The notes under the pieces: generated by a model | What the model was told of the DNA's origin: nothing | Database searches by the model: none | Seen by the model: only the letters and a program-made list of their open reading frames with translations | Part shown: piece by piece, positions 1 to 64,000 of the stretch | How positions within the stretch are numbered: the first letter of the stretch is position 1 | Layout: every line of letters begins with the position of its first letter | Program-made: the position numbers and the translations under genes | DNA from: Paenibacillus humicola | Lineage (GTDB): Bacteria; Bacillota; Bacilli; Paenibacillales; Paenibacillaceae | DNA: 64,000 nt | Direction: 5' to 3' | Assembly (NCBI RefSeq): GCF_028826105.1 | Contig: NZ_JAQGPL010000001.1 | Location: 559,501 to 623,500 of the forward strand

Positions 1-84
1 GCGCGCGGTACGCACGCAGCTCCGGGCTTTTTTATGATTCGGGAGCAACGACCGTACTCGCCTTTCCTGGCCGGCTCTTCCGCT

Positions 85-113
85 TTAATCCGTCCGCGCG
101 GTTGCGCTATAAT
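85..113 (+). promoter_or_regulatory. Sigma-A-type promoter upstream of the alkC-like gene
   Basis: A perfect TATAAT (108-113) lies 17 bp after TTAATC (85-90), which matches the -35 consensus only partly. An AGGAGG at 121-126 and the ATG at 140 follow. The -10 is convincing and the -35 weak. Confidence 0.5.
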
Positions 114-139
114 AAACGGCAGGAGGCGATGACAACGTT

Positions 140-1294
140 ATGGCTGAACCGCTCAAAGCAATGTATGACCTGCCTTTTTTGCAGCGCTTTGCGGCGCTCG
201 TCCGTTCGGAATGGCCCTCGTTCGACGAAGAGCGGTTCCCGCTGCTCGTTACCGGCGAGGGGTGGGACGGCCTCGAGCTGAAGGGACGCATCCGCCGGAT
301 TACCGAATCGCTCGGACGTCTGCTGCCGCCGTCGTATGCGGAAGCCCTTGAGGTGCTGTATGCGATTGACGAGCGGTGCACGGGGTTTCCGTATTTGTTT
401 TTTCCGGATTTCGTGGAGGTGTACGGGGCCGGGGATTGGGAGCGGTCGATGGCAGCGATGGAACGTTTCACCGTCCGCTCGACGGCGGAATTTGCGATCC
501 GGCCGTTTCTGCTGCGGGAGACGGACCGGACGATGGGCCGGATGCGGGAGTGGGCCGGGCATTCGAACGAGCACGTGCGCAGGCTTGCAAGCGAAGGCTG
601 CAGGCCGCGGCTGCCGTGGGCGCCCGCACTGCCGATGTTCAAGCGCGATCCGTCGCCGATTCTGCCGGTTCTGGAGACGCTGAAGCGCGATCCTTCGCTC
701 TATGTGCGCAAAAGCGTCGCCAACAATTTGAACGATATCGCCAAAGATCATCCGGAAATCGTGCGGGACATCGCGGCCCGCTGGAGCGGCGAACATCCGT
801 GGACGGACTGGATCGTCCGGCGCGGCTGCCGCTCCCTGGTCAAAGCCGCCGATCCGGCCGTTCTGGCGCTGTTCGGATACGACGGACAGGCCGCAAGCGG
901 GGTTGTGAAGCAGGCGGCTCTGGAAGCCCGCAGCGGCGAAGCCGTCATCGGTGGCGCGAGCGAGCTCGCTTACCGCCTGAAGCTGGACGGCCGGGACGAG
1001 GAGCCTGTCCGACTGCGCCTCGAGCTCGGCGTCGATTATGTCAAGGCGAGGGATGCCGTTTCGCAGAAACGATTTCTGCTGACCGACAAAACCGCTGCGC
1101 CGGGTTCGGAAATCGCCGGAACGAAACGGCTTGATTGGAAGGACCTGTCGACGCGCAAGCATTATCCCGGCCTGCACCGGCTGCACCTGCTCGTCAACGG
1201 CACCGCAGTCGCCGAAACGCAGATCGAGCTTCAGACAGCCGCCGGCGCGGACGCCGCCGGGCGATCGCGGGCGGAGAAGGGCGGCGGCGCATGA
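140..1294 (+). CDS. alkC: AlkC-type DNA alkylation repair protein (HEAT-repeat glycosylase)
   Basis: A 384-residue protein of the HEAT-like-repeat DNA glycosylase superfamily, whose members excise N-alkylated purines such as 3-methyladenine from cytoplasmic DNA. The recognisable blocks are AEFAIRPF near residue 117, EHVRRLASEGCRPRLPW at about 144-160 and KSVANNLNDIAKDHP at about 191-205; these are typical of the AlkC branch. Residues from about 250 to the end look beta-rich and may be the Ig-like DNA-binding domain reported for AlkC. The ATG lies 13 bp after AGGAGG, a long spacing. The stop overlaps the next start in ATGA, so the two genes are probably translationally coupled. The family call is firm; the substrate is inferred. 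Confidence 0.82.
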   Translation: MAEPLKAMYDLPFLQRFAALVRSEWPSFDEERFPLLVTGEGWDGLELKGRIRRITESLGRLLPPSYAEALEVLYAIDERCTGFPYLFFPDFVEVYGAGDWERSMAAMERFTVRSTAEFAIRPFLLRETDRTMGRMREWAGHSNEHVRRLASEGCRPRLPWAPALPMFKRDPSPILPVLETLKRDPSLYVRKSVANNLNDIAKDHPEIVRDIAARWSGEHPWTDWIVRRGCRSLVKAADPAVLALFGYDGQAASGVVKQAALEARSGEAVIGGASELAYRLKLDGRDEEPVRLRLELGVDYVKARDAVSQKRFLLTDKTAAPGSEIAGTKRLDWKDLSTRKHYPGLHRLHLLVNGTAVAETQIELQTAAGADAAGRSRAEKGGGA

Positions 1295-2328
1295 CGATCG
1301 GCGCGCGCGTCCTGAAGACGGGCCTTGCCGTTGCGCTGGCCGTCTATATCAGCGGGCTGCTCGGCTTTTCGTCGCCGATTCTGGCTGCGGTATCGTCGAT
1401 TTTTACCATCCAGCCGTCGATTTCTCGGTCGTGGCGGCAGGTGCTCGACCAATTTCAGACGAACGTGCTCGGCGCGATCGTCGCCATCATTGCGGTGAAG
1501 CTGCTCGGCAACACCGCGTTTACGCTCGGACTGGTCTGTATTATCGTCATCGTGATCTGCATCCGGCTCAAAATGGAAAATACGATCGGACTCACGCTCG
1601 TTACGGTCGTGGCGGTGATGGAGGCGAACGGGGAAGGCTGGCTGTACGCGCTGGAGCGGTACTCGATGGTGCTGACCGGCATGGCGGCGGCGTTCGCCGT
1701 CAATGCGGCGGTATTCCCGCCGCGGCCGCGCAAGCAGTTTCTCGAGCACGTGCACGGCGCATACGCGCAGCTGTCCCTGCTGCTCCGGATGGCCATTTCG
1801 AACGAATTGAAAGAGGACGTCCACCGGAAGGAAAAAGAAAAGCTGCACGGCGCGCTCCGCAAGCTTGAGGAGCGCTACGACGTGCTCGAGGAGGAGCGGC
1901 CGCTGCTGGCGCGGCGCAAGCAGTCCAGGGCGCGGCAGCTGATCGTCTCGAAGCAGATGATCAAGACGCTGCAGAAGGGAGCCGACCTGCTCGATGCGGT
2001 GGAGGAGCATTATTTCGCCGCGCCCGGCGCGGGCGAATGGGCTCGGCAGCTCGATGCCCAAATCGAGGAGCTGACGAAATACCACGAGCAGATTCTGCTC
2101 AAGCTCGAAGGGAAAACGAAGCCGCATGCCGGAATCGTGCCGGAAGAGGAGCGCGAAGCGAGACTGACCCGGCAGCTGACGGATTATTTGCAGTCCGATG
2201 CGGACGGCCGCAATCGGCTTGTTTTTGTGGCGTCGGGCATGCTGGAATACGCCTATCACCTGCGCCGGCTCGACCGGCTGGCCGATCATGTGCTGCAGAA
2301 AGGCGCGGATGCGGACGATGCGGAGTGA
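1291..2328 (+). CDS. Aromatic acid exporter family (ArAE_1/FUSC-like) membrane protein
   Basis: A 345-residue protein. Residues 1 to about 145 form several hydrophobic helices (from GLAVALAVYISGLLGF to the GMAAAFAVNAAVFPPRP turn). A long, charged, probably coiled-coil cytoplasmic domain follows, rich in E, K, R and L. This matches the DUF939/ArAE_1 exporters of Firmicutes (YqjA-like), predicted to export aromatic acids. The ATG at 1291 overlaps the stop of the repair gene. A longer frame to 1135 is open but sits inside that gene and lacks a ribosome-binding site. The gene ends 150 bp before a bidirectional terminator. The transport substrate is unknown. Confidence 0.8.
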   Translation: MTIGARVLKTGLAVALAVYISGLLGFSSPILAAVSSIFTIQPSISRSWRQVLDQFQTNVLGAIVAIIAVKLLGNTAFTLGLVCIIVIVICIRLKMENTIGLTLVTVVAVMEANGEGWLYALERYSMVLTGMAAAFAVNAAVFPPRPRKQFLEHVHGAYAQLSLLLRMAISNELKEDVHRKEKEKLHGALRKLEERYDVLEEERPLLARRKQSRARQLIVSKQMIKTLQKGADLLDAVEEHYFAAPGAGEWARQLDAQIEELTKYHEQILLKLEGKTKPHAGIVPEEEREARLTRQLTDYLQSDADGRNRLVFVASGMLEYAYHLRRLDRLADHVLQKGADADDAE

Positions 2329-2481
2329 AACGCCTGTCGCGGCGAGCCCTTCGCCGCCGATCCGATCGGTCTGCTTCACTGCGCCGCCGGATACGGGAAA
2401 TATTGGCGGATGCGGGCCGTCAGCGTGACAATCCTTAGCGTATCGGGAGCCGTCATCGGACAATCCTCAATGTACAAAATA

Positions 2482-2533
2482 AAGCCCCGTTCGGGGACGG
2501 AACTTACTGGAAGTTCCGTCCCGGCGGGGCTTT
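2482..2533. terminator. Bidirectional intrinsic terminator
   Basis: A long hairpin has arms AAGCCCCG...CGGGGCTT and an inner GGACGGAACTT...AAGTTCCGTCC stem, with A-rich sequence before it and TTT after it. It lies between the plus-strand exporter gene and the minus-strand small genes and can serve both. Confidence 0.85.
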
Positions 2534-2539
2534 CGGGTT

Positions 2540-2827
2540 TTATTTGTCGCCGCGGTCGATATGGCCGCGCGGATGCTTCAGCTCCGCATCCTTGGAGCTG
2601 CCGTCCTTTTTCGGCACAAGCCGCGGGTCGGTCCGTCCCTCGTGGTGGTTGTCGAAATCGAGCTCGACCAGCTCCCATTCGGTTGTGCCGAGCATCGGAT
2701 CGGCGGGGAACGTCTGCCCGCGCTGGAGCTTTTCCTCGCCGCCCCACTCGTTTTTATACGTACCTTCGACCTCGACCCGCTCGCCGGACATCGGTTCCAT
2801 TACATAATGGCGTTTCTCTTCGCTCAT
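2540..2827 (-). CDS. Small conserved hypothetical protein
   Basis: A 95-residue acidic and basic soluble protein with no signal peptide or membrane segment. It contains TTEWELVELDFDNHHEG at mid length and a charged C-terminal tail (KHPRGHIDRGDK). I do not recognise a family. A good GGGAGG site precedes the ATG, and the gene ends directly before the bidirectional terminator, as expected of a real gene. It is probably the last cistron of the minus-strand group that starts with the 2-hydroxyacid dehydrogenase at 4745. Confidence 0.65.
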   Translation of the reverse strand: MSEEKRHYVMEPMSGERVEVEGTYKNEWGGEEKLQRGQTFPADPMLGTTEWELVELDFDNHHEGRTDPRLVPKKDGSSKDAELKHPRGHIDRGDK

Positions 2828-2896
2828 GCTGCTTTATCCTCCCTTAAGTCTGACGCCGAATCGCATGCGCCCGGCGCGTATGCCGCTCGAGGAAAC

Positions 2897-3040
2897 CTAT
2901 AGCCCGTGCTTCGGTACCGCGCTGCGGTCGGCCTCCGACTGCATTTCGCTTGCTTTTGCTTTGCCCGTGCCGGTACGGTCGGCTTCCGATTGCGCCTGAC
3001 TGGCCTTGCGCTGCTCGTTCGATGGCTGCTCGCCTGCCAC
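2897..3040 (-). CDS. 47-residue Gln/Ala/Ser-rich repeat peptide, possibly SASP-like
   Basis: A GTG start follows AAGGAGGG at 7-bp spacing and gives a 47-residue peptide rich in Q, A, S, E and K. It carries a near-duplicate unit: AQSEADR, then MQSEADR about 16 residues later, each preceded by a KAS-type tripeptide. Composition and internal repetition recall gamma-type small acid-soluble spore proteins (SspE), but I cannot see the canonical signature, so the function is a guess. It sits between two other short minus-strand genes, upstream of a shared terminator. Confidence 0.5.
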   Translation of the reverse strand: MAGEQPSNEQRKASQAQSEADRTGTGKAKASEMQSEADRSAVPKHGL

Positions 3041-3102
3041 TTGCGTTCCCTCCTTGCGAAAAAATCGCTGATCCGTATCAGTTTGCCTCAAAAGGAGGAC
3101 GG

Positions 3103-3765
3103 TTATGAGCGCAGCGACCGGATGTAATGCGTCAGCATGAGCAGGACGGAGGAGAGCAGCGACTGGTCCGCGAACAGCTCCACGATTTCCTCGATACTTT
3201 GCTCCAGCCGCTCTCCGGCCTTCGTCATCCGCGTGACGTCGAATGTATCCATCCCGACCGCCGCCGCGAACAGCAGCGCGGCAGCAATCAGCCAGAATAG
3301 GGCCGAGCGGCGGGACCGGAACAGCCTGACGATCGAAGAAGCCAGCAGAAGCGCTATGACGGCGTACCCGAGCAGCAGAAAATCCCCGGCTTCCATCCAA
3401 GGCAATATTTTAATGCCGGCGGGCTTCAGCACATGGTCGCGCACCCGTTCGTGAAACGCGAATCGTTCGTCGGCCATCAAAAACCCGAACGCTGCGGTGA
3501 GCAGCAGCCACAGGAACGTCTCCCTCCCGAGTCCGGTGCGGGCGTAATTCAGCATGGCGCAAAGCAGGGCAAGCAGCACGCAGCCGAACCAAAGGACGCT
3601 CTGCAGCCAGGTCATCGGGGTCTGCTCCGAAGCGATATAGATCCAGTAGTCCGGCCATTTTACCGCGGCCAGCAGCGCCGCAAACGCGGCGCATGCAGCA
3701 AATCCTGCGGCGATCACCCATCGCTCCATCCGCCGCAGCCGTTTATCGCCCGCAGGTGAAATCAT
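3103..3765 (-). CDS. Integral membrane protein of unknown function
   Basis: A 220-residue protein with six or so hydrophobic helices: about 15-33, 48-70, 82-97, 125-145, 153-172 and a C-terminal amphipathic stretch. Between helices it has the polar motif MADERFAFHERVRDHV (residues about 97-112), rich in D, E, R and H and resembling a metal- or ligand-binding loop. I cannot name the family with confidence. Its start overlaps the end of the 2-hydroxyacid dehydrogenase gene by 4 bp, indicating translational coupling on the minus strand. Confidence 0.7.
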   Translation of the reverse strand: MISPAGDKRLRRMERWVIAAGFAACAAFAALLAAVKWPDYWIYIASEQTPMTWLQSVLWFGCVLLALLCAMLNYARTGLGRETFLWLLLTAAFGFLMADERFAFHERVRDHVLKPAGIKILPWMEAGDFLLLGYAVIALLLASSIVRLFRSRRSALFWLIAAALLFAAAVGMDTFDVTRMTKAGERLEQSIEEIVELFADQSLLSSVLLMLTHYIRSLRS

Positions 3766-4745
3766 CGCGTCGCACTTCCTTTTCCGGCTTCCGGCTCCGC
3801 TTGGACCAGGCCGCGCAGAAGGTCGGCGATGTTGTCCACCCAGGCGTCATGGCCGCGTTCGATCACCTCGTTCGAATACCAGGCGGTATGACCCGTCTGC
3901 AAAATGCGCCCTTCCTCGATTTGTTTCCGGGCGCGGCTGTCGTCCGCCAGCGAGAAACGGTCGTCCAGCGCGTAGCCGTACAAGCGGCCGGCATCGATCG
4001 CGTCGATAATCGCCCGGTCATCGACAAGCGCCGCGCGCGAGACGTTGATGAGATAGGCGCCGCGCTTCATCCGCTCCAGCTGCGGCGCTCCGAATGTCTG
4101 GGCGCCGCTCCAGCTCGACGGGTAATGCAGCGAGACGATATCCGACGAGGCCAGCAGCTCTTCCATATCAACCGCAGCGACGCCCTCCTCGTTCCGCTGG
4201 CGGGGATCGAAGCCGATGACCCGCATGCCGAACGCCGATGCGAGCTTTGCGACGGTGCCGCCGATGCGTCCGAGACCGACCAGCCCGATCGTTTTGCCGC
4301 ACAGCTCCCAGCCGCGCACCGAGGTTCCGGCCGGAACCCGCCCGCGAACGCGGTCCTGGCTGAGATGAATGCGGCGGGACAGCGTCAGCAGTAGCCCGAT
4401 CGTATGCTCGGCCACGGACACCGTGGAATAGTCGGGAAGGTTGCGAAGGGCGATGCCTCTTTCGCGCAGCAGCTCCGTGTCGATATAATCGACGCCCGTG
4501 GCGAAGACGGCGATGCCTTTGAGCCGGGGGAGCCGGCGGATCCAGCCTTCGTCGATCGAAGGGACGGAGCGCGGCGTCAGGCCTGCCACGTCGGCGTTTT
4601 CGAGCAGCGAGGCGAGCCTGTCCGGCGGAATCGGGTCCAGCGCCCGGACGTATTCCACCCTGCCGGCCCTCTCAAGTCGCGCGGTTTGCGCCGGCGTGAA
4701 GCTTTCTCTGCCTTTTGCGGTAATGACTACAGCCTGTCGGATCAT
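3762..4745 (-). CDS. D-isomer-specific 2-hydroxyacid dehydrogenase, NAD-dependent
   Basis: A 327-residue cytoplasmic oxidoreductase interconverting a 2-keto acid and a D-2-hydroxy acid with NAD(P)H. The nucleotide-binding GLGRIGG lies near residue 155, the NVSRAALVDDRAI block holding the catalytic Arg near 237, and the active-site His in GHTAWYS near 290 (replacing the usual PHIA). The Rossmann core is flanked by the normal N-terminal catalytic domain (FATGVDYID, LPDYSTVSVAEHTIGLLL). The ATG has an AAGGAG site upstream. The substrate (glycerate, lactate, phosphoglycerate or other) cannot be read from the sequence. Confidence 0.85.
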   Translation of the reverse strand: MIRQAVVITAKGRESFTPAQTARLERAGRVEYVRALDPIPPDRLASLLENADVAGLTPRSVPSIDEGWIRRLPRLKGIAVFATGVDYIDTELLRERGIALRNLPDYSTVSVAEHTIGLLLTLSRRIHLSQDRVRGRVPAGTSVRGWELCGKTIGLVGLGRIGGTVAKLASAFGMRVIGFDPRQRNEEGVAAVDMEELLASSDIVSLHYPSSWSGAQTFGAPQLERMKRGAYLINVSRAALVDDRAIIDAIDAGRLYGYALDDRFSLADDSRARKQIEEGRILQTGHTAWYSNEVIERGHDAWVDNIADLLRGLVQAEPEAGKGSATR

Positions 4746-4954
4746 TCTCCAGCAGTTCTCCTTTCCGAGCTTGTTTCATGCTATGCCATCACAGACGAAT
4801 CCGGGTCGTCACTTGTTGCATATTTAGATGAATGCGTTGGAATTGGCAATAGAACCGCAGGCGGCGGGCGATGGATAGCCAGGTGGAAACGGAGGAATCC
4901 TTTGAAGGATGGAGCCATTGAATTTTAAATCGACAAGCAAGCGAGGTGCGCCGA

Positions 4955-5620
4955 ATGACGGATACGAATTGCGACGCCGCCCCGGTGAAGGAAAGGATGA
5001 AAGAGCAGTTAAGCGGGATAGCCGGCCAAATTCAGCGCAGCCTGGCGGCGATCGACAACGAAGATTATTGCCTGCTTCGCGAATTTGAGGGCATCCGCCA
5101 ATCGTTCAAGCAAATCGAAGCGATGGCGGCTTCGTTCTATTTGCAGTGCTACCTGTCGTCGTTCACGACCGATTACGTCGACCTTTCCGTCACGATCCGG
5201 CATCTTTCGGAGCGGCGGCACGGCGCGCTCATCGTCGTGGAGCGGAACGACCCGCTGGAAGCGATGCTTCATTCCGGCATTGCCATCGACTCGACGCTGA
5301 CGTATTCACTGCTGGAAGCGATCTTTTATCCCGGCAATCCGCTGCATGACGGGGCCGTGCTGATCAAGGGCGACCGCATCGTCTCGGCCGCCAACGTGCT
5401 GCCGGTTTCGCATATCGCAAAGCCGGGCAAAAAGCTGGGGACGCGCCACCGGGCGGCGATCGGCCTGAGCGAACGAACGGACGCGCTTGTTCTGGTCGTT
5501 TCGGAGGAAACCGGCCAGGCTTCGTTTGCCTTTCGAGGCTTTCTGCATCCCGTGAACGCCTTCGACGCGCCGGTGCCTGCGGACGGCGGTCCGGTCTCGC
5601 CCGGTCTTCATTTGGTCTGA
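4955..5620 (+). CDS. cdaS: Diadenylate cyclase, CdaS-like (sporulation-type c-di-AMP synthase)
   Basis: A 221-residue protein condensing two ATP to c-di-AMP. The DAC/DisA-N domain covers about residues 75-205, with the catalytic DGA in NPLHDGAVLI and the RHR of GTRHRAAIG, both intact. The N-terminal 70 residues are helical (YojJ-like), with no membrane helix and no DisA C-terminal domain. This matches CdaS, the soluble sporulation-specific cyclase of Bacillus, better than CdaA. The ATG at 4955 follows GAGGTG at 6 bp; a GTG at 4946 is less well placed. The last 13 bp overlap the convergent DedA-like gene. Confidence 0.88.
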   Translation: MTDTNCDAAPVKERMKEQLSGIAGQIQRSLAAIDNEDYCLLREFEGIRQSFKQIEAMAASFYLQCYLSSFTTDYVDLSVTIRHLSERRHGALIVVERNDPLEAMLHSGIAIDSTLTYSLLEAIFYPGNPLHDGAVLIKGDRIVSAANVLPVSHIAKPGKKLGTRHRAAIGLSERTDALVLVVSEETGQASFAFRGFLHPVNAFDAPVPADGGPVSPGLHLV

Positions 5621-6216
5621 TAACGGGCTTCCAGCTTGCGCCCGCCAAACCACATCCCTACAACCATGACGATCATCACGACGATGCGCCACGGCTGCTG
5701 CGCAATATCCCCGATGTTGAAGCTGATGAGCGAAATGCTCGAAATCATGACCGCTTTGCCGAGCAGGATGGCCAGCGCGAACGTGCGGAACGGCACTTGG
5801 CTGAGACCCGACACGATATTCATGAGAACGGACGGCGAGAACGGGAAGCAGGCGAACAGGAATATCGGCGTGAATCCTTTATGCCCGATCCAGTTGAAGA
5901 AACGCTCCGTCTTCGGAAAACGGCGCTGCAGCCAGCCGCCCAGCCGGCCGCCGAGCTTGCGCGCGATCCAGAACAGGACGATGGAGCCGCTGCAGACGCC
6001 GATCCACGAATACAGCGAGCCGAGCCAGAAGCCGTAAATGTTCGCATTCGCCGCAACGAACACGATCAGCGGCAGAAACGACAGGAACGCTTCCGCGAAC
6101 GGAAACAGGATGCCGGGCAGCGGTCCGTATGCGGAATAGCTCCGCAGCGTTCGCTGCAGGTGATCCAGATCGAGATGACGCAGCTCCCGGAACCACTCCT
6201 GAATATAATCGGCCAT
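5608..6216 (-). CDS. DedA/TVP38 (VTT domain) membrane protein
   Basis: A 202-residue polytopic membrane protein of the SNARE-associated/VTT family, related to lipid scramblases and undecaprenyl-phosphate or phospholipid flippases. The start region PFAEAFLSFLPLIVFVAAN and the GxxxG-rich FACFPFSPSVLMNIVSGLS segment (about 120-140) are family hallmarks; four to five helices are evident. The start is ATG 6216 with GGGGGAG upstream. It is the last gene of a minus-strand operon after a diacylglycerol-type glycosyltransferase and an MFS transporter, which hints at membrane lipid metabolism. Confidence 0.82.
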   Translation of the reverse strand: MADYIQEWFRELRHLDLDHLQRTLRSYSAYGPLPGILFPFAEAFLSFLPLIVFVAANANIYGFWLGSLYSWIGVCSGSIVLFWIARKLGGRLGGWLQRRFPKTERFFNWIGHKGFTPIFLFACFPFSPSVLMNIVSGLSQVPFRTFALAILLGKAVMISSISLISFNIGDIAQQPWRIVVMIVMVVGMWFGGRKLEARYQTK

Positions 6217-6239
6217 CGATTGCGGACTCCCCCCATTGG

Positions 6240-7430
6240 TTATTTCATGCTGCCGGCATTGTCCGTAAAGGCGCGGAACGGAAACCAGATGTAGAAAAAG
6301 GCGATCACCGCATACATCACCGCGGTATACCAGACGACCGCCGATTCGCCCTGCCACGACGCGAGCGTGCCGCCGGCGACCGGCCCGATCATGCCCCCGA
6401 TTCCTTCGACCGTGGAGAAAATGCCCCAGCCGAGCCCTTGCTGCCCCTTGGGCACGTAGTTGGCGAGCAGCGCGTTCCAGGCCGGGAGCAGCGTGGCGTA
6501 AGAGAGGCCGAGCAGGCCGGCCAGCGCGATGCTTTCCCACAAGGGCGGTTCCAGCGCAAGGCAGTACAGCGACGCCCCGATCAGGCCGAAGCCGAGTACA
6601 AGAAACCATTTCTTGCCGCCGAGCTTGTCCGAGAGCCTGCCGAGCGGGATCAGTCCGAGCGCCGTCAAGCCGCCCCCCGCAAGCATCAGCATCGAATACT
6701 GCGTGCCGTTCATGCCGAGCCGGCCTTCCGCAAAGCTGGGCAGAATCGGCACGAGCATGCCGGCTCCGCCGGTCTGCAGCACCATTCCGGGAAGGAGCAG
6801 CCGCATATGGCGCAGCCGCTCCTTCAGCACGGCGAGCTGCTCGCGCAGCGGCAGCCGCTCGACCGACGCGGACTGGCCGCCCGCGATCAGCAGCGACAGC
6901 AGCCAGCTTGCGATCGCCAGCGCGAGCAGCAGGTAATAGGTGAGCTGCGTGCTGTAGTCAAGCAAAATATTGCTGGCGACGGGACCCGCTCCGAGCCCCA
7001 GGAGCCAGATTGTATACAGGAAGCCCATCTGCGTCGCGCGGCGGTCCTCCGTCACCTTGGTCAGGCAGACGATCCAGATCGGCGAGATGCCGACGCCGTA
7101 AAGCGCCGCGGCGACGATGAACAGCCAGGGCTGGAAGGCGAACTGGAACAAAAATACGCCCGCGAGCGATGCGAGCAGCCCGCCGTTCACGACGAACCGG
7201 ACGGAGAAACGGTCGAGCAAATAGCCGATGGCCATTTTCAGCAGCGTATCGGTGAGATAGTGGGCGGTGACGGCGACGCCGATCACGTCCAGCGTCAGGC
7301 CGAGCGACTTGACGCCGAAGATCGGCAGAAAGCTGCCGAGCACCGCGCCGCGAACGAGCTCGACGAGAAACAGGATCAGGATGAACAGCATCATTTCCGG
7401 ACTGAGCCAGCGGCTGCGAACAGGATTCAC
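6240..7430 (-). CDS. Major facilitator superfamily transporter
   Basis: A 396-residue protein with about 12 membrane helices and the MFS loop motifs GYLLDRFSVR after helix 2 and GRLSDKLGGKKW in the second half. This fits a drug or solute antiporter of the DHA type; the substrate is unknown. Translation starts with GTG at 7430 behind AAAGGGGA. The gap to the DedA-like gene is only about 23 bp and to the preceding glycosyltransferase 64 bp, so the three genes likely form one transcript. Such neighbours suggest lipid or cell-envelope roles, possibly lysophospholipid transport. Confidence 0.85.
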   Translation of the reverse strand: MNPVRSRWLSPEMMLFILILFLVELVRGAVLGSFLPIFGVKSLGLTLDVIGVAVTAHYLTDTLLKMAIGYLLDRFSVRFVVNGGLLASLAGVFLFQFAFQPWLFIVAAALYGVGISPIWIVCLTKVTEDRRATQMGFLYTIWLLGLGAGPVASNILLDYSTQLTYYLLLALAIASWLLSLLIAGGQSASVERLPLREQLAVLKERLRHMRLLLPGMVLQTGGAGMLVPILPSFAEGRLGMNGTQYSMLMLAGGGLTALGLIPLGRLSDKLGGKKWFLVLGFGLIGASLYCLALEPPLWESIALAGLLGLSYATLLPAWNALLANYVPKGQQGLGWGIFSTVEGIGGMIGPVAGGTLASWQGESAVVWYTAVMYAVIAFFYIWFPFRAFTDNAGSMK

Positions 7431-7494
7431 GATAAACGGTCCCCTTTGAATCTATTTGAACGGGCTTGCCGCTTGCGCAGGAAGGAGCGGAAGT

Positions 7495-8670
7495 TCACCG
7501 GCGCCCGAGTTCGCCCAAAGCTCCTTCCATTATATGCAAGCTGGAGCAAAAGTCCAAGGCAACCGTATCCGCGGCGCTTCCGTGCTGCAGCTTCCGAAGG
7601 GCATGCCGGCTAGTCTTTAAACGAATGGGATCGCCGAGGAGTTTCAAAATTTCTTCGCAAAGCTGATCCGGCGTGCAGGCGATCGTCGCGGCCCCCTGGC
7701 CGGCGAGATACAGCGCGTTGTTGCGCTCCTGGCCGGGGACCGGCTTATAAGCGAAGATCGGCAGCTCCGCGGCGAGCGCTTCAGCCAGTGTGACGCCGCC
7801 CGGCTTCGTTACGATGCAGCTCGCAACGGCCATCAGCTCGTGCATCCGCTCGACGAAGCCGAACACGCGCAGCCGATCCGCTTCCGGCCGCCCGGCGAAC
7901 AGCGAGCGAATTTGGCGGGCAAGCGTTTCGTTGCGGCCGCACACGAGCGCGACGGTAAGCTGCGGCTGCTTCAGCAGAGCGGCGATGACGCCGGCCAGGC
8001 CGGGCAGGACGCCGCGGGCGCCGGCCATCAGCAGCACGACCGGCCCGCTTTCCGGCAGGCCGTAAAACTTCCGGAGCCCGGGGGCTGGAGCGACGGAGCG
8101 GAAGCCGGATTTAAGCGGGATGCCGCTGACGCAGATGCGGCTGTCCGGAATGCCGAGCGAAATCAGCTCGCGGCGCATATCCTCGGTCGGGACGTAATAA
8201 CGGTCGATATCGGGGTGAACCCAGCGGCGGTGCAGGTCAAAATCGGTCACGACCGTGCAGGTCGGGATGTGCAGGCCGGTGCGCCGCTTTAAGGCGGGCA
8301 TCGCCAGCAGGGGAAAGGTATGAATGACGGCATCGGGACGCTCCTCGCTCAGCAGCCGGCGGAGCCGGTCGCGGCCAAACGAATGGAGCCATTCCGCAAA
8401 TAGCGAATCGTGCTTCATCGGGCGGGTGCGGTCGTAGAGCCAGCCGTACAGGCCGGGCATGAGGGTGAAGCTTTTCATATAGAAGCGGCGGGTCATCCCG
8501 TTTATCCACGGATGAGCTTCCGCAAGCAGGTCGACAAGCACGGTCCGGCCGATGCCCAGGCTTTCGAGCGCGTCGCGTAAGGCGCAGGCGGCCTGCAGGT
8601 GTCCTTCTCCATATGAGGCATACAAAATCATCAGCTTGGGCCGGCATGCAGCGGTCAGACTGGTCAGCAT
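7495..8670 (-). CDS. UgtP/MGDG-synthase-like diacylglycerol glycosyltransferase
   Basis: A 391-residue GT28/MGD family protein. The N-terminal domain begins LMILYASYGEGHLQAACAL, the signature of monogalactosyl/processive glucosyl diacylglycerol synthases. The C-terminal donor-binding domain has TKPGGVTLAEALAAELP (about residues 310-326) and PVPGQERNNALYL. By family it would transfer hexose from a UDP-sugar to diacylglycerol, giving glycolipids and lipoteichoic-acid anchors. The ATG at 8670 has AGGAGGT upstream; a longer frame to 8733 lacks such a site. It is the first gene of the operon with the MFS and DedA-like genes. Confidence 0.83.
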   Translation of the reverse strand: MLTSLTAACRPKLMILYASYGEGHLQAACALRDALESLGIGRTVLVDLLAEAHPWINGMTRRFYMKSFTLMPGLYGWLYDRTRPMKHDSLFAEWLHSFGRDRLRRLLSEERPDAVIHTFPLLAMPALKRRTGLHIPTCTVVTDFDLHRRWVHPDIDRYYVPTEDMRRELISLGIPDSRICVSGIPLKSGFRSVAPAPGLRKFYGLPESGPVVLLMAGARGVLPGLAGVIAALLKQPQLTVALVCGRNETLARQIRSLFAGRPEADRLRVFGFVERMHELMAVASCIVTKPGGVTLAEALAAELPIFAYKPVPGQERNNALYLAGQGAATIACTPDQLCEEILKLLGDPIRLKTSRHALRKLQHGSAADTVALDFCSSLHIMEGALGELGRR

Positions 8671-8865
8671 GGCATACACCTCCTGCCGATAGTATAGCGG
8701 CCGATTGTTACCCCCGAATGAACGCGGCGTCAAACGGATGTAACCGCCGGAGCGTTCGGCGCGTATCCTCTTCGCTCACGGCTGGTCCGCCATATCTTCT
8801 GTTTAACCTATGCAGCGGCGTTTATACCTATGAGAGGACTCCACATATGCCCGGACGGAGCGGCC

Positions 8866-10128
8866 TCAAATCAGCAAATTGAACAGCACCGGATCTTTGT
8901 TCAGCTCCAGAAACTGGAACCCTTTACGCCGCATCCGCTCCTCGAGCGGGCCGTAATCCTCGCGGCGCTTCAGCTCGATGCCGACGAGCGCCGGGCCGTT
9001 GTCTTTATTATGCTTCTTCGTATATTCGAAGCGGGTGATATCGTCGTCGGGGCCGAGCACCTCGTCGAGAAATTCCCGCAGGGCGCCGGCGCGCTGCGGA
9101 AAGCTGACCATGAAATAATGCTTCAGTCCTTCGTAAATGAGCGACCGCTCCTTGATTTCCTGCATCCGGTCGATGTCGTTGTTGCCGCCGCTGATGACGC
9201 AGACGACCGTCTTGCCTTCGATCTGTTCGCGGTAGAGGTCGAGCGCGGCGACGGGCAGCGCGCCGGCCGGTTCGACGACGATCGCGCTCTCGTTGTACAG
9301 GTCGAGCAGGGCGGTGCAGGCTTTGCCCTCGGGGACGAGCACGATGTCGTCGAGCAGCTCCCGGCACATGCGAAACGTCAGGTCGCCGACCCTTTTGACG
9401 GCCGCGCCGTCGACGAACTTGTCGATCGTTTCCAGCGGCTTGACGGCGCCGGCCGCCAGCGACGCCTGCATCGAGGGCGCGCCTTCGGGCTCGACGCCGA
9501 TCAGTTTCGTCGAAGGCGAGACGGCCTTCACGTAAGCGCCGACGCCCGCGGCCAGCCCGCCTCCGCCGATAGTCACGAAGACGTAATCCGGCGCGGCTTC
9601 CGCCGCCTCCATAATTTCTTTGCCGATCGTGCCGTTGCCGGCGATGATCTTCGGATCGTCGAACGGATGGACAAATGCCATGCCCGCGCGCTCGCAGGCG
9701 GCGACCGCTTCGGCGAACGCGTCGTCGAACGTGTCCCCCGTCAGGATGATTTCGACGTCCGGGCCGCCGAAAAACGAAACCTGGCTGACCTTCTGGCGGG
9801 GTGTCGTGCTCGGCATGAAAATTTTGCCGGGAATGCCGAGCGCCCGGCACGAATAGGCGACACCCTGCGCATGATTGCCGGCGCTGGCGCAGACGACGCC
9901 GCGGGCGACGCGCTCCGCCGGCAGCGATTTGATGAGGTGGTAAGCGCCGCGCAGCTTGAAGGAGCGGACGGCCTGCAGGTCCTCGCGCTTCAGCAGCACG
10001 CTGCAGCCGTACCGCTCGGACAGCGGCCGGTTGTGCAGCAGCGGGGTGCGGGCGGCCACGTCCTTGATATGCATTTGCGCCTGGGCGATTTCGGCCAGGC
10101 TTACCGTTTTGTTCGTTTCGGGGTCCAT
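8866..10128 (-). CDS. ilvA: Threonine deaminase (threonine ammonia-lyase)
   Basis: A 420-residue PLP enzyme converting threonine to 2-oxobutyrate, the first committed step of isoleucine synthesis. The PLP lysine is in RSFKLRGAYHL (K58), the SAGNHAQGVAY loop follows, and the glycine loop is TIGGGGLAAG. The C-terminal 90 residues form the single ACT-like regulatory domain of the Bacillus-type enzyme (FPQRAGALREFLDEV). The start is set at ATG 10128, which follows GAAGGAG at 9 bp; the longer TTG frame lacks a site. Transcription is controlled by the T-box leader upstream. Confidence 0.93.
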   Translation of the reverse strand: MDPETNKTVSLAEIAQAQMHIKDVAARTPLLHNRPLSERYGCSVLLKREDLQAVRSFKLRGAYHLIKSLPAERVARGVVCASAGNHAQGVAYSCRALGIPGKIFMPSTTPRQKVSQVSFFGGPDVEIILTGDTFDDAFAEAVAACERAGMAFVHPFDDPKIIAGNGTIGKEIMEAAEAAPDYVFVTIGGGGLAAGVGAYVKAVSPSTKLIGVEPEGAPSMQASLAAGAVKPLETIDKFVDGAAVKRVGDLTFRMCRELLDDIVLVPEGKACTALLDLYNESAIVVEPAGALPVAALDLYREQIEGKTVVCVISGGNNDIDRMQEIKERSLIYEGLKHYFMVSFPQRAGALREFLDEVLGPDDDITRFEYTKKHNKDNGPALVGIELKRREDYGPLEERMRRKGFQFLELNKDPVLFNLLI

Positions 10129-10162
10129 TGTCATCGTCTCCTTCACATGCTTTGCGGTCAAA

Positions 10163-10197
10163 ATAAAAAAGCCCCGTCCCCCGAAAGGGACGAGGCT
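10163..10197 (-). terminator. Intrinsic terminator of the T-box leader
   Basis: The minus strand reads AAGCCTCGTCCC, a TTTCGGG loop region, then GGACGGGGCTT and a run of six T. The 5' arm overlaps the antiterminator pairing region, as in other T-boxes. Confidence 0.88.
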
Positions 10198-10506
10198 TGT
10201 GCTCGCGTTACCACCCTAATTCCGCCTTCGCCCGCAGACCGGGGAAGAACGGCTCTTTGCCGCGTACCATCATACGCGCTCCGTGTAACGGCGGATGCCG
10301 TCGCCGCTTACGTCGTACCTCTCGGACCCCGGCGCATCGGCTGCTGTAAAGCCGAATACGGTGAGCGGTCGCGGCAGGTTCCTTCGGCGGCGATTCTCAG
10401 GGAGGATACCCGGTTTGGCGGCAAACGTCGGCTTTCAGCGGATGCCGACTCTCTGGGGAATGCCGGACTCAAGCGGATGCGTTCCCATCAACGAATGTGT
10501 TAGATT
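10163..10506 (-). promoter_or_regulatory. T-box leader (tRNA-sensing riboswitch) of ilvA
   Basis: On the minus strand the leader has the hallmark T-box sequence TTAGGGTGGTAACGCG (10201-10220 region), which base-pairs with the uncharged tRNA acceptor end, followed by the terminator. The AGAGAG element of the Stem I kink-turn precedes a hairpin further upstream. A candidate specifier AUC (isoleucine; complement of 10405-10407) lies in GGTATCCTCC, consistent with ilvA, but I placed it by eye. Uncharged tRNA-Ile would stabilise the antiterminator and allow ilvA transcription. Confidence 0.92.
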
Positions 10507-10513
10507 TGTTTCT

Positions 10514-10542
10514 GTTATACCCTTCCCGGGAGCAAATGTCAA
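10514..10542 (-). promoter_or_regulatory. Sigma-A promoter of the ilvA T-box transcript
   Basis: The minus strand carries a perfect TTGACA (10537-10542), a 17-bp spacer and TATAAC (10514-10519). Transcription would start near 10507, just ahead of the T-box Stem I. Confidence 0.85.
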
Positions 10543-10580
10543 TGCCGTTCTGCGCAAAATCGAAGCTGCGCTTCCGCCGC

Positions 10581-12173
10581 TTACGGCTTCTCGGTCAGAA
10601 CGGGCGCTTTCCGGTAACGGGTAGCCTGCTCGTAATCGTACGCCATGCCGAGCAGGTCGGCTTCGCTCCACATTTTTCCGGTAAACGCGATGGCGAACGG
10701 AGAGCCGCTCTTATAATAGCCTGCCGGTACCGTAACGAGCGGAACGCCGGCGATGTTGATTTCCGATACGGTTGTGGCGCCGATGTCGTCGTCGCTTGCG
10801 AGCAGCGGCGTTTCTTTGAACATCTGCGGATAAGCGAGCGCGTCCAAATCGTATCGGTTCATCACGTCGTTGATGATTTGCAGCAGCTTGGTCCGCGCCT
10901 CCAAAAATTTGGACAAGTCCGGCTCGCCGTCCGGATCCGGCAGATTGCCGTTGTAGCGGCTGAATACGGGCGGAGTCTCGCCCGTCTTATCGATCAGCTC
11001 CCGGACCGTATGGATGGCGGCGCTCGGACCGAGCCGATGTAAATAATTTTGCATGTCGTAAATGACCGACTCGATCCCGACCGATCCGGCTTCCTTCACG
11101 TATTCGGCGAAGCCGGTGCCTGCGAATGGATCGGGAATGACGACGGCGCCCTGCTTCTCCAGCTCGTTCACGGCTCGGTCGTAGAGCGCCTGCGTTTCCT
11201 CGGTCAGCTCCTGATCCCGCCAGCCCTTGCCGTACAAGCCGATCCGCTTGCCTCTCAGCGCCTGCTTGTTAAGCTTCGAGGTATAACCCCCGCGCGGCAT
11301 GTTGCCGATGGAAGCGACGGTTTTCGGATCTTCGTAGCTGTAGCCGGCGATGACATCCAGCATGGCGGCCGCGTCATGGACGGTGCGCGCATGCGTCCCG
11401 ATGACGTCGCGCGTGCTGCCGCCCAAGGGCACGACACCGGCGTTCGGCACGAGTCCGAAGCTCGGCTTGATGCCGACCAGCGCCTGCGCCGCCGCCGGGT
11501 TCTGAATGGACCCGCCGGTTTCTTCGGCAATGCCGAGCACCGCGAAGTTGCCCGATACCGACATCGCCGTGCCGCTGCTGCTTCCGCCGGGAACGAGCCT
11601 GCGGTCAACCGCGTTGTACGTGTCTCCGTCCCAGCTCGTCGTCGCCCGGGTGCCGGAGCTGCTGAAGGCGGGGATGTTCGTTCTCCCGAGAATAATCGCA
11701 TCCGCATCCTTCAGCCTCGCCACGACGGGAGCGTCTTTCTCCGGAATCAATTCGATGCCGCCTTTTTGTTTGCTGAGCGGGGCCCATCCCATCGTCGACG
11801 GGAAGCCGGCCATGTCCACCGCTTCCTTAATGACGATCGGGACGCCGGCAAGCGGTCCGAGCTTTTCCCCCGCCGCGCGCCGGCGGTCGATTTCCCGCGC
11901 CTGATCGAGCGCCTTCGGATTCATGACGGTAAACGCGTTGTAGTTCGGCTCGTATTTCGCGATCCGGTCCAGATAAGCCTTCACGACCTGCTCGGACGTA
12001 TATTCGCCGCTCTCGAATCCGGCCTCGAGCTGCTGCAGCGTGATTTCCTCGAACGGAAACGGATCCTGAGGGGCGGCGGAGGCCGCGAACGGCAGAAGGG
12101 CCGCTGCCAGGACAAACGCCAATACAAGCGCTGCGACTTTATTCAATAATAACGGGTGACGCCGGTTATTCAT
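10581..12173 (-). CDS. Secreted amidase-signature family hydrolase
   Basis: A 530-residue protein with a Sec signal peptide (basic MNNRRH start, hydrophobic core to about residue 31, cleavage near ASAAPQ). The mature part is an amidase-signature enzyme with the Ser-cisSer-Lys triad visible: Lys in VIKEAVDMAG, the cis-Ser in GGSSSGTAMSVSG and the nucleophile in EETGGSIQNPA. It hydrolyses amide bonds outside the cell or at the surface, perhaps peptide or amino-acid amides. It resembles GatA but is exported, so it is not a tRNA amidotransferase. Natural substrate unknown. Confidence 0.85.
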   Translation of the reverse strand: MNNRRHPLLLNKVAALVLAFVLAAALLPFAASAAPQDPFPFEEITLQQLEAGFESGEYTSEQVVKAYLDRIAKYEPNYNAFTVMNPKALDQAREIDRRRAAGEKLGPLAGVPIVIKEAVDMAGFPSTMGWAPLSKQKGGIELIPEKDAPVVARLKDADAIILGRTNIPAFSSSGTRATTSWDGDTYNAVDRRLVPGGSSSGTAMSVSGNFAVLGIAEETGGSIQNPAAAQALVGIKPSFGLVPNAGVVPLGGSTRDVIGTHARTVHDAAAMLDVIAGYSYEDPKTVASIGNMPRGGYTSKLNKQALRGKRIGLYGKGWRDQELTEETQALYDRAVNELEKQGAVVIPDPFAGTGFAEYVKEAGSVGIESVIYDMQNYLHRLGPSAAIHTVRELIDKTGETPPVFSRYNGNLPDPDGEPDLSKFLEARTKLLQIINDVMNRYDLDALAYPQMFKETPLLASDDDIGATTVSEINIAGVPLVTVPAGYYKSGSPFAIAFTGKMWSEADLLGMAYDYEQATRYRKAPVLTEKP

Positions 12174-12322
12174 TTACGATCAAGCTCCTCTCCCAAAATT
12201 CGACCGGCAATCGCCGGGCGATCATCGTGCCTGTCAAGCCTTGTCACCGGACTGTAAAGGGACTCACCTCCAAGGGGCGTGCGATTTGTAGGGATGCGTT
12301 CATCCTACATGCCGTCGGTTTT

Positions 12323-12351
12323 ATTGTATGGGCGCTTCCTATTTGTGTAAA
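12323..12351 (-). promoter_or_regulatory. Sigma-A-type promoter of the secreted amidase gene
   Basis: The minus strand has TTTACA (12346-12351), a 17-bp spacer and TACAAT (12323-12328), five of six matches at each box. It implies a 5' untranslated region of roughly 140 nt. Confidence 0.6.
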
Positions 12352-12521
12352 TAAATCTAACGTACCAAGTCACTTATGGCGAATATTGTCACATTTATAT
12401 TACATATAACTGACATTAGTGCCGAAGGCCTGGAAAAAAACGGATCGCAAACGATGCACCGATTGTGCCGGCGGCTGCTTCGCGTCGCTGAAAGACGGAT
12501 ATCGGCTGCGGGCTGTATTTC

Positions 12522-12551
12522 GTGACTTTCGGAGAGCGGGTGGATTATAAT
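12522..12551 (+). promoter_or_regulatory. Promoter of the YfiT-like gene
   Basis: A perfect TATAAT (12546-12551) lies 18 bp after GTGACT (12522-12527), a four-of-six -35. The ATG follows 36 bp downstream behind AAGGAGG. Confidence 0.55.
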
Positions 12552-12586
12552 GGGTGAAAAGATGGACGAATCAAGGAGGTATACCC

Positions 12587-13135
12587 ATGGAACAGCTGCG
12601 TTATCCGATTGGCCCGTTCAAGCGGCAGGATTCGCTCGACGAGCAGACCCGATTCGGCTATATTGCGTCGCTGGAAGAGGCGCCGGGCCGGCTGCGGGAG
12701 GCGGTCGCCGGTCTGTCCGACAGCGAGCTGGATACGCCTTACCGGCCTGAAGGCTGGACCGTCAGGCAGGTCGTTCACCATCTGGCCGATGCCGACTTGA
12801 ACGGCTATATTCGCACGAAGCAGGCGCTGACCGAGAAGGAGCCGGTCATTGCGCCGTTCGACGAGGAAGCATGGTCGGAGCTGACGGATGCGAGAACAGC
12901 GCCGGTGGCGCTGTCCCTGATTCTGCACGATCAGCTTCACCGGCGCTGGACGATGCTGCTGCGCGCCACGCCGGCCGCCGATTTCGCGCGGGCCTACCGG
13001 CATCCGGCAAACGGACTGTGGACCCTGGACAGCGCGCTGTCGTTCTTCGCTTGGCACAATTTGCACCATATCGCGCATATTACGTCGCTGCGCGAACGGA
13101 ACGGCTGGAACGCGGAGCGCATTATCGGCGACTGA
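12587..13135 (+). CDS. YfiT-like DinB-superfamily metal-dependent thiol transferase/hydrolase
   Basis: A 182-residue four-helix DinB/BstA-fold protein closely resembling Bacillus YfiT: LRYPIG at the start, YRPEGWTVRQVVHHLADAD at about 54-72 and a WHNLHHIAHIT C-terminal helix. The His residues of these two motifs would bind the metal. YfiT/BstA family proteins are linked to bacillithiol-dependent detoxification, although YfiT was first called a putative metal hydrolase. The ATG follows AAGGAGG at 7 bp. A flavin monooxygenase gene follows 41 bp later in the same orientation. Confidence 0.86.
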   Translation: MEQLRYPIGPFKRQDSLDEQTRFGYIASLEEAPGRLREAVAGLSDSELDTPYRPEGWTVRQVVHHLADADLNGYIRTKQALTEKEPVIAPFDEEAWSELTDARTAPVALSLILHDQLHRRWTMLLRATPAADFARAYRHPANGLWTLDSALSFFAWHNLHHIAHITSLRERNGWNAERIIGD

Positions 13136-13176
13136 TACGGTTTGAACAAATTTGGAGCCAGGAGGTTGGTTTTTTC

Positions 13177-14790
13177 GTGGAGGTACTGATTGTCGGCGCA
13201 GGACCGGTCGGACTTACGGCGGCTTGCGAGCTCGCCCGCCACGGCATCCGCCCCCGCATTATCGACAAGGCGCCGCTGCCCTCGCCGTTCTCCAAGGCGC
13301 TCGGTATTCATGCCCGGACGATGGAGGTTTTCGAACGGATGGGCGTCGACGGCGCTTTTCTCGAACAGGGCATGAAGGTGCACGGCATCAACATCTGGCT
13401 CGGCAGCGACAAGCGCACGATCAAGGTTCGCTTTGACGGGCTGGATTCGCCGTATCCGTTCATTCTGGATCTGCCCCAATCGCAGACGGAACGAATTTTA
13501 TCCCAGTGTTTGACGGAGCGGTACGGCGTGCGGATCGAACGCGGGGTGGAGCTGCTCGAGCTGGAGCAGAGGGACGGCTTCGTAGAGGTGAAGCTTCTTC
13601 ATCCGGACGGAACGGAGGAAACGGCGCAAACGGCCTGGCTGCTTGGCATGGACGGGGCGCACAGCACGGTTCGCCACCGGCTCGGCGTTCCGTTCGAAGG
13701 AAGCGCCTACCCGGAATCGTTTGTCCTGGCCGATGTGCGCATCGAGTGGGATTTGGAAGAAGACCTCTTCCAATTTTTTTCGCACGATCAAGGCATTCTG
13801 GCCGCGTTCTCGTACGGGAATCAGCGGTACCGGCTGATGGCGGATGCGGAAGGCGGGGCCGATCCGGACGGCAAGGTTCAGGAGCCGACGCTCGAGCAGT
13901 TTCAACGGATCGTTGACGAGCGCTGTCCGGTGCCGGCGAAGCTGAGCGAGCCGGTCTGGCTGGCCGGCTTCCGGACGCACCTCCGACACGTGAAGCAGAC
14001 GCGTCACGGCCGGGTATTTCTGGCCGGCGACGCCTCCCATATTCACAGCCCCGCGGGGGGCCAGGGCATGAATACCGGTATTCAGGACGCCTTCAACCTG
14101 GCCTGGAAGCTTGCGCTTGTCGTGAAGGGTCATGCCGAGCCTTCGCTTTTGGAGACCTATCCGGTCGAGCGGATTCCGGTAGCCGAGTCCGTCCTGAAAA
14201 TGACCGATACGATGATGAAAATCGTTACCGAGCACCATGCGGTCGTGCAAAAGCTGAGAAATCATATCGCGCCGTTCATCGTCAACAGCGAAATCGTCCA
14301 GCACCGGATGCGGGAGCAGCTTTCCGAAATCGCCGTTCATTACCGTCACAGCCCGATCGTTCGCGAGCACCATGCTTCCCTTCTTCATCGTCTGATCCAC
14401 AGCAAGGTGCGCGCCGGAGACCGCGCGCCGGACGTCCCGGACGTTATCGGCCCGGACAGCGAAGCAAAGCGGCTGTACGAAATTTTGCGCGGAACCAACC
14501 ATGCGCTGCTGCTTGTCGTCAAGGACTGGCTGCCGGTTGGCGGCGAGCTCGACCGCTTGTCCAGGTGGAGCCGTCTGCTCGACGTTTACGTTGTCGCGGA
14601 GAACACCCCGGTCCAGCCGAACGAACACTATTCCCTTATTCAGGACCCCGAGCAGCGCATCGCTCAGCGATACGGGCTGAACCACAATACGATGATCCTG
14701 CTCCGGCCGGACGGATATATCGGCTATCTTGGCGATTCGTTCGACTTTGGCAGCCTGCAGTCCTATTTGGACAGTTTCCTGATCCCGTAA
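13177..14790 (+). CDS. FAD-dependent aromatic monooxygenase (PheA/TfdB/RdmE type)
   Basis: A 537-residue flavoprotein hydroxylase. The N-terminal VEVLIVGAGPVGLTAACEL is the FAD-binding Rossmann motif, the second FAD motif is RVFLAGDASHIHSPAGGQGMN (about residues 280-300), and a DG motif is in LLGMDGAHSTV. The C-terminal third is thioredoxin-like, as in phenol hydroxylase-type enzymes. It would hydroxylate an aromatic or polyketide substrate with NAD(P)H and oxygen. The start is GTG 13177, with AGGAGG about 11 bp upstream; an upstream open frame crosses the yfiT-like gene and is not used. Probably cotranscribed with that gene. Confidence 0.85.
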   Translation: MEVLIVGAGPVGLTAACELARHGIRPRIIDKAPLPSPFSKALGIHARTMEVFERMGVDGAFLEQGMKVHGINIWLGSDKRTIKVRFDGLDSPYPFILDLPQSQTERILSQCLTERYGVRIERGVELLELEQRDGFVEVKLLHPDGTEETAQTAWLLGMDGAHSTVRHRLGVPFEGSAYPESFVLADVRIEWDLEEDLFQFFSHDQGILAAFSYGNQRYRLMADAEGGADPDGKVQEPTLEQFQRIVDERCPVPAKLSEPVWLAGFRTHLRHVKQTRHGRVFLAGDASHIHSPAGGQGMNTGIQDAFNLAWKLALVVKGHAEPSLLETYPVERIPVAESVLKMTDTMMKIVTEHHAVVQKLRNHIAPFIVNSEIVQHRMREQLSEIAVHYRHSPIVREHHASLLHRLIHSKVRAGDRAPDVPDVIGPDSEAKRLYEILRGTNHALLLVVKDWLPVGGELDRLSRWSRLLDVYVVAENTPVQPNEHYSLIQDPEQRIAQRYGLNHNTMILLRPDGYIGYLGDSFDFGSLQSYLDSFLIP

Positions 14791-14835
14791 CAAATCGGAG
14801 GCGGCCGGCAGACCGGGTGCCTCGTTTATGAAGGA

Positions 14836-15315
14836 ATGATCAAAGATATGGATGCGGCAAACGAGACGATTTACCGGGAAATGACAGCCGGGGACTATGC
14901 AGCGGCCATCCGGTTATGGCAGGAAACCGAAGGGATGGCGCTCAGCGAAGCCGATTCGGAAGAAAACATTTCGTTCTATCTCGCCCGCAATCCCGGGTTC
15001 AGCTTCGTCTGCGAAATCGGCGGGCGGCTGGCCGGCACGATTCTGGCCGGTCATGACGGAAGAAGAGGGTACATTTATCACTGCGCCGTTTCGCGGGAGC
15101 ACCGGGGAAGAGGAATCGGCCGCGAGCTCGCCGGGTGGAGCCTGAGCAGGCTGCGGGAAGCGGGCATTGCGAAGTGCCATTTGTTCGTAATATCCGACAA
15201 TGAAGGCGGCGGGGAGTTCTGGAGCCGAACGGGATGGCAGAAGCGAAGCGGCTTCGATGTGTATTCGGCGAATACCCCGCCGCTTGACGGCGGCCGGTCG
15301 AAGCCGATCATTTGA
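14836..15315 (+). CDS. GNAT family N-acetyltransferase
   Basis: A protein of about 155-159 residues with the acetyl-CoA-binding motif A HRGRGIGRELAGWSL (about residues 94-108) preceded by strand YIYHCAVS. It transfers an acetyl group to an amine; the acceptor is unknown. The start is uncertain: ATG 14836 lies too close to the only GGA sequence, and ATG 14848 would be better spaced. The last 8 bp overlap the convergent membrane-protein gene. It follows the monooxygenase gene by 45 bp. Confidence 0.8.
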   Translation: MIKDMDAANETIYREMTAGDYAAAIRLWQETEGMALSEADSEENISFYLARNPGFSFVCEIGGRLAGTILAGHDGRRGYIYHCAVSREHRGRGIGRELAGWSLSRLREAGIAKCHLFVISDNEGGGEFWSRTGWQKRSGFDVYSANTPPLDGGRSKPII

Positions 15316-15712
15316 AGAACCGTCTAAGCAGCTCCTGAACGATTCCGAATGCCAGTCCGCCCAGTCCCGCCAATAACGCGTAAGCAATTCCCGCCCGGAT
15401 TGTCGTAAGGAGAAGGAAGGCCAGAAAAACAAGGGCGGCGGGAGCGGCTGCATATCCGATTACGGCGGCCAGCTTTCGTTCCATTCCATGCTGGCCAGGG
15501 AAGAATTTGACGATCAGCCCGTCAACGAATAGAGATATCGGAATGAATACAAAGAGTTGAATCGCCAAAATAAGAAAAAGACCGCCAAAAAATTGACGCG
15601 GAAATGAAAAATAAAGATCCGCAGCTGCCGCATTCGCCTCAAACTGGAAGTAGGCGGCAAACAGCGTAATGGACACCGCCGACAGCAAGGCAGCCGAATA
15701 TTTTGAAATCAT
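15308..15712 (-). CDS. Small four-helix membrane protein, unknown function
   Basis: A 134-residue hydrophobic protein with about four membrane helices (5-22, 38-62, 80-102, 108-125) and a short basic tail ending LRRFFK. I do not recognise the family. The ATG at 15712 has AAAGGTGG upstream. Base composition is AT-richer than the flanks, matching the start of the accessory region that extends to about 17.7 kb. It is convergent with, and overlaps by 8 bp, the acetyltransferase gene. Confidence 0.62.
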   Translation of the reverse strand: MISKYSAALLSAVSITLFAAYFQFEANAAAADLYFSFPRQFFGGLFLILAIQLFVFIPISLFVDGLIVKFFPGQHGMERKLAAVIGYAAAPAALVFLAFLLLTTIRAGIAYALLAGLGGLAFGIVQELLRRFFK

Positions 15713-15814
15713 GGTGAACCACCTTTCTTTTAACCAGTTAACATTACACCATATCAAATCTATTTGCGCAATTTGCTGATTGACCTTTATAAAAAAACGG
15801 ATGGAGGAACGGAC

Positions 15815-16576
15815 ATGAAGCTCTCAGGAAATACAATCCTCATTACGGGCGGAGGCTCCGGAATCGGGCTCTCGTTTGCGGAACGATTTGTTCAAGCCGG
15901 GAATAAAGTCATTGTTTGCGGTCGGCGGGAGCAGGTGCTTCAGCAAGCCAGGGAGCAGGTGCCCGGCTTGATTACCCGTGTAACCGACTTGAATGCGGAG
16001 GCCGAGCGTCTCGCGTTATTTGACTGGGTCACAGCGGAATATCCGGAAGTGAACGTGCTGGTGAATAATGCCGGCATTCAACGGCGTTTTAATGTGTTAA
16101 AAGCGGACGCGAGAGACAATTGGCACGATTTCCGTAAAGAACTCGCAACGAATTTGGAAGCCCCTGTCCATCTGTCCATGCTGTTCGCTCCTTATTTTGC
16201 GGCCCGTGAAACGGCGGCGATCCTGAACGTCACATCCGGGCTGGCGTTCACCCCGTTTGTGATTGCCCCGGTTTATTCGGCAACCAAGGCGGCCCTTCAT
16301 TCTTTTACCGTAAGTCTGAGACACCAGCTGTCCGGTACGTCTGTCGAAGTTATTGAAATTGCTCCTCCGGCGGTGAATACGGATTTGGGAGGGGCGGGAT
16401 TGCATACGCAGGGAGAACCGCTGGATGCGTTCACGGATGGAATTTTCAACAATTTAGCGAAGGGCAAGCAGGAAATCGGGTACGGCACTTCTGAGGCCCG
16501 CTTGCGCATGTCCCGGGACGATGTGGACGTTTATACGGAAAAGATGTATCAGGCAACCAAAAGCATGATCGAATAG
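15815..16576 (+). CDS. Short-chain dehydrogenase/reductase, DltE-like
   Basis: A 253-residue Rossmann oxidoreductase. TGGGSGIGLSFAERF is the NAD(P)-binding TGxxxGxG motif (about 10-24), NNAGIQ follows near 88, and the catalytic tetrad includes Ser in NVTSGLAF and Tyr-Lys in YSATKAA (about 155-161). The overall pattern resembles Bacillus DltE/YusZ-type SDRs. The substrate is not evident. Start ATG 15815 follows ATGGAGG. A terminator lies 165 bp after the stop. The gene is AT-richer than the window average. Confidence 0.84.
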   Translation: MKLSGNTILITGGGSGIGLSFAERFVQAGNKVIVCGRREQVLQQAREQVPGLITRVTDLNAEAERLALFDWVTAEYPEVNVLVNNAGIQRRFNVLKADARDNWHDFRKELATNLEAPVHLSMLFAPYFAARETAAILNVTSGLAFTPFVIAPVYSATKAALHSFTVSLRHQLSGTSVEVIEIAPPAVNTDLGGAGLHTQGEPLDAFTDGIFNNLAKGKQEIGYGTSEARLRMSRDDVDVYTEKMYQATKSMIE

Positions 16577-16877
16577 TAATACCTTCAGTTGGTACCGGGT
16601 TACGAACGCAAGCTGCCCGCAATGCGGAAATGTAGGATTCAAACATCTCCAGATCAGGTCTGGAAAGAAAGCTGCTTGCCGGGAGCAATGGAAGCGGCTC
16701 AAAAGGAACTTAAATACCGGGAACATAATTGACGGCATAATGAGGATCCGAGTGGGTCCCTTTTTTATATTACGTAATATTTCCCGCAATATTATGGGTG
16801 AAGTATGGTATACTTTAATCCGGATCTGGAATAATATAACGTGACAGAACGAGAAAATGGAGAAGATGGAGCTGAGA
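16577..16877 (+). other. Intergenic region before the toxin-antitoxin pair
   Basis: About 300 bp without a supported gene. It contains a terminator and, further on, AT-rich sequence with a possible TATACT -10 (16809-16814) but no good -35. A short frame with CPQCG resembles a zinc ribbon, but it lacks a start and the rest does not look like protein. Confidence 0.45.
16743..16766 (+). terminator. Intrinsic terminator after the SDR gene
   Basis: The stem GGATCC/GGGTCC (one G-U pair) with a GAGT loop is followed by six T. It separates the SDR gene from the toxin-antitoxin transcript. Confidence 0.65.
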
Positions 16878-17174
16878 ATGACGATGGCAAAACCAACCTT
16901 TGACGTCGATCAATTGATCACCTCTTCGGATGCGGCCAAACGTTTCGGGGAGCTACGTAAAAGGGCAAAAGATCTTCCGCAATATATTACGGATAATGGA
17001 GCTGTCGATTCCGTTTTGATTGGCTATGACCTATTTGAACAGATGTATGATCGTTTGACCAGGCTGGAGCAAGAAGAAGAGCGTCGGATCCTCCTGGAGC
17101 GAATGGATCGGATTGAACGGAGTCCAGAATCCGCCAAGTCTTGGAAAGCAGTACGCCGAAATCCTGAAGCTTGA
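16878..17174 (+). CDS. Phd/YefM-type antitoxin
   Basis: A protein of about 98 residues with N-terminal ITSSDAAKRFGELRKRAKDLP and then YITDNGAVDSVLIGYDLFEQMYDRL, the layout of Phd/YefM antitoxins: a DNA-binding N-terminal dimer followed by a long helix that would wrap the toxin. The C-terminus is charged and helical. Start chosen at ATG 16878 behind a GGAG; ATG 16857 and 16884 are alternatives. Its stop overlaps the toxin start by one base (TGATG). It probably represses its own promoter. Confidence 0.78.
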   Translation: MTMAKPTFDVDQLITSSDAAKRFGELRKRAKDLPQYITDNGAVDSVLIGYDLFEQMYDRLTRLEQEEERRILLERMDRIERSPESAKSWKAVRRNPEA

Positions 17175-17581
17175 TGTTGGAAGAGCGTTTTGATGTTCGC
17201 CTCGATGCCGACGCTGTAAAGGAATATAACCGGCTGGACGGTTCTGTTCTCGGGATGGTTAACGACGCGATCGACGAACTTGTTTATCGAGCGGATGAAG
17301 TGGGGAAAAACCTAAGCAACTATTCGGATACCAAGCTGGCCGGCTGCAAGGAAATAAAGCTTCGTAATGCGGGGATTCGAATCGTGTTTCGGATCACGAA
17401 CGATGTTGTTGATGTGCTTCGGATTGTTTGCGTTCTGACAATCGAGCGCCGTACACGCGATATGGCGTTTAAAATAGCAGATCAGAAGTTGAAAGCATAT
17501 AAGAAGCTGACGAAGGAACAAATCCAATCCCTACACGTTCGGCAGGGGAAATGGGATATAAAAAATAAGCCGGATTCTTAG
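17174..17581 (+). CDS. RelE/ParE-superfamily toxin
   Basis: A 135-residue protein beginning LEERFDVRLDADAVKEYNRLDGS, a RelE/ParE N-terminal helix pair. Its core beta sheet is KLAGCKEIKLRNAGIRIVFRITNDVVDVLRIVCVLTIERR; the regularly spaced basic residues suit mRNA cleavage on the ribosome or gyrase poisoning. At 135 residues it is longer than typical RelE (about 95), with a C-terminal extension. Coupled to the antitoxin gene by a TGATG junction, a classical type II arrangement in an AT-rich, likely acquired stretch. Confidence 0.75.
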   Translation: MLEERFDVRLDADAVKEYNRLDGSVLGMVNDAIDELVYRADEVGKNLSNYSDTKLAGCKEIKLRNAGIRIVFRITNDVVDVLRIVCVLTIERRTRDMAFKIADQKLKAYKKLTKEQIQSLHVRQGKWDIKNKPDS

Positions 17582-17797
17582 AACAATATCGCGACACCGC
17601 ATCGGCGCTGCCTCCATTGCCACTGTAAAGCCACATTTTGGCCGGATAACAGGCAGGAAATTTCATCGAAAAGGCCGAATTGTTCATGGGTGAGGTGACA
17701 AGCTCCATACCGACATCACGAAGCTGCCGAGGGAGTGAAGGGCGGCTTTTCCGCGTTAACGTCCCATTTCACAAGCAAGCGAAGTTGGGAGGATTCG

Positions 17798-18946
17798 ATG
17801 ATGAAAATGTTGGTAACCAGCTTCCCGGGTTTCGGGCACTTCCTGCCGGTTGTGCCTCTTGCCTGGGCGGCGAGAGCGGCCGGACACGAGGTGCTTGTCG
17901 TCTCGACCGGGCAAGTGCTGGAAGCAAGCGAACGTGCGGGCTTGTCCTGGGCGGATGCTGCGCCGGGCGGCGATATTATCACGGCGGTAGTGGAAAGTAT
18001 GAAAGACGCGGAGGACAAGTACCGCGATTCGTCGAACCCGGCCGGTGCGGCTGAGTTTATGTCCGCGATCAGCAGCCGGATGGCGGATCGCACCCTTGAA
18101 ATCGCCCGGGCCTGGAAGCCGGACGTCATTGTGCATACGCCGACCGAAAGCGCCGGCGTTCTGGCAGCTTCGCTGCTGTCCGTTCCTGCCGTATCCCACG
18201 GGTTCGGCATTGCATCGATCGGCAAAACCGGCATGATCGAGATGATCTACGAGGCTTTTCGTCCGGCGTGCGAACGCAACGGATGGAAGGGCGAACTGGT
18301 CGGCTCGGCGGCCAATATCGATACATGCCCGCCCAGCATGCGGGAGCCGGACCGGCCGGACGCCTGGTACACTCGCTACATTCCCTTCAATGGGGGCGGC
18401 CGGCTGCCGGACGAGTACCTCGCACCGTCTTCAAAGCGTCGAATCTGTGTTACGCTTGGTACGGTGATCCCGTATTTGTCGGGCGTCGGCGGCCTTGGCG
18501 GAGTTGTCGAGGCGGTACGGGATTTGGACGCGGAAGTCATTCTGGCGCTCGGCGGGACAGACCCGTCCGCGCTCGGCACGCTGCCGCCGAACGTGCGGAC
18601 CGTCGGCTGGACGCCGCTCAGCACCCTGCTGCCGACCTGCTCGGCCGTCGTCCATCACGGCGGTGCGGGAACGACAATGAATGCCATCGTGGCCGGCGTT
18701 CCGCAGCTGATCCTGCCCCATGGGGCCGATCAGCATATTAACGCCGCCGCCGTCAGGCAGCGCGGCGCCGGGCTTTCGATGCTGCCCGAGGAAGCTAGCG
18801 CCGAGACGGTGCGTCACAGCCTGCAGCGGCTCCTTGACGAACCGGGTTTTACCCAGGCTTCGCAGGAAGTGAGCCGGGAGAACGAAAGCCAGACCCCGCC
18901 GTCCGAAATCGTCCCCCGTCTGCTTGCGCTGGCGGGCCGGTCCTGA
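17798..18946 (+). CDS. UGT/MGT-type glycosyltransferase (copy 1)
   Basis: A 382-residue GT1-family enzyme. The N-terminus is MLVTSFPGFGHFLPVVPLAWAA, with the GHxxP acceptor motif. The C-terminal donor site is HHGGAGTTMNAIVAGVPQLI followed by HGADQHINA (about residues 285-315), as in macrolide and other natural-product glycosyltransferases that move sugar from a nucleotide sugar to a small molecule. Start at ATG 17798 with GGGAGG upstream; ATG 17801 is an alternative. A close but frameshifted paralogue lies at 22380. The aldo/keto reductase gene follows by 97 bp. Confidence 0.86.
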   Translation: MMKMLVTSFPGFGHFLPVVPLAWAARAAGHEVLVVSTGQVLEASERAGLSWADAAPGGDIITAVVESMKDAEDKYRDSSNPAGAAEFMSAISSRMADRTLEIARAWKPDVIVHTPTESAGVLAASLLSVPAVSHGFGIASIGKTGMIEMIYEAFRPACERNGWKGELVGSAANIDTCPPSMREPDRPDAWYTRYIPFNGGGRLPDEYLAPSSKRRICVTLGTVIPYLSGVGGLGGVVEAVRDLDAEVILALGGTDPSALGTLPPNVRTVGWTPLSTLLPTCSAVVHHGGAGTTMNAIVAGVPQLILPHGADQHINAAAVRQRGAGLSMLPEEASAETVRHSLQRLLDEPGFTQASQEVSRENESQTPPSEIVPRLLALAGRS

Positions 18947-19043
18947 GCCGGCTCGGGGGCGGGCATGCCCGTCCGTATTAGGGAGCGGGAAGCCATTCGA
19001 AACAACGTAAGATTTGACCAACAACGAACAGGAGATGACCCGA

Positions 19044-20018
19044 ATGGAATATCGCACGGTCGGCAAAACCGGGATTCAAGTATCGAGCCTTTGTTTCGGA
19101 ACGATGTCGTTCGGCGGCAACGCGGACGAAGAAACGTCGAAGAAAATGTTCAGGCGCTGCCGCGAGGCCGGCATTAACTTCTTCGATACGGCCAATGCCT
19201 ACAGCATGGGGGTGTCCGAACAAATCTTGGGTGCATGCATCGCCGATTGCCGCGACGAAATCGTGCTGACGACGAAAGTGTTCAACCCGATGGGACAGGA
19301 TATCAATGCGAGAGGTCTTTCCCGGCGCCATATTATGCTTGAGGTCGAAAATAGTTTACGGCGTTTACAAACGGACCGCATCGACTTTTATTTCGTTCAT
19401 CAATTCGACCGCACGACGCCGATGGAAGAAACGCTGCGCGCGCTGGACGACCTGCAGCAGCAGGGCAAAATCCTGTATCCCGCCGTCAGCAACTGGGCCG
19501 CATGGCAAATTGCCAAGGCGCTCGGTATCGCGGCAAAGGAGCAGCTGGCCCGTTTCGAGCTGATTCAGCCGATGTACAACTTGGTGAAGCGTCAGGCCGA
19601 AGTGGAAATTCTGCCCCTCGCCGAGTCCGAGCAAATCGGGGTTATTCCGTACAGCCCGCTGGGCGGCGGACTGCTGTCCGGCAAATACGGGCTCGGCCGC
19701 AAACCGGAGCAGGGCCGGCTGGTCGAAAATAAAATGTACACCGCCCGCTACGGGGACCCGATGAACTTTGAAGTCGCGGAACGCTTCACCGCTTATGCCG
19801 AAGAGCGCGAAATCCATCCGGCGACGCTCGCCGTCGCATGGGTCATGTCCAACCCGGCGGTGACCGCGCCGATTATCGGGGCACGCAATCTGGAACAGCT
19901 GGAATGCTCCCTGGCGGCGCTGGACCTCAACATGACGCCGGAGTGGCGCAAGGAAATATCGGCGCTCTCCATCACGCCGCCGCCCGCAACCGACCGTACG
20001 GAAGAGGTCATGTCGTAA
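19044..20018 (+). CDS. Aldo/keto reductase (copy 1)
   Basis: A 324-residue AKR barrel protein reducing aldehydes or ketones with NADPH. Catalytic residues are visible: Asp-Tyr in DTANAYSMG (about 46-54), Lys in TTKVFNP and His in FVHQFDRTTP. A GLIPY-like SPLGGGLLSGKYG segment near 215 and the C-terminal cofactor clamp SNPAVTAPIIGARNLEQL are intact. The start ATG 19044 has CAGGAG at 9 bp; TTG 19014 and ATG 19035 are upstream alternatives. A second aldo/keto reductase lies at the right end of the window. Confidence 0.87.
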   Translation: MEYRTVGKTGIQVSSLCFGTMSFGGNADEETSKKMFRRCREAGINFFDTANAYSMGVSEQILGACIADCRDEIVLTTKVFNPMGQDINARGLSRRHIMLEVENSLRRLQTDRIDFYFVHQFDRTTPMEETLRALDDLQQQGKILYPAVSNWAAWQIAKALGIAAKEQLARFELIQPMYNLVKRQAEVEILPLAESEQIGVIPYSPLGGGLLSGKYGLGRKPEQGRLVENKMYTARYGDPMNFEVAERFTAYAEEREIHPATLAVAWVMSNPAVTAPIIGARNLEQLECSLAALDLNMTPEWRKEISALSITPPPATDRTEEVMS

Positions 20019-20056
20019 TAAGCCTCCGGCCGGTGCCGACAGCGGAACGAAAAAGA

Positions 20057-20100
20057 AGAGCGAGGCTGACGGTCACGGACCGCCGGCCTCGCTCTGTCTT
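20057..20100. terminator. Hairpin terminator after aldo/keto reductase
   Basis: The arms AGAGCGAGGC (20057-20066) and GCCTCGCTCT (20086-20095) enclose a loop CTGACGGTCANNGACCG-like sequence that recurs at 23583-23615. The better T-rich tail is on the minus strand, so it may act in both directions. Confidence 0.65.
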
Positions 20101-20388
20101 GCCTTGCGAGGCAAACAATCCGCAGGCCCGGCTGAACACATGCTCCTAATATTTACATTTGACCCCAATTATTGAAACAAAGAAGAGGCGGCAAACGTCT
20201 TAAGGGATAAATGGAAAACGGGGATGTGATGAGAGGACATAAGTTATGACATTTACATGTACGCGCCAAAAGGAACGGATATTTTATACATAAAGAAAAT
20301 TGATCTAATTTCACCGGCAAAATAAAGGGAGGCTGAACCGAAGACACGGCTGCAGGTCCGAATATCATTGAAAAACGAGGAGGTACTC

Positions 20389-20829
20389 ATGGAAACAACG
20401 ATCCGGAACCGGGAAACGACTTTTACATTGTATGGGCTTTCGAAGCATCACGATGAAAGAAAGCCTTACCGGGAAACGATTTTCGAGCTGCTCGATCAGG
20501 TTTGGCTGGAGGTTCGAAGCAAGGGGCTTCTTCATACCGGCATCAATCATGTCGTTTATGACGATAACCGCGTGATATTTGCCGGCATTGCGCTGACCGT
20601 TCCGTCTGCAGAAGCGTCACGATTGGAAAAGAAAGAGGTGGTTTTTCAAAAATTTGCTTATTGCAAGCATATCGGGCCCTATCGCAATTTGGACAGAACG
20701 CATAAAAGCATTCGGTCGGCCGTTAAAGCTTCGGGCGAACGCCATGGGGCGCCGGTAATGGAAATCTACGGACATTGGCATGAAGACGAATCCAGGCTCG
20801 AAACGGAAATTCTCTATCATCTCATGTGA
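20389..20829 (+). CDS. GyrI-like effector-binding domain protein
   Basis: A 146-residue stand-alone AraC/MerR-type effector-binding domain (GyrI-like, SOUL/BacR superfamily). It has alternating strands and the signature FAYCKHIGPYRNLDRTHKSI near 93-112, then EIYGHWHEDESRLETEILYHL at the C-terminus. Such proteins bind small hydrophobic drugs or inhibit gyrase; here the ligand is unknown. ATG 20389 follows AGGAGG at 5 bp. The preceding 288 bp is AT-rich and I could not place a promoter in it. The gene lies just upstream of a TetR regulator. Confidence 0.75.
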   Translation: METTIRNRETTFTLYGLSKHHDERKPYRETIFELLDQVWLEVRSKGLLHTGINHVVYDDNRVIFAGIALTVPSAEASRLEKKEVVFQKFAYCKHIGPYRNLDRTHKSIRSAVKASGERHGAPVMEIYGHWHEDESRLETEILYHLM

Positions 20830-20924
20830 GAAAGCCGGGCCGGAAGCGGTCTGGGGTGCGGTTGACTTTCATCGCGAATTCCTCAATAATCGAAATTAAA
20901 ACATACGACCGAGGAGCAAGTGCG

Positions 20925-21515
20925 ATGGAACTCCGCGACAGAATACTCGAAGCAACCGAGCAGGCCGTGCGCATCAACGGGCTTTCCAAGACGACAACCA
21001 AGGAAATCGCCCGGCTTGCCAATTGTTCGGAAGGATCGTTATATAACCATTTTCAAAGCAAGGAAGACCTTTGCCTGCAAGTCCTCAAGCGGCATCTGCA
21101 AGGCTTCATTGCCGTTTTGCTGAAGCTTCCCGGGTACAAGGGGCTTCGGACCGTGCAGGAAAATTTGAAGGAAGTGGCTCGGGCCGCGGTCGATTATTTT
21201 CATTTATCGATCATGATGACGGCCTCGCTGTTTACGGAGCCGACGTTCCTGGCCCGCCATCGACAGGGATTTCAGGAGCGCAACGAAGGCCCGCACCGGG
21301 CCAATGAAGTCGTTGCTTCGTATATCCGGGCCGAACAGCAGCTCGGAAGGGTGAACGCCGTCATCATGCCCCGCAGCGCCGCCGATCTCCTGCTCGGGGC
21401 GTGTTTTCAGCACGCGTTTCATATGCAGTTTTCCGGCGAAGAGGAATCGCAAGACGAGCGGGAGAAGTTCGTCCATGATATTCTGGAGACGCTTTTGCAG
21501 GGAATTTCGGCTTGA
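20925..21515 (+). CDS. TetR/AcrR family transcriptional regulator
   Basis: A 196-residue regulator. Residues 1 to about 50 form the TetR helix-turn-helix (ILEATEQAVRINGLSKTTTKEIARLANCSEGSLYNHFQSKEDL); the rest is a helical ligand-binding domain. The ATG at 20925 follows GAGGAG at 9 bp; an upstream open frame back to 20826 lacks a site. Three GTGAG-type palindromes lie 90-260 bp downstream, one of them straddling a promoter start, and are its likely operators. It probably represses the gene at 21804 and perhaps the glycosyltransferase after it. Confidence 0.86.
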   Translation: MELRDRILEATEQAVRINGLSKTTTKEIARLANCSEGSLYNHFQSKEDLCLQVLKRHLQGFIAVLLKLPGYKGLRTVQENLKEVARAAVDYFHLSIMMTASLFTEPTFLARHRQGFQERNEGPHRANEVVASYIRAEQQLGRVNAVIMPRSAADLLLGACFQHAFHMQFSGEEESQDEREKFVHDILETLLQGISA

Positions 21516-21609
21516 GCGATTGGATGATCGATATCGGCGAAGCAAGCAGCAAATAGGATGCAGGAGCCTATTGACAGGGTATGCCGCGTGTTTTTAACTT
21601 GGTGAATAA

Positions 21610-21619
21610 GTGTGCACAC
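21610..21619. promoter_or_regulatory. Palindrome GTGTGCACAC, possible regulator site
   Basis: A perfect 10-bp palindrome lies upstream of the promoter at 21643. It is related to, but not the same as, the GTGAG/CTCAC operators downstream. Confidence 0.35.
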
Positions 21620-21642
21620 ACCCATTTATTTAGGAAGTCCCC

Positions 21643-21692
21643 TTGACACGAATCGGAGGGACATTTATAGTTCTAAGTGAGTACACACTCAC
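21643..21692 (+). promoter_or_regulatory. Sigma-A promoter with TetR-type operator
   Basis: TTGACA (21643-21648), a 17-bp spacer and TATAGT (21666-21671) form a strong promoter. Directly after it, over the expected start site, is the inverted repeat GTGAGT-ACAC-ACTCAC (21677-21692). A bound TetR-type repressor here would block initiation. Confidence 0.72.
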
Positions 21693-21762
21693 ATTAATCG
21701 GATTAAAAAACAATCGAACTTTATAGACAGATGAAAGCTGGATAAAACATGCCGCAGTATGG

Positions 21763-21774
21763 GTGAGCACTCAC
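21763..21774. promoter_or_regulatory. Second operator-like palindrome GTGAG-CA-CTCAC
   Basis: A near-perfect inverted repeat in the 5' untranslated region, 30 bp before the ATG at 21804, sharing both half-sites with the operator at 21677. Confidence 0.55.
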
Positions 21775-21803
21775 TCAATCTGATTCTGAAGAGGTGTAAA
21801 AGT

Positions 21804-22319
21804 ATGATCCTGGTAACTGGCGCTACGGGTACGGTTGGACGACATGTCATCATGGAGCTGCATCAGGCTGGCTGCGAGGTAAGGGCATTGTGCCGCAATC
21901 CGGGCAAAGCGGAATTTCCGTCCGGCGTCGAGACTGCGGCCGGCGACTTAACGAAGCCGGATACGGTCCGGGCCGCGCTGGAAGGCGTTGAGAAAGTATT
22001 CTGGGTTCTGCCGATGAACGACGATTTCCAATTTCCCCGTATCGCCCGGGAGCATGGCGTCCGGCATATCGTGCTGCTCTCCTCGCTTGCCGCCGAATTC
22101 GGTATGGATAATGCGATCGCCCGACTGCCGGGCGCCTTCCGCGTAAAAAGCATTCAGCTGGTCGTTCTGGTCATTCTCATGTTCGTCACCGCGGATTTAT
22201 CGTCGGACATCGGATTTTTGTCCGCTCTTCATCCGGTTTTTGCGGCGGTTATGTTCTGGATCGCAATAACGTTAGTCAAGCTGGCTTCGGATTTTAGAAA
22301 AGCAAACCGCCCGTCTTGA
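21804..22319 (+). CDS. Chimeric gene: truncated NmrA-like NAD(P)-binding domain joined to a two-helix membrane segment
   Basis: A 171-residue protein. Residues 1-108 are a clear atypical-SDR/NmrA start (ILVTGATGTVGRHVI, then a VFWVLP strand and HIVLLSSLAAEFGMDNAIARL). Such proteins normally continue to about 280 residues. Here the family match stops after NAIARL, and residues 109-171 are two hydrophobic helices plus KANRPS, resembling the end of a small DUF6220-like membrane protein. The joint is in frame near 22128. ATG 21804 follows GAGGTG. It is most likely a deletion fusion of two genes; function is doubtful. Confidence 0.6.
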   Translation: MILVTGATGTVGRHVIMELHQAGCEVRALCRNPGKAEFPSGVETAAGDLTKPDTVRAALEGVEKVFWVLPMNDDFQFPRIAREHGVRHIVLLSSLAAEFGMDNAIARLPGAFRVKSIQLVVLVILMFVTADLSSDIGFLSALHPVFAAVMFWIAITLVKLASDFRKANRPS

Positions 22320-22379
22320 TCGCCGCCGGGAGTTCGGCCGGCTAAGAAGAATGAGAATCGTTTTGGAGGAGATGTTCGA

Positions 22380-23536
22380 ATGAAAATTTTGATTGCCAGT
22401 TTTCCGGCTCTGGGCCACTTTCTGCCGGTCGTGCCTCTGGCTTGGGCGGCACGCGCAGCCGGGCACGAAGTGCTCGTCGTGACGGCAGGCGAGGCGGTCG
22501 GCGCAAGCGAACGGGCCGGACTGCCATGGGCGGACGCTTCGCCCGGCATTCAGTTGAGGGCTGTCGCCGAGCGGAGCAAGGAAGACTCGCTCGAACAATT
22601 TCAAAATCCGATGCAAGTGAAAAGGGCCTGGCCCAAACCGCCCGATTTATGGCGGCGGTCAGCGACTTGATGGCGGATCGTACCATTCAGGCGGCCCGGG
22701 CATGGAAGCCGGACGTCATTGTGCGCACTCCGCTCGAAGCGGCCGGGCTGCTGGCCGCCGAACTGCTGTCCATTCCTATCGTGACGCATGGGTTCGGCAT
22801 CACATCGATCGGCAAAACCGGCCTTCTCGAGCTCATCGGCGAGGCGATGGGACCGGCCTGCGAACGAAACGGGTTTAAAGGCAATTTAGCCTGGCCGGCC
22901 GCGCTTATCGATCCCTGCCCGCCCAGCCTGAGGGAGCCGGACCGCCCGGACGCATGGTTCGTCCGCTACGTTCCGTACAATGGAGGCGGCGAGCTGCCCG
23001 ATTGGATGATGGTCCCGCCGCCTCAGCCGCGAATTTGCGTCACGCTCGGAACGGTAGTGCCTCATTTCGGCGGCGTCGGGGGCTTGCGCGGGGTCATAGA
23101 GGCGGTGCGGGATATGGAGGCGGAGGTCATTTTGGCGCTCGGCGGGGCGGACCCGTCGGTACTCGGCCAGCTGCCGCCAAACGTCCGGACGGTCGGCTGG
23201 ACTCCGCTCAGCACGCTGCTGCCGGTTTGTTCCGCCGTCGTGCACCACGGCGGGTCGGGATCGACGATGAGTGCCGTCGCGGCCGGCATTCCCCAGCTGG
23301 CGCTGCCCTTCGGGGCGGATCAGCACTTGAACGCGGCCGCCATTAAACAACGCGGGATCGGGCTTACGTTTTTGCCGGAGCAAGCCGATGCGCAGAACGT
23401 GCGGCACAGCCTGAAGCGGCTGCTGGAAGATCCTGATTTTACCCGGGCGGCGCAGGAGCTCAAGCAGGAGAACGAAACGCAGATGCCGCCGTCCGGGCTG
23501 ATTCCCCGTCTCTCGGAGCTGGCGGGCAGGGCTTGA
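22380..23536 (+). pseudogene. UGT/MGT-type glycosyltransferase (copy 2), frameshifted
   Basis: A paralogue of the enzyme at 17798, similar along its whole length. The frame from ATG 22380 gives the N-terminal acceptor domain (ILIASFPALGHFLPVVPLAWAA), then leaves the alignment after FQNPM near 22613 and stops at 22670. The remainder, from about 22620 to 23536, is in the -1 frame (ARFMAAVSDLMADRT onward) and keeps the donor motif HHGGSGSTMSAVAAGIPQL. A one-base change in the GAAAAGGG stretch would explain it. I see no slippery heptamer, so it is a pseudogene or a sequencing error rather than programmed shifting. Confidence 0.8.
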
Positions 23537-23582
23537 CCGGCCGGGAAGGATGTTTCAGATGCATAATGGGAAAGCGAAAGAA

Positions 23583-23615
23583 GACAGGCTGACGGTCATC
23601 GACCGTCCGCCTGTC
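23583..23615. terminator. Hairpin terminator between glycosyltransferase copy 2 and araC-type gene
   Basis: The arms GACAGGC and GCCTGTC enclose GACGGT...ACCGTC. The T-rich tail lies on the minus strand, so it mainly serves the AraC-type gene, whose last codons it overlaps. The inner sequence matches the hairpin at 20057. Confidence 0.6.
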
Positions 23616-24447
23616 CTGCGGGATCAGGTTCATTTTCATGCTTGTTTTGCTGTCTGAACATATTGGGTGACATGTTCACGATGTTTTTGAAAGCCCGGTA
23701 AAAAGTCGGCAGCGTTTCATAGCCAACCTCGAAGCAGACGGAAGCGATGTCCTTTTCCGTCTCGATCAGCAGCTTTTTGGCCAGACGAATCCGCACCTCG
23801 GTCAAATATTGGATCGGCGTCAGCCGGTAGTGGTCTTTGAAAATGTTGTTGACATGCCTCGTTCCGATCCCGAGCCGGGCCGCGATATCTCCCGCCGTCA
23901 GCGGTTCAAAATAATGCCGGTCGATATAATTGCGTATCCGCTCCGCCCGCAGCGCGTTCGAATCCGTCACCAGCGCCGATTGGCTCGAACGGGCCAGCGC
24001 CAGCAAAAATTCAAACATATAAATATGCAGCGCCCATGCGCTGAATTCATCCCGATGGGACTGCTCGAATAGCATTTTTCGCAGCAATTGTCTTAAATCG
24101 GCGGCGGAAAATGGGTTCAGCCGCAAAAAAGCGGACGACGGAAAGGAGGATTGAAGCAGGCCGGACGCGGCGGACGAATCGAAAGCCGTAACATTGAACG
24201 CGAGAACAAGCAGCGTGAGCCCCGATTCGGAAAAGACGGCATGATTCGACCGGGGCGCAATAAAGGCGGCGCTGTCCTGCAAAAACTTTTGCCGCTTGCC
24301 GTCCAGCGTGATGGTTCCTGCGCCTTTCACCGCATATAAGATCTGATGAATCTCGTGATGATGCTCTTCGACGACATCCCCGTCCAGATGGTTGCTTTCA
24401 TAGAGATGAATGCCATGCGTAAGCAAATCAATCCTTCTCAAGGTCAT
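23596..24447 (-). CDS. AraC family transcriptional regulator with cupin sensor domain
   Basis: A 283-residue regulator. The N-terminal half is a cupin (EEHHHEIHQILYAVKGAGTI with metal/ligand-type histidines). The C-terminal 100 residues hold two helix-turn-helices (LTAGDIAARLGIGTRHVNNIF and DIASVCFEVGYETLPTFYRAFK), ending in the family motif NMSPNMFRQQ. It would sense a small molecule, perhaps a sugar, and activate neighbouring genes; the sugar-catabolic operon starting 3 kb away on the same strand is a candidate target. The final codons lie in the terminator hairpin. Confidence 0.85.
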   Translation of the reverse strand: MTLRRIDLLTHGIHLYESNHLDGDVVEEHHHEIHQILYAVKGAGTITLDGKRQKFLQDSAAFIAPRSNHAVFSESGLTLLVLAFNVTAFDSSAASGLLQSSFPSSAFLRLNPFSAADLRQLLRKMLFEQSHRDEFSAWALHIYMFEFLLALARSSQSALVTDSNALRAERIRNYIDRHYFEPLTAGDIAARLGIGTRHVNNIFKDHYRLTPIQYLTEVRIRLAKKLLIETEKDIASVCFEVGYETLPTFYRAFKNIVNMSPNMFRQQNKHENEPDPAGQADGR

Positions 24448-24570
24448 AAGAAGCCCCCAAAACCCCGGATTTCATCGTATACACCCATCTTACCGGTTAG
24501 GGGGCATGCTCACAAGTGATTTTCCCGTCGGGAATCGAGCCTCTTTCGGCGACGTCGGAGGAAAAACTTC

Positions 24571-25392
24571 CTACACGTGTTCCAAATACCGTTCCTTCAT
24601 CCGGGCCAAAACCTCGCCGCCGGGCGAATCCCAGACCGCGCGGTTGAAAATTTCGACCTCGATCGGCCCCTCATAGCCGGCGGCCTCGACGGCCTCTCGA
24701 ATGCGGCGAATCTCGATGACTCCATCGCCCATCATGCCGCGGCCCAGCACGAGGTCCGGCGTCGGGACGATCCAGTCGGATACATGGAAGCCCAGGATCC
24801 GTTTTCCGGCCCGCGCGATTTGACCGTACAGCTCCGGGTCCCACCAGACATGAAACACGTCGACGATCACGCCGACATCGTCGGCTTCAAACCGCTCCGC
24901 CATCGTATTCGCTTGTCCCAACGTGACGACAACCGAACGCTCGGCCGCCTGCATCGGATGCAGCGGTTCGATCCCGAGCTTGATGCCGTGCTCCCGCGCG
25001 AACGGAACGAGCTTCTCGATCCCCTCGGTCACCCAGCCGCGCGCGCGGTCAATGTCGCGGTCGGGCGAAGGGCCGCATACGAGCACCAGAACCTCCGCGC
25101 CCAGCTCGGCCGCTTCCTCGACGGCCCGCTTGTTGTCCTCGAGCCGCGCTTCGCGTTCCGCCGCCGTCGGCGCCGGGAACATGCCGCCCCGGCAGAGGCT
25201 GGAGACGCGAAGTCCTGCGCCTTGAATGAGCCGCCGGCTTTCGGCGAGTCCCGTCTCGGCTACCTTATGGCGCCAGGGCGAGATCCAGGGAATACCTGCG
25301 CGGGCACAGCCTTCCGCGGCTTCGCGCAAGCTCCAACTTTCCGTCGTAATCTGGTTCAGGCTAAGCCGTTCAATCGATTGAAGACTTCCCAC
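24571..25392 (-). CDS. Sugar phosphate isomerase/epimerase-like TIM-barrel protein
   Basis: A 273-residue AP-endonuclease-2 superfamily barrel (xylose isomerase-like). Metal-site strands include LGIEPLHPM (Glu), VGVIVDVFHVWWDP (Asp, His), ILGFHVSDW (His) and GPIEVEIFN (Glu). Members isomerise, epimerise or dehydrate sugars and keto-sugars. The start is GTG 25392 after GGAGG at 7 bp, in preference to the ATG at 25425. It is the last gene of a minus-strand operon with DUF993 and Gfo/Idh genes, pointing to a sugar or cyclitol breakdown step. Confidence 0.82.
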   Translation of the reverse strand: MGSLQSIERLSLNQITTESWSLREAAEGCARAGIPWISPWRHKVAETGLAESRRLIQGAGLRVSSLCRGGMFPAPTAAEREARLEDNKRAVEEAAELGAEVLVLVCGPSPDRDIDRARGWVTEGIEKLVPFAREHGIKLGIEPLHPMQAAERSVVVTLGQANTMAERFEADDVGVIVDVFHVWWDPELYGQIARAGKRILGFHVSDWIVPTPDLVLGRGMMGDGVIEIRRIREAVEAAGYEGPIEVEIFNRAVWDSPGGEVLARMKERYLEHV

Positions 25393-25482
25393 GGCGCTTC
25401 CTCCAATTCGGATATATCCATTCACGAGTTGCCGTTCCCGTAGCCGGGTGCCTGCATTAAGCGGTCAGAAAACGGCAATGCC

Positions 25483-26643
25483 TTAAACCCCGGATAGAGC
25501 GAGAACGCGGCGCATCCGCTCGACGGCGAGGTCCGGGTTGATCAGCAGGCCGGCCTTATCCGCCAAAACAAACAGATCGGCGAGATGAACAACCGACCGG
25601 GCGCCTTCGGCTCCGCCGATCATCCGGAAGTGCGGCTGATGGCCGTTCAGGTAGGCCATAAAGACGATGCCGGTTTTGTAAGCGAACGTCGGCTTTTGGA
25701 AAATATGGCGCGACAATGGCAGCGTTTGATCCAAAATGGCATGGTAGCGCTCCATATCCCCCGCATCCAGGGCATGCAGCGCCGCGGCCGCCGCCGGCGC
25801 GATCGCGTCGAAAATGCCGAGCAGCGCATGGCTGAAGCCTTGTTCGTCGCCGCGGATCAATTCCGGGTAGTTAAAGTCGTCCCCGGTATACATGTTCACG
25901 CCCTCAGGCAGCAGACGGCGCATTTTGATCTCCTTGTCCGCATCGAGCAGGGAAATTTTAATGCCGTCCACTTTATCCGCATTCGCGCGGATGATGCGCA
26001 AGGCCACCTCCATCGCGGCATCGGGGTTTTGCTGGCCCCAATAGCCGGCCAGCTGCGGGTCGAACATATCGCCAAGCCAGTGCAAAATAACCGGCTGCGA
26101 CACCTGACGCAAAATGCTGCCGTAAACGCGCTCGTAATCCTCGGCGCTTTTGGCACAGGCGGCCAGCGCCCGGCTTGCCATCAGAATGATGCGTCCGCCC
26201 GCGCCTTCGATGAAGGCGCACTGCTCTTCATAAGCGGCTTCCACCGCTTCGGGCGTCACCCCGGCGCCGGGAGCCAAATGATCCGTACCCGCGCCGGACG
26301 CCAAATGACCGCCTGCCGAACGCGCCTCCGCTATCGAATGCTTGATCAATTCCTTGGACCGCTCCCAATCCAGGCCCATGCCGCGCTGGGCGGTGTCCAT
26401 CGCTTCCGCTACGGAAAGTCCGAGCGACCACAGGTAGCGGCGGTATTCCATCGTGGCGTTAAAATCGATTTGCGACTGCGCGAGCGGATCCGCATCCGCG
26501 AAAGGATCGCACACCACATGCGCGGCCGAGAAAGCGATCCGGCTTTTCAAAGGGCCATTCGGTACATCAAACGAAGACGAGCGGCCGGGCTCGTACTCGT
26601 ACAGCGAGCCTCCGGCACGCGGCAGCTTGATCGTTCGGGCCAA
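25483..26643 (-). CDS. DUF993 family protein (dihydrodipicolinate-synthase/aldolase-like)
   Basis: A 386-residue protein of the DUF993 group, distantly related to class I aldolases of the DapA type. Recognisable parts are SRIAFSAAHVVCDPFAD near residue 35, VILHWLGDMFDPQLAGYWG near 200 and DGIKISLLDADKEIKMRRLLP near 240, with a conserved Lys at the barrel strand position. The chemistry is unproven; aldol cleavage of a keto-acid sugar derivative is a reasonable inference. The start is TTG 26643 behind AAAGGAGG at 7 bp. The gap to the upstream dehydrogenase gene is 13 bp, so they are one transcript. Confidence 0.8.
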   Translation of the reverse strand: MARTIKLPRAGGSLYEYEPGRSSSFDVPNGPLKSRIAFSAAHVVCDPFADADPLAQSQIDFNATMEYRRYLWSLGLSVAEAMDTAQRGMGLDWERSKELIKHSIAEARSAGGHLASGAGTDHLAPGAGVTPEAVEAAYEEQCAFIEGAGGRIILMASRALAACAKSAEDYERVYGSILRQVSQPVILHWLGDMFDPQLAGYWGQQNPDAAMEVALRIIRANADKVDGIKISLLDADKEIKMRRLLPEGVNMYTGDDFNYPELIRGDEQGFSHALLGIFDAIAPAAAAALHALDAGDMERYHAILDQTLPLSRHIFQKPTFAYKTGIVFMAYLNGHQPHFRMIGGAEGARSVVHLADLFVLADKAGLLINPDLAVERMRRVLALSGV

Positions 26644-26656
26644 GTCGTCGCCTCCT

Positions 26657-27808
26657 TTACAGGGTCAAATCCGGGATATCAATCCAGCGGCGTTCCTTCC
26701 ACGACTGCAGACCCAGCTCCGCCAGCTGCGTCCCTTTTGCGCCCTCCAGCAAATCCCAGGGGAACGGAGTGCCGCAGGCCACGTGCTTCAGGAACAATTC
26801 CCACTGCATTTTAAAACCGTTGTCGAAAACCTGATTATCCGGAACGGGCTCCCACTGGTCGAGGAAATTGTACGGACTTGGAATATCGGGATTCCAGACC
26901 GGCTTCGGTGTATTCACTTTATGCTGGGTTTTGCAGTTTCGCAGCCCCGCTGCCGCACTGCCGTTCGTCCCGTCCACCTGAATGTTCACCAGCTCGTCGC
27001 GGTTCACGCGTACGGCCCACGAGGAGTTCGCCTGCGCGACGATGCCGCCTTCGATTTCAAAGGTCGCGTATGCCGCATCCTCCGCCGTACACGAGTACTT
27101 CTCGTTCCGCTCGTCGTACCGCTCGGGAATATGGGTCGCTCCCAGACAGGATACGGAGCGCACTTTGCCGAACAGGTTGTCCAGCACATAGCGCCAGTGA
27201 GCGAACATGTCGACGATAATCCCGCCGCCGTCTTCCTTGCGATAGTTCCAGGAAGGACGCTGGCAGGGAATCATGTCGCCTTCGAACACCCAGTAGCCGA
27301 ATTCCATGCGCACGGATAAAATGCGGCCGAAATAACCGGAATCGATCAGTCTTATCAGCTTGATGAGGCCGGGCAAAAACAATTTGTCCTGCACAACGCC
27401 GTTTTTGACGCCCCGTTCTCGGGCCAGTCTGGCCAGCTCCAGCGATTCGGCCAAATTTCCGGCGGTCGGCTTTTCGCAATAAATATGTTTTCCTGCGGCG
27501 ATTGCTTTACGGACGCCTTCCACGCGGCGATCGGTCGTCTGCGAATCGAAATAGATCTGGTAATACGGATCGGCCAGGCAGGCATCCAGATCCGTGCTCC
27601 AGCGCTCCAGTCCGTTCGATTCCGCCAAAGCCCTCAGCTTGCTTTCCTGCCGTCCTACTAAAAGCGGATCCGGCATAATCACATCGCCGTTAGGCAGCGC
27701 AACGCCCCCCTGGCTGCGGATCGCCATAATGGAGCGGATTAAATGCTGGTTCGTTCCCATGCGGCCGGTTACGCCGTTCATAATCACACCCAAATTAACC
27801 GTTGCCAT
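26657..27808 (-). CDS. Gfo/Idh/MocA family NAD(P)-dependent sugar dehydrogenase
   Basis: A 383-residue oxidoreductase with N-terminal NLGVIMNGVTGRMGTNQHLI nucleotide-binding fold and the EKPTAGNLAESLEL motif (about residues 113-126), whose Lys is catalytic in this family. The larger C-terminal part is the substrate domain. Members oxidise sugars, cyclitols or glycosides, often at C3. The gene is first in a three-gene minus-strand operon with a TIM-barrel isomerase and DUF993, and diverges from a sugar ABC importer, suggesting the imported sugar is its substrate. A cre-like site lies 34 bp upstream of the ATG. Confidence 0.84.
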   Translation of the reverse strand: MATVNLGVIMNGVTGRMGTNQHLIRSIMAIRSQGGVALPNGDVIMPDPLLVGRQESKLRALAESNGLERWSTDLDACLADPYYQIYFDSQTTDRRVEGVRKAIAAGKHIYCEKPTAGNLAESLELARLARERGVKNGVVQDKLFLPGLIKLIRLIDSGYFGRILSVRMEFGYWVFEGDMIPCQRPSWNYRKEDGGGIIVDMFAHWRYVLDNLFGKVRSVSCLGATHIPERYDERNEKYSCTAEDAAYATFEIEGGIVAQANSSWAVRVNRDELVNIQVDGTNGSAAAGLRNCKTQHKVNTPKPVWNPDIPSPYNFLDQWEPVPDNQVFDNGFKMQWELFLKHVACGTPFPWDLLEGAKGTQLAELGLQSWKERRWIDIPDLTL

Positions 27809-27841
27809 TGCCGGTCTCCTTTCAAGATGAGCGAAAGTGGA

Positions 27842-27855
27842 GTTAAACGCTTACA
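27842..27855 (-). promoter_or_regulatory. cre-like (CcpA) or LacI-type operator
   Basis: The minus strand reads TGTAAGCGTTTAAC, 12 of 14 positions of TGWAANCGNTNWCA. It lies 34 bp before the Gfo/Idh start codon, a position suited to catabolite repression. Confidence 0.6.
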
Positions 27856-28027
27856 CCTCATTCTAGCCGCTTCCTGCGGCATCGTCTTATGAATATCAGA
27901 ACTGCATTCTTAATTTTGGAATCGTCTTCATGCTAATGAAAGCCACGCCGAAATCGTCGCTCCATGGGCATGATCCTTTCTTGCGAAGCTTCGCATTTTA
28001 TTACATCCAAATGACACAATATCGATA

Positions 28028-28055
28028 TTTAAGCGCTTCCAAAAACAAATATAAT
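28028..28055 (+). promoter_or_regulatory. Promoter with overlapping cre-like site for the ABC-import operon
   Basis: TTTAAGCGCTTCCA (28028-28041; 12 of 14 cre positions) lies over the expected -35 region of a perfect TATAAT (28050-28055). No standalone TTGACA is present, so the -35 is weak and may need an activator. Confidence 0.55.
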
Positions 28056-28394
28056 AAATAGTGAGGATGATTTATCCAAATGCCATAGCAATCGTTCAAG
28101 CGGATGCTCGAGGAGGGAGAACGTAGAAGACATTCAAGAATTCCGCTGGATGCCGGCAGAAAAGAAGAGGAAATCGCACCCGGGTATGGCCTAAAGCGGA
28201 TCGGCAGGCGGGATAAGCCGCCTCAAGCAGTTGTTTAAAAACTCGTATAGCTGCGTTAAATCAGTATCAGCCTCGTATTTTGGTTCCCCATGCAAGCCAG
28301 TTTCATGACTCGTCTGCAGAAGTCGGCAACAACTTTTTTGACGGTATTCCGAATAGTCAAATCAGCAAAGCGATGAAAATAGGAGGGATAGCCT

Positions 28395-29666
28395 ATGCAG
28401 CCTCGACGGATCATCCCGCTGCTCCTCATCGTGCCTCTGGTGCTCGTGCTGCTCAGCAGCTGCGGGCTCGGCAGCACCCCTGCTTCAGACGGCGGTAAAA
28501 AGATAACGCTTACACTTTGGTACTGGAACCGCTCGATTGACGACAACTTGCTGAAGCAGGTCGACAAGCAGTTTCCCGGCATCCATTTGGACGCGCAGAA
28601 AATCGGCGGCGACTTTAAAGCGAAGCTGATGACGACGCTCGCCGCACGGTCGGGCGGGCCGGATATCATCGGCTTGAACGACTGGGTATCGGCGCTGTTC
28701 CCGGATAAGAGCCGGTTCTACAACCTCTACGATTTGGGCGCAAAGGATATCGAGAAGGATTACCTTGACTGGAAATGGCAGCAGGGCGTAACCCCCGACG
28801 GCACGATGATCGGGCTGCCGATGGATACCGGACCGACGGCGCTCTTTTACCGCGAGGATCTGTTCAAGCAGGCCGGACTCCCGACCGATCCCGACGAAGT
28901 GACCAAAATGATGAGCTCGTGGGATCAATATTTTGCGGCCGGGCAGAAGGTGAAGCAGGCGTTCGGCGGCAAGGTGAGCCTGACCGACAATATCAGCGAC
29001 CTGTTCGGCCAGGTGCTGGCCCAGGGGAAAGACCTGTATTTCAAACCGGACGGCACCTTCATCGGCGGCTCCTCCGAGCAGGTGAACAAAGCCTGGGCGA
29101 CGGCCGTCAAGGCTTATCAGCAAGGGATGCTCGCCAATATCGACCGCTTTACGCCGGAGTGGAACGCGGCGATGGATAACGGGGATATTGCGTCGTTCGT
29201 CGGCGCCGTCTGGATGAAGCAGGTGCTGATGGATGCCGCGCCCGATACGGCCGGCAAGTGGAAGGTTGCCAGGGCTCCCGGAGGGGACGGCAACAACGGC
29301 GGCTCGTTCCTGGCCATCATGAAGACGAGCAAGCATCCGAAGGAGGCGTTCGAGGTCATCAAATGGCTGCAGAATCCGCAGAACCAGCTGACGGGCTATC
29401 AGGACCTGAACCTGTTCCCTTCGACGCCGAGCGTCTACAGCGATCCGAAGATGAACACCGCGGAACCGTTCTTCGGCGGACAGCGTACGGGGGGGATTTT
29501 CGCCGCATCGGCCAAAAACGTCCAGGTCGCCTATTTCGGCGAGAAGTTCACGCTGATCGACGGCATTTACAAGCAGGAGCTGGTCAAGGTCGCCAAGCAG
29601 CACAAGGCGCCGGACAAGGCCTGGAGCGACGCCATGAACCAAATCCAGCGAGAGCTGAAAAGATAG
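28395..29666 (+). CDS. Sugar ABC transporter substrate-binding lipoprotein (system 1)
   Basis: A 423-residue extracytoplasmic solute-binding protein of family 1 (CUT1). It has a lipoprotein signal peptide with lipobox LLSSC (Cys 23), mature sequence starting GLGSTP, and family blocks LTLWYWNR, GPDIIGLNDWVSALFPD and GLPMDTGPTALFYREDLF. It would be anchored to the outer face of the membrane and bind an oligosaccharide. Two permease genes follow after a hairpin array; no ATPase gene is present, so a shared MsmX-type ATPase is expected. ATG preceded by AGGAGGG. Confidence 0.9.
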   Translation: MQPRRIIPLLLIVPLVLVLLSSCGLGSTPASDGGKKITLTLWYWNRSIDDNLLKQVDKQFPGIHLDAQKIGGDFKAKLMTTLAARSGGPDIIGLNDWVSALFPDKSRFYNLYDLGAKDIEKDYLDWKWQQGVTPDGTMIGLPMDTGPTALFYREDLFKQAGLPTDPDEVTKMMSSWDQYFAAGQKVKQAFGGKVSLTDNISDLFGQVLAQGKDLYFKPDGTFIGGSSEQVNKAWATAVKAYQQGMLANIDRFTPEWNAAMDNGDIASFVGAVWMKQVLMDAAPDTAGKWKVARAPGGDGNNGGSFLAIMKTSKHPKEAFEVIKWLQNPQNQLTGYQDLNLFPSTPSVYSDPKMNTAEPFFGGQRTGGIFAASAKNVQVAYFGEKFTLIDGIYKQELVKVAKQHKAPDKAWSDAMNQIQRELKR

Positions 29667-29667
29667 C

Positions 29668-29863
29668 TGACGAAGCTGCGTTTTACTTGCGAAAACGCTT
29701 AGCCGATGCTAACGAAGCTGCGTTTTCTTCGAAAACGCTTAGCCGATGCTAACGAAGCTGCGTTTTCTTCGAAAATGCTTAGCCGATGCTAACGAAGCTG
29801 CGTTTTCTTACGAAAACGCTTGGCTTATGCTAACGAAGCTGCATTTTCTTCGAAAATGCTTAG
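29668..29863 (+). repeat. Five-copy 40-bp tandem array, each copy an RNA hairpin
   Basis: Copies at 29668-29709, 29710-29749, 29750-29789, 29790-29830 and 29831-29863 (partial). Each contains GCGTTTTC, a short loop and GAAAACGC. Copy 3 has one G-U pair (GAAAATGC), and copy 5 has changed both arms together (GCATTTTC with GAAAATGC), so pairing is kept. The array fills the whole gap between the binding-protein stop and the ribosome-binding site of the first permease. Stem loops here could protect the upstream mRNA from 3' exonucleases, raising binding protein over permease. Confidence 0.88.
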
Positions 29864-29873
29864 AAGGAGCGAT

Positions 29874-30818
29874 ATGCCTATGCAGCAAACGCCGATTGTT
29901 TCGAATCCGTCAAACCGGGCCGCGCTGCGCCCGGAGCACAGCCGGTGGAGAGAAGCCTGGAAGAACCGGGCGGTTTATGCGGCCATTTCGCCGTTCTACA
30001 TTTTATTCGCCGTCTTCGGCCTGTTCCCGATTCTGTTCTCGCTCTATCTGTCGCTGCAGAAGTGGGACGGCATCGGCACGATGTCCTATAACGGCCTGAA
30101 CAACTTTCAGTATATGGTGACGGACCCGCTGTTCTGGCAGTCGGTCGGCAATACGTTCGTCATCTGGATCTATTCCACGATTCCGATGCTGTTCCTTGCG
30201 CTGGTAATCGCGTTCCTGCTCAATTCGGCTTTTGTCCGGTTCAGGAGCGCCTACCGCATTGCCTATTTTCTGCCGAACGTGACTTCGATCGTTGCGGTCG
30301 CCATTATTTTCAGCACGGTATTCGCCAACAAATACGGGCTGCTGAACTACATGCTGACCGCAGTCGGTCTCAATTCGGTGCAGTGGCTGAACTTTCCCTT
30401 CGGCATCCAGACCGCCATCGCGTCGATGGTCGTCTGGCGCTGGACGGGATACAACGCGATCATTTATTTGGCCGGGCTGCAGAGCATTCCGAGCCAGCTG
30501 TACGAAGCGGCGAAGATCGACGGCGCCAGCACGGCGCAGTCTTTCTTCCGGATCACGATCCCGCTCCTTCGGCCGGTTATCCTGTTTACGGTTATCACGT
30601 CCACGATCGGGGGCATGCAGCTGTTCACGGAGCCGCAGGTGCTCGTCGGCAACGACGGCGGCGTCGGCAACAACGGCATGACGATCGTACTGTACCTGTA
30701 CCGGGAAGCATTCGTGAACAACTATTTCGGTTACGCTTCCGCCGTCGGATGGGGCATGTTCGTCATCATCGTCCTGTTCTCGGCGCTAAACTGGACGATC
30801 ACGAAGGAAAGAGCCTGA
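29874..30818 (+). CDS. Sugar ABC transporter permease, MalF-type (system 1)
   Basis: A 314-residue membrane protein with six main helices. The EAA loop that contacts the ATPase is EAAKIDGASTAQSFFRITIP (about residues 205-224). It follows the CUT1 layout, with a short N-terminal cytoplasmic tail before AVYAAISPFYILFAVFGLFP. ATG 29874 or 29880 both lie behind AAGGAG; an apparent longer start at 29820 is inside the repeat array and rejected. It forms the channel with the next gene product. Confidence 0.88.
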   Translation: MPMQQTPIVSNPSNRAALRPEHSRWREAWKNRAVYAAISPFYILFAVFGLFPILFSLYLSLQKWDGIGTMSYNGLNNFQYMVTDPLFWQSVGNTFVIWIYSTIPMLFLALVIAFLLNSAFVRFRSAYRIAYFLPNVTSIVAVAIIFSTVFANKYGLLNYMLTAVGLNSVQWLNFPFGIQTAIASMVVWRWTGYNAIIYLAGLQSIPSQLYEAAKIDGASTAQSFFRITIPLLRPVILFTVITSTIGGMQLFTEPQVLVGNDGGVGNNGMTIVLYLYREAFVNNYFGYASAVGWGMFVIIVLFSALNWTITKERA

Positions 30819-30837
30819 TTTTAGGGAGGTGAACGGG

Positions 30838-31665
30838 ATGAAAAGTAATGGCGTAAAAACAATGGGGCTGCATTTGGTGCTCGTCCTCGGCGTGCTGCTG
30901 TCCGTATTCCCCTTTTACTGGCTGGCCGTTATGTCGACCCGCACGACGAGCGACCTGTACAAGTTTCCGCCGAAAATGTGGTTCGGGACGCATTTTGCCG
31001 ATAATGTCCATCGCGTCTTTCAAAGCATCGATTTCTTCCACGCATTCTTCAATACGCTCTTCGTAGCGGTCGTATCCACGGTGCTGGTGCTGTTTTTCGA
31101 CTCCCTCGCGGGCTTTGCGTTCGCCAAGTACGAGTTTCCGTGGAAAAAGCCGCTGTTCATCATCCTGCTTGCGACGATGATGGTGCCGGGCCAGCTGTCG
31201 CTCGTGCCTTCCTTCGTGATTATGGCGACCTTCGGATGGGTCGGCAGCTTCAAGGCGCTCATCATTCCGGGAATGGCGAACGCGTTCGGCATTTTCTGGA
31301 TCCGCCAATACGCGACGGGCGCCGTGCCGGATGAGCTGCTGAGCGCGGGGCGCATGGACGGCTGCGGCTTTTTTCGCCTGTACTGGAACGTGTCGCTGCC
31401 GGTGCTGCGGCCGGCGCTCGCGTTTCTCGGGGCGTTCACGTTTATTAACGCGTGGAACGATTATTTATGGCCGTTAATTATTTTGAACGACGCGTCGAAA
31501 TATACGCTGCAGGTGGCGCTGTCCCAGCTGAACGGCATTTACAACACCGACTATTCGATGGTCATGGCCGGCACGTTTCTCGCCGTTCTGCCGCTGATCG
31601 TGCTGTTCCTGTTCGTCAGCCGGCAGTTCATCGCGGATATCGCGGCGGGGGCTGTCAAGGATTAA
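30838..31665 (+). CDS. Sugar ABC transporter permease, MalG-type (system 1)
   Basis: A 275-residue six-helix permease. The EAA-type loop is present in slightly modified form (DELLSAGRMDGCGFFRLYWN), followed by the LPVLRPALAFLGAFTFINAWNDYLWP segment typical of MalG-type subunits. The ATG at 30838 follows GGGAGGTG at 6 bp and is 20 bp after the MalF-type gene. It completes the import channel. A terminator follows at 31691. Confidence 0.88.
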   Translation: MKSNGVKTMGLHLVLVLGVLLSVFPFYWLAVMSTRTTSDLYKFPPKMWFGTHFADNVHRVFQSIDFFHAFFNTLFVAVVSTVLVLFFDSLAGFAFAKYEFPWKKPLFIILLATMMVPGQLSLVPSFVIMATFGWVGSFKALIIPGMANAFGIFWIRQYATGAVPDELLSAGRMDGCGFFRLYWNVSLPVLRPALAFLGAFTFINAWNDYLWPLIILNDASKYTLQVALSQLNGIYNTDYSMVMAGTFLAVLPLIVLFLFVSRQFIADIAAGAVKD

Positions 31666-31690
31666 CGGTGCTTCAGGGGATGTTCAAAAG

Positions 31691-31723
31691 AGAAGGAGCC
31701 TGCCGTGGCTCCTTCTTGATTTC
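31691..31723 (+). terminator. Intrinsic terminator of ABC-import operon 1
   Basis: Ten-base arms AGAAGGAGCC (31691-31700) and GGCTCCTTCT (31707-31716) with a 6-nt loop, followed by TGATTTC. Strong stem, modest T-tract. Confidence 0.75.
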
Positions 31724-31773
31724 GAAAAAAGCGCTCCCGCGATTGCGCGCACGTCCGGACGGCGAGGTTAATA

Positions 31774-31803
31774 TTGCCGGATCATGGAGCTTTAGGGTAA
31801 AAT
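31774..31803 (+). promoter_or_regulatory. Promoter of the ZTP-riboswitch transcript
   Basis: TTGCCG (31774-31779), an 18-bp spacer and TAAAAT (31798-31803), ending about 15 bp before the riboswitch. Both boxes are near consensus. Confidence 0.6.
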
Positions 31804-31817
31804 CGACTCGAGAACAA

Positions 31818-31892
31818 CATACGGTGTGTGACTGGCGTGACATGGGACGAACCATGGGGGAGCATACCGCGAAACGGCCGTACGCCTGGGCA
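31818..31892 (+). promoter_or_regulatory. ZTP (pfl) riboswitch
   Basis: All conserved blocks of the pfl/ZTP aptamer are visible in order: GTGTGTGACTGGCG, then the short GACATGGGACGAACCATG hairpin, GGGGGAGC and, after a variable loop, CGCCTGGGCA. The ligand ZTP/ZMP accumulates when 10-formyl-tetrahydrofolate is short. The terminator that follows directly is the expression platform, and ligand binding would turn on the AICAR transformylase gene downstream, which uses exactly ZMP and 10-formyl-THF. Confidence 0.94.
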
Positions 31893-31926
31893 AAAGTATT
31901 CGGATGTTCATCTGAATACTTTTTTC
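31892..31926 (+). terminator. Terminator/expression platform of the ZTP riboswitch
   Basis: AAAAGTATTCGGATG pairs with CATCTGAATACTTTT across a two-base loop and runs into a T-tract. The 5' arm begins immediately after the aptamer's CCTGGGCA, so pseudoknot formation can compete with it. Confidence 0.88.
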
Positions 31927-31953
31927 ATTTTCCGAAAAGGGAAGGTGGATGGG

Positions 31954-33120
31954 ATGGAACGAATCGAATTGCGGTACGGGATGAATCCTCATCAGCGCAG
32001 GGCGAGCGCATATGCGGGCGGGCGGCTGCCCGTGCGCGTCCTAAACGGCGAAGCGAGCTACATCAATCTGCTGGATGCGTTCAATGCGTTCCAGCTGGTC
32101 CGGGAGCTGAAGCGAAGCACCGGCCTGCCGGCGGCGGCTTCGTTCAAGCATGTCAGTCCGGCGGGGGCGGCTGTCCATACGCCGCTCGGGGAATCGCTGG
32201 CCCGGTCGTATTTCGCGGACGGCATGGAGCTGTCTCCGCTTGCGGTCGCCTATGCAAGAGCGAGAGGAGCGGACCGGATGTCGTCGTTCGGAGACTGCGC
32301 GGCGTTCAGCTGCCGGGTCGATGCGTCTTCCGCCCGCCTGCTGCAGAAGGAAGTATCCGATCTCATTGTCGCGCCGGGCTACGACCGTGATGCGCTCGAG
32401 CTGCTGAAACGGAAAAAGAACGGTGCCTATCTCATTCTCGAAATCGATCCGGATTTTGTCCCGGCCCCGGTCGAAACCCGGACCGTATTCGGCATGACGC
32501 TGGAGCAGGAGCGCAACGACGCGGAACTGACGGAGGACGTGCTCGCCAACGTCGTCACGAAACGGCGGCTCATCCCCCCGGAAGCGAAGCGGGATCTGCT
32601 GGTCGCCTTGATCGCCTTGAAGTATACGCAGTCCAACTCCGTCTGCTTGGCCTGCGGCGGGCAAACGATCGGCATCGGCGCGGGGCAGCAGTCCCGGATT
32701 CACTGCACGCGGCTGGCGGCGGAAAAAGCGGACCATTGGATGCTGCGGCAGCATCCCGCCGCTCTTCGGCTGCCTTTCCGCAGCGGCTTGTCCCGGGCGG
32801 ACATGAACAATGCGCTCGACGGGTGGCTGAACGAAGACGCCGCGCCGGCTGAGGAGAAGCGTTGGAGGCTTTATTTCGACGAAGTGCCGGAGCGGCTGAC
32901 GAAGGAAGAGAAGGCGCAATGGTTAACGGGGTTAACCGATGTCGCTTACGCTTCCGACGCGTTTCTGCCTTTTCGCGACAACCTCGACCGGGCCGCTCGC
33001 AGCGGCGTACGGTACGTCGTACAAACCGGAAGCTCGGCCCGCGATGACGAAGTCGCGGAGGCGGCCGACGAATACGGCATGGTGATGGCTTGCTCGGGCA
33101 TCCGGCTTTTTCATCATTAG
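31954..33120 (+). CDS. Stand-alone AICAR transformylase (PurH C-terminal-type domain)
   Basis: A 388-residue protein starting with the AICARFT signature RYGMNPHQ and keeping the catalytic Lys-His (K65-H66 in AASFKHVSPAG). The normal PurH carries an N-terminal IMP cyclohydrolase (MGS) domain; it is absent here, so this protein only formylates AICAR (ZMP) with 10-formyl-THF. Such single-domain copies occur in some Firmicutes beside a full purH elsewhere. ATG 31954 follows GAAGGTGG. It is controlled by the ZTP riboswitch upstream. The usual NPCG motif reads SPAG here. Confidence 0.88.
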   Translation: MERIELRYGMNPHQRRASAYAGGRLPVRVLNGEASYINLLDAFNAFQLVRELKRSTGLPAAASFKHVSPAGAAVHTPLGESLARSYFADGMELSPLAVAYARARGADRMSSFGDCAAFSCRVDASSARLLQKEVSDLIVAPGYDRDALELLKRKKNGAYLILEIDPDFVPAPVETRTVFGMTLEQERNDAELTEDVLANVVTKRRLIPPEAKRDLLVALIALKYTQSNSVCLACGGQTIGIGAGQQSRIHCTRLAAEKADHWMLRQHPAALRLPFRSGLSRADMNNALDGWLNEDAAPAEEKRWRLYFDEVPERLTKEEKAQWLTGLTDVAYASDAFLPFRDNLDRAARSGVRYVVQTGSSARDDEVAEAADEYGMVMACSGIRLFHH

Positions 33121-33144
33121 TTTAAATGAGATGGAGGAACTGTC

Positions 33145-34044
33145 ATGACGATTGTGCTGCGCAGCGGCGATTTGAAGGCGGAAATATTGGAGCCCGGCAC
33201 GTATAGGGGTTCGCGGTTCGATTGGACGGGGTTTATCCGTCAGGTGACGCTGCTGCAGGGCGGGCACACGTTCGGCGGAGTCGAGAGTCAGGTCCCGGGT
33301 AAAGGCTCGGGCGGGCTCGGGCTGTGCAACGAGTTCGGCATCGACGCGCCGCTCGGCTACGAGGAGGCGGAAATCGGCGGCAAGTTTCCGAAGCCGGGTA
33401 TCGGGCTGCTCACCCGGACAGGGGAGGAAGCCTATAATTTTTTCCGGCCTTACGAAACGGAGCCCTTCCCTGTCCGGACCGAACATGGCGGCGATTTCGT
33501 CCGGTTCGTACAGGACCCGCTGCCGATAAACGGGTATGCCTTCCGGCTGGAGAAGGAAATCCGGGTGCACGGCGCGGCGCTGACGATTTCGTATGCTCTG
33601 CACAATACGGGCGGCAGGCCGATTGCCACGAACGAGTACGTCCACAATTTTCTCGCGATTGACGGGATGCCGATCGGCCCGGAGTACGAGCTGCTTTATC
33701 CGGAAACCGTCCGGCCTGAGCCGGGCGCGAATCCCGAACAGCAGGCGAGCCTGGCCATCGAAGGCGGCCGGATCGGCTGGAAGCCGGGCAAGCCGCGATT
33801 TTACGCGCGTTTCCTGCCGTTTGCGGGCGAGGCTCCGTTCTATTGGGAGCTGCGCCATACGGCCGTGCGTGCCGGCATCCGGGAACGCGGGAGCGAAAGG
33901 CCGGTCCGCTTGGCGCTTTGGGGAGAGCCGCACGTCGTGTCGCCGGAGATATTTGTGGCCGTCGCCGTACAGCCGGGCGGCGTTCAGCGCTGGACGCGCA
34001 CGTTCGAATGCTTCGCATGGCAAGCGGGAGGCGATCGTGAATGA
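33145..34044 (+). CDS. Galactose-mutarotase-fold protein (aldose 1-epimerase-like)
   Basis: A 299-residue, mostly beta protein. Segments such as GLGLCNEFGIDAPLGYEEA, PGIGLLTRTGEEAYNFFRPY and NEYVHNFLAIDGMPIGPEYEL resemble aldose 1-epimerase/YeaD-type proteins, and a His (YVHNF) and Glu are in place. A specific substrate cannot be assigned. ATG 33145 behind ATGGAGG lies only 24 bp after the AICAR transformylase stop, so it is probably in the same ZTP-controlled transcript, an unexpected pairing of purine and carbohydrate functions. Confidence 0.65.
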   Translation: MTIVLRSGDLKAEILEPGTYRGSRFDWTGFIRQVTLLQGGHTFGGVESQVPGKGSGGLGLCNEFGIDAPLGYEEAEIGGKFPKPGIGLLTRTGEEAYNFFRPYETEPFPVRTEHGGDFVRFVQDPLPINGYAFRLEKEIRVHGAALTISYALHNTGGRPIATNEYVHNFLAIDGMPIGPEYELLYPETVRPEPGANPEQQASLAIEGGRIGWKPGKPRFYARFLPFAGEAPFYWELRHTAVRAGIRERGSERPVRLALWGEPHVVSPEIFVAVAVQPGGVQRWTRTFECFAWQAGGDRE

Positions 34045-34086
34045 CCGGCGGTCAGCATCAAGCGTTCCGGCTTCAAATCCAAAGCA

Positions 34087-34335
34087 TTGGCCCCGATGAA
34101 ATCGGGCTGTTTCGCCGGGAAGGGCTTTTCGCACGAAATGCTGAGCTGGGCGAAAATGCGGGCCGCATTGCAGGGCAGACACTTTCTGCGGCTGGACTGT
34201 GCATCCGACCGTCCGAAATTGTGCACCTTATATGAGCGGAACGGCTTCGTTAAAGTAGGAGAGCGGCTCGTCCTGGACGTGTACCCGGCGGCATTTTACG
34301 AATGGGAGGTTCAACGAGCGCAGCGGACATTCTAA
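34087..34335 (+). pseudogene. C-terminal fragment of a GNAT acetyltransferase
   Basis: The 82-codon frame keeps only the second half of a GNAT fold: GKGFSHEMLSWAKMRAA (acetyl-CoA loop and helix), FLRLDCASDRPKLCTLYERNGFVKVGE and a closing strand. The N-terminal strands are missing and no ribosome-binding site precedes the first ATG. It begins within 50 bp of the stop of the mutarotase-like gene. It is probably a decayed remnant. Confidence 0.65.
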
Positions 34336-34342
34336 TTATTCC

Positions 34343-34372
34343 TTGACGAGAATATTCCGTTCAAGGTATGAT
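34343..34372 (+). promoter_or_regulatory. Sigma-A-type promoter of the AHSA1-domain gene
   Basis: TTGACG (34343-34348), 18-bp spacer and TATGAT (34367-34372): five of six matches at each box, 38 bp before the ATG. Confidence 0.65.
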
Positions 34373-34410
34373 CGGGACATGAACTTCCATATCCGATAAG
34401 GAGGGTTTCG

Positions 34411-34926
34411 ATGCCGGAAAATCAGGCAGCATCCAGCACCCCGGCCGAGCTGGTCATCACCCGGACCGTCAAGGCGCCGCGCGAGCTTGTCTTCAAGCTT
34501 TGGACCGAGGAGGAGCATCTGAAACGGTGGTGGGGGCCGAAAGGCTTTTCGCTCGAGGTGGCCCAATTCGATTTGCGTCCGGGAGGCATCTTTCATTTCA
34601 GCATGAAGTCTGCGGATGGGCAGGAGATGTGGGCCAAATTCGTGTACCGCGAGATCGCCGCGCCGGAGAAGCTGGTCTACGTCAACTCCTTTTCCGATCC
34701 GGAGGGCAAAACGGTACGGGCGCCGTTCAGCGACGCATGGCCGCTGGAGGTTCTGAATACGGCGACATTCGCCGAGCAAGACGGCGCAACGGTCATCACG
34801 CTGCGCGGCGGCCCGATTAACGCGACCGCCGAGGAGCAGCGCATGTTCCAATCGATGTTCGAATCCATGCAGCAGGGCTTCGCCGGCACCTTCGATCAGC
34901 TGGACGAATACCTGGCATCGCTATAA
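34411..34926 (+). CDS. SRPBCC/AHSA1 (Aha1 C-terminal-like) domain protein
   Basis: A 171-residue START-like fold protein. The family pattern is complete: VITRTVKAPRELVFKLWTEEEHLKRWWGPKGF near the start, then FDLRPGGIFHFSMKSADG and a long C-terminal helix FESMQQGFAGTFDQLDEYLAS. Such proteins bind hydrophobic ligands; many are annotated as activator of Hsp90 ATPase-like, with unknown role in bacteria. The ATG follows AAGGAGGG. It has its own promoter and a strong terminator, so it is a single-gene transcript. Confidence 0.86.
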   Translation: MPENQAASSTPAELVITRTVKAPRELVFKLWTEEEHLKRWWGPKGFSLEVAQFDLRPGGIFHFSMKSADGQEMWAKFVYREIAAPEKLVYVNSFSDPEGKTVRAPFSDAWPLEVLNTATFAEQDGATVITLRGGPINATAEEQRMFQSMFESMQQGFAGTFDQLDEYLASL

Positions 34927-34997
34927 CCGTTCGAAAAGCGGCCGACCGGCCGCCCGCATGTATCGCTTGCCCGGAGCTGCGCGCGGTACGCCCAAAC

Positions 34998-35047
34998 GGG
35001 GCAGTCTCCGAAAACCGCGTTCGGTTTCGGGGGACTGCCCTCGTTTT
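34998..35047. terminator. Strong hairpin terminator between AHSA1 gene and ABC system 2
   Basis: GGGCAGTC-CCGAAA arms pair with TTTCGG-GACTGCCC around an ACCGCGTTCGG loop, then TCGTTTTA. It separates convergent genes and may stop both transcripts. Confidence 0.75.
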
Positions 35048-35096
35048 ATGCAACAAGCGGGCACTGTCTGCAGGGAGCGCTATACGGCCCGCCGGC

Positions 35097-36506
35097 TTAT
35101 TGCGAGATATCGTACCCTTCGGATTTCGCGAAGGCGACGACGTTCTTTTGCACGTTGTCGAGCGCCTGATCCCAGCTTTCCTGGCCTCCGGCGGCTTTGG
35201 TGAACTCGACGGTCATCTGGTTGTAGACGTACGTCGTCCAGGGGCTCCACTGGTACGAAGTATCGACGCTGCTTGCGGCCTGCTTGTAGACGGGAGCCGG
35301 CGCCTGCCCGCCGAGGAAGTCGTCCTTAATATTGTAGGACTGCTCGACGTTTTTGGCGGCCATGGCTCCCGGTCCGTGGCCCGGCACCGTCGGATTCAGC
35401 TCGAGCGTAAGGCCCGCTTCGGACGAGGTGTACCAGCCGGCGAACAAGGCGGCGGCATCCGGATGCTTGCTCTGCGTCGTCACCGCATTCGAGGAGCCGC
35501 CGTTGTTTCCGTTTGTCGCCGCGCCGCTCGCATTCCACTGCGGCGGAACGGCCACCCGCCACGCCTCGCTCGACCCCTTGGGCACGTAAGGCAGCAGGAA
35601 ATTGTCGGCGACCCATGCCCCGTCCACGATCGTGGCGTATTCGCCTTTCCCGATTTCATTGCCCCATTCGGGGCTGAAGGATTGGTCCGCCTTGACCGCT
35701 CCCGATTGAATGAGGCCGCCCCAATACTCCAGCACCTGTTTCGCTTTCGGCGTGTTCAGATCGATTTTCCAGCTGTTCCCTCCGCCTGAAAACGGCTCGA
35801 CGCCGGCCTGCCAGAGCAGCCCCATGATCCAGCCGCCTTCATTCAATGGGAAATAGGTGAAATATTTGCCGGTCTTCTGATGATATTGCTTGGCGGCGGC
35901 GGCGTATTCGTCCCACGTTTTCGGAATCGCGATTCCGGCGCTGTCGAGCGCATGCTTGTCGTACCAGAGCACCATCGGCCCGATATCCTGCGGTACGGCG
36001 TAAACCTTCGAGCCCGCGGATACCTGATTCCACGTCCACGGCAAATAGTACGGCTTCAAGTTCCCGATATATGGCGAAATGTCGACCAGGCCGCCCGTGT
36101 TAATAAATTGCGGAAGCACCTGGTACTCCAGGAACGCAATATCCGGTGCGCCCGTTCCCGCCTTGAGGGCGGTGACCAGCTTGCTGTATTCCGTCGTTCC
36201 GTTCCCGACATTGACCACATGGATATGAATATGGGGGTACGATTTCTCGAACGCCTTGGCGATGTCCGGCGCGGTCGAAATCCACGTCCACCACGTCAAA
36301 TCGACGTCCTTGTCGTACGCGTTGAATATCGGATAAGCTCCCGTCGAATCCGGAGCGACGACGGACGCGGCCGCCGTCTGCGCGGTACCGCCGCCGCCGG
36401 AGCCGGAATTGCCGCTTGATGTGGAATTTCCGCCGCAGCCGGCGAGCAGGCCGAGCGACAGAAGCGCGGAGCCGGCCAGGCCTAACCAGCATTTTGCCTT
36501 TACCAT
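35097..36506 (-). CDS. Sugar ABC transporter substrate-binding lipoprotein (system 2)
   Basis: A 469-residue CUT1 solute-binding protein with lipobox LLAGC (Cys 24) and a Ser/Gly-rich linker (about 25-42). Family features include LTWWTWISTAPDIAKAFEKSYPHI, APDIAFLEYQVLPQFI and VPQDIGPMVLWYDKHAL. It is anchored outside the membrane and probably binds an oligosaccharide. It is the last gene of the minus-strand operon, after the two permeases, the reverse of system 1. ATG preceded by TAGGAGG. Confidence 0.9.
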   Translation of the reverse strand: MVKAKCWLGLAGSALLSLGLLAGCGGNSTSSGNSGSGGGGTAQTAAASVVAPDSTGAYPIFNAYDKDVDLTWWTWISTAPDIAKAFEKSYPHIHIHVVNVGNGTTEYSKLVTALKAGTGAPDIAFLEYQVLPQFINTGGLVDISPYIGNLKPYYLPWTWNQVSAGSKVYAVPQDIGPMVLWYDKHALDSAGIAIPKTWDEYAAAAKQYHQKTGKYFTYFPLNEGGWIMGLLWQAGVEPFSGGGNSWKIDLNTPKAKQVLEYWGGLIQSGAVKADQSFSPEWGNEIGKGEYATIVDGAWVADNFLLPYVPKGSSEAWRVAVPPQWNASGAATNGNNGGSSNAVTTQSKHPDAAALFAGWYTSSEAGLTLELNPTVPGHGPGAMAAKNVEQSYNIKDDFLGGQAPAPVYKQAASSVDTSYQWSPWTTYVYNQMTVEFTKAAGGQESWDQALDNVQKNVVAFAKSEGYDISQ

Positions 36507-36583
36507 GGATACAACCTCCTAATCGATCATCATGAACGCCGCTTTACAAGGGCTGCCGAAGCGGGACAATCCTGCGTATCCGG

Positions 36584-37489
36584 TTAGGATTTGATCCCGC
36601 CCAGCGTAATGCCGGAAATGATATATTTACGAAGAAACGGAAACAGCACCAGCATCGGCAGGACGGAAATGACCGAACCGACCATAATGAGCGGGTACAC
36701 CGGAATCTCCTGCGTCTGGTTGCCCAGGGTGGCGACCCAGAGGTCCAGCCCGAGCGTAACGGGGAACAGCTGCTGGCTGCTCAGCAGCACGAGCGGCATG
36801 AAAAAATTGTTCCACGTCCCGATGAACGTGATCAGGAACAGCGTCACGACGCCCGGAAGCATGATGGCGAGCGCGATGCGCGCGAAAATCTGCAAATCCC
36901 CGGCCCCGTCTACGCGTCCCGAGTCGATCAGCTCGGACGGCATCGCGTCGCGAATGTATACGCTCATGAAATAGACGCCGAACGGGCTGACCAGCATCGG
37001 CAAAATGACGCCGGCATAGGTGTTGATCAGTCCCAGATGCTTCACGAGCAGAAACACGGGGATGGTCAGGGCGGCGCTCGGAATCGCGAGACCGCCGATG
37101 ACGATCCGCAGAATCGCGCCCTGCAGGCGGAACGTGTATTTGGCCAGCGCGTAGCCGGCGAGCGCGCTGATCAGCGTGCCCAGGACGCCCGTAACGCCGG
37201 AATACACGATCGAATTGAGAAACCACCGCCAATAGATGCCGCTCTGCTGAATGTTCAGCCAGTGAAAATTGGCCGCCAGTGAAGGATGGGGTGAAAGCAG
37301 CAAAATCGGCGTATTGAACAAATCGGCGGTCGATTTCGTCGACGACAGGAACAGCCAATACAGCGGGAACAGGAAATAAACCGCCGCCGCAATCATCGCC
37401 ACCATGACGACCGCCGTTTTCGCCGCATCCGCCCGTTTCCTCCTTCGATTCGGCTCGAACCTGACTGGAACCGCTTCCATTCGGCTCAT
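36584..37489 (-). CDS. Sugar ABC transporter permease, MalG-type (system 2)
   Basis: A 301-residue six-helix permease. The ATPase-contact loop is PSELIDSGRVDGAGDLQIFARI, followed by LPGVVTLFLITFIGTWNNFFMPLVLL. The N-terminal 20 residues are strongly basic. Its start overlaps the MalF-type gene by 4 bp (ATGA type), so the two are translationally coupled. It pairs with the next permease to form the channel; no ATPase gene is nearby. Confidence 0.88.
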   Translation of the reverse strand: MSRMEAVPVRFEPNRRRKRADAAKTAVVMVAMIAAAVYFLFPLYWLFLSSTKSTADLFNTPILLLSPHPSLAANFHWLNIQQSGIYWRWFLNSIVYSGVTGVLGTLISALAGYALAKYTFRLQGAILRIVIGGLAIPSAALTIPVFLLVKHLGLINTYAGVILPMLVSPFGVYFMSVYIRDAMPSELIDSGRVDGAGDLQIFARIALAIMLPGVVTLFLITFIGTWNNFFMPLVLLSSQQLFPVTLGLDLWVATLGNQTQEIPVYPLIMVGSVISVLPMLVLFPFLRKYIISGITLGGIKS

Positions 37490-38424
37490 TTCGCCACCGC
37501 CTTTTTGGCCGCCCGTTTCCCCGCTTTGCCTTCCCGGGGCATGCCCCGCTGGTTTCCCGTCGCCAAAAACATGAACAGCAGCGACGCCCCGATCGTCAAA
37601 AGCGCGAGAACGATGGACATGGCGGCCGAGTAATTGAAGTTGTTATACGAAAAGGCTGTATTGTAAATGTCCATATTCGGCGTAAAGTTGTAGGGGACGG
37701 TCGTCAAGCTCGTCAGCACGAACGGCTCGTTGAACAGCTGCAGCGTGCCGATGATCGCCAGCACCGAATTGAGCACGATCGTCGGGCGCAGGAGCGGAAG
37801 CTTCATCCGCCAGGCCAGCTTCCACTCGGAGCATCCGTCGATTTTCGCGGCTTCATAGATGTCGGGCGGAACCGAGGTCAGGCCGGCCAAATAAATCGTC
37901 ATCGTGTAACCGGTCCACTGCCAGATCACCATATTCACGATCGCGTACAGCAAATGGTCGGCCGACAGGAGATCAACCGGATGCCCGCCGTTCATTCCGC
38001 CCAGCAGGCGCAGCGCCGGATCGAGGTCCGGCGAGTACAGGAATCCCCACATTAAAGCCGCAATCACTCCCGGAACCGCGTAGGGAAGAAAATAGATCAA
38101 GCGGAACCAGTCCTTCCCCTTAACGTACGGGCTGTCGAGCAGCAGGGCCAGCGCGATGGACACGAGCATGCCGAGATCGACCTGCACAATCCCGAAATAA
38201 AAAATCGTTTTGAGCGAACCCCAGAAATTCGGGTCGTGAAACACTTGAGCAAAGTTGTGCAGGCCCACGTACAGGTTGCCGCCCATCCGGGATACAAATA
38301 AACTCAGATACAAGGAGTAGCCTAACGGATACAGGAAGAACATGAGAAACAGCAGCAGGAACGGCGCCAAAAACAAATACGGCGTCAGCCGGCTAACCTT
38401 GATCACTCGATCACCCGCTTTCAT
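37486..38424 (-). CDS. Sugar ABC transporter permease, MalF-type (system 2)
   Basis: A 312-residue six-helix permease starting TPYLFLAPFLLLFLMFFLYP, with the EAA loop EAAKIDGCSEWKLAWRMKLP (about residues 203-222). It is the first gene of the operon for ABC system 2. ATG 38424 is the best start by family length, but it has no clear ribosome-binding site; an internal GTG is possible. The C-terminus is strikingly basic (KAGKRAAKKAVAK). Confidence 0.86.
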   Translation of the reverse strand: MKAGDRVIKVSRLTPYLFLAPFLLLFLMFFLYPLGYSLYLSLFVSRMGGNLYVGLHNFAQVFHDPNFWGSLKTIFYFGIVQVDLGMLVSIALALLLDSPYVKGKDWFRLIYFLPYAVPGVIAALMWGFLYSPDLDPALRLLGGMNGGHPVDLLSADHLLYAIVNMVIWQWTGYTMTIYLAGLTSVPPDIYEAAKIDGCSEWKLAWRMKLPLLRPTIVLNSVLAIIGTLQLFNEPFVLTSLTTVPYNFTPNMDIYNTAFSYNNFNYSAAMSIVLALLTIGASLLFMFLATGNQRGMPREGKAGKRAAKKAVAK

Positions 38425-38577
38425 CAATTGGCCGGTAAGCGCATCGGTAAGGTCGGCGAATCAGACAAACAACACCTTAACTTATGATGCCGGTATTTTA
38501 ATTAGACCGTGGACACCGTTCTGTCAAAATGGCTTGGCCGCACCGAGAGTTTTTGGCTTATACGGCACGGAGAGCCG

Positions 38578-38609
38578 AAAGACACCGGCGGTCTCAGCGG
38601 TCTTTTTTT
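38578..38609 (+). terminator. Terminator-like hairpin upstream of the ECF sigma gene
   Basis: AAAGAC-CCG pairs with CGG-GTCTTT and runs into seven T. No plus-strand gene lies upstream within 190 bp, so it may terminate antisense transcription or act in a leader of the sigma gene. Confidence 0.5.
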
Positions 38610-38672
38610 GAAGGCCGGGGAACATTTCGCCGTCTTCGGTTGTCTGTTTGGTGAAGGGAAGGGAGCGGCAGT

Positions 38673-39227
38673 GTGGAGGACGATTACCTGAAAACCATTT
38701 CACGCCTCGATGGGCCCGAAATCGATGCGCTAGTCCGCCGTTATTGGCATGATGTCTGGCAGTATGCGTTTTTCCTGACCCGTCACGAAACGATGGCTGA
38801 GGATATCGCGCAGGATACGTTTATACGGGCTTTTCGCGCCATCGACTCGTTTCGCGGGCAATGTCCGGTCAAGAGCTGGCTGTTCACCATCGCCCGCAAT
38901 ACGGCGTTCAATTACCGCAGGTCGGCTTTTTTTCGCAAGGTCACGCTGGCCGGGCTGTTTTCGGATACCCGGACGTCGCCGCCCGCGGAGACGGAGTATT
39001 TGCAAGCCCGCTTTACGGACGATATTTGGTCGGTCGTTCTGCGCATGCCGCGCAGCCACCGGGAAATCATCGTGCTTCATGCGCATTACGGCCTGTCGTA
39101 CAAGGAACTGGCGGATGTGCTCGGCATAACCGAGGGTACGGTGAAGTCCCGGTTATACCGCGCCAGGGCCAATCTCGCAAAGCGGATGAAGGAGGAGGAT
39201 CTTCATGGCGAGACGGATCTCGGATAA
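38673..39227 (+). CDS. ECF-type RNA polymerase sigma factor
   Basis: A 184-residue sigma-70 ECF factor. Region 2 spans about 15-80 (DALVRRYWHDVWQYAFFLT, then AEDIAQDTFIRAFRAIDSFRG and the WLFTIARNTAFNYRR promoter-melting helix). Region 4 spans about 118-170 (SHREIIVLHAHYGLSYKELADVLGITEG, ending in TVKSRLYRARANLAKRM). The start is GTG 38673 with AAGGGAG upstream. A GGAAC at 38619 with TGTCTG 17 bp later could be an autoregulated ECF promoter, though weak. The gene overlaps the probable anti-sigma gene by 23 bp. Confidence 0.88.
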   Translation: MEDDYLKTISRLDGPEIDALVRRYWHDVWQYAFFLTRHETMAEDIAQDTFIRAFRAIDSFRGQCPVKSWLFTIARNTAFNYRRSAFFRKVTLAGLFSDTRTSPPAETEYLQARFTDDIWSVVLRMPRSHREIIVLHAHYGLSYKELADVLGITEGTVKSRLYRARANLAKRMKEEDLHGETDLG

Positions 39228-40413
39228 CATCCCGGAGGAGGACCGGGTTATCGGGCGGCTGAGGAGCAATCCTTTCCCCGAAGAGAGGCGCCCTTCCGAG
39301 GAGCGCATCGCCTTTATTCGGCAGCGGGCGGTGGAGGCCCCGGGCCGCGCCCGAACAACGGGACGCCGGTGGATCGGGTGGTCCGCTGCGGTCCTGGCGT
39401 GCCTCATCCTGATGGCCGCCGTTGTCTACGCGTACGATATGCCGGGCGGAATCGCGGACTGGCGGTATTCGCGCGCGGCAGGATACCCCGGAACGGTGAG
39501 CATTCCCCTCGGCAAAACGCCGGAAGACGCGGTGCGGAAATTCCGCCGTTCTCCAGCGATGCAGGTGGTGCATCAGGAGTCTGCCGCCGGCGGGGTCATG
39601 ATGTTCATCAAGCGGGGGGGCGCGAAGAACGGAACCGATCTGCAGCTGGAATTTGTGCGCCGGACATGGCTCGGCTGGAAGTGGGTAATGGGCGGAGGTT
39701 ACGGAATATCGCCGATGTCCGGAGCGGACGAGGCGCTGAATTTCATGAGCATGCCGGCCTTTCCGGGCATCCAGGGGCCGTTTCCGATCGTATTCGGCCA
39801 AATTTCGAATCCGGCCGTTGCGAACGTGAACGTCACGATCGGCGGCAGGGCCGCCGGCTCGTACGGCGCCAAAATCATCGAATACGGAGACGGGCAAAAG
39901 CTCTGGTACGTTCTTCCGCCGTCCGCAGCCGCTCCGCCGTACGGAATCGAAGCGCTTAACGCGCAAGGGGAAATGGTCGCCGCCGCCGCTTTCGACGATC
40001 AACGCGATGTAGGCGCGGTTCCGATGAGAGGCACGGAATTCAAGGAAGCCCATTTTCGTCTGGGGGACATCATCACCGCGCTGGAAGGACAAAGATTGCA
40101 GCTTCAGCCTTCGGGCGCCGGCAGCTCGTCCTTGGCCATAAACAATGTGCAGCCAAATGTGTACGGGGTCGAAACGGAGGAGACTGCGAACCGGGCCGAT
40201 CCCGAACTCGTCTGCATCTATATTTTCAAATCGGTGAAAGCGCGGACGGGAGGGGCTGAAGCATACCGGGAGCAGATGGGGACCGCCCGCTCGAACACGT
40301 ATCCGATCCTGTACGAGAAAGGAAACGTGCTCGTGATTTACCAGGCAGCGTCGAAGGAAAAACCGGCGGCGGATCACACGATTCAAGCGGCGCTCGATCG
40401 GCTTAATCCGTAA
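39205..40413 (+). CDS. Probable membrane anti-sigma factor with extracytoplasmic sensor domain
   Basis: A 402-residue protein: a charged 50-residue cytoplasmic N-terminus, one membrane helix (about 54-75, WIGWSAAVLACLILMAAVVYAY) and a 320-residue outer domain. This is the topology of an ECF anti-sigma factor, and its gene overlaps that of the sigma factor. I do not see the HHCC zinc motif of RsiW-type proteins, so another anti-sigma class or a DUF4179-like protein is possible. The outer domain has repeated SIPLGKTPEDAVRKF and LEFVRRTWLGWKWVMGGG segments of unknown fold. The role is inferred from context. Confidence 0.65.
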   Translation: MARRISDNIPEEDRVIGRLRSNPFPEERRPSEERIAFIRQRAVEAPGRARTTGRRWIGWSAAVLACLILMAAVVYAYDMPGGIADWRYSRAAGYPGTVSIPLGKTPEDAVRKFRRSPAMQVVHQESAAGGVMMFIKRGGAKNGTDLQLEFVRRTWLGWKWVMGGGYGISPMSGADEALNFMSMPAFPGIQGPFPIVFGQISNPAVANVNVTIGGRAAGSYGAKIIEYGDGQKLWYVLPPSAAAPPYGIEALNAQGEMVAAAAFDDQRDVGAVPMRGTEFKEAHFRLGDIITALEGQRLQLQPSGAGSSSLAINNVQPNVYGVETEETANRADPELVCIYIFKSVKARTGGAEAYREQMGTARSNTYPILYEKGNVLVIYQAASKEKPAADHTIQAALDRLNP

Positions 40414-40520
40414 ATGCGGTGGTAAAGAAGGACGATGTAACCGTTTTAAAGGATTTCCGGGGCGGCCTGCCGAACATGGAAAAGAACCTCGAATGGAAAA
40501 GAGAGGGGGGCGCAGCCGGC

Positions 40521-41280
40521 ATGCGAAGAACCGAGGCGATCAAAATCGCCGAGGCGGTATTGTCCGCCGATCTGGCCTGCTCCAAGGCCGATTTTGACGG
40601 CAATGGGGTCACGGTCCGCCGTGCGGAAATACGCGAGGGCCGGTTCCGGTTTCCCATCCGGGCGAAATCGCTGCAAATCGTGACGATGGGCAGAGGCGTC
40701 GTGGCGGCCTGCAGCGCGGAACGGATGGAGTGGGCTGTCCGGCAGCTCGGCGGCCTGACACGCGAGCAAATCTTTTCCGCCCAAACGATGGCCGGAATCG
40801 AAAATTACGTCAGCCAAGACCGGCAATACCTCGCCGGTCCCGTTCAAAAGTACGTTTGTGCTGCTGACGATCTGAAAGAATTTCAAATTCCGCCGGATGT
40901 CCGAATCAAGACCTGCGGCCGGGAACAGGTGACGAGCCTGTATGTGTATCCGAATTTTCAAAAATGCGCTCTCGTTTAATCCCGAAAGTTCCCGCCCCGA
41001 TATTTTGGCGGCGGTCGCCGAGTGCGACGAAAATATTGTGGGAGTGGCCGGAGCTTCCGCGGATTGCGAAACGATGTGGCAGATCGGCGTCGACGTCGTG
41101 CCGGCGTATCAGGGCCTCGGAATCGGGAAAGCCCTTGTCGGCACGTTGACGAAAGCGGTTTTAAATGAAGGAATCGTCCCTTATTATTCGGCCGCCGTCA
41201 GCCATCTGCACTCAAGGCGGCTCGCCTTGTCGCTTGGCTATTGGCCCGCCTGGATCCATGTCTATGCGAGGGAGCTTTGA
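40521..41280 (+). pseudogene. GNAT acetyltransferase gene with +1 frameshift
   Basis: The frame from ATG 40521 (behind GAGAGGGGGG) gives a conserved N-terminal domain ending VTSLYVYPNFQ and then stops at 40979. The rest of the protein, NALSFNPESSRPDILAAVA and the acetyl-CoA motif PAYQGLGIGKALVGTL, continues in the +1 frame to 41280. The shift falls in a run of five A at about 40963; four A would restore one frame of about 252 codons. This is a recent mutation, phase variation or sequencing error. Confidence 0.75.
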
Positions 41281-41320
41281 AATGCGAGAAAGGAATACCC
41301 GAATACAAGGAGGGGCAAGC

Positions 41321-42103
41321 ATGCTGAACGGAAAAATCGCCCTGGTGACCGGAGCGGGAAGCGGGCTCGGCCGTGCGATCGCCGAAGGGCTGGCAGCGGA
41401 AGGAGCGACGGCGGTTCTGGTCGGACGGCGCGGACAGGCGCTGCTTCAGACGGAGGAGCGTATACGGTCGGCAGGCGGCAAGGCCGTGTCCTATGCCGCG
41501 GACGTGAGCCGGCAGGAAGAGGTGGAGGCGCTGCGGCGGAAGGTTTTGGAGCATCCGGGCGTTCCTTCTTTACTGGTCAATGCGGCCGGAATTTACGGGG
41601 AGCTCAAGCCGGTCTCGGAGACCGACCCCGCGCTCTGGGTTCAGGTGCTGATGACCAACACGGCCGGACCGTATTACATTTGCCGGGCATTCGCGCGGGA
41701 CATGATAGAGACGGGCTGGGGGAGAATCGTCAACATCACGTCGGCGGCTTCGCTGGGCAAGCCGAATCCGAACAACAGCGCGTATGCCGTCAGCAAAGTG
41801 GCTTTGAACCATTTTACCCGGAAGCTGGCCGCCGAGCTGGAAGGCACGGGCGTCACGGCGAATGTGCTGCATCCGGGCGAAGTGAAAACGGAGATGTTCG
41901 AAGCGATCCGGCAGGCGTCTTCCGCGGAAGGCGGCATGTCGGGCTGGGTAAAATGGGTGGAGGAAACCGGGGGAGACGCCCCCGAGAAGTCCGTGCAGCG
42001 GATTCTCGATTTGACGAAGCCGGAAGCGGCGGGATTGAACGGCCGATTTCTTTGGATCGACAACGGGCTGAAAAACCCGATGCCGAGCTGGGAATCGGAT
42101 TGA
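41321..42103 (+). CDS. Short-chain dehydrogenase/reductase
   Basis: A 260-residue classical SDR. The cofactor motif is VTGAGSGLGRAIAEGL (about 9-24), NAAGIYGEL follows near 89, and the catalytic Ser and Tyr-Lys are in NITSAASLG and YAVSKVAL (about 157-164). An Arg-Arg pair after the second strand (VGRRGQAL) favours NADPH. The substrate is unknown; 3-oxoacyl or sugar-alcohol reductases are the nearest types by appearance. ATG 41321 follows AAGGAGGGG. It could be read from the same transcript as the frameshifted GNAT gene. Confidence 0.86.
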   Translation: MLNGKIALVTGAGSGLGRAIAEGLAAEGATAVLVGRRGQALLQTEERIRSAGGKAVSYAADVSRQEEVEALRRKVLEHPGVPSLLVNAAGIYGELKPVSETDPALWVQVLMTNTAGPYYICRAFARDMIETGWGRIVNITSAASLGKPNPNNSAYAVSKVALNHFTRKLAAELEGTGVTANVLHPGEVKTEMFEAIRQASSAEGGMSGWVKWVEETGGDAPEKSVQRILDLTKPEAAGLNGRFLWIDNGLKNPMPSWESD

Positions 42104-42180
42104 GCGGAGCATAAGCGAACGCTAGCGATTGTGACGGAGCCTAAGGCAATGGGTTGTTTCATCTTTTGAAGTAAAGCGGG

Positions 42181-42330
42181 TTGCAGGGGTACCGGATTGC
42201 GGCCGTCTACCCCGGTGCGGTCGCCGAAGCCCGGAAAATGAAGCCGTCGATTCCGGAAACCGGATTATACGGCATTTCTGTCCGCGATGAGATCGAGCTT
42301 GAACGTTTGCTTGAAGAGGGCCTGGATTGA
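42181..42330 (+). pseudogene. Possible gene remnant (49-codon C-terminal fragment)
   Basis: In the 400-bp gap after the SDR gene, one frame reads YRIAAVYPGAVAEARKMKPS and then a charged helix ending IELERLLEEGLD before TGA at 42328. The composition is protein-like, but there is no start or ribosome-binding site and a stop at 42172 blocks any extension. I read it as the tail of a lost gene; the family is not recognised. The remainder of 42104-42504 holds only a terminator. Confidence 0.4.
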
Positions 42331-42349
42331 AGGTGCCGCACATTGAAAA

Positions 42350-42380
42350 AAGCCGGGCGCGGGGCGTCCGGCTTCCTTTT
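42350..42380. terminator. Bidirectional intrinsic terminator
   Basis: AAGCCGG and CCGGCTT arms with GCGCGGGGCGT between them; A-tract before and T-rich after, so it can serve the plus-strand SDR side and the minus-strand etf operon, which ends 125 bp away. Confidence 0.7.
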
Positions 42381-42504
42381 CGCTTTCGCTCGAAGGGAAG
42401 AAGCTTGTTCTTGATTGATAGAGAAAACTTGCCGCCTTACGTTCGCACGAACTTTCGCGGTCGATTTAAGTGAAAAAACTTGTTCCGCCGTTTAAAAGAC
42501 GGCG

Positions 42505-43521
42505 TCAGCCGTTTGCTTGAAGCAAATCCTTGAATTGATCGTTGAGCAGCGGCACGATTTCGAACAGATCCCCGACGATTCCGTAATCGGCGACGCCGAA
42601 GATGGGGGCGTCGGGGTCTTTGTTGATCGCGACGATGACGCGCGATTGGCTCATCCCGGCCAAATGCTGGATCGCGCCGCTGATGCCGCAGGCGATGTAC
42701 AGCTTGGGCGTGACCGTTTTGCCGGTCTGCCCGATTTGCAGCGCGTAGTCGCAGTAGCCGGCGTCGCAGGCGCCGCGCGAAGCGCCGACGGCGCCGCCGA
42801 GCGTCTGCGCGAGCGCCTCGAGCGGCGGGAAGCCTTCCGCGCTGCGGACGCCCCGGCCGCCGGAGACGATGATATCGGCTTCGGCGAGATCGATGCGTCC
42901 GGACGTCCGGCGTACGACGTCCCGGACGGCGGTCCACAGCGGCGGCGGCGCGAACGCCAGCGCCCGGATATCTCCCCGGCGGCCGTCTTCGGCGAGCTCG
43001 GCCGGGGGCAAATTGTTCGGGCGCACGCTGATCACCTGCGTCACGCCCGGGAGAAACCGCCGCTGCTCGAACGCCTTGCCGGCGTAGAGCGGGCGAGTGA
43101 ACACGGCGCCGCCGCCGTCCGTCAGGCTGACGGCGGTGACGTCCGCGATGTGGCCGCCGCCGAGCGCAGCGGCCACGCGGGGCGCGAGCTCGCGCCCCGC
43201 CGCGGTGTGGCCGAGCACGATCGCGCTCGGCGACGCCGCTTCCGCCGCCGCGCGGATGGCGGCGGCGTACGCCTCCGGCGCGAACTGCGCCAGGGCCGGG
43301 TCGTCGATGACGTGGACGACCTCGGCCCCGCGCGCGGCGAGCTCGGCCGCCGCTTCGCCGGCCGACGCGCCCGCGCCGCCTCCGGCGAGGACGGCGTGCA
43401 CGCTGCCGCCCTCGCCGGCAAGCAGCCGCGCGGCGCCGAGCGCTTCCAGCGCCACGCGGCGCAGCCTGCCGTCTTGGCACTCGGCATAGACGAGCACCGT
43501 TTCATGCTTAACGTCGCTCAT
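42505..43521 (-). CDS. etfA: Electron transfer flavoprotein alpha subunit
   Basis: A 338-residue ETF alpha subunit. The C-terminal FAD domain has the signature [28 protein letters not shown] (about 270-297) and the closing [10 protein letters not shown]. The N-terminal ETF domain contains the [19 protein letters not shown] stretch. With EtfB it accepts electrons from acyl-CoA dehydrogenase. ATG 43521 follows GAGGAGG. It is second in the etfB-etfA operon, divergent from the fad operon. The N-terminal half is unusually alanine- and GC-rich. Confidence 0.94.
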
Positions 43522-43539
43522 GGATGATCGCCTCCTCGC

Positions 43540-44352
43540 CTAAAACAGCTTCGCTTCGCTCTGCAGCAGCCGGGCAAGCTCCGCCGCCTGCTCGGCGGGC
43601 GTTCCCGCCAGCCTGCGCCCCGCCGCGCGGGCGGGGGGCGCCTGCAGCGCGATGCGCCCGGTGCGCGGAGCGAGCTCCGCCTCCGCCAGCCCGAGCTCCG
43701 CGGCGGACAGCCGCTGCAGCGGCTTGCGCTTCGCCTTCATGATGCCGGGCAGCGACGGATAGCGCGGCTCGTTGAGGCCCTGCTGCGCCGTGACGAGCGC
43801 CGGCAGCGGAATTTCAACCGTCTCGAGGCCCCACTCGGTATCGCGCTGGACGACGGCGGCCAGACCGCCGCTTCCGCCGCCGTCCGCGTCCGCAGCCGCA
43901 GCCGAAGCGTCGCGGATTTCCAGCTTCAGCGCCGCCGCCGCATGCGGCAGGCCGAGCGCTTCCGCGGCCTGCAGCGCGACGCTGCCGGCGCCGGTATCGA
44001 CGGCGAACAGCCCGGCCAGCAGCAGGTCGGGCCGCAGCCGGACCACCGCCGTCGCGATCGCCGCCGCCACGGCGCCGCCGTCGTCCGGCAGCCCGTCCTC
44101 CTCCAGCAGCACCGCTTCGTCCGCCCCCATGGCAAGCGCCGTCCGCAGCGCCTCCGCAGCCCGCTCGGGTCCGCAGGAGAGGACCGTGACCGTTCCGCCG
44201 TGCGCCTCGCGCAGCCGGAGCGCCTCCTCGAGGGCATATTCGTCGTACGGATTGATAATGAATTTCGCGCCGTCCTCGGCGACGGCTCCGTTCTCGATCT
44301 CGATTTTTTCCTCCGTATCGAAGGTCTGTTTCAGCAAAACGACCAGATTCAT
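43540..44352 (-). CDS. etfB: Electron transfer flavoprotein beta subunit
   Basis: A 270-residue ETF beta subunit: N-terminal VVLLKQTFDTEEKIEI and INPYDEYALEEALRLRE, the usual start of the family, and the ETF-beta signature region around VVQRDTEWGLETVEIPLPALVTAQQGLNEPRYPSLPGIMKAKRKP, here shown only in part by its key residues. It binds AMP and forms the heterodimer with EtfA. ATG 44352 follows GGAGGG. Seventeen bp separate it from etfA. Confidence 0.9.
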   Translation of the reverse strand: MNLVVLLKQTFDTEEKIEIENGAVAEDGAKFIINPYDEYALEEALRLREAHGGTVTVLSCGPERAAEALRTALAMGADEAVLLEEDGLPDDGGAVAAAIATAVVRLRPDLLLAGLFAVDTGAGSVALQAAEALGLPHAAAALKLEIRDASAAAADADGGGSGGLAAVVQRDTEWGLETVEIPLPALVTAQQGLNEPRYPSLPGIMKAKRKPLQRLSAAELGLAEAELAPRTGRIALQAPPARAAGRRLAGTPAEQAAELARLLQSEAKLF

Positions 44353-44703
44353 CGCATTTTTCCCTCCGTGTTTCTTTCCGTTCCGGCGTTTCGCCGGCTG
44401 TCATATGGGCGGCAAACCGCCGAATACAATGGCGATATGCCCTTCAAAACGGCCGTTCCTTCTCGTAGCTACCCTATGTTTTACGCGCCGCGATTAGACC
44501 CCTGGAATGAGCGGGGACAGCAAGCGCAGGAGACATGTTGCGTGCGGAAACGACATATACTGAAACAATTTACAATTCTGAAAGCGCTTCACAACTTGTC
44601 CGAGGCGGACATCGGCCGGTCGAAAGGCAGGCCGGGCGATCAAGAAGACGGCAAAGGACATCCGGCGGTGAACGGTCCCGCTTCGGCAAAAGGAGGGCTC
44701 CGA
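44353..44703. other. 351-bp divergent control region between etfBA and fad operon
   Basis: No gene is supported. It contains an AT-rich core (about 44550-44595) with a palindromic cre-like sequence. On the minus strand TTGTGA and TAAATT, 16 bp apart, could be the etfB promoter. I could not place a clear plus-strand promoter or a FadR box. Confidence 0.5.
44579..44592. promoter_or_regulatory. cre-like palindrome between etfB and fadF
   Basis: TGAAAGCGCTTCAC matches about 11 of 14 positions of the CcpA consensus on either strand and has the central AGCGCT palindrome. It would suit carbon-catabolite control of fatty-acid oxidation. Confidence 0.45.
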
Positions 44704-47115
44704 GTGGCGCAGTTTGGTATGCAGGAGATTGAGCAGCTGGCGCGGTGGCTCGTCTTTGCCGCCATGACGGCGGCGGGATTGTGGATGTTCGGCGCTGCCG
44801 TCGGCCGGCGCATCGGGTATATCCGGCTCGGCCGCAGCTCGCCGCCGCCGGCGCCGCGCCGGCCCGGCAACGACGGCCCGGAGGACGAGATTTTCGGCGA
44901 AGACGCGTACGGCGACGGCGCGGACGGCCAGCCGGACTCGGGCAGGGCATTCATTTCCGCTGCGGGGCCTGGCAGGCGGAGAGGCCGGCTTTGGCCGGAG
45001 GGCGGGTACGCGAAGGCTCGCCGGGCGGGGGAATGGGCCGGCTACGTATTCGGGCACCGCAAGCTGCTGAAGGATATTCGCAGCGGCATCCTTCACCTGG
45101 CGATGTTTTACGGCTTCATCGTGCTGCAGTTCGGCGCGGCCGACATCATTTGGAAAGGGCTCAGCGGCTCGCCGCTGCCGCTCCCTGCTTACGGCGCATT
45201 CGTTACGGTGCAGGAGTGGACGGTGCTGATCGTGCTGCTGGCCGTTTTGTATGCCGCCTTTCGCCGTTACGGCGAGCGGCTGCGCAGGCTGAAACGAGGC
45301 TGGAAGCCGGCGGTCGTGCTGTGGTTTATCGGGGGGCTGATGGCGACCGTTCTGCTCACGCAGGCTTTCGACCGGCTCCGGGAAGCCGCGCTGTCCACGG
45401 AGACCTTGTTCGCCCCGCATGCTTTTGTGTCGTCGGCGATTGCCCAGGCGCTGCGGGAGGCCGGCGTGACGGCCGGTGCCGCCCGGGCGCTCTATGAGCT
45501 GTTCTGGTGGCTGCATTACGGGGTGCTGCTCGCTTTTCTGGTGTATGTGCCGCAGTCGAAGCATTTTCACCTGTTTACCGCTCCGGTTAACATCTGGCTC
45601 CGCCGCCGCAGGCCGCCCGGGGCGCTTGCGCCGGTCGATCTGGAGGACGAAAGCGCCGAAACGTTCGGCGCCGGCGCAATCGAGCATTTTACGCGAAAGC
45701 AGCTGCTTGACCTGTACGCCTGCGTCGAATGCGGCCGCTGCACGAACGTCTGCCCGGCGTCGGGGACGGGGAAGCTGCTGTCGCCGATGCACCTAATCGT
45801 CAAGCTGCGGGACCACCTGACGGAAAAAGGCGCGGCGCTGACGCACAAGTCGCCCTGGGTGCCCGCATGGGGCGCTTCCGCTTCCGCGGCGGCGGCCGGA
45901 GCTTCGGCACACGCCGCCGGGGGCGCGCTGCCGGTTTGGGCCGGGCGGGAGACGGAGGAGGACGGCGACCCGACCGACATTTTGCCGACGATGAAGGCGC
46001 AGCGGAAGGACTGGCGGCTGCAGGCGGATACGGCCCCCGCGGATGTGCCGCTGATCGGCGGCGTCATGACCGAAAGCGAGCTGTGGTCGTGCACGACCTG
46101 CCGGAGCTGCGAGGAGCAGTGCCCGGTCGGCAACGAACACGTCGACAAAATCGTCGAGATGCGCCGCCACCTCGTGCTGATGGAAGGCAGACTGCCTGCC
46201 GAAGGCCAGCGCGCGCTGCAGCATATCGAGCGGCAGGGCAATCCGTGGGGATTGCCGCGCGCCGAACGAGTGGCCTGGATCGGTGCTTACGCGGCGGCTT
46301 ATCCGGATGCGCCGCCGGTCGTCACGATGCAGGAAGCCGCAACGCGCGGCGAACGGCCGGAGCTGCTGCTTTGGGCCGGCTCGATGGGCGCGTACGATCA
46401 GCGCAGCCGCAAGGTGCTGTTCGCGGTCATCCGCCTGCTGCAGGAAGCCGGCGTCCCGTTCGCCGTGCTCGGCCGCGAGGAGCGCAGCTCGGGCGACACG
46501 GCGCGGCGCATGGGCAACGAGCTGCTTTTTCAGACGCTGTGCCGCGAAAATATCGACACGCTGGAGCGTTACGGCGTGCGCCGCATCGTGACGATCTGCC
46601 CGCATACGTTCAATGCGCTGAAGAACGAGTACCCGGACTTCGGCCTCGACCGGTCGATCGCCGTGGAGCATCACACGACGCTGCTGGACCGGCTCGTCGC
46701 CGAGGGGCGGCTCCGTCCGGCGCACCGGGTCGCGGAGCGCGTCGCCTACCACGATTCGTGTTACCTTGGCCGGTACAACGGCGTGTACGACGCGCCGCGC
46801 CGGCTGCTGCGGGCGATTCCCGGCATTCGGCTGCTCGAGCTTGAGCGTTCCCGGCAGAACGGAATGTGCTGCGGCGCGGGCGGCGGCCTGATGTGGATGG
46901 AGGAGCAGAGCGGCATGCGCGTCAGCACGGCGCGCGTGTCGCAGGCGCTTGCCGTCCGCCCGTCGGTCATCGGCTCGGCCTGCCCGTACTGCCTGACGAT
47001 GATGGAGGACGGCGTCAAGCAAAAAGAAGCCGAAGACCGCGTCCGCGCGAGGGACGTCGCCGAGCTGCTGGCGGAGAGCGTGTTTGGCGGGGCGGACGGC
47101 GGCACGACCATGTAA
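44704..47115 (+). CDS. fadF: FadF-like iron-sulfur oxidoreductase (ETF:menaquinone-type, heterodisulfide-reductase related)
   Basis: An 803-residue membrane iron-sulfur protein. The N-terminal half has about five helices (NarI-like, in HLAMFYGFIVLQFG and HYGVLLAFLVYVPQSKHFHL, with His residues that could ligate haem). Two 4Fe-4S motifs follow: CVECGRCTNVCPASGTGK and CTTCRSCEEQCPVGNEH. The C-terminus has cysteine-rich CCG domains (HDSCYLGRYNGVYDAPR and GMCCGAGGGLMW). It would pass electrons from ETF to menaquinone. Start GTG 44704 behind AGGAGGG. It is longer than Bacillus FadF (about 705), mainly through low-complexity linkers after helix 1 and between the clusters. Confidence 0.88.
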   Translation: MAQFGMQEIEQLARWLVFAAMTAAGLWMFGAAVGRRIGYIRLGRSSPPPAPRRPGNDGPEDEIFGEDAYGDGADGQPDSGRAFISAAGPGRRRGRLWPEGGYAKARRAGEWAGYVFGHRKLLKDIRSGILHLAMFYGFIVLQFGAADIIWKGLSGSPLPLPAYGAFVTVQEWTVLIVLLAVLYAAFRRYGERLRRLKRGWKPAVVLWFIGGLMATVLLTQAFDRLREAALSTETLFAPHAFVSSAIAQALREAGVTAGAARALYELFWWLHYGVLLAFLVYVPQSKHFHLFTAPVNIWLRRRRPPGALAPVDLEDESAETFGAGAIEHFTRKQLLDLYACVECGRCTNVCPASGTGKLLSPMHLIVKLRDHLTEKGAALTHKSPWVPAWGASASAAAAGASAHAAGGALPVWAGRETEEDGDPTDILPTMKAQRKDWRLQADTAPADVPLIGGVMTESELWSCTTCRSCEEQCPVGNEHVDKIVEMRRHLVLMEGRLPAEGQRALQHIERQGNPWGLPRAERVAWIGAYAAAYPDAPPVVTMQEAATRGERPELLLWAGSMGAYDQRSRKVLFAVIRLLQEAGVPFAVLGREERSSGDTARRMGNELLFQTLCRENIDTLERYGVRRIVTICPHTFNALKNEYPDFGLDRSIAVEHHTTLLDRLVAEGRLRPAHRVAERVAYHDSCYLGRYNGVYDAPRRLLRAIPGIRLLELERSRQNGMCCGAGGGLMWMEEQSGMRVSTARVSQALAVRPSVIGSACPYCLTMMEDGVKQKEAEDRVRARDVAELLAESVFGGADGGTTM

Positions 47116-47439
47116 TCGCCGCAGACCGGGCCGACGCAAGACGCCGATTCTGCGGCGTTCGGCGCTGAGTTTTATGCGCCGCACACCGGACCGCCTCGGG
47201 CTTGAGCAGCCGCGCCGGGCGAATGCAGCTCGAACGTGCATGATACCGCAGCCGGCACGGCTGCTGCGGCGACTGCCGGGGCATGGAGGCCGGCCGCGGA
47301 CAGCGCTTGAACCGATAGGAAAGGAACCGGCCGGCCGTTCGAAGGTTTTTTCGGTCCGGTGCCCGTCTCCAGACGCGGCGGACTGCTTAACGGACCGGCG
47401 CATCGAGCCGGAACAACGATTTTTTGGAGGGAGAACGAC
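47116..47439 (+). other. 324-bp GC-rich spacer between fadF and fadN
   Basis: No gene is supported; the open frames here lack ribosome-binding sites and protein-like composition. I see short GC-rich inverted repeats but no terminator with a T-tract, so fadF and fadN may still share a transcript. Confidence 0.45.
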
Positions 47440-49860
47440 TTGGGAGCATATTCGCCACAACAGCCGGTCCGCCGTGCGGCGGTCGTCGGCTCCGGCGTGA
47501 TGGGAGCCGGGATCGCGGCTCATCTGGCCAACGCCGGCATACGCGTGCTGCTGCTCGATATTCCGCCGTCCCAGCTTACGGAAGCGGAAGCGAAAGCGGG
47601 GCTGACCCTCGCTGACCCGCGCGTACGGAGCCGGCTGGCGGCCGGCGCGCTCGCCCGGCTGAAAACGCAGCAGCCGCCCGCCTTTTACGACGCTTCATTC
47701 GCGGAGCGGATCACGGCGGGCAATCTCGAGGACGATCTCGGGAAGCTCGCCGGCGTCGACTGGATCGTCGAGGCGGTTGTCGAGCGACTCGATATCAAAC
47801 GCGAGGTGCTCGCCCGCATTGAATCGGTTTGGCGTCCGGGGACGCTCGTTACGACGAATACGTCCGGACTGTCCGTCGCGGCGATGGCCGAGGGGCGGGG
47901 GGAGGCGTTCCGGGAGCATTTTGCCGCGGCGCATTTCTTCAACCCGCCCCGTCACATGAATCTCGTCGAGCTGGTGCCGTCGACGGCTTCGTCCGACGCG
48001 GCGCTTGCCCGGCTGGCATTCGTCTGCGAGCGCCAGCTCGGCAAAGGCATCGTCATCGCCAAAGATACGCCGAATTTCATCGCCAACCGGATCGGCACCT
48101 ACGGCATGATGTCGACGATCGGGGCGATGCGGAGGTTCGGGCTGACCGTCGACGAGGTCGACGCGCTCACCGGTCCGGCGATGGGGCGGCCGAAGACGGC
48201 GACGTTCCGGATGCTCGACCTGGTCGGGCTCGATACGCTGCTGCATGTCGTGGACAATGTGCGCGAGCGCAGCGCGGACGAGGCGGAGCGCCGCGCGTTC
48301 GCCCGGCCGGCGGAGGTGGAATCGCTCGTGGCGCGCGGCTGGCTGGGCGAGAAAAGCGGCCGGGGCTACTACCGGAAAATCAAGCGGCCGGACGGAAGCA
48401 GCGAGATCGAGACGCTGAATCTCGAAACGATGGAATACGCGCCGCGCGCCAAAGTCGCTTCGCCCGTCATCGAGGCTGGCAAAGCGGCCAAAGGGGCTGC
48501 AGGCAAAGTGAAGGCGCTCCTCTACACCGAACCGGACGACCGGTATGCGCGTTTCGCCTGGGCGACGCTAAAGGACGTGCTGCTGTATTCCGCAAGGCTG
48601 GTCGGCGTCATTGCCGATACGGTGCGGGACATCGACCGGGCGCTAGTGTGGGGCTTTAATTGGGAGCTCGGCCCGTTCGAGCTGTGGGATGCGATCGGGC
48701 TGGAGCGCTCCGTGCAGCGCATGAAGGCGGAAGGCGACGAGGTGCCGCAGTGGGTGGAGGACTGGCTCGCGGCGGGCAACGGCAGCTTTTACAAAAGGGA
48801 AGGCGCGCGCCGTTTATATGTGAGCGTAGGCTCGTACCGCGAAGCGGAGGAGGATCCGGAGGAGATCTCCCTCTCGGCGCTCGCGGCAGCGGGCAAAAAA
48901 GTGCTCGGCAGCGCCGGCGCGAGCCTGATCGACATCGGCGGCGACGTGGCGTGCCTGGCGTTTCATTCGCCGAACAACGCGATCGGCGGCGATATTTTAG
49001 AAGCCATCCGGCAGAGCTCGGCGGAGGTGGAGCGTAACTGGCGGGGGCTCGTCGTGGCGAACGAGGGGCGGCACTTCTGCGTCGGGGCGAATCTGATGCT
49101 TATGCTGCTGGAAGCGGAAAACGGCGATTTCGACGAAATCGACGACATGATCCGGCAGTTCCAAGGCAGCATGCTGCAGCTGAAGCAGCTGGGCCGTCCC
49201 GTCGTCGCGGCGCCGCACCGGATGACGCTCGGCGGCGGTGTGGAGGCATGCCTGCCGGCCGATGCCATCGTGTTCGCGGCGGAAACGTATTTCGGGCTGG
49301 TCGAGACGGGCGTCGGCCTGATCCCGGGCGGGGGCGGCTGCAAGGAGGCGGCACGGCTTGCGGCGTCTCGGACCGGAGCCGGCGGCGACATTCAGCCGCA
49401 CCTGACCGCGTTGTTCGAAACGATCGCGATGGCGAAGACGTCGACGAGCGGCTTTGACGTGCCGCGCATCGGCCTTGCCCGGCCGCAGGACCGCGCCGTC
49501 ATCCGCGGCGAGACGCGCATCGCGGAGGCGAAGCGGCTCGTGCTGGAGCTGGACCGCGCAGGCTATACGCCGCCGCCTGCCGAGGAGCGCATCCGCGTCG
49601 CGGGACGCGAAGGGCGCGCCGTACTGCAGCTTGCGGTGGAGGCGATGCGCCTGGGCGGGCATATCAGCGGGCATGACGCGCTGATCGGGCGCAAGCTGGC
49701 GCACGTGCTCGCCGGCGGCGATGCGCCGCCCGGAGCGGAGGTGAGCGAGCAGTACTTGCTCGATCTGGAACGCGAAGCGTTCCTCAGCCTGTGCGGCGAG
49801 CCGTTAACGCAGGCTCGCATGCGTCACATGCTGACCGCGGGCAAGCCGCTGCGCAATTAG
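47440..49860 (+). CDS. fadN: 3-hydroxyacyl-CoA dehydrogenase / enoyl-CoA hydratase (FadN)
   Basis: An 806-residue bifunctional beta-oxidation enzyme. The N-terminal Rossmann motif is VVGSGVMGAGIAAHLANAG (about 15-33), followed by the HAD motif HFFNPPRHMNLVELVPS with the catalytic His. The C-terminal part is an enoyl-CoA hydratase (NEGRHFCVGANLMLMLLEAE; GGGVEACLPADAIVFAAETYFG). The order HAD-then-hydratase matches Bacillus FadN, not E. coli FadB. The start is TTG 47440 behind GGAGGGAG at 6 bp. Confidence 0.93.
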   Translation: MGAYSPQQPVRRAAVVGSGVMGAGIAAHLANAGIRVLLLDIPPSQLTEAEAKAGLTLADPRVRSRLAAGALARLKTQQPPAFYDASFAERITAGNLEDDLGKLAGVDWIVEAVVERLDIKREVLARIESVWRPGTLVTTNTSGLSVAAMAEGRGEAFREHFAAAHFFNPPRHMNLVELVPSTASSDAALARLAFVCERQLGKGIVIAKDTPNFIANRIGTYGMMSTIGAMRRFGLTVDEVDALTGPAMGRPKTATFRMLDLVGLDTLLHVVDNVRERSADEAERRAFARPAEVESLVARGWLGEKSGRGYYRKIKRPDGSSEIETLNLETMEYAPRAKVASPVIEAGKAAKGAAGKVKALLYTEPDDRYARFAWATLKDVLLYSARLVGVIADTVRDIDRALVWGFNWELGPFELWDAIGLERSVQRMKAEGDEVPQWVEDWLAAGNGSFYKREGARRLYVSVGSYREAEEDPEEISLSALAAAGKKVLGSAGASLIDIGGDVACLAFHSPNNAIGGDILEAIRQSSAEVERNWRGLVVANEGRHFCVGANLMLMLLEAENGDFDEIDDMIRQFQGSMLQLKQLGRPVVAAPHRMTLGGGVEACLPADAIVFAAETYFGLVETGVGLIPGGGGCKEAARLAASRTGAGGDIQPHLTALFETIAMAKTSTSGFDVPRIGLARPQDRAVIRGETRIAEAKRLVLELDRAGYTPPPAEERIRVAGREGRAVLQLAVEAMRLGGHISGHDALIGRKLAHVLAGGDAPPGAEVSEQYLLDLEREAFLSLCGEPLTQARMRHMLTAGKPLRN

Positions 49861-50126
49861 CGTGCCGCTGCGCGCCGGCGGCGTCATGCACGCGGCGTTT
49901 GCGCCGGGCCGGGCGCGAACGGCGGGAGCGGCCCGCGCCCGGCGATAAGACACGCCGCACGGAGCGGCCGGTCGTTCACGGCCGACAGGGGCACGCTCGT
50001 GTATGCCGCGGCGCGGCTGCCGGTTCGGGCCGCGACCCCCGCCGCCGGCGGGGCGTTCCGCAACCTGCCTTAAGCGCGATGCTTGGCCGCCGCGCAGCCA
50101 TTCCAATGAAGCGAGGGGAGACGTGT

Positions 50127-51326
50127 ATGGCTTTAACCAATCATGCCCGCGATGCGGTCATCGTTTCGGCGGTGCGCACGGCCGTCGGCAAAGCGAAGCG
50201 GGGCAGTCTGGCCGATACGCGCGCCGAGGATCTCGGGCGCGCCGTGCTGCGCGCGGCCGTCGAGCGCGTGCCGGGCCTGGCGCCCGGCGACGTCGAGGAC
50301 GTCATCATCGGCTGCGCGATGCCCGAAGGGGAGCAGGGACTCAATTTCGCCCGCATCATGTCGCTGTATGCGGGCTTTCCCGTCACGACGCCGGCCGTGA
50401 CGATCAATCGTTTCTGCGCTTCCGGCCTGCAAGCCATTGCCTATGCGGCGGAGCGCATTCGGCTCGGCGAGGCGGACGTCGTCCTCGCCGGCGGCGTCGA
50501 AAGCATGAGCCACGTCCCGATGACCGGCTTCAAGCTTTCGCCTCACCCCGGCATCCTGGACGCGATGCCGGAAATTTATATGGGCATGGGCCACACCGCC
50601 GAAGAGGTGGCCCGCCAATACGGCGTGATCCGCGAGGCGCAGGACGCTTTCGCCGCTGCCAGCCACCGGAAGGCGGCCGCCGCCATCGCAGCCGGCCGCT
50701 TCAAGGACGAGATCGTGCCGCTGAACGCCGTGCGCGAGGGCGTCGGCGACAACGGACGGCCGTGGTCGCGCAGCTTCGTTTTCGATACGGACGAAGGCGT
50801 CAGGCCGGATACGACGCCGGAGGTGCTGGAGACGCTGAAGCCGGCCTTCGCCCGCGAAGGGACGGTGACGGCCGGCAACGCCTCGCAGATGAGCGACGGG
50901 GCTGCCGCCGTCGTCGTCATGAGCCGGGAGCGGGCGGAAGCTCTCGGCGCAAAGCCGCTCGGCACGTTCCGTGCATTCAGCGTGGCGGGCGTTGCGCCCG
51001 AGGTGATGGGGATCGGACCGGTCGAAGCGATCCCGAAGGCGCTTGCCCGGGCGGGAATCGGGCAGAGCGACATCGCGCTGTTCGAGCTGAACGAGGCCTA
51101 CGCGGCGCAATGCGTCCCGATTATCGAGCGGCTGCAGCTCGATCCGGCGTCCGTCAACGTCAACGGCGGTGCGATCGCGCTCGGCCATCCGCTGGGCTGC
51201 ACCGGAACGAAGCTGACGGTTTCGCTGCTGCACGAGCTGAACCGCCGCGGCGGCGGCTTCGGCATCGTTTCGATGTGCGTCGGCGGCGGCATGGGCGCGG
51301 CGGGCGTATTCGAGGTTAGCCCTTAA
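50127..51326 (+). CDS. fadA: Acetyl-CoA C-acyltransferase (thiolase)
   Basis: A 399-residue thiolase, final step of beta-oxidation. The nucleophilic Cys is in NRFCASGLQAIAYAAERI (about residue 94), the second half carries NVNGGAIALGHPLGCTGTK with the active-site His, and the C-terminal Cys is in CVGGGMGAAGVFE. ATG 50127 follows GAGGGGAG. It is third in the fad operon; the 266 bp before it is GC-rich with no evident gene. Confidence 0.94.
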   Translation: MALTNHARDAVIVSAVRTAVGKAKRGSLADTRAEDLGRAVLRAAVERVPGLAPGDVEDVIIGCAMPEGEQGLNFARIMSLYAGFPVTTPAVTINRFCASGLQAIAYAAERIRLGEADVVLAGGVESMSHVPMTGFKLSPHPGILDAMPEIYMGMGHTAEEVARQYGVIREAQDAFAAASHRKAAAAIAAGRFKDEIVPLNAVREGVGDNGRPWSRSFVFDTDEGVRPDTTPEVLETLKPAFAREGTVTAGNASQMSDGAAAVVVMSRERAEALGAKPLGTFRAFSVAGVAPEVMGIGPVEAIPKALARAGIGQSDIALFELNEAYAAQCVPIIERLQLDPASVNVNGGAIALGHPLGCTGTKLTVSLLHELNRRGGGFGIVSMCVGGGMGAAGVFEVSP

Positions 51327-51418
51327 AATCGCGCCGCCCGCAAGGCCTGCGATTCCGTGCGGCCCGGCGGCGCGCGAGTCCGCCGAGCGGAACTTAGAAC
51401 AAGGAGGGGAAGAGCAAA

Positions 51419-53227
51419 GTGGCGGATGCAAAACGATGGGGCGGACGTTTTGTCGTGGAAGATATGGCTCCGGACGCGATCGTCACGCCGGAGGATTTTA
51501 CGGAAGAACAGCGCATGATCGGAGACGCCGCGAAAGCGTTCGTGGCGGGTGAAATTATCCCGCGCGACGCGGAGATCGAGGCGCTGGACTACAAGCTGAC
51601 GGTCGAGCTGCTGCGAAAGGCCGGCGAGCTCGGCTTGCTCGGCGCCGACGTGCCGGAGGCTTACGGCGGGCTTGGCCTCGACAAGGTCAGCTCGACGCTG
51701 CTGGCGGAGACGTTGGCCGAGGCGTCATCGTTCGCGCTGTCCGTCGGCGCGCATGTCGGGATCGGCACGCTGCCGATCGTGTTTTTCGGCACGCCGGAGC
51801 AGAAGGCGCGCTATTTGCCGGACCTGGCATCGGGCAAGCGCATCGCCGCCTACTGCCTGACCGAGCCGGCCTCGGGCTCGGACGCGCTCGGCGCGCGCAC
51901 GACCGCCAGGCTATCGCCGGACGGCACGCATTACGTGCTGAACGGCTCCAAGCTGTATATTACGAACGCGGGCTTCGCCGACGTCTTTATCGTGTATGCG
52001 AAGGTGGACGGCGACAAGTTTACGGCTTTTATCGTCGAGCGCGGGTTTCCCGGCTTCAGCAACGGACCGGAGGAGCACAAGATGGGCATCAAGGGCTCGT
52101 CGACCTGCCCGCTGTTTTTCGAGGATATGCCCGTCCCGAAAGAAAATGTGCTCGGCGAGATCGGCAAAGGGCACCTGATCGCCTTCAACATTTTGAACAT
52201 CGGCCGCTTCAAGCTGGCCGCGGGCTGCGTCGGCGCCGCCAAGGAAACGATCTCGCTCGCGGCCAAATACGCGAATGCCCGCAAGCAGTTCGGCCGTCCG
52301 ATCGCCCAGTTTCCGCTCATCGGCGCCAAGCTGGCGGACATGAATACCGCCGCTTATGTCATGGAGAGCATGGTGTACCGCACGGCCGGCTGGATCGACG
52401 AGATGCTCGGCCGGATCGAAGCGGACAACGCGGCGCAAGGCGGAACCGGCGGGGCGGGCGTCCGGGCGGCGCAGGCAATCGGCGAATACGCGCTCGAATG
52501 CTCGATCAACAAGGTGTTCGCGACCGAAGCGCTCGATTTCGTCGCCGACGAAGGCGTGCAGATTCACGGCGGCTACGGCTATATCCGCGAGTACAAGGTG
52601 GAGCGGATATACCGCGATTCGCGCATCAACCGCATTTTTGAAGGCACGAACGAAATTAACCGGATGCTCATTCCCGGCACACTGATGAAAAAGGCGCTCA
52701 AGGGAGACCTCCCGCTGCTTCGCAAAGCCCGGGCGCTGCAAAGCGAGCTGCTGCAGCCGATGCCGCTGCCCCCGTTCGACGAACCGCTCCGCAAAGAGAC
52801 GTTCCGGATCGGGCAGGCGAAGCGGACGTTTCTCGCCGTAGGCGGACTCGCCGTGCAGAAGCACGGCCTGGCGCTGGAGCAGCAGCAGGAGCTGCTCTGC
52901 CTGCTCGCGGACATGATGATCCAAATCTTCGCTATGGAAAGCGCCAGCCTGAGAGCCCGCAAAATGCTGCTCAAGGAGCCGGACGCCGGCGCGCCATCCG
53001 CCAAAACGGAGACGGCCGCCGCGATGACGGCCGTATTCGTGCAGGAAGCGATGGAGCGGATCGAGCGCTGCGCGAAAACGGCGCTGGCGGCGCTGGAGCA
53101 GGGAGACGCCCTGCAGACGCAGCTGTCCATCCTGAAAAAGCTGATGCGTGCGCCGCTCACCGATACGGTTGCGCTGAAGCGCAGCATCGCCGCGCGGGTC
53201 GTCCGCAGCGGGCAGTACACGCTGTAG
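51419..53227 (+). CDS. fadE: Acyl-CoA dehydrogenase
   Basis: A 602-residue flavoprotein catalysing the first oxidation of acyl-CoA. Signatures: YCLTEPASGSDALGARTTA (about 144-162), RKQFGRPIAQFPLIGAKLADM near 285, and GVQIHGGYGYIREYKVERIYRDSRINRI in the second domain, here indicated by its start and end. The catalytic base Glu lies in the IFEGTNEINRMLIP segment. A C-terminal extension of about 170 residues is typical of Bacillus FadE. GTG 51419 follows AAGGAGGGG. Electrons pass to the EtfBA encoded divergently. Confidence 0.93.
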   Translation: MADAKRWGGRFVVEDMAPDAIVTPEDFTEEQRMIGDAAKAFVAGEIIPRDAEIEALDYKLTVELLRKAGELGLLGADVPEAYGGLGLDKVSSTLLAETLAEASSFALSVGAHVGIGTLPIVFFGTPEQKARYLPDLASGKRIAAYCLTEPASGSDALGARTTARLSPDGTHYVLNGSKLYITNAGFADVFIVYAKVDGDKFTAFIVERGFPGFSNGPEEHKMGIKGSSTCPLFFEDMPVPKENVLGEIGKGHLIAFNILNIGRFKLAAGCVGAAKETISLAAKYANARKQFGRPIAQFPLIGAKLADMNTAAYVMESMVYRTAGWIDEMLGRIEADNAAQGGTGGAGVRAAQAIGEYALECSINKVFATEALDFVADEGVQIHGGYGYIREYKVERIYRDSRINRIFEGTNEINRMLIPGTLMKKALKGDLPLLRKARALQSELLQPMPLPPFDEPLRKETFRIGQAKRTFLAVGGLAVQKHGLALEQQQELLCLLADMMIQIFAMESASLRARKMLLKEPDAGAPSAKTETAAAMTAVFVQEAMERIERCAKTALAALEQGDALQTQLSILKKLMRAPLTDTVALKRSIAARVVRSGQYTL

Positions 53228-53247
53228 ACCTTTAGGAGGTGACGGGC

Positions 53248-54978
53248 ATGGAGATGGAACCGGAGCTTGCGAGACCGTGGCTGCGCCGATATCCGCCGGA
53301 GGTTCCGCCGGACATCGGTGTTCCCGACCATGGCGTCGCGGATCTGCTGCTGCAGGCTGCGGCGAAATATCCGGACCGGCAGGCGCTCTGCTTCTACGGC
53401 AAAGAGACGACGTACCGCGAGCTGCTTGACGAGGCGCGCCGGATGGCCGGCGGACTGCAAGGGCTCGGCATCGCGAAAGGCGACCGCGTCGCCGTCATGC
53501 TGCCGAACTGCCCGCAGGCGGTGGCGGCGTATTTCGGCGTGCTGCTCGCCGGAGCCGTCGCCGTGATGATGAACCCGCTCTACGTTGAGCGGGAGCTGAT
53601 TCATCTGCTGGCGGACAGCGGGGCGCGCGTCGCCGTAACGCTCGATCTGCTCTACCCCCGCTTGGCGAAAGCGCGCGGCGACCGCCCCGATGAAGGACCG
53701 CTGCCGCAGCTCGGCACCGTCATCGTCGCTTCGCTGAAGGACGCGCTGCCTTTTCCGAAAAACCTGCTTTATCCGCTGACCCGGCGAAAGTCCGGTCCTC
53801 TCCCGCGCATTCCGTACGGCAAACACGGCGTCAAGCGGCTGCGGAGCTTCCTGGCCGGAGCGCCGCCGGCGAGGGAAGAAGCGAAGCCTCTCGCGGACGA
53901 TCTCGCTCTGCTGCAGTATACCGGCGGCACGACCGGCCTGCCGAAGGGCGTCATGCTGACGCACCGCAATCTCGTCGCGAACGCCGCGCAAATCGCCGCT
54001 TGGTGCTACCGGCTGAAGGACGGCTCAGAGCGTTTTCTTGCGGCGCTTCCGCTGTTTCACGTATACGGCCTGACGGCGCTTATGAATCTGTCGGTCATGC
54101 GCGCCGGCATGCTCATCCTGCTGCCGCGGTTCGAAGCGCCTGCCGTGCTGGATGCGATTCGCCGGCACCGGCCGACGGTTTTTCCCGGCGCGCCCACCAT
54201 GTATATCGCGCTGATGAACCAGGAGCTTGACGGCAAAATCGACCTGTCGTCGATCGAAGTGTGCGTCAGCGGCTCGGCGCCGCTTCTGCTCGAGGTGCAG
54301 GAGCGGTTCGAAGCGCTGACGGGCGGCCGGCTCGTCGAAGGCTACGGACTTACGGAGGCTTCCCCGGTAACGCATGCGAACCCGATTTGGGCGTCGCGCA
54401 AAAACGGCACGATCGGCGTGCCCCTGCCGGGCACGGACGCCGGAATCGCCGACCCCGAGAGCGGGGAGCGGCTGCCGCCCGGGAAAATCGGCGAGCTGGT
54501 CGTCAAAGGCCCGCAGGTCATGGCCGGCTACTGGAACCGGCCGGAGGAGACGGAGGCGGCGCTAAGGGACGGCTGGCTGCATACCGGCGATTTGGCGGTG
54601 ATGGACGAGGATGGCTTTTTCGCCATCGTCGACCGGATCAAGGACGTCATTATCGCAGGCGGCTTCAATGTTTACCCGCGCGAGGTGGAAGAGGTGCTGA
54701 TGCAGCATCCGGCCGTGCAGATCGCCGCCGTGATCGGCGTCAAGGACCCGTACCGCGGGGAGACGGTAAAAGCGTACATTGTGCTCCGCCAGGGCTTCTC
54801 CGTCTCGCGCGTGCAGCTCGACCGGTGGTGCCGGGACCGGCTTGCCGCTTTCAAGGTGCCGCATCTGTACGAGTTCAGAAGTGAGCTGCCGCTGTCAATG
54901 ATCGGCAAGGTGCTTCGCCGCCGGCTGAAGGAGGAGACGGCGGCAGGCGACGACGGCGCGGACCGGGAAGACGGCTGA
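53248..54978 (+). CDS. lcfA: Long-chain fatty-acid-CoA ligase
   Basis: A 576-residue adenylate-forming enzyme that activates fatty acids with ATP and CoA. The P-loop is QYTGGTTGLPKGVMLTHRN (about 222-240), the second motif EGYGLTEASPVTH (about 365-377), the hinge DGWLHTGDLAVMDEDGFFAIVDRIKDVI (start and end given) and the C-terminal Lys in LPLSMIGKVLRRRL. ATG 53248 follows AGGAGGTG. It is fifth in the fad operon. The last residues (EETAAGDDGADREDG) are acidic. Confidence 0.92.
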   Translation: MEMEPELARPWLRRYPPEVPPDIGVPDHGVADLLLQAAAKYPDRQALCFYGKETTYRELLDEARRMAGGLQGLGIAKGDRVAVMLPNCPQAVAAYFGVLLAGAVAVMMNPLYVERELIHLLADSGARVAVTLDLLYPRLAKARGDRPDEGPLPQLGTVIVASLKDALPFPKNLLYPLTRRKSGPLPRIPYGKHGVKRLRSFLAGAPPAREEAKPLADDLALLQYTGGTTGLPKGVMLTHRNLVANAAQIAAWCYRLKDGSERFLAALPLFHVYGLTALMNLSVMRAGMLILLPRFEAPAVLDAIRRHRPTVFPGAPTMYIALMNQELDGKIDLSSIEVCVSGSAPLLLEVQERFEALTGGRLVEGYGLTEASPVTHANPIWASRKNGTIGVPLPGTDAGIADPESGERLPPGKIGELVVKGPQVMAGYWNRPEETEAALRDGWLHTGDLAVMDEDGFFAIVDRIKDVIIAGGFNVYPREVEEVLMQHPAVQIAAVIGVKDPYRGETVKAYIVLRQGFSVSRVQLDRWCRDRLAAFKVPHLYEFRSELPLSMIGKVLRRRLKEETAAGDDGADREDG

Positions 54979-54984
54979 CGGCCG

Positions 54985-55215
54985 GCAGCCAAGCGGCGAA
55001 GCCGAGGCGGTACTCGCACCGCAGCCAGGCGGCGAAGCCCCGGCTGTACTCGCAGCCCGGCCAGGCGGCGAAGTTCCGGCTCACACCGCGGCCAGACCGG
55101 CGCTGCCCCGGCGGTGCGCGCACCGCAGCCAGGCGGCGAAGCCCCGGTATTGCGCGCACCACAGCCGGCTAGCGAAGCCCCGGCGTGCTCGCATCGCAGC
55201 CAAGCTGCGATGCCG
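54985..55215 (+). repeat. GC-rich 36-bp imperfect tandem repeat, about seven copies
   Basis: Units begin GCAGCCAGGCGGCGAAGCCC and end with a TACTCGCACC-like or GCGCGCACC-like tail. They start at 54985, 55021, 55057, 55091, 55125, 55161 and 55196; the last is partial. Two units are 34 bp and one 35. The array fills most of the 326-bp gap between lcfA and the thioesterase gene. The unit length is a multiple of three, but no frame with a ribosome-binding site uses it. Confidence 0.8.
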
Positions 55216-55304
55216 TGGGGCGTCCGCTGCCCCGGGCAGCGCATCTTTCACGGTGCGGCGTCGCAGCCGCCAGTACGAATGATGAATCGGAAGGAGGAAG
55301 GAAC

Positions 55305-55736
55305 ATGACGGGCGACCGGCCGGAAAGCGGCGAAGCGTGGAAAGAGCGTCTACGACGCCTGGAGGAAGCGGCGAAGCCGACGTTTTGGGGCTATCTCGGC
55401 TGCGAAGCCGAAACGGCTGCCGACGGGAAGGCGGTCATACGCCTCCGGACGCAGCCGCATCATCTGAACCTGATGGGCATCGTGCACGGCGGCGTGCTGG
55501 CGTCCCTGCTCGACAACGCGATGGGCCTCGCCGTCATGAGCCTTTGTCCCGACGAGAATGCGGTCACGGCGCAAATGAACGTTCATTTTCTGCAAAGTTC
55601 AAGGGGCGGACTGCTGCTCTGCGAGGCTGGGCTTGTCCACCGTTCCCGGCGGACGCTTACGCTGGAGGGACGCGTCCTGGACAGCGGCGGGGAACTGCTG
55701 GCATGGGGGAGCGGTTCGTTTCGGCGGGTAACATAA
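55305..55736 (+). CDS. PaaI-type hotdog-fold acyl-CoA thioesterase
   Basis: A 143-residue single hotdog domain. The family pattern is NLMGIVHGGVLASLLDNAMG (about residues 53-72), with the HGG turn and the Asp before the central helix, followed by ENAVTAQMNVHFLQSS. It hydrolyses acyl- or hydroxyphenylacetyl-CoA to the free acid and CoA, perhaps relieving CoA trapping during beta-oxidation. ATG 55305 follows AAGGAGGAAGG. It closes the fad gene group. Confidence 0.85.
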   Translation: MTGDRPESGEAWKERLRRLEEAAKPTFWGYLGCEAETAADGKAVIRLRTQPHHLNLMGIVHGGVLASLLDNAMGLAVMSLCPDENAVTAQMNVHFLQSSRGGLLLCEAGLVHRSRRTLTLEGRVLDSGGELLAWGSGSFRRVT

Positions 55737-55776
55737 CCGTCACATATTACAATTTTGTAGCGAACGGCCCTTTCGA

Positions 55777-55805
55777 TTGAAAGCGCTCACTTTTTCCCCT
55801 ATACT
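55777..55805 (+). promoter_or_regulatory. Promoter with cre site over its -35
   Basis: TTGAAA (55777-55782), 17-bp spacer and TATACT (55800-55805). The cre match TGAAAGCGCTCACT (55778-55791; 13 of 14 positions) covers the -35, so CcpA binding would repress. Confidence 0.75.
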
Positions 55806-55852
55806 TATCCTATAAATGGTAAAATTCATTCGGGTGCAAAGGGGGCGCATTA

Positions 55853-56059
55853 ATGGTAAAACCGTGGCTTACGATCAGTGTCATCGCATTCGGCATCATC
55901 GTCGCGATCGCAGGCGTAGCGGCATATATAAGAATGTATAGGAACGGCAGCATGTGGACAGCCGAGCAGCCGGACCGAAGCAAGCCTTCCGCGCCTTCCG
56001 TCCCTGCATCCGGCGAAGATAAGGCCGGGGACGAACCGGCAGACGAGGGATTGAAATGA
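55853..56059 (+). CDS. Small single-pass membrane protein, unknown function
   Basis: A 68-residue protein: one N-terminal membrane helix (about 5-27, ISVIAFGIIVAIAGVAAYI) and an extended hydrophilic tail rich in Pro, Ser, Asp and Glu. Orientation is probably N-in for the helix with the tail outside, but this is not certain. ATG 55853 follows AAAGGGGG. It has its own sigma-A promoter with a 13-of-14 cre site, so it is one of the few unknown small proteins here with a predicted catabolite-controlled expression. I do not recognise a family. Confidence 0.68.
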   Translation: MVKPWLTISVIAFGIIVAIAGVAAYIRMYRNGSMWTAEQPDRSKPSAPSVPASGEDKAGDEPADEGLK

Positions 56060-56107
56060 TTTACAGGAAATTGAAGGTTTTGTTCGCTTTCATGTCCTGT
56101 TCAGAAA

Positions 56108-56116
56108 TGTTATAAT
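56108..56116 (+). promoter_or_regulatory. Extended -10 promoter of the 62-residue protein gene
   Basis: TGTTATAAT is a perfect extended -10 (TGN-TATAAT). No good -35 is seen, as is common for this promoter type. It implies a leader of about 150 nt. Confidence 0.55.
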
Positions 56117-56190
56117 TAACTGACAAATAAAAATTTTCGCTAACCTTTTGTCCATGATTTCACCTGTATCTGCCGGAATATTCGATTTAG

Positions 56191-56262
56191 ATGGGTATCC
56201 GCCGCGCTGGATATGAGCCGGAGCTCGTGCAGCTGGGAGGATACGACCGCCAACCGATGTGA
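56191..56262 (+). CDS. Possible 23-codon leader ORF
   Basis: An ATG frame of 23 codons (MGIRRAGYEPELVQLGGYD and four more) lies in the leader and stops at TGA 56260, overlapping the ribosome-binding site of the next gene. The Shine-Dalgarno sequence is poor. It may be translated by coupling or be chance. Confidence 0.25.
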   Translation: MGIRRAGYEPELVQLGGYDRQPM

Positions 56263-56275
56263 AGGAGGGGATTTC

Positions 56276-56464
56276 ATGGCTAAACGAAGCCATAATGAAG
56301 TCAAAGAGAGCCTGCAGGAGCTCACGAGAATTTTTCAACCGAAGGACCCCCGAAAGTTCGTGAAGGATTATATCCGCAAGTACCGCATCACGGGCGGTTA
56401 CGAGGACGAGCTGACGACTTTGGTTGAACATGAACTTGGGAAGCTGCGCTCGTCCGTCGGTTAA
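56276..56464 (+). CDS. Small conserved-looking protein, 62 residues
   Basis: A soluble, highly charged helical protein (AKRSHNEVKESLQELTRIF and a C-terminal DELTTLVEHELGKLRSS). No membrane segment, signal peptide or metal motif. I do not recognise a family, although the composition resembles small Paenibacillus proteins of unknown role. ATG 56276 follows GAAGGAGGGG, a very strong site. It is a single-gene unit between an extended -10 promoter and a strong terminator. Confidence 0.68.
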   Translation: MAKRSHNEVKESLQELTRIFQPKDPRKFVKDYIRKYRITGGYEDELTTLVEHELGKLRSSVG

Positions 56465-56475
56465 ATAGAACGATC

Positions 56476-56513
56476 GAAGCCTTGTCCGTTTTTTCCGGAC
56501 AGGGCTTTTTTTT
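56476..56513 (+). terminator. Strong intrinsic terminator
   Basis: AAGCCTTGTCCG pairs with CGGACAGGGCTT (one G-U) across a T6 loop, then eight T. It ends the 62-residue protein transcript 20 bp before the map ribosome-binding site. Confidence 0.88.
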
Positions 56514-56532
56514 GCAGGGAGGGCAGGGTATC

Positions 56533-57282
56533 GTGATTATTTTGAAAACGGAAGAGGAAATCGGAGCGATTCGCAAAGCCGGCCGCATCGTGGCGGCCTG
56601 CCACCGGGAAATCGCGAAGCGGATGAAGCCGGGCGCGACGACGGCGGAGATCGACCGGTTCGCGGAGGCGTTTCTGCTGCGGAACGGGGCGAAGCCGGCG
56701 CAGAAAGGGTACCGCGGGTACCCGTACGCGACCTGCGCGTCGGTCGGCGACGTCGTCTGCCACGGATTTCCGAGCGGGAAGACGCTGCGGTCCGGCGATA
56801 TCGTCACCATCGACATGGTCGCCGAGGTGGACGGCTGGATGGCCGATTCGGCATGGAGCTATGCCGTCGGCAAGCCTTCGCCGGAGGCGGAAAAGCTGCT
56901 CAAAGCGGCGAAGCAGGCGCTCTACGACGGCATCCGAAAGGCGGTCGCCGGCGGTCGGCTGGGCGATATCGGCTCTGCGGTGCAGCAGACGGCGAAGCGC
57001 GAGGGCTACGCCATTATCGATTATTTCGTCGGGCACGGCATCGGCCGAAGCATGCACGAGGAACCGCAGGTGGAGCACCGGGGCAAGGCCGGCTCGGGCA
57101 AAAAGCTCCGTAAAGGCATGGTGCTCACGATCGAGCCGATTTTGACAATGGGCGAGAACCGGATCGTCATCGACGACGACGGCTGGACCGCCCGTTCCGC
57201 CGACGGCAAATGGGCGGCTCAATTCGAGCATACGATCGCGATTACGGACGGCGAGCCGCTTATCCTTACCGATCAGGACTAA
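56533..57282 (+). CDS. map: Type I methionine aminopeptidase
   Basis: A 249-residue cytoplasmic metallopeptidase that removes N-terminal Met. Metal ligands are in place: the two Asp in IDMVAEVDGWMADSAW (11 residues apart), His in YFVGHGIGRSMHEEP, Glu in LTIEPILTMG and Glu in AQFEHTIAIT; the substrate His is in CHGFPSGK. GTG 56533 behind GGGAGGGCAGGG. It is not in a ribosomal operon here, so it is probably a second MAP, like Bacillus MapB/YflG. No own promoter is clear; the preceding terminator is strong. Confidence 0.91.
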   Translation: MIILKTEEEIGAIRKAGRIVAACHREIAKRMKPGATTAEIDRFAEAFLLRNGAKPAQKGYRGYPYATCASVGDVVCHGFPSGKTLRSGDIVTIDMVAEVDGWMADSAWSYAVGKPSPEAEKLLKAAKQALYDGIRKAVAGGRLGDIGSAVQQTAKREGYAIIDYFVGHGIGRSMHEEPQVEHRGKAGSGKKLRKGMVLTIEPILTMGENRIVIDDDGWTARSADGKWAAQFEHTIAITDGEPLILTDQD

Positions 57283-57341
57283 CGCGGTGAGCCGCCGGTG
57301 AAAGCGGACGATCAAGATTTCACGGTCGTTCTTGCAGCCTG

Positions 57342-57370
57342 TTGACAGCGCGAATCCGGGATGATATCAA
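57342..57370 (+). promoter_or_regulatory. Sigma-A promoter of ssuE
   Basis: Perfect TTGACA (57342-57347), 17-bp spacer, TATCAA (57365-57370). Transcription would begin at about 57377-57378. Confidence 0.75.
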
Positions 57371-57377
57371 TCGGGCC

Positions 57378-57393
57378 GACTGGATGACTGGAG
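57378..57393 (+). promoter_or_regulatory. Tandem ACTGGA leader motif of ssuE (candidate attenuator element)
   Basis: GACTGGATGACTGGAG begins at the predicted transcription start and runs straight into a terminator hairpin. The same arrangement with GACCGGACTACCGGAG occurs on the minus strand upstream of the monooxygenase at 62779. See findings. Confidence 0.55.
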
Positions 57394-57424
57394 GCCGGCG
57401 CACTTCTTGTGCGCCGGCCTTTTG
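57392..57424 (+). terminator. Leader terminator of ssuE
   Basis: A 12-bp stem AGGCCGGCGCAC / GTGCGCCGGCCT with loop TTCTT, then TTT. It lies about 15 nt after the predicted start site and 45 bp before the ssuE ATG, so it would end most transcripts unless bypassed. Confidence 0.8.
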
Positions 57425-57468
57425 CCGTTGCCGGCGCCCGTCTGAATTCCATGCGAGGAGGAACAGCA

Positions 57469-57951
57469 ATGAGCAAAGCGGTTATCTTTTCCGGCAGCCC
57501 TTCCAAGACGTCGCGTTTGAACGGACTTCTGGAAGCCGCCGCGAGAGAGTTTCGCGGATCGGGCGTTCACGTCGACGCCATACAGGTGGCGGATCTTCCC
57601 GCCGCCGATCTGATTTTCGCCAATTGGGAAAGCCCCGAGGTGATCGCGGCCCATGCGCTTATCGGGCAGGCCGATGCCGTCATCGTCGCGAGTCCGGTCT
57701 ATAAAGCCGCCTATTCGGGCGTGCTTAAAACGTACCTCGATCTGCTCCCGCAGAAAGGCCTCGCGGGCAAAATCATTCTGCCGCTGTTCATCGGCGGCTC
57801 GATCGCCCATTTGCTGGCGGTCGATTACGCGCTGAAGCCGGTCCTTTCGGCGCTCGGCGCCCATTACCAGCTGGGCGGCGTTTACGCCGTCGACAAGAGC
57901 GGACAGCCAGCGGCGGCTTCCGGCTGGATGACGAGCTTGCCGCAAGGCTGA
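57469..57951 (+). pseudogene. ssuE: NADPH-dependent FMN reductase (SsuE-like), C-terminus frameshifted
   Basis: A flavodoxin-like FMN reductase supplying FMNH2 to a sulfonate monooxygenase. AVIFSGSPSKTSRLNGLL is the phosphate loop, SPVYKAAYSGVLKTYLDLLP the flavin motif, and LPLFIGGSIAHLLAVDYALKPVL the later core. After DKSGQ (about 57905) the frame gives 15 unrelated residues and stops at 57951. Shifting by -1 restores a normal amphipathic end (RLDDELAARLSAAVLELAEL) to TAG 58017. The core is intact, so residual function is possible. ATG 57469 behind GAGGAGG. Confidence 0.75.
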
Positions 57952-58035
57952 GCGCAGCCGTTCTCGAGCTTGCGGAGCTGCTGAAGCGGCGGCAGGCCGG
58001 CGCCGCGGCGTCGGTATAGAAAGGAGGACTTGCGG

Positions 58036-59148
58036 ATGGCAAAAAGACAGTGGCATCTGAACGCTTTTCTCATGAGCAACGGCCATCACGAAGCGTCGTG
58101 GCGGCATCCCGATTCCGAGCCGGAACGGGTGACGGATATCCATATCAGCGACGGCCGGGCCGGCTGAAACATCGTCACCTCCGGCAGCGAGGCGGCGGCG
58201 TTAAATTTCAGCCGGGACGATCACCTGGAGCATTCGGAGCGCTACCGCCGGGCCAAAGAGTTCGTCGATGTCGTGACGGGGCTTTGGGACAGCTGGGAGG
58301 ACGACGCCCTCGTCCTCGACAAGGAGGCCGGCATCTTCGCGAACCCCGGGAAGGTACACGAAATCAACCACCGGGGCGAGCGGTTTTCGGTCAAAGGGCC
58401 GCTGAACGTGCCCCGCCCTCCGCAGGGCTACCCGGTGCTCGTATAGGCCGGCTCATCGGAAAGCGGCAGGGCATTCGCCGCTTATTCGGCGGAGGCGATC
58501 TTTACCGCGCAGCAGACGCTGCAGGAAGCGCAGGCGTTCTACCGGGACGTGAAAGGCCGGCTTGCCGCGTACGGCCGGAGGCCGGAGGAGCTGGTTATTC
58601 TCCCGGGCATCAGTCCCGTCATCGGAGCCACCGAAGCCGAAGCGAAGGAGAAGGAGGCCCGCCTGCACGGGCTGACCATTCCGGCGTACGGGATTGCCCG
58701 CTTGTCCAATTTGCTCAAGGTCGACTTGTCCGGCTATCCGCTCGACGGTACGCTGCCGCTGTCGGAGCTGCCGGACGTGAACGCCGTCAACGGCAACAAA
58801 AGCAGGTTCCAGCTGGTCGTCGACATGGCGTCCCGCGAAAATTTGACGATCCGCGAGGTCATCCTGCGCACGGCCGGCGGAAGAGGTCATATGACCTTCG
58901 CGGGGACGGCGGTTCAGGCGGCGGATGTGACCGAAGAATGGTTCACCGAAGGCGCGGCCGACGGCTTCAATGTGATGCCTCCTTATTTTTCGGGTGAGCT
59001 GGAGGATTTCGTGAACCTGGTCATTCCGGAGCTGCAGCGCCGGGGGCTGTTCCGCACCGAATACGAGGGGACGACGCTGCGCGGCCATCTCGGGCTCGCC
59101 CGTCCGGCGGGGCGCATCAGCGGTCTGGCGGCGGCAGCCAAAGAGTAA
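58036..59148 (+). pseudogene. Flavin-dependent sulfonate/organosulfur monooxygenase, degraded
   Basis: A luciferase-like monooxygenase of the NtaA/SnaA/DmoA group, 371 codons from ATG 58036 (AGGAGG upstream). Compared with the intact paralogue at 61421-62779 (452 residues), it lacks about 81 codons after SWRHPDSEP. It has TGA at 58165-58167 where the paralogue has Trp (GRAAWNIVT) and TAG at 58444-58446 where it has Gln (VVIQAGSSE). Apart from these the frame is open to 59148. Both stops are single transitions. The enzyme would be inactive. Confidence 0.9.
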
Positions 59149-59186
59149 ATCGCTCCGAAGCGGATAACGCCCCCCTTTTGACAGGC

Positions 59187-59237
59187 AAAACAGAGGCCGT
59201 ACCGAAGGCCGTCGTGACGGCTCCGGTACGGCCTCTG
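59187..59237 (-). terminator. Terminator of the minus-strand membrane-protein gene
   Basis: Fourteen-base arms CAGAGGCCGTACCG and CGGTACGGCCTCTG with a GC-rich loop that can fold further. The T-tract lies on the minus strand (AAAA at 59187-59190 on plus). It also ends convergent readthrough. Confidence 0.78.
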
Positions 59238-59254
59238 TCCGGCCCCGCGCCTGC

Positions 59255-59758
59255 TCAAACCTGCCTTTTGCCGCGGAAAACGACGAGCAGACCGATGACG
59301 ATCAGCACGATCGCCGCCGTAGACTGCCCCATAAAGCTGAAGCTGAGCAGCGAGCCGAGCGTGAACACGGTGAAGAAGATGATCGATACGCTTGCGTTGA
59401 TGAAGACGGGCACGAGCAGCCATTTGTTGCGGCCGCTGAACCAGTAAAATTCGAACAGGCCGAACGCGACGGCAAGCGGGAAGCCCGGCCACATGTACTG
59501 CCAAACGTCGAAGAGCATCGAGATCTGGCATACGAGAGCCGTCACGACCAGAATGCCGCCGGGAATAAGCAGCCCGCTGCCTTTTCGTTCGAGGGCATAA
59601 AAATACATCCAGTGAAACAGCAGTCCCAGCGGAAGGACGAACATGCTCGGCCAGAAAATGCCGATGATATGGCCGGGGTCCATCATATTTCGCTGCGTCG
59701 AGAACAGGAACAGGCCGAACAGGACGATCACAATGCCGAGCAGAGATCTTGTACTCAT
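59255..59758 (-). CDS. Polytopic membrane protein, unknown function
   Basis: A 167-residue protein with about five to six hydrophobic helices and few charges: IVIVLFGLFLF at the start, PSMFVLPLGLLFHWMYF and ISIIFFTVFTLGSLLSF later, and a basic tail RGKRQV. No catalytic or transporter motif is evident. The ATG has AAGGAG upstream, and the gene ends 17 bp before a strong terminator, so it is a single-gene transcript. Confidence 0.7.
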   Translation of the reverse strand: MSTRSLLGIVIVLFGLFLFSTQRNMMDPGHIIGIFWPSMFVLPLGLLFHWMYFYALERKGSGLLIPGGILVVTALVCQISMLFDVWQYMWPGFPLAVAFGLFEFYWFSGRNKWLLVPVFINASVSIIFFTVFTLGSLLSFSFMGQSTAAIVLIVIGLLVVFRGKRQV

Positions 59759-59904
59759 GGATTACGGCTCCTTCGCCATCGAAATTGTTGCTTTAATCGT
59801 ACCATACCGCCGCTCGCTTTCAAGGCTGCTGCGGGATGATTTGCGGATCGGTCCCGGGACCGAGATGGCGGGGCGGTATCCGTCTGGTACGCGGGCGGGA
59901 TCGC

Positions 59905-59913
59905 TGCTATAAT
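59905..59913 (+). promoter_or_regulatory. Extended -10 promoter of the yqkE-like gene
   Basis: TGCTATAAT is a perfect extended -10. The -35 region (TGGTAC at 59885) is poor. It lies 24 bp before the ATG. Confidence 0.6.
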
Positions 59914-59936
59914 GGGGAAAAACCGAGGTGATGGCA

Positions 59937-60200
59937 ATGGCGAAACGAAAAGGGCCGGCCGCGCCGGCAAGGCCTGCAGCCGACGACAAACCGGCCACGC
60001 TGAAGGATCTGCTGAAGCCGGAGGTGCTCGGCAAGCTGAAGGCGCAGGCCGACGAGATGAAGGCGGCTGAAGCCAGGCGCAGGGAAGAGGAGCGGCAGCG
60101 CGCCGAGGAAGCGCGCAAAGCGGAGCAGAAGCGGCTTGACAACGATTTCGGCCATCTGCTCGAGAAGAGTAAGCTCAATTGGAAGCAATTCAAATCGTAA
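59937..60200 (+). CDS. YqkE-like protein (DUF3886)
   Basis: An 87-residue soluble protein: Lys/Pro/Ala-rich start, then ATLKDLLKPEVLGKLKAQADEM, a highly charged EARRREEERQRAEEARKAEQ coiled coil, and the conserved C-terminus FGHLLEKSKLNWKQFK. This matches DUF3886 proteins such as Bacillus YqkE, which have no known function. ATG 59937 follows CGAGGTG at 6 bp; ATG 59931 is too close to it. A terminator follows. Confidence 0.8.
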   Translation: MAKRKGPAAPARPAADDKPATLKDLLKPEVLGKLKAQADEMKAAEARRREEERQRAEEARKAEQKRLDNDFGHLLEKSKLNWKQFKS

Positions 60201-60235
60201 GCGTACATTGGCAGGCGAAGGGTCTGCCTAAACGA

Positions 60236-60287
60236 GCGAGCGGCGGTTCGGGATGCGATGAATGCCCGAACTACCGCTCGCATTTTC
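60236..60287 (+). terminator. Terminator of the yqkE-like gene
   Basis: GCGAGCGG-GGTTCGGG pairs with CCCGAAC-ACCGCTCGC, followed by ATTTTC. Long, stable stem with a short T-tract. Confidence 0.72.
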
Positions 60288-60316
60288 ATATGGTCCGGAG
60301 GGCCGAGTCCCGGTGG

Positions 60317-61393
60317 TTACTTGCCTTCCTTCAGCTCCTTCAGCGCCTGATCGACGAACCGGCTGTCCAGCACCTGCGACGTATCGAGCTTCTTGTTGAT
60401 CGCCCCGACGGAATAGAGGAAGTCGGCCTGCTCCTGATGAACCTTGGCAAATTCGGGCGTGATCGGCGACAGCAGCGGCTCGGATTTCTGAAGCACCTGA
60501 AGCACGATGTTTTTGTCCAGCTTGTTCGTTTTGGACAGCATATCGGCGACTTCTTCCAGATGAGAGGCGTAATACTCGCGTACTTTCTCGTACTCTTTCA
60601 GGAACAGTACCGTAAGGTCCGGATGCTCCTCGGTAAATTTGGTTCTCGCAATCAGGAAGCCCGGGGCGAAAATGTTCAGGTCCTGTCCTGTGACAAGCAC
60701 AAGGTCCCCGCTCTGAACGACGGCCGTCGTTACATAAGGCTCCCAAACCGACCAGGCGTCGATGGCGCCCGTGTCGAGTGCGGGACGGGCCTCGTCCGGC
60801 TGAAGCTGTATGATCTGCACGTCCTTGTCGGTAAGACCGGCTTTCTCGAGCACGCGGTAAAGGAAGTTGTAGGCGCTGCTGCCTTTGGCGACGGCGATTT
60901 TTTTACCCTTTAAATCTTTCATGTCTTTAATGGCGCTGTTTTTGGGCAGGACGATGGCATTGCTTTTCTTTCCGTCGCCGGTGACGGCGATCGCCTTGAA
61001 GTCGACGCCTCCCGTCTGACCGGAAATAACAGGCGTGCCGCCGACGGACCCGAAGTCGAGCCGGCCCGAAGCGAGTGCCTCGAAATGGGGCGGACCGCTG
61101 GCGAATTCATACCATTTGACCTCGGCGCCCGCTTCGGCGAAGGCTTTATCGAAAGCTTTCGTCTCCCGCGCGTAGTATAAAATGCCGGTATTGCCCTGAA
61201 CCCCGATATTAACCGTCACTTTCTCCTTTGGCTTGCCGCCCGGGCCCGAAGCGGTTCCGGACGGCTCGTTGGAGCCTCCGCCGGAAGCGCCTCCGCCGCT
61301 CCCCGCGCTGCACGCCGACAGCAGTCCGGCGCATAGGACGGCAATGATTCCGAATACCATCGTTTTTCTAATGTTCTTTTTTTTGCTGTTCAT
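60317..61393 (-). CDS. ssuA: Aliphatic sulfonate/nitrate-type ABC substrate-binding lipoprotein (SsuA-like)
   Basis: A 358-residue binding protein with lipobox LLSAC (Cys 28) and a Gly/Ser-rich linker. The NMT1/SsuA-type core includes EVKWYEFASGPPHFEALASGRLDFGSVGGTP, shown by its start and end, and KIAVAKGSSAYNFLYRVLEKAG, YVTTAVVQSGDLVLVTG. By family it delivers alkanesulfonates or related sulfur compounds to an SsuBC importer, whose genes are not in the window. It lies 27 bp after the monooxygenase gene on the minus strand and is cotranscribed with it. ATG behind GAGAGGGG. Confidence 0.85.
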   Translation of the reverse strand: MNSKKKNIRKTMVFGIIAVLCAGLLSACSAGSGGGASGGGSNEPSGTASGPGGKPKEKVTVNIGVQGNTGILYYARETKAFDKAFAEAGAEVKWYEFASGPPHFEALASGRLDFGSVGGTPVISGQTGGVDFKAIAVTGDGKKSNAIVLPKNSAIKDMKDLKGKKIAVAKGSSAYNFLYRVLEKAGLTDKDVQIIQLQPDEARPALDTGAIDAWSVWEPYVTTAVVQSGDLVLVTGQDLNIFAPGFLIARTKFTEEHPDLTVLFLKEYEKVREYYASHLEEVADMLSKTNKLDKNIVLQVLQKSEPLLSPITPEFAKVHQEQADFLYSVGAINKKLDTSQVLDSRFVDQALKELKEGK

Positions 61394-61420
61394 GCTGTTG
61401 TACCCCTCTCCTCTATTCGT

Positions 61421-62779
61421 TTATGTAGGCTCGCCGGCCTGCCGCAGCGCCGCAAACCGGTTCGCCGGCCGCTTCAGCCCCAGATGATCGCGGAGCATGC
61501 TTCCCGTATATTCGGTGCGGAACAATCCCCGGCTTCTCAGCTCGGGCAGCACCAATCGGATAAAATCCTCCAGCCCTCCCGGGAAATACGGAGCCATAAT
61601 GTTGAAGCCGTCGCAAGCCCCGCCGGTAAACCATTCTTCCAGCCGGTCGGCGATCGTGACCGGCGAGCCGGCGATCGTCCAGTGTCCGCGCGCCCCTGCG
61701 ATGCGGCGGCTTGCTTGCAGAATCGTCAGGCTCTCGCGCCGGGCGAGGTCTGAGATCAGGTGCAGCCGGCCTTTCACGCCGTCGGGCGTTTCCGGAAGCT
61801 CCGGAAAGGGGGCGTCCGGATCAAAGTCGGTCAAGTCGTGGCCGATCATTCCGGAGAGCAGCGCGATGCCCGCGGCTGGGTGGATCAAGCTCTGCAGGTA
61901 GTCGTTCTTTTCCTGCGCCTCCTTGTCGGTCGCGGCGACGACCGGGAACACGCCCGGCAAAATTTTCACGTCGTCCGCCGCCCTTCCGTACCGGACCGCC
62001 CGCGCTTTGACGTCGTCGTGGAACGCTTTTGCTTCGTCCAGTGTCTGCCAGGCGGTGAAGATGACCTCCGCCGTCAGCGCGGCGAAGTCGCGTCCGTCCT
62101 CGGAGGAGCCGGCCTGGATGACGACGGGGCGGCCCTGCGGCGGCCGGGAGACGTTCAGCGGCCCGCGGATGTTGAACCATTTGCCTTCATGATCCGCGGA
62201 ATGGACCTTCGACTTGTCCGCGAAGATGCCGCCTGCCTTATCCAGCACGATCGCGTCATCCTCCCAGCCGTCCCACAGCTTCGTCACGACGTCGATATAT
62301 TCGCGCGCCCGCTCGTAGCGCAGATGGTGCTCCAGATGCCGCTCCTTGCCGTAGTTGGCCGCAGCGCCGCGGTTGGCTGTCGTCACGATATTCCAGGCGG
62401 CGCGGCCGCCGCTCAGATGATCGAGCGTCGCGAACTGGCGCGCGATCGTATACGGCTCGCTGTAGGTCGAGGAGACGGTGCCGGTCAGTCCGATTTTTTC
62501 CGTGACGGCGGCGAGGGCGGACAGCAGGACGATCGGCTCCGGACGTACGGGGGACATATACGACACGGCCGTGTCGAGCTGGTCGGACAGGGCCAGTACG
62601 TCCGCGAAAAAAATCATGTCGAACTTGGCGTCTTCGGCGATGCGGGCCAAGTGCGCATAATGGCGGAAATCCAGAATCCCTTCCGCATTGGCGCCGGGAT
62701 GACGCCACGCGGCCACATGATGGCCGGCCCCGGACAGGAAGGCGCCGAGGCTCATTTGTTTTCTCGTTTCGGTGGACAT
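61421..62779 (-). CDS. Flavin-dependent monooxygenase of the NtaA/SnaA/DmoA (LLM) family, intact
   Basis: A 452-residue luciferase-like FMNH2-dependent monooxygenase. Family blocks: SLGAFLSGAGHHVAAWRHPG at the start, FDMIFFADVLAL near 53, ATLDHLSGGRAAWNIVT near 117, VVIQAGSSEDGRDFAA near 235 and a C-terminal GLEDFIRLVLPELRSRGLF. Relatives desulfonate organosulfur compounds or oxidise chelators such as NTA. It is encoded with an SsuA-like protein, so sulfur scavenging is likely. A leader with promoter, tandem ACCGGA motif and terminator precedes it. The ribosome-binding site is weak. Confidence 0.86.
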   Translation of the reverse strand: MSTETRKQMSLGAFLSGAGHHVAAWRHPGANAEGILDFRHYAHLARIAEDAKFDMIFFADVLALSDQLDTAVSYMSPVRPEPIVLLSALAAVTEKIGLTGTVSSTYSEPYTIARQFATLDHLSGGRAAWNIVTTANRGAAANYGKERHLEHHLRYERAREYIDVVTKLWDGWEDDAIVLDKAGGIFADKSKVHSADHEGKWFNIRGPLNVSRPPQGRPVVIQAGSSEDGRDFAALTAEVIFTAWQTLDEAKAFHDDVKARAVRYGRAADDVKILPGVFPVVAATDKEAQEKNDYLQSLIHPAAGIALLSGMIGHDLTDFDPDAPFPELPETPDGVKGRLHLISDLARRESLTILQASRRIAGARGHWTIAGSPVTIADRLEEWFTGGACDGFNIMAPYFPGGLEDFIRLVLPELRSRGLFRTEYTGSMLRDHLGLKRPANRFAALRQAGEPT

Positions 62780-62824
62780 ACAAGATCACTCGCTTTCTTG
62801 AATGGCTTGCTGCCGGACAAACGC

Positions 62825-62871
62825 AAAAAAGGAGACCGCCAGCGCTGCAGGTTTGCAGTGCGAAGGTCTCC
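62825..62871 (-). terminator. Leader terminator of the monooxygenase-ssuA operon
   Basis: On the minus strand GGAGACC and GGTCTCC form the base of a hairpin with an inner GCACTGCA...TGCAGCGC pairing, followed by seven T. It lies between promoter and start codon, so it is an attenuator rather than a gene-end terminator. Confidence 0.82.
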
Positions 62872-62883
62872 GGTAGTCCGGTC
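62868..62883 (-). promoter_or_regulatory. Tandem ACCGGA leader motif (candidate attenuator element)
   Basis: The minus strand reads GACCGGACTACCGGAG, ending in the 5' arm of the terminator hairpin exactly as in the ssuE leader (57378-57393). Twelve of the sixteen bases match. Confidence 0.55.
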
Positions 62884-62889
62884 GAATTC

Positions 62890-62949
62890 ATTTAATTCCG
62901 ATTGGAACGGTATGTTATAAAAGGTAGCAGATCGGATTCCATCCGTCAA
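62890..62949 (-). promoter_or_regulatory. Promoter region of the monooxygenase-ssuA operon
   Basis: ATAACA (62913-62918), 17-bp spacer and TTAAAT (62890-62895) would start transcription exactly at the tandem motif. TTGACG (62944-62949) with TACCTT 17 bp on is an alternative giving a longer leader. I cannot choose between them. The rest of the gap to 63141 holds only a weak AAACCCGA/TCGGGTTT hairpin near 63027-63051. Confidence 0.45.
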
Positions 62950-63141
62950 TCCTTTTTTTGCGCCGTCAGCAGCGGGTTCTCCGTTGACAGAAACCGGGAC
63001 GAGGAGTAACATGAAGACACTTATAAACCCGATCCGTACGGTCGGGTTTAATCGCCGATATGCCGTAAACGTTTACATCCTGCTGTTACACTCATGCGGC
63101 TGCGGCTTTTTGAACCTTAATCATGAACGGGAGGCGCGAAA

Positions 63142-64000
63142 ATGCAGTATCGCAAGCTTGGCAGAACGGGGCTGAAGGTATCCGAGGTCAGCCTCGGCGC
63201 GATGGCGTTCGGAAGATGGATCGACGAGGAGGCGTCGGTGAAGGTGCTGGACGCCGCGCTCGATGCCGGTATCAATCTGGTCGATACGGCCGACGTGTAC
63301 GGCAAAGGAATGGACCTGTCCGACCCGCTGCAGACGGGCGAATCCGAGACGATTTTGGGCCGCTTGATGAAGGGCCGCCGGGAAAAAATCATCCTGGCGA
63401 CGAAGGTGCACGGGCGCGTCGGAAACGAGCCGAACGACGCGGGGCAAAGCCGGTATCATATTTTTCGGGCGATCGAGAACAGTCTGCGGCGGCTGAACAC
63501 CGATTACGTCGACCTGTACCAGGTGCACCGCTTCGACCCGGAGACGCCGCTGGACGAGACGCTGGGTGCGCTCGACGATCTCGTGCGCCAGGGCAAAGTC
63601 CGCTACATCGGCTGCTCCAATTTTGCCGCCTGGCAGATCGCCAAAGCGCACGGCATCAGCGCGGTGCGGCAGCTGCACCGCTTCGAGAGCGTGCAGCCGG
63701 AATACAGCCTCATTACGCGCAATATCGAGCCGGAGCTTGTTCCGTTCGCGCTGTCGGAAAGCGTCGGCATCATCGTGTACAGCCCGCTCGGCCGCGGCAT
63801 TTTGTCCGGCAAATACCGGCCCGGTGAAGCGCCGCCGGCCGATTCGCGTCTGGCCGCGGGCGAGCAGCGGCTGAAGGCGCTGATCGGCAACGAAAGGAGC
63901 CTGGCGATCGTGGATATTATTCGCCCGCTTGCCGAGCGCCGCGGACTTTCGCTCGCGCAATACGCCCTGGCGTGGGTGCTCAGCCGTCCAGGTATCACGT
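63142..64000 (+). CDS. Aldo/keto reductase (copy 2), truncated by window end
   Basis: The first 286 residues of an AKR barrel enzyme. QYRKLGRTGLKVSEVSLGAM is the typical N-terminus; catalytic residues are Asp-Tyr in DTADVYGKG, Lys in ATKVHG and His in QVHRFDPETP. The NADPH-binding segment VYSPLGRGILSGKYRPG is present; the final clamp begins VLSRPGIT at the edge. ATG 63142 follows GGGAGG at 7 bp. It is similar in layout to the copy at 19044 but clearly a different subgroup (longer loop after strand 2, DLSDPLQTGESE). The 3' end lies outside the window. Confidence 0.86.
   Translation, partial: MQYRKLGRTGLKVSEVSLGAMAFGRWIDEEASVKVLDAALDAGINLVDTADVYGKGMDLSDPLQTGESETILGRLMKGRREKIILATKVHGRVGNEPNDAGQSRYHIFRAIENSLRRLNTDYVDLYQVHRFDPETPLDETLGALDDLVRQGKVRYIGCSNFAAWQIAKAHGISAVRQLHRFESVQPEYSLITRNIEPELVPFALSESVGIIVYSPLGRGILSGKYRPGEAPPADSRLAAGEQRLKALIGNERSLAIVDIIRPLAERRGLSLAQYALAWVLSRPGIT

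Follow-up and report, generated by a model that had tools for sequence, protein, structure and literature searches.

YezD (DUF2292) as the candidate partner of a conserved RNA hairpin overlapping intrinsic terminators ahead of sulfur-acquisition genes

In Bacillota, S-box (SAM) and T-box leaders place sulfur genes under terminator control. In the BglG/LicT systems, which deal with sugars, a short RNA hairpin (the RAT) lies over the 5' arm of a terminator, which is the more stable of the two structures unless a PRD/CAT protein binds the hairpin. The targets of ANTAR proteins consist of two hexaloop hairpins, and HutP, which reads NAG triplets together with histidine, is the product of the first gene in the Bacillus hut operon, the controlled terminator standing between this gene and the metabolic genes. 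The element described here comes from a leader of Paenibacillus humicola in the window (the whole stretch of 64,000 nucleotides that was analysed) and can be set beside each of these systems. With S-box and T-box leaders it has in common that sulfur genes lie behind a terminator, but no match was obtained in Rfam 15 at the leaders tested: at gathering cut-offs, the window and 18 loci gave one ZMP-ZTP element and two tRNAs, none of them at a leader, and the leader region gave one chance-level match at E<=5. As in the BglG/LicT systems, hairpin and terminator 5' arm overlap, and the hairpin by itself is the weaker structure; however, its consensus differs from that of the RAT, the candidate partner belongs to DUF2292 and not to the PRD/CAT proteins, and the genes concern sulfur, not sugars. 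An RNA hairpin, a terminator overlap and a metabolic regulon are also found with ANTAR, but the present element is a single hairpin with a loop of 4-5 nt in 57 of 58 cases (46 loops of 4 nt, 11 of 5 nt and one of 3 nt, in a search that allowed 3-5 nt) and thus not an ANTAR target. The closest likeness in gene order is with HutP, as the succession of yezD, hairpin and sulfur genes mirrors that of hutP, terminator and metabolic genes, whereas HutP is about three times longer than YezD, a DUF2292 protein, and here one covarying hairpin is also found at unlinked operons. In the terms of protein-mediated antitermination, the element is an antiterminator structure that excludes an intrinsic terminator.

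An unnamed attenuator ahead of a sulfonate transporter in bacilli was noted by Naville and Gautheret (2010; PMC2965389), and it is possibly an earlier sighting of the hairpin; the relevant part of that paper gives neither a partner nor a mechanism, and the comparison is one of descriptions only. In their passages on point, two noncoding-RNA surveys describe nothing that resembles the hairpin. As for the protein, yezD is listed as "Unknown" in tables, its deletion being without effect on starvation survival (PMC6385201), it appears in further tables (PMC10714963, PMC4591507, PMC11925247, PMC3862929), and DUF2292 is among the genes changed in Pseudomonas fragi (PMC7921472). In the parts consulted of the literature searched on the element and YezD, neither the hairpin nor a function of YezD is described, and yezD/DUF2292 occurs in gene lists and tables only. 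If the reading proposed below is true, it would give a first role to a widespread family of small proteins of unknown function and would add a general RNA-level control of sulfur acquisition to the S-box, the T-box and CymR.

We consider it quite likely that the leader at the monooxygenase-ssuA operon (62.88 kb) is a target of YezD-dependent transcription antitermination for sulfur scavenging. The features of this leader, those of its twin at ssuE and the one Rfam element of the window are the following (bit scores for the hairpins refer to the covariance model R1, see below):

62863..62889, minus strand: predicted antiterminator hairpin of the leader, GACCGGACTACCGGAG at 62868-62883 plus flanks; R1 27.3 bits
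62825..62871, minus strand: intrinsic terminator, GGAGACC...GGTCTCC, GGAGACC being common with the 3' side of the hairpin; six T at 62825-62830
61421..62779, minus strand: gene of a Bac_luciferase-type (flavin-dependent) monooxygenase, downstream of the leader; PF00296, E 4e-48
60317..61393, minus strand: gene of an SsuA/NMT1-like substrate-binding protein, after the monooxygenase; PF09084, E 3.8e-19
57372..57398, plus strand: hairpin of the ssuE leader, GACTGGATGACTGGAG at 57378-57393, lower stem GGCC/GGCC; R1 25.3 bits
57390..57422, plus strand: terminator-like hairpin overlapping the ssuE-leader hairpin and followed by no more than four T
57469..57951, plus strand: ssuE-like FMN reductase gene; PF03358, E 3.9e-31 on the ORF 57409-57951, ATG read from the sequence
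31818-31898, plus strand: ZMP/ZTP riboswitch, 55.8 bits, no other Rfam family reaching its gathering score in the window

The hairpin at 62863..62889 (minus strand) has an upper stem CCGG-ACTA-CCGG, an internal loop GA/A and a lower stem of two pairs only, and 88 nt lie between the end of the GACCGGACTACCGGAG motif and the ATG of the monooxygenase. The first-pass annotation had seen here a second leader of the architecture found at ssuE, with the motif on the minus strand running into an intrinsic terminator, and this holds; a recount of GACCGGACTACCGGAG against GACTGGATGACTGGAG gave the same 12 identical bases out of 16, four being different. The terminator GGAGACC/GGTCTCC does overlap the motif as had been stated, with a run of six T, however, and not of seven. 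The exact ACYGGANNACYGGA occurs twice in the window, and five times if up to one mismatch is accepted, against a shuffle mean of 0.80. Behind ssuE, the frame of a monooxygenase (about 58036-59150, plus strand) has an early in-frame stop, so this operon looks decayed with its leader kept.

The element is present far beyond the window. The exact 16-mer GACYGGANNACYGGAG was listed at 36 places in 21 of 59 genomes (including three places in the own genome) against a single match of the reversed pattern. Within the family, 114 of 295 genomes contain it, and within Bacilli 65 of 299; many of the exact matches fall inside genes and are due to chance. The query GACCGGANNACYGGAG followed by a T-run returned at least 118 stretches in named genomes, with titles for 80, and among the matches listed are Paenibacillus, Niallia, Peribacillus, Alicyclobacillus, Butyrivibrio, Ruminococcus, Geobacteraceae, Omnitrophota and Treponema. 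Altogether, the hairpin ranges over Bacilli, Clostridia, Desulfuromonadales, Omnitrophota and others, where it precedes sulfate, sulfonate, cysteine and methionine genes. The alignment with homologous leaders that the first-pass annotation had called for thus shows an element kept in many taxa, as a covarying hairpin. Its proposal of a dedicated attenuation system on sulfur operons fares well in that the element, together with its terminator overlap, is conserved far beyond the window; a restriction to sulfonate operons is not tenable, since sulfate, cysteine and methionine genes are also involved.

Clustering of the genes around 108 of 110 confident leaders among the matches listed brought up a recurrent small protein, which was recognised as YezD/DUF2292. 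The YezD of P. humicola has 55 aa and scores 62.8 bits with PF10055, above the Pfam curated cut-off of 22 bits. Its match (G000:C1:3931182-3931286, minus strand) is the sole PF10055 match of the genome, and it lies between two further copies of the hairpin outside the window, at G000:C1:3930965 and 3932395 (both minus strand), of which the latter is weaker, with its first base changed. When the own genome was searched with R1, a covariance model built from 44 sequences (41 of 56 unique hairpins and three of the own genome, the 3-nt-loop hairpin L419 being left out), four leaders came top at 28.2, 27.3, 25.3 and 21.5 bits, followed by a match at 18.2 bits; these four are the two in the window and the two beside yezD, and three of them, both window hairpins included, sit in the model itself. 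The hydrolase gene just upstream of yezD (L278, about 7360-8200, minus strand) seems to be split over two frames.

A co-occurring gene for a candidate RNA-binding protein was what the first-pass annotation had predicted, and yezD fits this description. PF10055 is found in 120 of 299 Bacilli genomes; of the 14 control genomes, all well known, B. subtilis alone has it. Where a Bacilli genome has an R1 match at E<=1e-3, YezD is present in 71 cases out of 76, and at E<=1e-4 in 58 out of 60. It also occurs in 22 of the 23 Bacilli genomes with motif plus terminator versus 98 of 276 others, a split in which the matches of G108 and G176 and the second matches of some genomes count as no leader. After removal of the 26 genomes that had donated sequences to the model, an R1 match at 1e-3 was obtained in 45/94 genomes with YezD versus 5/179 without it, and at 0.1 the full set gave 100/120 versus 36/179, the Fisher tests of this co-occurrence ignoring phylogeny. 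Sixteen genomes devoid of YezD have an R1 match at 0.01; conversely, 49 of the 120 YezD genomes have none at 1e-3, and 20 have none at 0.1. Among further genomes, YezD was found in 49 of 50 with a leader (chosen by eye, 52 loci having been named at first, of which L204 and L215 were left out; 44 obey the leader rule of the script, and the 32 that carry a taxon title are all outside Bacilli) versus 6 of 25 controls, reached through stray motif matches and chosen by eye as having no leader architecture. One of these controls, L179 from a Cryptobacteroides MAG, does obey the leader rule and comes from a genome with no YezD match, and another, L192, is preceded by yezD at a distance of 84 nt, so that it may be a leader after all. 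At about one locus in three, the gene is moreover a neighbour of the hairpin: among the matches listed, 29 of 81 confident leaders have the end of a yezD gene of the same strand 0-700 nt upstream, in 24 cases within 116 nt, and from the side of yezD a paired hairpin is found within 420 nt in 58 of 163 loci.

It is nevertheless conceivable, although unlikely, that the hairpin works with another RNA-binding factor, YezD being a sulfur-induced passenger of the same operons. A few genomes have the hairpin and no YezD match (the Bacilli G332, G361, G384, G468 and G532, with R1 at E<=1e-3, and the Brocadiaceae MAG L177), as such a factor would allow, and YezD has no recognised fold in the PDB: a fold search with an AlphaFold2 model (36 sequences; one helix and a two-stranded hairpin, pLDDT 76.6, pTM 0.49) returned nothing at E below 0.7, and in sequence searches of the PDB a composite query returned nothing and alignment A1 (31 of 39 YezD frames plus 5 out of 7 proteins, with the omission of five frames whose start was doubtful) returned one chance-level match at E 0.55. 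However, the hairpin is better predicted by YezD than by the sulfate-binding protein, a direct target gene. At E<=1e-3 it was found in 46 of 84 genomes with both YezD and this protein and in 0 of 16 with the latter only (5 of these 16 having weaker R1 matches, E 0.004 to 0.08), whereas in genomes lacking the sulfate-binding protein it was found in 25 of 36 with YezD and in 5 of 163 without it, where the protein was scored by a best E<1e-40, which retains 100 of the 135 genomes with any match. The adjacency of yezD to the leader in several phyla, at distances from 5 nt, also speaks for YezD itself. The one alternative candidate tested, DUF2325 (PF10087), which follows the leaders L087 and L195, was dropped as the factor because the own genome lacks it despite its four hairpins.

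The 95 unique leaders had been selected for a terminator 5' arm that begins at 10-15 nt of the motif, and in 91 of them it begins at 10-13 nt. Among the matches listed in named genomes, the script found a terminator for 109 of 119 motif matches, with the T-run being part of the query, and in 85 the start of the 5' arm, which lies outside the query, is again 10-13 nt into the motif. Since the 3' side of the hairpin is the 5' arm of the terminator, the two structures exclude each other. The folding energies are -24.6 kcal/mol for the terminator versus -5.9 kcal/mol for the hairpin alone in the 62.88-kb leader, and -35.6 kcal/mol (including a small second downstream hairpin) versus -9.8 kcal/mol in the ssuE leader; the lone terminator is thus far more stable, and the hairpin should need help. 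We regard the element as a genuine RNA switch of wide conservation, for which YezD is a very strong candidate protein. The nascent leader RNA would fold either into the small hairpin or into the intrinsic terminator, which uses the 3' strand of the hairpin as its 5' arm. The terminator would win when no protein is there, and the binding of YezD would stabilise the hairpin and prevent the terminator, so that RNA polymerase could read into the sulfonate, sulfate, cysteine or methionine genes. The signal would be sulfur limitation, conveyed through the level of YezD or through a ligand. Binding by YezD, the ON direction and sulfur limitation as the signal are probable, the case for the partner being built on co-occurrence and adjacency. 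More generally, we think it likely that DUF2292/YezD is an unrecognised family of very small RNA-binding antiterminators which, with one covarying hairpin, regulates sulfur acquisition across phyla, including nitrogenase-like reductase operons in anaerobes, acting in trans at operons not linked to yezD and in cis behind yezD itself. With only about 55 aa and 27 nt, the two partners would be simple to test for binding, for structure and with reporters, and the pair of YezD and hairpin could find use as an orthogonal regulator.

A miniature riboswitch with a sulfur metabolite as its direct ligand would also be in line with the spread of the hairpin across phyla under one metabolic theme. With only about 27 nt, a 4-5 nt loop whose middle is variable and a terminator so much more stable than the hairpin, this explanation is quite improbable, and it leaves the tie with YezD unexplained.

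The first-pass annotation had taken a pair of ACYGGA repeats as the unit, which was not borne out. The sequence CYGG-ANNA-CYGG pairs with itself and its C/T variation is what G-U pairs allow, so the motif is read as a hairpin, consisting of a lower stem, a GA/A internal loop, a C-N-N-G stem and a loop that is usually of 4-5 nt and begins with A. In a test that was independent of the motif, loci were taken by their yezD gene (163 loci) and the framework GAC..GA....C..GA was sought within 420 nt downstream. The free dinucleotides were complementary (G-U allowed) at 58 of 66 framework places, against a shuffle mean of 33.8 and a maximum of 43, and at 24 of 32 when CG/CG was left out (shuffle 12.4, maximum 20); three control regions per locus gave 14 framework places, 7 of them paired. 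The upper stem at the yezD loci takes the forms CCGG/CCGG, CCAG/CUGG, CUAG/CUAG, CUGG/CCAG and, once, CUCG/CGAG, and the direct-repeat reading was dropped. The lower stem, which beyond its first pair lay outside the exact-motif query, covaries too: its second, third and fourth pairs are present in 88, 76 and 62, respectively, of the 95 unique leaders (shuffle maxima 74, 68 and 52). The alignment of 44 hairpins, which were selected for pairing in the upper stem, has 71 two-sided-change cells versus 28.8 when shuffled (0/500). That the direct ACYGGA repeats form an operator in the DNA close to the start of transcription, where a repressor or an activator would bind, is very improbable. The motif does stand just past a -10 box, assigned by eye, in several Bacilli leaders, but such an operator has to face, besides the compensatory base-pair changes, the fixed overlap with terminators that are otherwise unlike in sequence and the yezD genes that end 5-10 nt upstream, which would place any separate promoter within yezD. 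Finally, the possibility, raised by the first-pass annotation as a refutation, that the two window leaders might be alike only through recent duplication of the operon, as the related monooxygenases in both might suggest, can practically be dismissed, since the monooxygenase stretches are only ~65% identical in DNA, blastn aligns no leader with the other, and the element stands ahead of unrelated genes in many taxa.

A leader peptide, considered for the Cys codons in L012, was dropped because the other leaders read have no such frame; CsrA and sRNA pairing were weighed as well and set aside.

The genes behind the leaders were surveyed in 96 first downstream frames, leaving out six leaders without a frame by the rule, repeats and two loci below L011. 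With NCBIfam (E<=1e-10, curated cut-offs not being applied and one protein being free to match several families), they include 15 SsuA-type binding proteins, 9 sulfate-binding proteins, 6 NtaA/DmoA monooxygenases, 5 alkanesulfonate monooxygenases and 5 NifH, and Pfam adds 4 PALP enzymes, 4 LysR, 2 TauD and 2 TauE. Three genes for FbpA-like small proteins and four for aldo/keto reductases have no obvious link with sulfur. The FbpA-like proteins, which are small and basic, are encoded behind Bacillus and Peribacillus leaders (L118, L143, L148). Genes for NifH-like reductases stand behind leaders of Butyrivibrio (L104, L126, L158) and Geobacter (L145) and behind L185 and L215; they may be methylthio-alkane reductases, which, if right, would fit sulfur salvage.

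Some leaders depart from the common pattern or carry additional signals. In seven Paenibacillus-type leaders of sulfate-binding proteins (L016, L017, L029, L036, L042, L046, L050), the motif is present and no clear terminator could be seen by eye; control may act there on translation or otherwise. The sequence YGGAAW, presumably resembling the CymR box, occurs within 60 nt upstream of 18 of 95 leaders (shuffle mean 7.0, maximum 14), and these leaders may be under promoter control besides the hairpin. A motif-like GACCGGARRACCGGAG without a terminator is conserved ahead of transaldolase in four genomes of one genus (L070, L072, L073, L074) and is probably unrelated to the element. Genes for DUF2325 follow immediately on the hairpin at L087 and L195 and immediately on yezD at L263-L265, L268 and L272, and another small neighbour protein recurs near leaders at six loci.
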